Shown: piece by piece, positions 1-22,615 of the stretch
How positions within the stretch are numbered: the first letter of the stretch is position 1
Layout of the letters: each line of letters starts with the position of its first letter
Assembly (NCBI GenBank): GCA_934597585.1
Contig: CAKTSA010000026.1
Location: forward strand, 1-22,615
Reading direction: 5' to 3'
DNA: 22,615 nucleotides
DNA from: an uncultured Oscillospiraceae bacterium
GTDB taxonomy: Bacteria > Bacillota > Clostridia > Oscillospirales > Oscillospiraceae
Notes under the pieces: model-generated
The model's database searches: none
Seen by the model: the letters and a program-made list of their open reading frames with translations, nothing else
What the model was told of the DNA's origin: nothing
Program-made: the position numbers and the translations under genes

Positions 1-134
1 GCAGCCTCGACGGCGTTCAGGTCGTCGGGGTTGATGATGGTCTGCATGGAAGCACGGTCCAGCGTACCATCGGGATTGACAGCGACCTTGCCGCTGGTGT
101 CGGGAACTTGCTTTACGGTAACCAGAATCTTCAT
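1..134 (-). CDS. etfB: Electron transfer flavoprotein beta subunit, N-terminal part (cut by window edge)
   Basis: The reverse strand from 134 reads MKILVTVKQVPDT followed by an acidic, proline-containing stretch ending near NPDDLNAVEA. This is the characteristic opening of EtfB (FixA family), which carries FAD/AMP and passes electrons to or from acyl-CoA dehydrogenase. Only the first 44 codons are inside the window. A strong GGGAGGG ribosome site lies just upstream, in the 16-nt gap after the bcd stop. It follows bcd in the same direction, as expected for a bcd-etfB-etfA unit; etfA would lie beyond the left edge. In anaerobes this Bcd/Etf complex reduces crotonyl-CoA and can bifurcate electrons to ferredoxin. 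That activity is known for the family and is not proven here. Confidence 0.9.
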   Translation of the reverse strand, partial: MKILVTVKQVPDTSGKVAVNPDGTLDRASMQTIINPDDLNAVEA

Positions 135-150
135 TGTCTCTTCCCTCCCC

Positions 151-1290
151 TTACAGACCCATGTTGGCGGAGATCACGATGCGCTGGACCTCGCTGGTGC
201 CCTCGTAAATTTCCGTGATCTTGGCGTCGCGCATCATGCGCTCCACGGGATAATCCTTGGTGTAGCCGTAGCCGCCGAACAACTGCACCACCTTGGTGGT
301 GGTCTTCATGGCGTGCTCGGACGTGAACAGCTTGGCCATGGCGGCCAGCTTGGTGTAGCGCTTGCCCTCGCCCTTGGCCACGGCGGCCTGATAGGTCAGC
401 AGGCGGCCCGCCTCGCAGCCCAGCTCCATGTCGGCCAGCGTAAACTGGGTGTTCTGGAACTTGGAGATGGGCTTGCCGAACTGGACGCGGCCCTTGGTGT
501 AGTTGATGGCCTCGGCCAGTGCGCCCTCGGCGATGCCCAGGGACTGGGCGGCGATGCCGATACGGCCGCCGTCCAGGGTCGCCATGGCGATGGAGAAGCC
601 CTTGCCCTCTACGCCCAGCAGGTTCTCCTTGGGAACGATGCAGTCCTGGAACACGATCTCGGCGGTGGGGCTGCCGTGGAGGCCCAGCTTTTCCTCATGC
701 TTGCCCACGGAGAAGCCGGGGAAGCTGCTCTCCACGATGAAGGCGGAGATGCCCTTGGTGCCGCGGGTCTTATCGGTCATGGCAAACACCACGAACACGT
801 CGGCCACGTAGCCGTTGGTAATGAAGATCTTGCTGCCGTTCATCACATAGTGGTCGCCCACCAGCTTGGCCTCGGTCTGGCCCTTGGAGGCGTCGGATCC
901 GGCGTTGGGCTCGGTGAGGGCGAAGGCGCCCACATGATGACCGGTGGTCAGCATGGGCAGGTACTTGGCCTTCTGCTCAGGAGTGCCATAGGTCATGATG
1001 GGGTCGCAGCACAGGCCGTTGTGGGTGGCCACGATGTCGCCGGTGGAGGCGCACTGCTTGGAGAGTTCCTCAATGCAAATGGCGCTGGCCAGAGGATCAG
1101 CGCCCGCGCCGCCGTACTCCTTGGGAACGCACATGCCCATGACGCCCAAATTGAACAGCTTCTCAATGTTCTCGCGGGGATACTCGCAGGTACGGTCGGT
1201 CTCCGCCGCGATGGGCTTGACTTCCTTTTCCGCAAACTCCGCCATCATCTTGCGGATCAGCTGATGTTCACGACTGAGATTAAAATCCAT
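151..1290 (-). CDS. bcd: Short-chain acyl-CoA dehydrogenase (butyryl-CoA dehydrogenase)
   Basis: A 379-aa protein of standard family length. It starts MDFNLSREHQLIRKM, has the FAD/substrate loop FALTEPNAGSDAS (about 123-135), and near the C-terminus GGYGYTKDYPVERMMRDAK followed by EIYEGTSEVQR. The Glu of YEGT (E363) is in the position of the catalytic base of butyryl-CoA/short-chain acyl-CoA dehydrogenases. It would reduce crotonyl-CoA to butyryl-CoA (or the reverse) using electrons from Etf, encoded immediately downstream. The start is supported by AGGAGA seven bases before the ATG. It lies 40 nt after a 34-codon ORF and downstream of abfD, whose crotonyl-CoA product is its natural substrate. 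I infer the butyryl-CoA preference from context; isovaleryl- or glutaryl-type specificity cannot be fully excluded. Confidence 0.92.
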   Translation of the reverse strand: MDFNLSREHQLIRKMMAEFAEKEVKPIAAETDRTCEYPRENIEKLFNLGVMGMCVPKEYGGAGADPLASAICIEELSKQCASTGDIVATHNGLCCDPIMTYGTPEQKAKYLPMLTTGHHVGAFALTEPNAGSDASKGQTEAKLVGDHYVMNGSKIFITNGYVADVFVVFAMTDKTRGTKGISAFIVESSFPGFSVGKHEEKLGLHGSPTAEIVFQDCIVPKENLLGVEGKGFSIAMATLDGGRIGIAAQSLGIAEGALAEAINYTKGRVQFGKPISKFQNTQFTLADMELGCEAGRLLTYQAAVAKGEGKRYTKLAAMAKLFTSEHAMKTTTKVVQLFGGYGYTKDYPVERMMRDAKITEIYEGTSEVQRIVISANMGL

Positions 1291-1330
1291 GTTGTTTCTC
1301 CTATATTTTTACTCTGTTTCGGAACGGTTC

Positions 1331-1435
1331 TTATAAGGGCATCCAACTGCCGCTGGCGGTGGCCAGCAGCTTTCCGGTGGCGGCGTCGGTCAGCTCCGCC
1401 CGCTGGCGTTGGAGCCACGCTTGCTTCTTGTCCAT
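1331..1435 (-). CDS. 34-aa ORF between abfD and bcd, resembling a thioesterase C-terminus
   Basis: An ATG-started ORF of 34 codons begins 9 nt after the abfD stop, in the same frame, with a GAGGGCGG ribosome-site-like sequence in front. The central part, ELTDAATGKLLATASG, is written in the normal GC-rich codon style of the neighbours. By eye it resembles the last beta strands of PaaI/hotdog-type acyl-CoA thioesterases. It could be a relic of a thioesterase gene whose front was deleted, a genuine small protein co-translated with abfD, or chance. I see no membrane segment or cysteine motif. It is too short for a confident family call. Confidence 0.4.
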   Translation of the reverse strand: MDKKQAWLQRQRAELTDAATGKLLATASGSWMPL

Positions 1436-1442
1436 GCCGCCC

Positions 1443-1524
1443 TCTTACTTCTGGATACCGGCGATGTTCTTAGCCAGCTTTTTCTTCTCCTGAATGTTCC
1501 CCTGGCGGGCGATCATGATGCGCT
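1443..1524 (-). repeat. 82-bp direct repeat, copy inside the intact abfD 3' end
   Basis: This segment covers the last 26 codons of abfD plus its stop. It recurs at 12740-12821 in the same orientation with only two differences (80 of 82 identical), counted by eye. The two copies bracket an 11.3-kb segment containing abfD through the NhaC-type gene. See the relic entry at 12740 for interpretation. Confidence 0.9.
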
Positions 1525-2920
1525 GGGCCTGGGGAGAGCCTGCGCCGTGCATGGACTCCGTACGGTAGCCCACAGCCGCCGCGCCCAGGCACATGTTCTC
1601 CAGGAAGCGCATGATCCGCTGGCGATCCTCGGTGCTGACGCCCTCGCGGGCGGCGAAGTACTTGTTGCAGATCTCGCCGATGGTCTCGCCGTTGTTGCCC
1701 ACCACGGTGTCGGACTTGAAGTCGGTCTCGCTGGGCATGGTGACCATCAGGCCGCCTGCGATGTCCTCGGCCAGACGCACGATCTCATAGGGGAAGCGGG
1801 TGACGTTCTGCTTGCAGACATTGGCCAGCAGCAGGTCGATCTGGTAGTTGCCCGCCTTGGTGGGGCAGCCCTCGCAGGAGCAGGCAATGCCGCAGGAGTA
1901 GAGGGTCTCGTTGAGATGGGTCATCTCGATGAGCTTGTCCTTCACGGCGCTGGCCTTCTCCACGCCGTTGTACTCGGCGGCCAGAGCCGCCGCGCCGATG
2001 ACCACATCGCCTACGCCCACCTTGCAGCCGCCGTAGCTCTGGCGGTGGTAGCCGGCGAAGCGCTCCACGATGGTGCCGGCGAACTCATACTCGCCGTTGA
2101 GGAAGATGTACTCGTTGGGGATAAAGACGTGGTCAAGAACCACCAGGGCCTCCTGACCGCCGAACTTGGCGTTGCCCACGTCGATGCAGCCCTCCTCCAT
2201 CTTACGGGTGTCGCAGGACTGGCGGCCGTAGATCATGTACAGGCCCTCGGCGTCGGTGGGGCAGGCGAAGGACACGGCGTAGTCCTTGTCAGCTTCGCCC
2301 ATGGCGATGGTGGGCATGAAGATGTGCCAGTGGCTGTTGATAGAGCCGGTCTGATGGCACTTGGCGCCGCAGACCACGATGCCGTCGGGGCGGCGCTCCA
2401 CCACATGGACATACATATCCGGGTCGGTCTGGTCGTGGGGAGCCTTGGAGCGGTCGCCCTTGGGGTCGGTCATGGCACCGTCCACCGTCAGGTCGTTGTC
2501 CTGGACGTAAATGAGGAACTTCTTGAAGTTCTCATGATAGTGGGTGCCGTACTTCTCGTCGATCTCGTAGGTGGAGGAATAGACGGCGTTGAAGGCGTCC
2601 ATACCCACGCAGCGCTGGAAGCAGGAAGCCGTCTTCTGGCCCAGCAGGCGCTGCATCTTCACCTTTTTCACCAGATCCTCGCTGGACTGGTGGAGATGGG
2701 TAAAGCGGTTGATCTTGTGGCCGGTCAGACTGGAGGTGGCGGTCATCAGGTCCTCGTACTGGGGGTCCTGAGCCAGGGCGTAGGTCATGGCCACGCAGTT
2801 GATGGAGGGGCGGATCATGGGGTGATCCACCCAGTTGTCGATCTTCTCGCCGAACATATACACGCGGGTGTTCAGCTTGCGCAGGGAGTCGATGTACTCT
2901 TTCGCGGTCATCAATGCCAT
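1445..2920 (-). CDS. abfD: 4-hydroxybutyryl-CoA dehydratase / vinylacetyl-CoA delta-isomerase
   Basis: A 491-aa protein, full length for the family, dehydrating 4-hydroxybutyryl-CoA to crotonyl-CoA by a ketyl-radical mechanism using FAD and a [4Fe-4S] cluster. It opens MALMTAKEYIDSLRKLNTRVY and closely follows the Clostridium aminobutyricum enzyme as I remember it. The four cluster ligands known there (Cys99, Cys103, His292, Cys299) are matched by C100, C104 (TASCFQRCVGMDAFNAV), H292 and C299 (HRQSYGGC). I chose the ATG at 2920 because AAGGAGG lies upstream at normal spacing and the product begins like the family; an in-frame extension to 3010 would run into the upstream gene. It lies 20 nt after the FabZ-like gene. 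Its product feeds Bcd/Etf downstream. No 4-hydroxybutyrate dehydrogenase or CoA-transferase is in view, so the source of 4-hydroxybutyryl-CoA must be encoded elsewhere. Confidence 0.96.
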   Translation of the reverse strand: MALMTAKEYIDSLRKLNTRVYMFGEKIDNWVDHPMIRPSINCVAMTYALAQDPQYEDLMTATSSLTGHKINRFTHLHQSSEDLVKKVKMQRLLGQKTASCFQRCVGMDAFNAVYSSTYEIDEKYGTHYHENFKKFLIYVQDNDLTVDGAMTDPKGDRSKAPHDQTDPDMYVHVVERRPDGIVVCGAKCHQTGSINSHWHIFMPTIAMGEADKDYAVSFACPTDAEGLYMIYGRQSCDTRKMEEGCIDVGNAKFGGQEALVVLDHVFIPNEYIFLNGEYEFAGTIVERFAGYHRQSYGGCKVGVGDVVIGAAALAAEYNGVEKASAVKDKLIEMTHLNETLYSCGIACSCEGCPTKAGNYQIDLLLANVCKQNVTRFPYEIVRLAEDIAGGLMVTMPSETDFKSDTVVGNNGETIGEICNKYFAAREGVSTEDRQRIMRFLENMCLGAAAVGYRTESMHGAGSPQAQRIMIARQGNIQEKKKLAKNIAGIQK

Positions 2921-2940
2921 TTTTCGTTTCCTCCTTAAAT

Positions 2941-3372
2941 TTACCGCATAGCTATCGTTATATCGCCGTTGGCCGCCCGCTCCTGATGAATGTATATTTC
3001 GGCAGCGCAAGTGACGATGGCTTTTTCTTTTTTCTCGGAAATAATATTTGCATGGATATCAAGGGTGTCTCCCGGCAGGATCTTTTTTCGGAAGCTCACC
3101 TTGTCAACGCCTAAAAGGAGCGGTGTTTTTCCGGCGTAGCGCGGTGTTGTCATCAGTAGGATATCCACCGCCTGCGCCATACATTCTATAGAGTATACGC
3201 CCGGCAGTATCGGCTCTTCCGGGAAGTGTCCGCGAAAGATGTCCATTTTAGGATCCGCGAAAAAGACGGCGCGAATATCCTTTCCGGGGCTCAAATCTTC
3301 TACCGATGTCACCAGAAGCATCGGCTCACGGTGCGGCAGGACCGTTTTGATCTCATCTTGATTCAGCTTCAT
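2941..3372 (-). CDS. FabZ-like hotdog-fold (3R)-hydroxyacyl dehydratase
   Basis: A 143-aa single-hotdog protein, the normal length of FabZ. It has HREPMLLV near residue 14, then RGHFPEEPILPGV and SIECMAQ. The catalytic pair of FabZ (His in GHFP, Glu 14 residues later) is present as H49 and E63. FabZ dehydrates 3-hydroxyacyl-ACP in fatty acid synthesis. Here it sits between crotonase and abfD (8 nt after the crotonase stop, 20 nt before abfD), so a CoA-linked dehydratase or hydratase role is possible. The start MKLNQDEIK has AGGTGA upstream, overlapping the crotonase stop. Codon use looks distinctly less GC-rich than both neighbours, suggesting a different origin. The usual GHP/MPG wording of FabZ is altered to EEP/LPG, so this may be a divergent subfamily. 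Confidence 0.8.
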   Translation of the reverse strand: MKLNQDEIKTVLPHREPMLLVTSVEDLSPGKDIRAVFFADPKMDIFRGHFPEEPILPGVYSIECMAQAVDILLMTTPRYAGKTPLLLGVDKVSFRKKILPGDTLDIHANIISEKKEKAIVTCAAEIYIHQERAANGDITIAMR

Positions 3373-3380
3373 AACGCAAT

Positions 3381-4157
<777 letters not shown>

Positions 4158-4196
4158 GTGGATCGTCTCCTTACGGCAATAAATGTAGTGTAGAGC

Positions 4197-4233
4197 AGAA
4201 GGGGAACCGCCCGTTTAGAGCGATTCCCCTTCT
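4197..4233 (-). promoter_or_regulatory. Strong hairpin between PFOR and crotonase genes
   Basis: Perfect arms AGAAGGGGAA (4197-4206) and TTCCCCTTCT (4224-4233). Allowing one G.U, the stem can extend inward through CGC/GCG to about 14 bp with a 9-nt loop. No U-run follows on the minus strand, so it is not a classic intrinsic terminator. It may be a partial terminator or an mRNA-processing/stabilising hairpin that sets crotonase-and-downstream expression apart from PFOR. Confidence 0.65.
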
Positions 4234-4261
4234 TTGATCGCTCAGTATACAGAATGAGGCT

Positions 4262-7200
4262 TTAATTGTTCGCTGCCATCTTCTTATACTTGGCGTAACG
4301 TGCCTTCACATCGGCAATTTCTTTGGCATAGAGCGCATCCGCCTTCTCCGGGAAGTTGTTCTTCAGTGCGGCGAAGCGGTTTTCACCCATCAGGAAGTCC
4401 ATCAGTTTGCTGGTATCGGGTTCGGGGGAATCCAACTGGAAGGGATTTTTGCCCTCCTCGATCCGGCGGGGATCGTAGCGATACAGATGCCAATAACCAC
4501 ATTCCACAGCCTTTTTCATCTCTTCCTGAGAACTACCCATACCAGCCTTGATATGCTGCTCCAGGCAGGGACAGTAGCAGATTACAATGGAAGGGCCGGG
4601 ATAGGCTTCGGCTTCTCGTAAAGCTTTCAGCGTCTGTGCCTGATCGGCGCCCATAGCTACCTGGGCTACATACACATAACCATATTGCATCAGAATGCCG
4701 CCCAGGTCCTTTTTGGCCACCTGTTTACCGCCGGCAGAGAACTTTGCTGTGGCACTGGTGGGGGTGGCCTTGGAGGACTGACCGCCGGTGTTGGAGTACA
4801 CCTCGGTGTCCAGTACCATCAGGTTCACATCACGGTTCTGCGCCATGACATGGTCGATACCTCCGAAGCCGATGTCATACGCCCAGCCGTCGCCGCCCAC
4901 AGCCCAGACGGACTTCTTGGTCAGATATTCTCTGTTTTCAAGGATGTATTTCACGTCCTCCGTCTGCTCGGCCTTTTTCAGAGTGGCCAGCAGCTCGTCT
5001 GTGACGGCACGGGAGGTCTCGTGCTTATTCCACCCGTTCTGGTATGCCTCCACAGCCTCCGCAGCAATACCCGCGGACTTGATGGCGTCCAGACGGATCA
5101 GCAGTTCCTTGCGGATGGCGTCCTGCGCGTGGAAGAAGCCGTAGGCAAACTCGGCGTTGTCCTCGAACAGGGAATGCTCCCATGCGGGGCCGTGGCCGTG
5201 GCAATCCTTACAGTAGGGCAGGATGGGCGCACCGCCGCTGATGGCGGAGGAGCAGCCTGCGGCGTTGCCCACATACATGTGGTCGCCGAACAGCTGGCTC
5301 AGGAGCTTGATATATGTCGTCTCGGCACAGCCTGCACAGGCGGCGGAGAACTGAAAGTAGGGCTTGGCGAACTGCACGTTCTTCACGCTCTTATCGCTGA
5401 TGACATCCTTCTTCAAATAGGTCTCGTTCATGGCCACCTGGTCAAACAGCGGCTGCTCGGCTTTCATCTCCTCGAAGGGAGCCATGGTTAGTGCGTCCTT
5501 GGCGGGACAGGCCGTCAGGCAGACGCCGCAGCCCAGGCAATCGTAGGGCGATACCTGCATCCGGAAGTGATACGCCGGAGCGTCCTTGCCCAGACCCTTG
5601 GCCGGTGCGGTGACAAACCCGGCGGGAACCTGCGCTTTCTCCTCTTCGGTCAGCAGCACAGGGCGGATGGCCGCGTGGGGACAGCTCATGGTGCAGCGGT
5701 TGCACTGGATGCAGGCCGTCTCATCCCATTTTGGAACGGAGGTGGCCACGCCGCGCTTGGAGTAAGCGGAGGTACCGTTCTCCCATGTGCCGTCCAGCAC
5801 GCCGTGCTTCTGGAACACGGACACAGGCAGCTTGTCTCCCTGCTGGCGATCCATGGGCATGACGATTTCTTTGACGAAGGGCGTGGCGTTGATCTCGGCA
5901 ATGGAAGCGTCCTGCGCGTCGGCCCACGCGGCGGGAATATCCACCTTCACCGCGGCGGTAATGCCGACGTCTACGGCCTTGTCGTTCAGATCGACGATCT
6001 TCTGTCCGGCCTTCTTAAAGTAGGTGGCGTAGTTGTTCTTCTTCATATCCGCCACGGCAACGTCCATGGGAATGACCTTGGTCAGGGCAAAGAACGCGCC
6101 CTGAAGGATATTATTGGTATGCTTGCCAAGGCCAACGTCGGCAGCCAGCTTGGCGGCGTCGATGATATAGAACTGCGCGTGCTTGCGGGCCAGATCCCGC
6201 TTCATCTTGGAGGGCAGACGTTCCTCCAGCTCCGCTACCTTCCAGGGGCAGTTCAGCAGGAAGGTACCGCCGTTCTTCAGATCCTCGGTCAGATCATATT
6301 TCTTGACATAGGTAGGCGCGTGGCAGGCTACGAAATCGGCAGAGGACACCAGATAGGTGCTGCGGATAGGCGTGTCGCCGAAGCGCAGGTGGCTCTGGGT
6401 CAGGCCGCCGGACTTCATAGAGTCGTAGGAGAAGTAGGCCTGCGCGTATTTATCGGCCACAAGGCCAATGGTGGAGATAGCGTTCTTGTTGGCGCCCACG
6501 GTGCCGTCGCCGCCCAGGCCCCAGATCTTGCAGGAGATCTCACCGGGATGATGGAACTCCACATTTTCATAGTCCAGAGAGGTATGGGTCACGTCGTCGT
6601 TGATGCCGATGGTAAAGCTGTTCTTGGGAGTCTCCTGCCGCAGGTTGTCGTACACGGCAATCAACTGGCCGGGGGTGGTATCCTTGCTGGACAGGCCGTA
6701 ACGGCCGCCTACCACGCGGATATCGCCGCGACCTGCCTGATTCAGCGCCGTTACCACGTCCAGATACACAGGCTCGCCCACGGAGCCAGTCTCCTTGCTG
6801 CGATCCAGCACGGCAACCTTCTTGACTGTGGCGGGAATAGCGGCAGAGAAGTCAGGCACGGAGAAGGGACGGTACAGATGGATCTGCACCATGCCCACCT
6901 TGCGGCCCTGCGCGTTGAGGTAGTCCACGGTCTCCTTCACAGCCTCGGAGGCGGAACACATGACAACGACCACTTCTTCGGCGTCTGGTGCGCCGTAGTA
7001 GTTAAACAGCTTGTAGTCGCGGCCCGTCAATTTGTTGATCTCGTCCATGTAGTGCTGCACCGTTCCGGGCACGATGGCGGACTTAACGTTGGCACCCTCC
7101 TTGCACTGGAAGTACACGTCGGGGTTGACGTTGTTGCCGCGGTTGGTGGGGTGCTCTGGGTTCAGGGACTGGCGGCGGAAATCCCGCAGCGCGTCCTGAT

Positions 7201-7789
7201 CCAGCAGGGGCCGCAGCTCTTCATAGTCCAGCGCTTCGATACGCTGCATCTCGTGAGAGGTGCGGAAGCCGTCGAAGCAGTGCATAAAGGCGTACTTCGC
7301 CTTGATAGCGGACAGGTGCGCCACCGCCGCCAGATCCATGGCCTCCTGAGGGGAGGAGGACATCAGCATGGCGTAGCCGGTGGTACGGCAGGTCATAAAG
7401 TCCGTATGATCGCCGAAAATGGAGTGGTGGTTAGAGGTCACAACGCGGGAGGCGATGTGCATGACGCTGGGGAGGAACTGACCGCCCATGGCATACATGG
7501 CGGGGATCATCAGCATCAGACCCTGAGAGGATGTGAACGTGGTGGTCAAAGCGCCCGCCTGCAAAGAGCCGTGACAGGTGCCGGCAGCGCCGGCCTCCGA
7601 TTGCATCTGGATCACATCCACTGTGGAGCCGAACAGATTCTTCCGTCCCTTGGCGGACCACTCGTCCACTTTCTCCGCCATGGGGGAGGACGGCGTGATG
7701 GGATAGATGGCCGCTACCTCTGTAAAGGCATAGGCAACATGGGCCGCCGCCGTGTTGCCGTCCATGACAACATAATTCTTTTTACTCAT
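4262..7789 (-). CDS. nifJ: Pyruvate:ferredoxin (flavodoxin) oxidoreductase, single-chain
   Basis: A 1175-aa single-chain PFOR oxidising pyruvate with CoA to acetyl-CoA and CO2 while reducing ferredoxin. The N-terminal TPP half has YPITPSSPMAE and the Glu of QMQSEAGAAG (E65). A two-cluster ferredoxin domain carries C693/C696/C699/C703 and C751/C754/C757/C761. The C-terminal TPP domain has CAGCAET (C818, C821), AAGCSS (C846), GGDGWAYDIGFGG (about 965-977) and NTGGQSSKAT, with a late Cys at about 1071 as in the family. Odd: PYCKDCHGHGPAW (about 859-870) adds C860, C863, H864 and H866 where I remember PFORs without Cys. The start MSKKNYVV is preferred because AGAGAGG lies just upstream; a longer reading would need an ATT codon. 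It begins 14 nt after the aldolase stop. A paralogue lies at 15368. Confidence 0.95.
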   Translation of the reverse strand: MSKKNYVVMDGNTAAAHVAYAFTEVAAIYPITPSSPMAEKVDEWSAKGRKNLFGSTVDVIQMQSEAGAAGTCHGSLQAGALTTTFTSSQGLMLMIPAMYAMGGQFLPSVMHIASRVVTSNHHSIFGDHTDFMTCRTTGYAMLMSSSPQEAMDLAAVAHLSAIKAKYAFMHCFDGFRTSHEMQRIEALDYEELRPLLDQDALRDFRRQSLNPEHPTNRGNNVNPDVYFQCKEGANVKSAIVPGTVQHYMDEINKLTGRDYKLFNYYGAPDAEEVVVVMCSASEAVKETVDYLNAQGRKVGMVQIHLYRPFSVPDFSAAIPATVKKVAVLDRSKETGSVGEPVYLDVVTALNQAGRGDIRVVGGRYGLSSKDTTPGQLIAVYDNLRQETPKNSFTIGINDDVTHTSLDYENVEFHHPGEISCKIWGLGGDGTVGANKNAISTIGLVADKYAQAYFSYDSMKSGGLTQSHLRFGDTPIRSTYLVSSADFVACHAPTYVKKYDLTEDLKNGGTFLLNCPWKVAELEERLPSKMKRDLARKHAQFYIIDAAKLAADVGLGKHTNNILQGAFFALTKVIPMDVAVADMKKNNYATYFKKAGQKIVDLNDKAVDVGITAAVKVDIPAAWADAQDASIAEINATPFVKEIVMPMDRQQGDKLPVSVFQKHGVLDGTWENGTSAYSKRGVATSVPKWDETACIQCNRCTMSCPHAAIRPVLLTEEEKAQVPAGFVTAPAKGLGKDAPAYHFRMQVSPYDCLGCGVCLTACPAKDALTMAPFEEMKAEQPLFDQVAMNETYLKKDVISDKSVKNVQFAKPYFQFSAACAGCAETTYIKLLSQLFGDHMYVGNAAGCSSAISGGAPILPYCKDCHGHGPAWEHSLFEDNAEFAYGFFHAQDAIRKELLIRLDAIKSAGIAAEAVEAYQNGWNKHETSRAVTDELLATLKKAEQTEDVKYILENREYLTKKSVWAVGGDGWAYDIGFGGIDHVMAQNRDVNLMVLDTEVYSNTGGQSSKATPTSATAKFSAGGKQVAKKDLGGILMQYGYVYVAQVAMGADQAQTLKALREAEAYPGPSIVICYCPCLEQHIKAGMGSSQEEMKKAVECGYWHLYRYDPRRIEEGKNPFQLDSPEPDTSKLMDFLMGENRFAALKNNFPEKADALYAKEIADVKARYAKYKKMAANN

Positions 7790-7803
7790 ATTCCTCTCTA
7801 CTT

Positions 7804-8601
7804 TCAATGTTCGCCGTGGAAGGCGGCAATATCAGCTTTTGCCATATTCATAAAAATCGCCGTATCACAGGAATAACCGATGAACTTCACGCCCATCTCC
7901 AACAGCTTGCGGCCGGATTCGGCAGAGTCGGCGAAGCAGCCTACCTGCACGCCCTTCGCGGCAGCCTTTTGAACAATCTGCGCGATCCGATCCATAACCA
8001 GAGGATGGGTGATCTGCCCGATGATGCCCAGAGAGGCGGACAGATCGTAAGGCCCTACAAACACGATGTCCACGCCTTCGACACTGAGAATGTCATCCAG
8101 ATTGTCGATGGCCTTTTGACCCTCGGCCTGAAGGATCACCACGGTGTCCTGCGCCTTTGCGAAGTAGTCCGCGCCGGGAACGCCGCCATAGGCGGCGGAA
8201 CGGACAAAGCGGCAGGTGCCACGGGTGCCGCGGGGAGAGAATTTCGCGGCGGACACAGCGGCGCGCGCCTGATTGGCACTGTCAATCTGGGGGATCATAA
8301 CTGCACCGGCACCAACGTCCAGCGCCTGATCGATCCAGATATCCGTCCCACGGGGAACGCGAACCACAGGGCAGACGCCGGACACATTGGCGGCGCGGAT
8401 CAGATTCTGCAGATTTTCAAATGTGCCGGGGCCATGTTCCATATCCAGCAACACAAAATCATATCCGGCGTAACCGGCAGCCTCCACAAAGGCGGGGTCG
8501 GAGGTAATCATAAAGGGGCCGAAAGCACCCTGCTCCGATGCCATGGCAGCCTTGAAGTTCTTAACGCTTTCCAATGTCGGCATAGTAACGTTTCTTTCCA
8601 T
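7804..8601 (-). CDS. HpaI/HpcH-family class II aldolase (2-oxo-4-hydroxy acid type)
   Basis: A 265-aa TIM-barrel aldolase. Motifs in order: LLDMEHGPG (H56), VVRVPRGT (R81), PRGTRGTCRFVRSAAYG (about 123-139), ILQAEG (E160) and FVGPYDLSASLG (D186). These correspond to His45, Arg70, Glu149 and Asp175 of E. coli HpaI with a constant 11-residue offset, so the metal site and catalytic residues are intact. The family makes or cleaves 4-hydroxy-2-oxo acids, releasing pyruvate and an aldehyde. The start at 8601 has AGGAGG seven bases upstream. PFOR starts 14 nt after its stop, which fits pyruvate being the product passed on. A separate promoter lies upstream (8631-8659). The actual aldehyde half is unknown; a distant citrate-lyase-type activity is less likely. 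Confidence 0.88.
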   Translation of the reverse strand: MERNVTMPTLESVKNFKAAMASEQGAFGPFMITSDPAFVEAAGYAGYDFVLLDMEHGPGTFENLQNLIRAANVSGVCPVVRVPRGTDIWIDQALDVGAGAVMIPQIDSANQARAAVSAAKFSPRGTRGTCRFVRSAAYGGVPGADYFAKAQDTVVILQAEGQKAIDNLDDILSVEGVDIVFVGPYDLSASLGIIGQITHPLVMDRIAQIVQKAAAKGVQVGCFADSAESGRKLLEMGVKFIGYSCDTAIFMNMAKADIAAFHGEH

Positions 8602-8630
8602 AATAATTCCTCCTAAGCAAATCGTTTTGA

Positions 8631-8659
8631 TACATAAAGAAAAGCGGCGACTGTGTCAA
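8631..8659 (-). promoter_or_regulatory. Internal promoter ahead of the aldolase-PFOR pair
   Basis: On the minus strand the 100-nt gap between aminotransferase and aldolase contains TTGACA (8659-8654), a 17-bp spacer, and TATGTA (8636-8631). The start of transcription would be near 8624, giving a leader of about 23 nt with AGGAGG in it. Perfect -35 and good spacing make it credible, with a weaker -10. It would let aldolase and PFOR be made independently of the genes upstream. Confidence 0.6.
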
Positions 8660-8701
8660 TGGTTTTGCCCTGTGGCCGTTTTTCATGGAATGGCGGTATT
8701 T

Positions 8702-9877
8702 TTACTTCATATCAGGATACGCCTTGCGGACATAGGCATCAATGCGGCGGACGGCTTCCTTGAGGTTCTCGTCGGAGTTGGCGAACACAAGGCGCAGATA
8801 TCCCTCGCCGCAGTCACCGAAGGCGGAGCCGGGCACGGTGACAACACCGGCGCCCACCAGCAGCTCCTCGGCGAACTCCTGGGCGGACTTGCCGAAGGCC
8901 TTGATGTTGGCGAAGGCGTAGAAGCTGCCGGCAGACTTCTTGCAGCTGAAGCCGGGAATGGCGTTGATGCCGTCGATGAGGATATCCCGGCGGCGGGTGT
9001 AGTCCGCCACCATCTGCTTGACGCACGCGTCGCTCTTCAGCGCCTCGGCGGCGGCCACCTGGGAGAAGCTGGACACGCAGGAGGCGATGGCCTCGTTCAT
9101 CTGTGCCATCTTCTTGACGCAGGCAGGGTCGGGAGCGATGACATAGCCCACACGCCAGCCGGTCATGGCATAGGACTTGGAGAAGCTATTCAGCACGAAC
9201 ACACGGTCACGGACCTCCGGCACCTGAGCGATGCTGAAGGGCTCCGCGCCATCGTAGACGATGCTGTCATAGGGCTCGTCGGACAGCACCCACAGGTCGT
9301 GCTTCTTCACCACTTCGGCGATGGCCAGGATGTCCTCCTTGGTCAGCACCGCGCCAGTGGGGTTGCAGGGGGAGTTCAGCAGCAGCGCCTTGGTGTGGGG
9401 CGTGACGCACTTCTCGATATCGGCGGCCAGCATGCGGTAGTCGTTGTCCTCATAGGTGGGCACCGGCTTGGCGCACGCGCCGGTCAGGGATGCCTGGCCG
9501 TAGTAGTTGGGGAAGCAGGGATCGGGCACCAAGATCTCGTCGCCGGGATCCAGCAACAGCATCATGGTCAGCATCAGGCCCTCCATGGCGCCCACGGTGA
9601 CCATCACATGGTCGGCGGTATAGCCGTCCCAGTGGCTCTTCTGATACTTCTCCGCCACCGCCTGACGCAGCACGGTCATGCCGGCGTTGGGGGTATAGTG
9701 GGTCTCTCCGGCATCCATGGCCTTCTTTGCGGCCTCCTTGATATAGGTGGGGGTATCAAAGTTGGGCTCACCCACCGTCAGTTTGATGGCGTCGGGATAC
9801 TGGGCCGCCAGATCGAACATCTTGCGGATACCAGAGGGCGGGTAATTCCGCGCCGCCTTGGAAAATTCTCTGCTCAT
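8702..9877 (-). CDS. PLP-dependent aminotransferase, class I/II
   Basis: A 391-aa fold-type I aminotransferase of usual length. It has LTVGEPNFDTP (about 33-43), YTPNAGM, NSPCNPTGAVL with N172, SDEPYDSIVYDG with D200 and Y203, and the PLP-binding lysine K234 in NSFSKSYAMTGWRVGY. C-terminal GEGYLRLVFANS carries the likely carboxylate-binding Arg. These are features of the aspartate/alanine/aromatic aminotransferase I-gamma group; the amino acid cannot be read from sequence. Its ATG overlaps the stop of the racemase-family gene by four bases (ATGA), indicating translational coupling and suggesting both act on the same amino acid. It would deliver a 2-oxo acid, which fits the aldolase and PFOR that follow. 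Confidence 0.9.
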   Translation of the reverse strand: MSREFSKAARNYPPSGIRKMFDLAAQYPDAIKLTVGEPNFDTPTYIKEAAKKAMDAGETHYTPNAGMTVLRQAVAEKYQKSHWDGYTADHVMVTVGAMEGLMLTMMLLLDPGDEILVPDPCFPNYYGQASLTGACAKPVPTYEDNDYRMLAADIEKCVTPHTKALLLNSPCNPTGAVLTKEDILAIAEVVKKHDLWVLSDEPYDSIVYDGAEPFSIAQVPEVRDRVFVLNSFSKSYAMTGWRVGYVIAPDPACVKKMAQMNEAIASCVSSFSQVAAAEALKSDACVKQMVADYTRRRDILIDGINAIPGFSCKKSAGSFYAFANIKAFGKSAQEFAEELLVGAGVVTVPGSAFGDCGEGYLRLVFANSDENLKEAVRRIDAYVRKAYPDMK

Positions 9878-11088
9878 AAGTTATAGATCCTTTCGTAATA
9901 AGACAGCAGGGTTTGATGGATGTCCAGCGCGCCGATCATCTCGCCGCCCTTCCAGTATCGGATGGGCAGACGCTGGGTGTTGGACAGCAGTACCTCATAG
10001 CCGTCCGTTCCCACACGGTCGGCCACCTCCTGGAGCGTGAGGACCTCGTCGCCGTCCCGGCCGATCAGCGTGGCCACGTCGCCCATGGCGACGTTCTCGA
10101 TCTCCGTCACGTCGATCATCAGCTGATCCATGCACACGCAGCCCACCATGGGAGCGCGCTTGCCGTGGAGCAGCACATAGCCCTTGTTCTTCAGCCGCCG
10201 CAGACAGATCATATCGGCGTAGCCCAGGGGCAGTACCGCGATGCGGGTGGGACGCTGGGCGATAAAGGCCAGGTCGTAGCCCACCCCCTCGCCGGGGGCC
10301 AGTTCCTTGACGCAGGCTACCTCCGCCCGGAGGGCAAAGGCGTCCTTCAGCTGTACACGGGCCTTGCAGACTTCGTTGGAGGAGTAGGAGCCGAAAACCA
10401 TGCTGCCGAAGCGGATCATGTCCTGGTGATACTCCGGAGAGTCCAGGATGATGCCGCAGTTGGACAGATGCTTCACGGGAATATCCACGCCCCGCGCCGC
10501 CAGCATCTCCTTGAAGGCGGCAAAGCCGCGGTACTGGTAGTGGACATACTCCTTTTCCCGCATGGCGGAGGTGGCGAAGTGAGTAAACAGTCCCTCTACG
10601 CACACGTTGGGCAGGCCGCAGATGGCGGCCACCGTGTCGGCGCTCTGGTCGCTGACATCAAAGCCCAGGCGGTGCATGCCGGTGTCCACCTTGATGTGGA
10701 TGTAGGCGGTCTTGCCCTGGGCCTGGGCCTGCTGGGAGAGGGTCAGGCCCTGTTCGTAGGTATATACGCAGGGGCGGATGCCGTAACGGACGATCTCCCC
10801 CATCATATCCAGAGGCGTATAGCCAAGGATCAGCACCTTGGCCTGGGGAGCCGCCAGCAGGGCCAGCCGGGCCTCGGAATAGGTGGCCACCGCCATCCAC
10901 TCTACGCTGGACTCGCCCAGAATGTGGGCCACCTCGAAAATGCCGTGGCCGTAGGCGTTTCCCTTGATCACCGGCATCGCCATGATGGGGCGTCCCGCGT
11001 CCTTCTGAGCCAGGGCCTGAACAGCTTTTACATTGTGGACGATATTCTCCAGTTCAACATCGATCCACGCGGCTCTTGTACGGTTCAT
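9874..11088 (-). CDS. alr: Alanine racemase family PLP enzyme
   Basis: A 404-aa fold-type III PLP protein. The PLP lysine is K42 in PVIKGNAYGHG (family usually VKANAYGHG). The opposite-face catalytic tyrosine is Y271 in GEGVGYDLAF, followed by RIAVLPLGYADM and the gate segment VGCVCMDQLMIDV. Both catalytic bases of alanine racemase are present. Unusual points are RFGSMVFGSYSS where the family normally has RPGxxLYG, and HLSNCGIILD in place of a HxANS-type segment. Substrate specificity may therefore be broader than alanine (serine or another amino acid). Position in a catabolic gene series, coupled to an aminotransferase, argues against a cell-wall role. AAAGGAGAAACGAT precedes the ATG. An 88-nt gap with a very strong hairpin separates it from the antiporter gene. 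Confidence 0.88.
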   Translation of the reverse strand: MNRTRAAWIDVELENIVHNVKAVQALAQKDAGRPIMAMPVIKGNAYGHGIFEVAHILGESSVEWMAVATYSEARLALLAAPQAKVLILGYTPLDMMGEIVRYGIRPCVYTYEQGLTLSQQAQAQGKTAYIHIKVDTGMHRLGFDVSDQSADTVAAICGLPNVCVEGLFTHFATSAMREKEYVHYQYRGFAAFKEMLAARGVDIPVKHLSNCGIILDSPEYHQDMIRFGSMVFGSYSSNEVCKARVQLKDAFALRAEVACVKELAPGEGVGYDLAFIAQRPTRIAVLPLGYADMICLRRLKNKGYVLLHGKRAPMVGCVCMDQLMIDVTEIENVAMGDVATLIGRDGDEVLTLQEVADRVGTDGYEVLLSNTQRLPIRYWKGGEMIGALDIHQTLLSYYERIYNL

Positions 11089-11114
11089 ATCGTTTCTCCT
11101 TTTTCTGTCGCTGT

Positions 11115-11147
11115 GATGGTATCCCGGTCAATGACCGGGATACCATC
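11115..11147 (-). promoter_or_regulatory. Near-perfect 16-bp inverted repeat between antiporter and racemase genes
   Basis: GATGGTATCCCGGTCA (11115-11130) is exactly complementary to 11132-11147 with one centre base, so a stem of at least 14 bp with a 5-nt loop would form in RNA. No U-run follows on the minus strand; the next bases lead into the racemase ribosome site. More likely an mRNA-stability or processing hairpin, or a dyad protein-binding site, than a full terminator. Confidence 0.75.
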
Positions 11148-11176
11148 GTGATATGGCAGCAGCTTGCGGGTGTCGC

Positions 11177-12631
11177 TTACTTGGCGGCGGTCTCCTCAGG
11201 CAGCTTCTTCAGCTCTTCGCCGTTGGGACCGGCAAAGCGGCGGCCCCAGCCGGTGATGGAGGCGAACAGCATAACGGCCAGCAGCGCCCAGGCGTAAACG
11301 GGATAGAAGAAGATCTCTTCCGCGCCGATGGCGGGTACCACGTCGCCGAACAAGGCGTTGCCCTGGGCGGAGTAGGTGGCGGTCGCCAGCGCGATGGAGG
11401 TCCAGGGCAGGGTGTATGCCAGGGAGCAGGAGGAGGCATCCAGCAGATTGGCGCGGCGATAGGGGTGGATGTGGAATCTCTCGCCCATGGGCTTGGCATA
11501 GGGAACACCGATGGCCAGGATGGCGGGGGTATTGACGCCGGTCATACCGGCCAGAATGGCGGACAGGATGACGATGGACAGCTCCGCGCCGCAGACGCCG
11601 CGGATGACCTTGGTGGCAATGTCGATGAGGAGCTTGTCGCCCTCGCCGGCCTTCATGACGCCCACCATGCCCATGACCAGCAGGCACAGGATCACGATGT
11701 CGGCCATGCCGCCGATGCCGTCCACCAGAGTACCGGAAACGCCGCCCTCGCTCAGGCAGATGATATCAGACAGGGTCAGCAGACCGGTGGGCAGCGCCAC
11801 GACGATGACAGCGGCGGTACCGGCGATGCAGGCGTAGATCACGTCGCCCTTCTTGATGGCCAGGTAGATGGTCAGGATGGCGGGGATCAGCATCAGCAGG
11901 CCCTTGGGGTTCATGTACTCAGCGATCAGGTCGTGAGGCAGGGCCTCACCGGTGACGCTGCCGCCGCCGCCGAAGAACAGGATGAACAGGATGGTGATGG
12001 CAGCGGCCACAGCGGAGTAGCGCAGGCGGGACTTCACAACGCCGGTGATGTCGGCGCCCTGGGTCATCGCGGAGCAGATGGTGGTATCGGAAACGGGGGC
12101 CAGGTTATCGCCGAAGGCACCGCCGCCGATGATGGCACCGGCCAGGACCAGGGGATTGGCGCCCAGCAGGCAGCCGGCGGGATACAGGATGGAGATACCG
12201 GCGATGGTGGTGCCCAGGCCGGTACCGGCGGCCGTGGCGAACGCGGCGCAGGAGATGAACGCCACCAGCACGAACAGCATGCCGTGAGCGCCCACGTTAT
12301 AGGCGGCCCACACGATGCCCTGCACCAGACCGGCGGCACGCAGCGTGGTGGTGAAAATACCGGCAAAGATCCAGCACAGCACGGGAACGGAGGTCAGCTT
12401 CTGGGCAATGCCCTCCGCGATGGCGTCGCCATAGCGGACCTTATCCTTAGCCAGGAAGAAGGCAATCATCAGGCCCACGATGCAGCAGATCCACATGGAG
12501 CGCTCCGACACGGCGTCCAGCACCACGGACACGATGATCATGCCCAGGAAGATGATGAACGGCAGGAACGATACCCATCGGCCCGTATAGAATTCCAATT
12601 TCTTTCCTTCAGTCTTCATTTCAAGTTCCAT
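11177..12631 (-). CDS. NhaC-family Na+/H+ (or substrate) antiporter, membrane protein
   Basis: A 484-aa polytopic protein with roughly 11-12 hydrophobic segments spread from about residue 20 to 470. The segment IIGGGAFGDNLAPVSDTT (about 168-184) is the hallmark of NhaC-family antiporters. It is followed by a charged cytoplasmic end (GRRFAGPNGEELKKL). Members exchange Na+ and H+, and some (MleN type) couple this to malate/lactate, so a substrate-linked exchange is possible here as the first gene of a catabolic series. I chose the ATG at 12631 (MELEMKTEGKK) because AAAGGAG lies seven bases upstream. A longer in-frame reading would run through the abfD relic and lacks the family character. It is the first complete gene behind the promoter at 12883-12911, with a leader of about 245 nt. 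Confidence 0.88.
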   Translation of the reverse strand: MELEMKTEGKKLEFYTGRWVSFLPFIIFLGMIIVSVVLDAVSERSMWICCIVGLMIAFFLAKDKVRYGDAIAEGIAQKLTSVPVLCWIFAGIFTTTLRAAGLVQGIVWAAYNVGAHGMLFVLVAFISCAAFATAAGTGLGTTIAGISILYPAGCLLGANPLVLAGAIIGGGAFGDNLAPVSDTTICSAMTQGADITGVVKSRLRYSAVAAAITILFILFFGGGGSVTGEALPHDLIAEYMNPKGLLMLIPAILTIYLAIKKGDVIYACIAGTAAVIVVALPTGLLTLSDIICLSEGGVSGTLVDGIGGMADIVILCLLVMGMVGVMKAGEGDKLLIDIATKVIRGVCGAELSIVILSAILAGMTGVNTPAILAIGVPYAKPMGERFHIHPYRRANLLDASSCSLAYTLPWTSIALATATYSAQGNALFGDVVPAIGAEEIFFYPVYAWALLAVMLFASITGWGRRFAGPNGEELKKLPEETAAK

Positions 12632-12739
12632 TGCTTTTTCTCCTTTTCTCATAACAGTATTGTGGGGAAGGGGGATGTGTCTTTCGGGCGTCACCTCTTT
12701 CTCGGTTCGCGGGATTTGTATGTCTTGTGCCGTGTAAGG

Positions 12740-12821
12740 TCTTACTTCTGGATACCGGCGATGTTCTTGGCCAGCTTTTTCTTCTCCTGAATGTTCCCCT
12801 GGCGGGCGATCATAATGCGCT
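12740..12821 (-). pseudogene. Relic of the abfD 3' end (last 25 codons and stop)
   Basis: The minus strand reads RIMIARQGNIQEKKKLAKN and then IAGIQK and stop (stop at 12742-12744), identical in protein to the end of the intact abfD at 1445. Over 82 bp only two bases differ. Both are third-position synonymous changes (Ala GCT/GCC and Ile ATC/ATT). Homology stops abruptly at 12821/12822, where a TAG in frame precedes the relic, and on the other side just after the stop codon. It now lies in the leader of the NhaC-type gene. It suggests that a second abfD copy, or a duplication/insertion junction, once existed here. Confidence 0.92.
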
Positions 12822-12882
12822 ATGAACACCTCACTCGTTTTCACAATATGAAATACAATTCTGTAATGCGAAATTTTACTTT

Positions 12883-12911
12883 ATTATTGCTGTTTCCTAC
12901 AGAAATGTCAA
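12883..12911 (-). promoter_or_regulatory. Main promoter of the catabolic gene series
   Basis: On the minus strand: TTGACA (12911-12906), 17-bp spacer, AATAAT (12888-12883), in a strongly AT-rich intergenic region. Transcription would begin near 12876 and run through two operator-like sites and the abfD relic before reaching the NhaC-type gene at 12631. Confidence 0.72.
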
Positions 12912-12945
12912 TCCCCTATTCTGACAAAAAAATTATTGTTTTGTA

Positions 12946-12974
12946 TTGCAAAATGACTAAAAGCAAGTTATTAT
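12946..12974 (+). promoter_or_regulatory. Promoter of the IclR-family gene
   Basis: TTGCAA (12946-12951), 17-bp spacer, TATTAT (12969-12974), about 36 nt before the start codon. The -35 overlaps the operator-like repeat at 12939-12953, which suggests autoregulation. Confidence 0.6.
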
Positions 12975-13009
12975 GTAGCTATATTTTCATAATGCGGAAA
13001 GGAATTGCC

Positions 13010-13804
13010 ATGAAGGATAACAACGGTTCTGTTCAATCCATTGATCGTGTATTAGACATTTTTGAAACACTCTCAGCCGCACCGCAGGGACTTACACTGT
13101 CAGATTTGGCTGCAGCCACCTCTTTGCATGTGAGCACTGCACACCGACTTTTGGCCTCGCTTGCAAACAGAGGCTATGTAAGAAAAGACGCAGAAAATGG
13201 GAAGTATCGTTTAACGCTTCGGCTCTATGAAATATCCCGCCGAGTCTCGACCGTATTGAATCTTTTTTCAGCCTCTAAACCTTTGCTGGAAAAACTGTCC
13301 AACGATGTCAAGGAGATTGTGCATCTGGTGGAGCGCGACGGAAACGAGGTCGTTTATCTCCACAAATTTGAGCCGCTTTTCCGCCCCATCAGCATCACAT
13401 CGTCTGTCGGACTGCACAACCCTATGTACTGCACCGGCGTGGGCAAGAGCATCATGGCCTACCTGCCAGAGAAGGAGGTGCGCACCATCTGGGACGGTAC
13501 GCAGGTCATTCAGTTCACCCCGAAGACCATCACCACATGGGAGGCCCTGCAGAAGGATCTATCCTGCGTCCGTGAGAGGGGCTATGCCATCGACGATGAG
13601 GAGCACGACTTGGGGGTCCGGTGCATCGCTGCCCCCATCTATAATTGGAATGGAACGCCTGTGGGCGCTATGAGTATTTCTGGTTCCGTAGCCAGAATGA
13701 ACTCCGCCGCGATAGATGAATTTTCATCCAAGCTCAAAAGCACCGCTGGGAAGATCAGCGAGCTGATGGGCTGGAATGCGGGATGCCGCCCTATGTGTTC
13801 ATAA
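13010..13804 (+). CDS. IclR-family transcriptional regulator
   Basis: A 264-aa protein of normal IclR length. A winged-helix DNA-binding domain occupies about residues 8-70 (SIDRVLDIFETL, then TLSDLAAATSLHVSTAHRLLASLANRGYV with the wing KYRLTLRLYEIS). The IclR effector domain follows (about 80-255: VHLVERDGNEVVYLHKFE, CTGVGKSIMAYLPE, GYAIDDEEHDLGVRCIAAPI, GAMSISG). AAAGGA lies seven bases before the ATG at 13010; earlier in-frame codons are in AT-rich non-coding sequence. It is divergent from the catabolic series and most likely controls it, with an acyl or keto acid as ligand (inferred). The first third of the gene is visibly more AT-rich than the rest, as though the two domains had different histories. 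A strong terminator follows directly. Confidence 0.92.
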   Translation: MKDNNGSVQSIDRVLDIFETLSAAPQGLTLSDLAAATSLHVSTAHRLLASLANRGYVRKDAENGKYRLTLRLYEISRRVSTVLNLFSASKPLLEKLSNDVKEIVHLVERDGNEVVYLHKFEPLFRPISITSSVGLHNPMYCTGVGKSIMAYLPEKEVRTIWDGTQVIQFTPKTITTWEALQKDLSCVRERGYAIDDEEHDLGVRCIAAPIYNWNGTPVGAMSISGSVARMNSAAIDEFSSKLKSTAGKISELMGWNAGCRPMCS

Positions 13805-13811
13805 ACATAAT

Positions 13812-13854
13812 AAGGAGACGGAAAACGTCGGAGTCCAACGCTTTCCGTCTCCTT
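13812..13854 (+). terminator. Intrinsic terminator of the IclR-family gene
   Basis: Perfect 13-bp arms AAGGAGACGGAAA (13812-13824) and TTTCCGTCTCCTT (13842-13854), followed by TT. It begins 8 nt after the IclR stop codon. The U-tail is short, but stem strength and position support the call. Confidence 0.75.
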
Positions 13855-14022
13855 TTCGCGCTTTCGCACAATGGCACAAGGGAATATCCATCGTATCCTT
13901 CCGTTGCTCCACTGCCGTTTCCGTGCTTGGCTCACATTCAGGGTTAGCGTGCGCGGCGGCGCAAAATGACCTTCTCTGTGTTCAAGAGACTGGCATCAGG
14001 CGTTGACCTTTTATATGTCGGA

Positions 14023-14045
14023 CAGAGCCTGTATGCCAGGTTCTG
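14023..14045 (-). terminator. Hairpin directly after the LysR-family gene
   Basis: Arms CAGAGCCTG (14023-14031) and CAGGTTCTG (14037-14045) pair over 9 bp with one G.U and a 5-nt loop. The hairpin starts at the base after the LysR stop codon. There is no clear U-run, so it may be a weak terminator or an mRNA 3'-end stabiliser. Confidence 0.5.
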
Positions 14046-14924
14046 TTATTGCGGAGCTGTCTGTGCAAGGTGCTTTTTGAAAAACTCAATAAAGTGTACA
14101 GCGGCCGGAGACGCATTCTCGATGTTGCGCACCACGAGCATAATCTCCCTGTAATACTGCGGCACTGTGGGCCGACTGGTCACGCGGTAGGAATTCTTCG
14201 TGAGAATCAGCTTACCCATATATCCGATACACAGGTTATTTTCTATCAGCGAGAGGATGAGGTTATCGTCGCGGCTGGTGTATTCCACACGCGGCGAAAT
14301 TTTATTTCTCCGAAATACGCCCATAGCCTCCTTTTGGCTACCCTCGTCAAAGAGGGCCGTTGGCTCAGAGCTGTAAACAGACAGAGGTATCGCCTCTGCC
14401 TCGGCATAAGGGCTGTCCTCCGGCACTACCGCCACAAACGGGTCACGCCGCACCAGAAAGGAATCAAATCCCATAGGGACCGGCGCATCCATAAATCCAA
14501 AGTCGACCTCGTCGTGCAGCAGCATCTCGGTGACGCTGGCATCATCGCCCTCGCGGATCTCAATGCTGATATTGGGATAGTCCGTCTTGAATTCCTTCAA
14601 CACAGGAGCCAGCACATGGCAAGATACGCTGGAAAAGGTGCCGATGCGGATATGGCCTATTTCAAGGCCGTGCAGTCTGGCGGCCTGCTCGGCCACGGCC
14701 TCTGCCGCATCGTGCAGGTGTCGGATATAAGGGAGCATCTGCTCGCCGTCGGAGGTCAGTGTCACCCCGGACTGGCTACGGTTGAGCAGCGTCATCTGGA
14801 GTTCATCCTCCAGAGAACTGATGATCTGGCTTACAGCGGACTGAGAATAGTTGCAGTGCATGGCGGCCTTGGACATACTGCCAAGTTCAGCCACCTTCAA
14901 GAAAATAGCATATTTAGATGTCAC
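14046..14924 (-). CDS. LysR-family transcriptional regulator
   Basis: A protein of about 292 aa with the LysR N-terminal helix-turn-helix (KYAIFLKVAELGSMSKAAM, then NYSQSAVSQIISSLEDEL) and a substrate-binding domain from about residue 85 (GHIRIGTFSSVSCHVLAPVLKEF; DEVDFGFMDAP). No ATG start exists. I prefer GTG at 14924, with GAAGGG six bases upstream, because the product then starts like typical family members. TTG at 14945 would leave a leader of only about 9 nt from the likely transcription start. It is transcribed away from the PFOR at 15368, the classic LysR arrangement, so control of that gene is the natural hypothesis. The ligand is unknown. Confidence 0.88.
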   Translation of the reverse strand: MTSKYAIFLKVAELGSMSKAAMHCNYSQSAVSQIISSLEDELQMTLLNRSQSGVTLTSDGEQMLPYIRHLHDAAEAVAEQAARLHGLEIGHIRIGTFSSVSCHVLAPVLKEFKTDYPNISIEIREGDDASVTEMLLHDEVDFGFMDAPVPMGFDSFLVRRDPFVAVVPEDSPYAEAEAIPLSVYSSEPTALFDEGSQKEAMGVFRRNKISPRVEYTSRDDNLILSLIENNLCIGYMGKLILTKNSYRVTSRPTVPQYYREIMLVVRNIENASPAAVHFIEFFKKHLAQTAPQ

Positions 14925-14960
14925 AGGAAACCCTTCTTTCTGCAAAATTACTTCTCAGCA

Positions 14961-14990
14961 ATAGTAACAGATTTCCTGCTTTCCTGTCAA
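14961..14990 (-). promoter_or_regulatory. Promoter of the LysR-family gene
   Basis: On the minus strand: TTGACA (14990-14985), 18-bp spacer, TACTAT (14966-14961), preceded by an A-rich stretch resembling an UP element. The predicted start near 14954 supports the GTG codon at 14924 rather than the TTG at 14945. Confidence 0.65.
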
Positions 14991-15260
14991 TTTTTTGTAT
15001 CATTCCCGAAGCGACGGAGCGCCCTGCAGACATCACCACACTGAGATTATGCCACACTTTTTCCCTTTTTGGTTATCAGCAACCATGAAGGTGCGGTTCA
15101 CGATTTTTGATATCTCTACCGGCGCGGCGGGTCGGCACGGCGATGTGCACAAGCGAACACTTTCTGCATTGTGAAAAACACACAAAAAGCGGATACTCTC
15201 AGGAAAAACAGAGAAAATTCCTGTCGCCGGAAACGGTGGTATAAGAAAACGTGAAGCGGC

Positions 15261-15306
15261 AATTCGGATATCGTGATTGGCCTATGGCAGAAAAGTCCGC
15301 TATAAT
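15261..15306 (+). promoter_or_regulatory. Promoter of the second PFOR with an overlapping dyad
   Basis: TATAAT (15301-15306) is a perfect -10. TTGGCC (15277-15282) with an 18-bp spacer is a weak -35. Immediately upstream, 15261-15278 reads as a dyad of the form AAT-N3-GATATC-N3-ATT overlapping the -35, a typical place for a LysR-type activator. The weak -35 with activator-like dyad suggests regulated transcription. The leader is about 55 nt. Confidence 0.55.
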
Positions 15307-15367
15307 CGGGGCAAAGACCAAGGGCGCGCTGCGCTGCATGGGATTACGTAATGAAGGAGAGTACATT

Positions 15368-18877
<3,510 letters not shown>

Positions 18878-19016
18878 GAATTCGGCGCTGTACGAATCCG
18901 TCATTGCAAAGGATACCGTGACCACTCCGTGTAGATGGTTAATATGCTGATTGGCGAAGATCTAGTATTTTTCAAAGAAGTATGGGCCGATTCAATAAAA
19001 CTGCCCTGACGCAAAA

Positions 19017-19060
19017 AACTCCCTGCGCTAAGAGTGTTTGACCGCTTAGCACAGGGAGTT
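19017..19060 (-). terminator. Hairpin terminator facing left (possibly bidirectional)
   Basis: AACTCCCTG (19017-19025) pairs with CAGGGAGTT (19052-19060), one mismatch, then GCTAAG (19027-19032) with CTTAGC (19045-19050). Six A bases at 19013-19018 become a U-run only for a transcript on the minus strand, so as a true intrinsic terminator it points left. It may also stop read-through from the PFOR ending at 18877. No intact minus-strand gene feeds it. Confidence 0.7.
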
Positions 19061-19213
19061 AATCTATTAAGGGGCCTAAAAGCTTTTTGCTGCGATTATC
19101 GCACCAGCTCAAACAAATTGGCGAAAAAATAGTGATTATCCAGGATGGCCGAGGCAATTAGTTACCGTCCTTCCTTCTGAGTAATCAGGGCATGTTTGTA
19201 GTTCAAATTATCC

Positions 19214-19296
19214 AATACGCACATAATACGCATTATCTTCGTAATACGCCTGTAATACGCATTTAATACGCATTTAATACGGAGATAATGCGTATT
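19214..19296 (+). repeat. Iteron-like cluster of AATACGC(A) repeats
   Basis: Six direct copies of an octamer start at 19214, 19225, 19243, 19254, 19265 and 19276 (AATACGCA four times, AATACGCC once, AATACGGA once). The step is 11 bp except one of 18. An inverted copy TGCGTATT lies at 19289-19296. One copy per helical turn is the signature of cooperative protein binding: replication iterons, integrase/excisionase arm sites or an activator array. They end about 45 bp before the -35 of the promoter at 19343, and about 1 kb before the recombinase genes. Confidence 0.85.
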
Positions 19297-19342
19297 ACTT
19301 TTTGCCTACGCTCTCCCAAGCACATATTTAGGCATTTTCATA

Positions 19343-19371
19343 TTGACAGCTACAATATATTGAGGTATATA
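19343..19371 (+). promoter_or_regulatory. Consensus promoter upstream of a structured non-coding region
   Basis: TTGACA (19343-19348), exact 17-bp spacer, TATATA (19366-19371). Transcription should start near 19378. It is the best promoter match in the window by eye, yet no protein gene follows for more than 900 bp, which points to an RNA product. Confidence 0.7.
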
Positions 19372-19377
19372 AGAACT

Positions 19378-19543
19378 ATCCAGTTATTTGTGCACCGCCC
19401 CAATGGGGTTTCCGAATACCTTTCGGATCGCACACGTTGTTAAGCTTGTACTTGAGGAGCACCATGCTCCCGCTTGAGATCAGGGCCATTGTGCCCTTAT
19501 ATTTCAATGACTATGCTGCGAGAAGTTTTCTCGCGGCATTTTC
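19378..19543 (+). ncRNA. Candidate structured non-coding RNA of about 165 nt
   Basis: Starting at the predicted transcription start, complementary segments appear in order. A three-way junction is closed by TGTGC/GCACA (19389-19393 with 19430-19434) and contains CCCC-AAT-GGGG (19398-19408) and TCCGAA/TTCGGA (19411-19416 with 19422-19427). A hairpin GGAGC-ACCAT-GCTCC follows (19456-19470). Next is AGGGC/GCCCT (19482-19486 with 19493-19497). Last is a 12-bp stem ATGCTGCGAGAA/TTCTCGCGGCAT (19513-19524 with 19528-19539) with one G.U, followed by U bases, which reads as an intrinsic terminator. Promoter, dense stems and terminator together suggest a discrete small RNA. It does not match the conserved cores I know for SRP RNA, tmRNA, RNase P, T-box or hammerhead. 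The structures come from inspection, not folding software. Confidence 0.5.
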
Positions 19544-19729
19544 CACCTGTACATTTCTCTGTCACCGTACTACACTGAACGTGTACTTAAGGCATCAAGC
19601 ATTTAGGTCGGAGCAGAGCAGGCACGGGTGGAAGGCTATCAACAGCTTTTCACTCTGACTAAGAACTCGAAGTATGTCAAAATGCGCCTCCCGAAAAACG
19701 GGGCGGCCATCAGAATTGAACAATACTGC

Positions 19730-19786
19730 AAACGCAGGAAGGATCGTAAGAAGCCGAAACGGCAGGAAGATTCTTCCTGCGTTTTT
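19730..19786 (+). terminator. Terminator with alternative pairing (attenuator-like)
   Basis: AAACGCAGGAAG (19730-19741) pairs perfectly over 12 bp with CTTCCTGCGTTT (19773-19784), followed by U residues. A second CAGGAAG (19763-19769) just before the right arm can form a competing 7-bp, 3-nt-loop hairpin with the same right arm (19773-19779). An inner GCCG-AAA-CGGC hairpin also fits. Two mutually exclusive stems sharing the 3' arm are the layout of an attenuator. It lies between the RNA candidate and the recombinase genes. Confidence 0.65.
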
Positions 19787-20303
19787 GCTTACCGTTTTTG
19801 TCGCGGCACTTGCCAACGTCGCGATACCGCAGAAAAAGAAAGAGCGCCGGAATCAATTCGGCGCAGATCAGAAAAAAGAAGCTTTGTAAAAAGCCGTTGG
19901 GACGATACGGCAGGAAAATCGTCAAGGGAGAGGCAAGCTCCCGCCCCTGTATGCCGCAGTCAGAGTGCGGCGCCGGTCATACGGGGTTATCGCGCATCCC
20001 TCGATCCGTCGCCGGGCGGATCACAGGACACCGGCGGAGCCTTCCGCAGCCGAGTTCAGCGGCCTGGTGTCCGCCACCGCTCTATCGGAGCAGGGCATAT
20101 TTGCCCCATGTGGCAGCGTACTGACCTGGCACAAGTAAAGAGAGACAGACACACAGGCAAGCCGCGAAAAACACGCAGCACCAAGGCTTTCCGCCTGCGG
20201 CAGTCTATCCTTTCTGCGAAGATACGCCGGAAATGGCTCTCCTTGCCAACGGGTGAAGTGCGCCCATCTGAACACAACTTTGATTTTAAGGAGATTTCTC
20301 TAT
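19787..20303 (+). other. Gene-poor region upstream of the first recombinase
   Basis: Long open frames exist here but are rich in Arg, Pro and Ser, and I believe none of them. The region carries further inverted repeats: GGGAG/CTCCC (19926-19930 with 19938-19942), GCCGCA/TGCGGC (19953-19958 with 19966-19971) and GGACACC/GGTGTCC (20026-20032 with 20066-20072). It may be a long leader, an element end or transfer origin, or decayed sequence. AAGGAG at 20288-20293 serves the next gene. Confidence 0.5.
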
Positions 20304-21218
20304 ATGGCCACAAAAGGTATTTACCACACCCTCGTTACCCAGTTGGACAAGCTGGCGCGGCACAACCGGCAGGGCAGCTTTCGCACGAAGGGCCGCTACT
20401 ATGAGGCGGTCAAGCGGTTCTGCGCCTACCTTGCTGTTCATTACCATCTGCAAAAGCTGGAGAACATCAGCGGCAAGCATCTGGTGAGCTACGTTCTCTA
20501 TTTGCAGGAGCAGGGCAAGTCGGCCAGCACCATCAAGACCGACCTCTCCGCCATCCGCTTCTTCCACGACAAGATGTCCCACCCCCGCTACACGCTGCCG
20601 GGCAACGAAGAACTGGGCGTTGCCTTGGAACGCCGCCGCTTCGGGCAGCAGGATCGCACATGGACGAACTCGGAGTTCGGCAAACTGATCGGCCGCGCCA
20701 TGGCGGAGGAGCGGGAGGACTACATCCTCGCCCTGTATCTGGCCCGCTACGCCGGTCTGCGCATCCATGAGTGCTTCCGCATGGACACCGCTGCGGCGGA
20801 GCGCGCACTGCGTGAAAACGCCCTCACCGTGAAAGGCAAGGGCGGCAAGGTGCGTATCGTTCCCATCGAGGACGACCGCATCACGATGATGCTGCAAAGG
20901 CTGCTGGAGAAAACGGAACGCGGTCACAAGCTGCTGGTGCCAGATGACGTTCCCACCGACCGGGCCATCAACGGTATGCAGCAATTCATCATCCGCCACC
21001 GTGATGCCATCTGCGACCCTACAGCGCCGGACAGGCGCATTACTTTCCATGGACTGCGGCATACTTACGCCGCCGAAAAGTACACATCTCTCGTCAACGG
21101 CGGCATGACGCCTTTGGACGCCCACTTCACCGTGTCCCGTCTGCTGGGACATGAGCGGCCCGATGTGACGGACATCTATCTGGCGTCCGTGAAGGGAGGC
21201 ACTGCCCGTGGAGAATAA
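20304..21218 (+). CDS. Tyrosine recombinase / integrase
   Basis: A complete 304-aa tyrosine recombinase. An N-terminal SAM-like core-binding domain occupies about 8-100 (YYEAVKRFCAYLAVHY; SASTIKTDLSAIRFFH). The catalytic domain has R153 (YAGLRIHE), K179 in VKGKGGKVRIVP, H249 and R252 (FHGLRHTYAAEKY), H283 (LLGHERPDVT) and the nucleophile Y292 (DIYLASV). All six catalytic residues are present, so it should be active. There is no arm-binding domain, making it XerC/D-sized. AAGGAG precedes the ATG by 10 bases. It overlaps the excisionase-like gene by 11 bp, so the two are probably translated together. It likely serves an integrative element that continues beyond the right edge. Confidence 0.92.
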   Translation: MATKGIYHTLVTQLDKLARHNRQGSFRTKGRYYEAVKRFCAYLAVHYHLQKLENISGKHLVSYVLYLQEQGKSASTIKTDLSAIRFFHDKMSHPRYTLPGNEELGVALERRRFGQQDRTWTNSEFGKLIGRAMAEEREDYILALYLARYAGLRIHECFRMDTAAAERALRENALTVKGKGGKVRIVPIEDDRITMMLQRLLEKTERGHKLLVPDDVPTDRAINGMQQFIIRHRDAICDPTAPDRRITFHGLRHTYAAEKYTSLVNGGMTPLDAHFTVSRLLGHERPDVTDIYLASVKGGTARGE

Positions 21219-21405
21219 GTACCGCGACCTGCATGAGTTGCCCGTGACACTGCGGGTGGAGGACTTGATGCCTATCCTCGGCATCGGCCGCAACACCGCC
21301 TACGAACTGATCCGCAGCGGCCAGATACGAAGCGTCCGCATCGGTAGGCAGATCCGCATCCCACGGGAGGCACTGCTGGAGTTTTTGGAGGGGAGGAAGT
21401 TTTAA
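21208..21405 (+). CDS. Excisionase-like helix-turn-helix DNA-binding protein
   Basis: A 65-aa protein beginning at GTG (21208), with GGGAGG ten bases upstream inside the end of the recombinase gene. LRVEDLMPILGIGRNTAYELIRSG is a MerR/excisionase-type helix-turn-helix, and IRSVRIGRQIRIPREALLEFLEG is its wing. This pattern is seen in Tn916-type Xis proteins and in small HTH_17-domain proteins. It probably directs excision or controls the neighbouring integrases. The 11-bp overlap with the upstream recombinase suggests coupled translation. Confidence 0.85.
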   Translation: MENKYRDLHELPVTLRVEDLMPILGIGRNTAYELIRSGQIRSVRIGRQIRIPREALLEFLEGRKF

Positions 21406-21513
21406 ATGACAATGCCGCAAAGAAAAAATTTGCAGGATGACCTCCTGCTGTCGTATAATAATTTTAAGATCTTCCCTGCGCGGCAAAAGGAGGGAATCAT
21501 TCATGCCGCGTAA
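21406..21513 (+). CDS. 35-aa ORF between excisionase-like gene and second integrase
   Basis: The ATG directly abuts the stop of the excisionase-like gene, and GGGGAGGAAG lies at ribosome-site distance. The product starts MTMPQRKNLQDDLLLSYNNF and ends 11 bases inside the next integrase gene. No family is recognised. It may be a leader peptide or translational coupler; equally, it may be chance, since the same bases hold a promoter and a small hairpin (GCAGGA/TCCTGC). Confidence 0.35.
   Translation: MTMPQRKNLQDDLLLSYNNFKIFPARQKEGIIHAA
21430..21459 (+). promoter_or_regulatory. Promoter of the second integrase
   Basis: TTGCAG (21430-21435), 18-bp spacer, TATAAT (21454-21459). The spacer contains the arms of a small hairpin (GCAGGA/TCCTGC), which may be a repressor or Xis site. 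The start would be near 21466, about 37 nt before the ATG. Confidence 0.5.
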
Positions 21514-22615
21514 ACCAAGCAAACCTAAAACCACACGCCGCGGAAAGAACGAAGGCAGCGTCTATCGCCGCAAGGACGGTAAATGGGTCGGTCAGGTGAC
21601 CGTGGGCTATCACCCCGATACCGGCAAGCCCATCCGCAAATACACCTACGCCAACACCCGTGAAGAGGCCGCGCACTGGATCGCCCTGACGCTGGTTTCT
21701 GAAACATCCAAGGCCGCCCCTTCACTGGCATCCGAATTGCTGCTGAAGGACTTTCTGCACCGCTGGCTAACCACGTTCAAGACCTATGAGGTTTGCAGCC
21801 GCACCATGGAGCTGTATTATTCCTGCGAACGGTTACATATCGTTCCTGCATTGGGGGATATCCCCGTGGCGGCGCTGACAGCCTCCCGCATTCAGACGTT
21901 TCTCTATTATCTGCAAGCGGAAAAGCAGCTCTCCCGCCGCACCATTTCACTGGTACGCAGTGTCCTGATCCAGCTGTACGACTACGCCGTAGAAATGTCT
22001 CTGGCCCCGATCAATCCTGCCCGCAGCACAAAGCTGCCCCGGCAGCCGCAGCGCCCGGAATCGGAGGAGAAAGTTATCCCCATCGCTCAACGAGAAGCGG
22101 TGCTGGCCGCGGCGCAGAAAGACCCCATCATGCGCCCCATTATCACCACGTTGCTATTCACCGGCATGCGCATCGGTGAGCTGCTGGCACTCCAATGGAA
22201 GCATATCGACTTTGCGGCCCACACCATCACCATTGCGCAATCCGTGACGCGGGAGCTGACCTTCGACGAAAATGGAAAAACGGTAGAAATGACCGATGCG
22301 CTGGGCTCCACTAAGACCCGCACCTCCCATCGCGTCATTCAGGCACCGGAGCTGGTGCTGACACGGCTGCGGGAATGGATGCGCTACGTGGCGACTCTGC
22401 CAAAAGGGCTGGAGGTGCTGACACCGGAGGGCTTCGTTTTCATCAGCACACGCACCATGTCCATGCGAACATACAGTGGCTTCCGCGCCAGCTATCGTCA
22501 CTTCCTGGATCGCAACGGCTTTTCCGGCGAGGGCTTGAATCTCCATCGGTATCGCCATACCTATGCCTCCATGCTTTTGGAGCAGGAGATCAACCCCAAG
22601 ATCGTCCAGAAGCTG
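21503..22615 (+). CDS. int: Tyrosine integrase with arm-binding domain, C-terminus cut by window edge
   Basis: The frame is open for 371 codons from ATG 21503 to the last base of the window. AAAAGGAGGG precedes the start. The N-terminus (about 12-60: GKNEGSVYRRKDGKWVGQVT, then a KYTY strand) is the AP2-like arm-binding domain of Tn916- and phage-type integrases. A SAM-like core-binding domain spans about 80-190, then the catalytic domain with R223 (FTGMRIGELLAL), K271 (STKTRTSHRVI), H348 and R351 (LHRYRHTYASM). The second histidine and the tyrosine nucleophile lie beyond the edge. It is a different subfamily from the recombinase at 20304. The arm-binding domain implies repeated arm sites near the element end. 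Confidence 0.93.
   Translation, partial: MPRKPSKPKTTRRGKNEGSVYRRKDGKWVGQVTVGYHPDTGKPIRKYTYANTREEAAHWIALTLVSETSKAAPSLASELLLKDFLHRWLTTFKTYEVCSRTMELYYSCERLHIVPALGDIPVAALTASRIQTFLYYLQAEKQLSRRTISLVRSVLIQLYDYAVEMSLAPINPARSTKLPRQPQRPESEEKVIPIAQREAVLAAAQKDPIMRPIITTLLFTGMRIGELLALQWKHIDFAAHTITIAQSVTRELTFDENGKTVEMTDALGSTKTRTSHRVIQAPELVLTRLREWMRYVATLPKGLEVLTPEGFVFISTRTMSMRTYSGFRASYRHFLDRNGFSGEGLNLHRYRHTYASMLLEQEINPKIVQKL

Follow-up and report, generated by a model that had tools for sequence, protein, structure and literature searches.

Gut Clostridia exchange many genes through conjugative elements, and the activation of the establishment genes of these elements is poorly known. In phage lambda, nut is a short boxA-boxB RNA, which is used together with the N protein. 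In phage HK022, one RNA (putL or putR) is present on each of the early transcripts and the nascent RNA enables the passage of terminators; putL lies just 3' of its promoter and putR about 270 nt downstream (PMC9378689). Within the Gram-positive conjugative element Tn916, canT was described as an RNA antiterminator acting in cis on several terminators, and its activity was assigned to 452- and 400-bp fragments of one region serving the conjugation genes (sections of PMC11658703). The conAn system of plasmid pLS20 comprises the ConAn1 protein and the conAn2 RNA, located where an operon rich in terminators begins (excerpts of PMC8955417). Finally, the EGeRS1 and EGeRS2 stretches are repeated before several establishment operons of pLS20-family plasmids, where EGeRS2 has a strong promoter with an operator and EGeRS1 (400-750 bp, structured, with no promoter detected) blocks read-through by a mechanism called unknown; on one pLS20-type plasmid the EGeRS1 copies mostly cluster (according to sections of PMC8708921).

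The window analyzed in this work, i.e., the whole stretch of 22,615 nucleotides from an uncultured Oscillospiraceae bacterium, contains at positions 19343-19543 a member of a conserved RNA family for which Rfam 15 gives no match. Its promoter and core recur in 76 further aligned copies, which was beyond the sequence-only reading of this DNA. We consider it fairly probable, from the sequence features presented below, that this leader RNA controls whether terminators are read through, with processive antitermination as the likeliest way; in mobile DNA, it would probably let the polymerase pass stop signals, so that genes of an element switch on together. The RNA represents a compact control point, with a core of about 100 nt placed before operons of the ssb, exonuclease/helicase, and recombinase kinds. 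Should antitermination be its role, it would be one more among the few RNA-type systems described in the accounts cited here (put, EAR, canT, and conAn2). Moreover, the covariance model could mark the heads of operons in poorly annotated elements.

The RNA may be likened to put, nut, conAn2, and canT, and membership was not found where it was tested. As in the case of put, there are two structured RNAs per element, one per operon, but put is described as about 70 nt with two stem-loops, whereas the present RNA has a closed junction with usually two or three hairpins, and the best match of our model R2, run unfiltered over the whole HK022 genome, had an E-value of 1.9. It also differs in that the cores are element-specific, suggesting a partner that put, by the description available, does without. 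The likeness to lambda nut concerns the two copies per element at two operons and a specificity matched within one phage; however, no N-like protein was identified here. By its partial description, canT differs from the present core, which is mostly 75-105 nt long, is repeated per element, and serves ssb, exonuclease, or recombinase modules. Similarly, in contrast to conAn, as far as described, the operons here open with ssb, yqaJ, or a recombinase gene. Model R2 applied unfiltered to pLS20 (NC_015148, all 65,774 bases in two pieces) gave best E-values of 4 and 0.048, and judging by its sequence this plasmid holds no convincing homologue of the RNA, conAn2 and EGeRS1 included. Compared with the described features of EGeRS, promoter, palindrome, RNA, and terminator are joined here within about 200 bp.

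The promoter of the window copy, on the + strand, consists of a -35 box TTGACA (19343-19348), a 17-nt spacer (19349-19365), and a -10 box TATATA (19366-19371), exactly where the sequence-only reading had placed them. In the family, the promoter is TTGACA-N17-TATAAT (exact TTGACA in 54/76 copies) and a palindrome lies between the boxes; its operator-like form in the window is ACAATATATTGA (19352-19363) and in the family ACAATATATTGT. At least four of the six palindromic positions were found in 59 of the 76 copies, versus about 3.5% of random 12-mers. It is probable, on this evidence, that the palindrome is an operator, and because the spacer carries it, the promoter would be repressed while the element is resident.

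The match to model R1 in the window spans 19343-19453 (57.4 bits), and the conserved RNA core extends from the predicted start at 19378 to 19453. The fold of 19378-19545 reaches -61.9 kcal/mol, versus -41.5 +/- 3.9 for 200 dinucleotide shuffles, none of which was as low (z = -5.2). It contains all the parts announced from the letters alone, i.e., a three-way junction, two short hairpins, and a 12-bp stem followed by a T tail. The junction (19389-19434) is closed by P1 (19389-19393 with 19430-19434) and holds the hairpins P2 (19397-19401/19405-19409) and P4 (19411-19416/19422-19427), with covariation in P1-P4; P3, present in most relatives, is missing and P0 is weak. It is followed by the conserved, mostly single-stranded strand CGTTGTTAAGCTTGTA (19435-19450), by two additional hairpins (19456-19470 and 19482-19497), and by the first terminator, T1 (19513-19542, 12-bp stem and TTTT). 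By eye, and as far as seen, the two additional hairpins recur only in the sister locus L133, in which the T1 stem is also kept with altered pairs. One ORF of at least 60 aa (19437-19658, TTG start) overlaps the RNA and has no Pfam match, and no reading frame conserved across the RNA was seen among the copies, in which the lengths of hairpins vary. The earlier statement that there is no protein gene holds for the RNA itself, but not for its surroundings, since the RNA is the leader of protein genes.

Rfam 15 gave no match over 19343-19543 at the gathering threshold or at E-values up to 5, nor across the RNA in seven relatives at E-values up to 1, in line with the initial impression that the RNA does not resemble the core of a familiar class. 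Likewise, EAR of the Bacillus eps operons, which is included in Rfam, was not matched at the RNA. In distant BLASTN searches, only one plasmid record with relatives was found (Vescimonas fastidiosa NZ_AP023417.1), in which the promoter, the junction ends, and the strand CGCACACGTTGTTAAGCTTGTA are kept and the hairpins differ. Its leader, used as a query, retrieved only itself and one chance match, and the search against phages gave a single hit at chance level close to the promoter (E 0.3). Searching viral contigs and genome contigs for exact DNA patterns from the core or P2 gave no matches, and no relatives of the window recombinase were confirmed in viral contigs. Further copies of the RNA were obtained from 33 loci carrying a recombinase of the window type, and the covariance model R1, built from six copies, was then run over genomes.

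Model R1 found the RNA in 37/400 genomes of the family of Flavonifractor An306, and model R2 in 18/394 genomes of its order and 2/398 of its phylum (one of the two being Flavonifractor An306 itself); strict filters were applied in these scans and the counts are lower bounds. The carriers are Oscillospiraceae and relatives, gut Clostridia. From the regions fetched around the genome matches, 77 copies were aligned. The cut copy L144 was left out of the promoter counts (76 of 77) and of the single-core folding, and one copy with short downstream sequence was left out of the terminator count (76 of 77); identical rows were counted once in the pair statistics (71 distinct), as were identical cores in the folding (67 distinct). 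No report of this RNA appeared in the titles and abstract starts from our literature searches, with supplements and most subscription papers outside their reach. A word search of the text of PMC8040213, which reports thousands of candidate RNAs, gave no matches, and the motif may stand unnamed in its supplements.

The family layout begins with the promoter. A junction follows, which UGUGC/GCACA closes and which holds two or three hairpins as a rule; next come a conserved single strand ending with GUUUGUA and, in most copies, a terminator. The consensus reads TTGACAAACACAATATATTGTGGTATAAT, then from about +1 GTAATTGATTTTTGTGCG - P2 - P3 - P4 - CATTGCACACGYTGTTAAGTTTGTAYG, where P1 (UGUGCG/UGCACA) closes the junction and P0 (UUGAU/GUUAG) lies outside it; the core has about 50-135 nt, mostly 75-105. 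The sequence-only reading had named covariation among homologues as a test of the RNA, and two-sided changes occur in 21 of the 27 base pairs (71 distinct rows), although the alignment used, A5, was fitted to model R1 and the pair counts therefore lean towards that model. The cells of paired columns form pairs in 94.1% of cases, versus 79.2% after shuffling and at most 57.4% after sliding, and the nine column pairs with the highest corrected mutual information are all predicted pairs of the model. De novo folds formed P1 in 62 of the 67 distinct cores, with three hairpins inside it in 43 cores, two in 14, one in four, and four in one; by itself the folding energy of the cores is modestly low (mean z -1.24, 67 cores). 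The window core is closest to the Vescimonas copies (identities of 0.79 and 0.74), which are also without P3. By eye, an extra hairpin-like insert was seen between ACACGTTGT and AAGG(T/G)TTGTA in L032 (about 441-470) and in the core of L026. With strong covariation, a conserved promoter, and no Rfam family, the proposal of a new structured RNA family, voiced from the sequence alone, gained support.

When P0 and one P1 pair are set aside, GU/UG cells (97) far outnumber AC/CA cells (15), and therefore the + strand transcript is what is selected. This bears on the possibility that the structure acts as single-stranded DNA after transfer, as a priming site or single-strand promoter. The genes behind the leader (ssb, exonuclease, helicase, methylase) do resemble establishment genes, and sections of PMC8708921 state that some plasmids express such genes from single-strand promoters. 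The tolerance of G-U points, however, to + strand RNA, and the promoter is an ordinary double-strand one. Furthermore, the copies face opposite ways, and one transferred strand would therefore be a template for just one of them. We regard this explanation as very improbable.

Profile searches of the downstream frames of 77 copies showed that 21 copies precede ssb, 24 go with yqaJ (as the near gene in 23, usually 300-376 nt downstream), and 18 lie ahead of a recombinase like that of the window; these classes leave 14/77 copies unclassified. A Pfam tally of the first downstream frames (127 proteins) agrees: YqaJ 19, Phage_integrase 18, RecD2 helicase 17, and SSB 15. When both strands were searched, the genes were located downstream on the strand of the RNA in 21/22 cases for SSB, 26/27 for YqaJ, 22/23 for RecD, and 18/20 for XerDC. 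The three SSB/YqaJ/RecD exceptions come from one locus, L096, with two facing copies, and the two XerDC exceptions (L128 and L075) are weak matches upstream. L096 (G190:C59 98255-100626) is a reduced arrangement, in which only about 2.4 kb hold an ssb copy and a yqaJ copy that point towards one another.

The sequence-only reading had also considered an antisense or copy-control RNA of a replicon, beside an iteron-like array. This array is indeed present: AATACG(CAT) repeats adjoin the RNA at 19214-19298, mostly with 11 bp spacing and with an inverted copy at the end. Yet in all three classified contexts the copies stand at operon heads and lie on the same strand as the operon, and ssb-type operons have their first gene close behind the terminator, with no promoter-like site in between (distances are given below). 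Moreover, no replication gene was noticed in the window, whose frames were scanned in part. An antisense or copy-control role is hence the least credible of the explanations considered, with a very low probability, and nothing observed supports the guide RNA that had been mentioned beside it. As to the array itself, its sequence makes integrase arm sites or an operator possible. By eye, AATACG-type arrays lie 5' of the RNA also in L012 (about 1289-1380), L032 (about 162-240), and L133 (about 8930-9000), and in integrase/recombinase-type loci such arrays could be integrase arm sites at the end of an element.

Among 16 same-contig pairs of copies, 12 face inward, four point in the same direction, and none faces outward. 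Ten inward pairs are spaced by 34-81 kb, and in eight of them ssb is present at one copy and the yqaJ exonuclease gene at the other; of the remaining two, one (G281) does not follow this rule and the other (G500) is unclassified. We infer from one annotated case that each pair represents two arms of one element. In NZ_AP023417.1, which holds just two copies, copy A heads ssb, DUF932, an ECF sigma factor, an N6 methylase, and ParM, and copy B heads yqaJ, recD, YodL, an AcrIIA9-family/PcfK-like protein, PcfJ, and ligA; the record also holds a conjugation module with a VirD4-like protein, and its type in the database is non-mobilizable. The excisionase and integrase genes and ychF probably mark one end of this element. 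It is also worth mentioning that the record is labelled as a plasmid yet carries prfB, purB, and the VirD4-like conjugation module, and therefore it may be a chromosome fragment or a chromid with an integrated element. The copies thus stand first in operons of integrative elements, and conjugation genes are present in at least one of these (NZ_AP023417.1); the proposed role as a regulatory RNA of the element is strengthened by this association, as well as by the covariation, the conserved promoter, and the lack of an Rfam family. Inverted terminal repeats or attachment sites were rejected as the cause of pairing, because the flanks of the two copies resemble each other no more than those of different elements (0.51-0.54).

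The two copies of an element were then compared part by part. For eight elements, core identity was 0.81 within an element versus 0.67 between elements in the same context. Without two near duplicates (the L086/L087 and L095/L094 pairs, left out of the dereplicated set), the values were 0.83 and 0.64, and the true matching ranked 2 of 720 permutations, not first because two elements share an identical ssb-side core. Promoters (0.71 within versus 0.75 in the same context; rank 267 of 720) and terminators (0.62 versus 0.69; rank 76 of 720) did not behave in this way, and the flanks, at the identities given above, showed no excess within the element. By these comparisons, only the transcribed core appears to be matched between the two copies. 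The simplest reading of matched cores suggests a shared element-encoded partner that recognizes both, although gene conversion limited to the core could also produce them. If the RNA antiterminates, they suggest a specificity code between elements.

A strict terminator within 215 nt 3' of the core was found on the sense strand in 57/76 copies and on the antisense strand in 1/76; the remaining 19, several of the recombinase type among them, have none by the strict rule. In the ssb type, the distance from the T tract to the ssb start codon is 39-49 nt in 21/21 loci (here and for gene 2 the start codon was chosen by script as the in-frame start with the best ribosome site), the interval mostly holds a small hairpin and AGAAAGGAG, and promoter-like sites between the T tract and ssb were found in 0/21. 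A second terminator, T2, is present after ssb in 20/21 loci (antisense control 6/21), 55-78 nt past the stop codon (in L083, L085, L078, L090, and other ssb-type loci), with a stem of 17-26 pairs and -24 to -39 kcal/mol. Gene 2 starts 31-45 nt after T2 in 18/20 loci, and no promoter-like site lies between T2 and gene 2 (0/20). In the yqaJ type, a second, long-loop terminator precedes yqaJ in 19/23 loci, a figure without antisense control. With serial terminators and no promoter-like sites between them, the operon genes appear to depend on the passage of two terminators.

Such an arrangement is difficult to reconcile with a separate small RNA that acts in trans; it would be about 165 nt long and would end at its own terminator while the operons are transcribed from elsewhere. 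The strong promoter, compact fold, and terminator are what such an RNA should have, and two or more copies per element, matched to one another, also agree with it. Against it stand the short distance to ssb with no promoter-like sites in between, the position of genes on the strand of the RNA in all three classes, and the copy at each operon head, which would be needless. We consider a trans-acting RNA improbable.

Core and adjacent terminator before the first gene are also the usual layout of a conventional attenuator, in which the core would sense a ligand or bind a protein (SSB or another product of the operon) and set the adjacent terminator. Some support comes from the terminator hairpin itself, in which letters such as CTGCGCCC recur (by eye). 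However, when the 50 copies that have a strict terminator 20-80 nt past the core were examined, the 5' arm of the terminator paired with the core at -6.59 kcal/mol, versus -6.51 for shuffled arms, the value being lower in 25 of the 50 loci; the energies of core and terminator are nearly additive. An antiterminator hairpin between core and terminator was consequently rejected, with no pairing beyond chance. This result disfavors an ordinary attenuator and favors an action on the polymerase. The second terminator in series, in both ssb and yqaJ operon types, also does not fit an attenuator, and ligand sensing leaves the core-only matching within an element unexplained. We hold the attenuator to be unlikely, with somewhat more in its favor than the trans-acting RNA.

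The preferred reading, processive antitermination, agrees with the position of a promoter-proximal structured RNA at the operon head and with more than one terminator following it without promoters in between. Transcription would start at the strong promoter with its palindromic operator, to which a repressor would bind in the resident element, and the first 50-135 nt or so of the transcript (mostly 75-105) would form the folded core. While still nascent, this core, or a complex assembled on it, would modify RNA polymerase, and the modified polymerase would pass the adjacent terminator and the next one, expressing the operon. Within one element the same leader would stand before the ssb arm and the exonuclease/helicase arm, and so both DNA-processing/establishment operons could fire together. 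An element-encoded partner may recognize both cores of the element, as suggested by their matching, and the window copy would serve its recombinase module in a like manner. The wider proposal is held tentatively and we would not rely on it as a whole: gut conjugative elements would have a new antitermination system based on RNA, in which at least two element-specific RNA "password" copies, one operator, and a putative element-encoded partner would co-activate the ssb and exonuclease arms (in some elements also recombinase modules) after transfer or excision, with a logic like that of lambda N/nut and an unrelated RNA. The family, its structure and strand, the promoter, the operon position, and the serial terminators were seen in the sequences compared.

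Several observations speak against antitermination. Leakiness of the terminators might be enough, with SSB made in large amounts and the other products sparsely. Long stems are said, in the title of one paper, to resist processive antitermination, and those of T2 have 17-26 pairs; T2 may be a differential stop or an antitermination target. Other points on this side are the copies without a strict terminator (19/76), the modestly low folding energy of the cores, and two loci selected by protein in which the RNA is missing (described below), as well as, in the window copy, the absence of P3, the weak P0, and a promoter-like site before T1. Downstream of the leaders there is no general enrichment of sense terminators (99 sense versus 179 antisense at 230-4000 nt in 72 loci), and in NZ_AP023417.1 the counts were 7 versus 8 for the ssb operon and 5 versus 1 for the exonuclease operon; conserved second terminators are confined to leader-proximal positions.

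Candidates for a protein partner were also sought. No specialised NusG was found: each of eight genomes has one NusG, and none lies between paired copies, which speaks against a NusG-type antiterminator. Antitermination of the LoaP/RfaH type was rejected, as no NusG paralogue is present in or beside the operon in these eight genomes. Proteins of known antiterminator type were not found among 20 (Pfam) and 10 (NCBIfam) proteins of the annotated element, and the operon proteins that were scanned include no known RNA-binding family.

The second gene of the ssb operon (e.g., L072:8968-9771) encodes a protein of about 270 aa without a Pfam or NCBIfam match, for which 200 relatives were reported at E-values up to 1e-5. 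It was searched independently of the RNA and found in 2/291 genomes of the class and 11/394 of the order, and the RNA lies upstream in 11 of the 13 loci. Two of these 11 loci (L154 and L155, with 41% and 29% protein identity) come from genomes new to the analysis, where the RNA was matched with E-values of 9.8e-11 and 2.7e-8 (filters off); the other nine are in already known carriers. In two distant loci, L167 and L168 (25-26% protein identity), the RNA is missing. A T-rich hairpin before ssb was seen by eye in L168 (clear) and L167 (less clear), which may be a different leader with the same role. The product of gene 2 was not adopted as the RNA partner, because a Lacrimispora relative was listed and two of the 13 loci lack the RNA.

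Beyond T1, the window contains, on the + strand, a second terminator-like hairpin (AAACGCAGGAAG...CTTCCTGCGTTTTTG) at 19730-19789 and a tyrosine recombinase gene at 20304-21218 (Phage_integrase and SAM-like domains), which is the first identified downstream gene. It is followed by a gene for a small, excisionase-like HTH_17 protein (21208-21405) and by a second integrase gene (21503-22615) that continues past the window end. The promoter scan found one + strand promoter-like site within the leader (19474-19503, 10 of 12, before T1) and no + strand site between T1 and the recombinase; its rule is strict and also misses the leader's own promoter, because it demands T at position 6 of the -10 box. 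Taken together, the interpretation given in the sequence-only reading was partly supported.

The recombinase gene is also preceded by the xerDC RNA (Rfam RF03062; 20003-20126, + strand, 138.2 bits, E 4.2e-23), a separate known cis-regulatory element, which begins 460 nt 3' of the leader RNA. Both RNAs occur with the same recombinase modules, xerDC a few hundred nt downstream, but the leader is a distinct RNA with its own model. The xerDC RNA scored above the gathering threshold in the window and L032 and below it in L134 and L142, and it was not found in five non-recombinase loci scanned. In L012, two differing copies of the leader RNA stand in tandem (1440-1576 and 1719-1852) before one xerDC-type module. 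Finally, two long pyruvate:ferredoxin oxidoreductase-like frames, recognized by eye, are present on opposite strands of the window, at 4262-7807 (-) and 15251-18877 (+).
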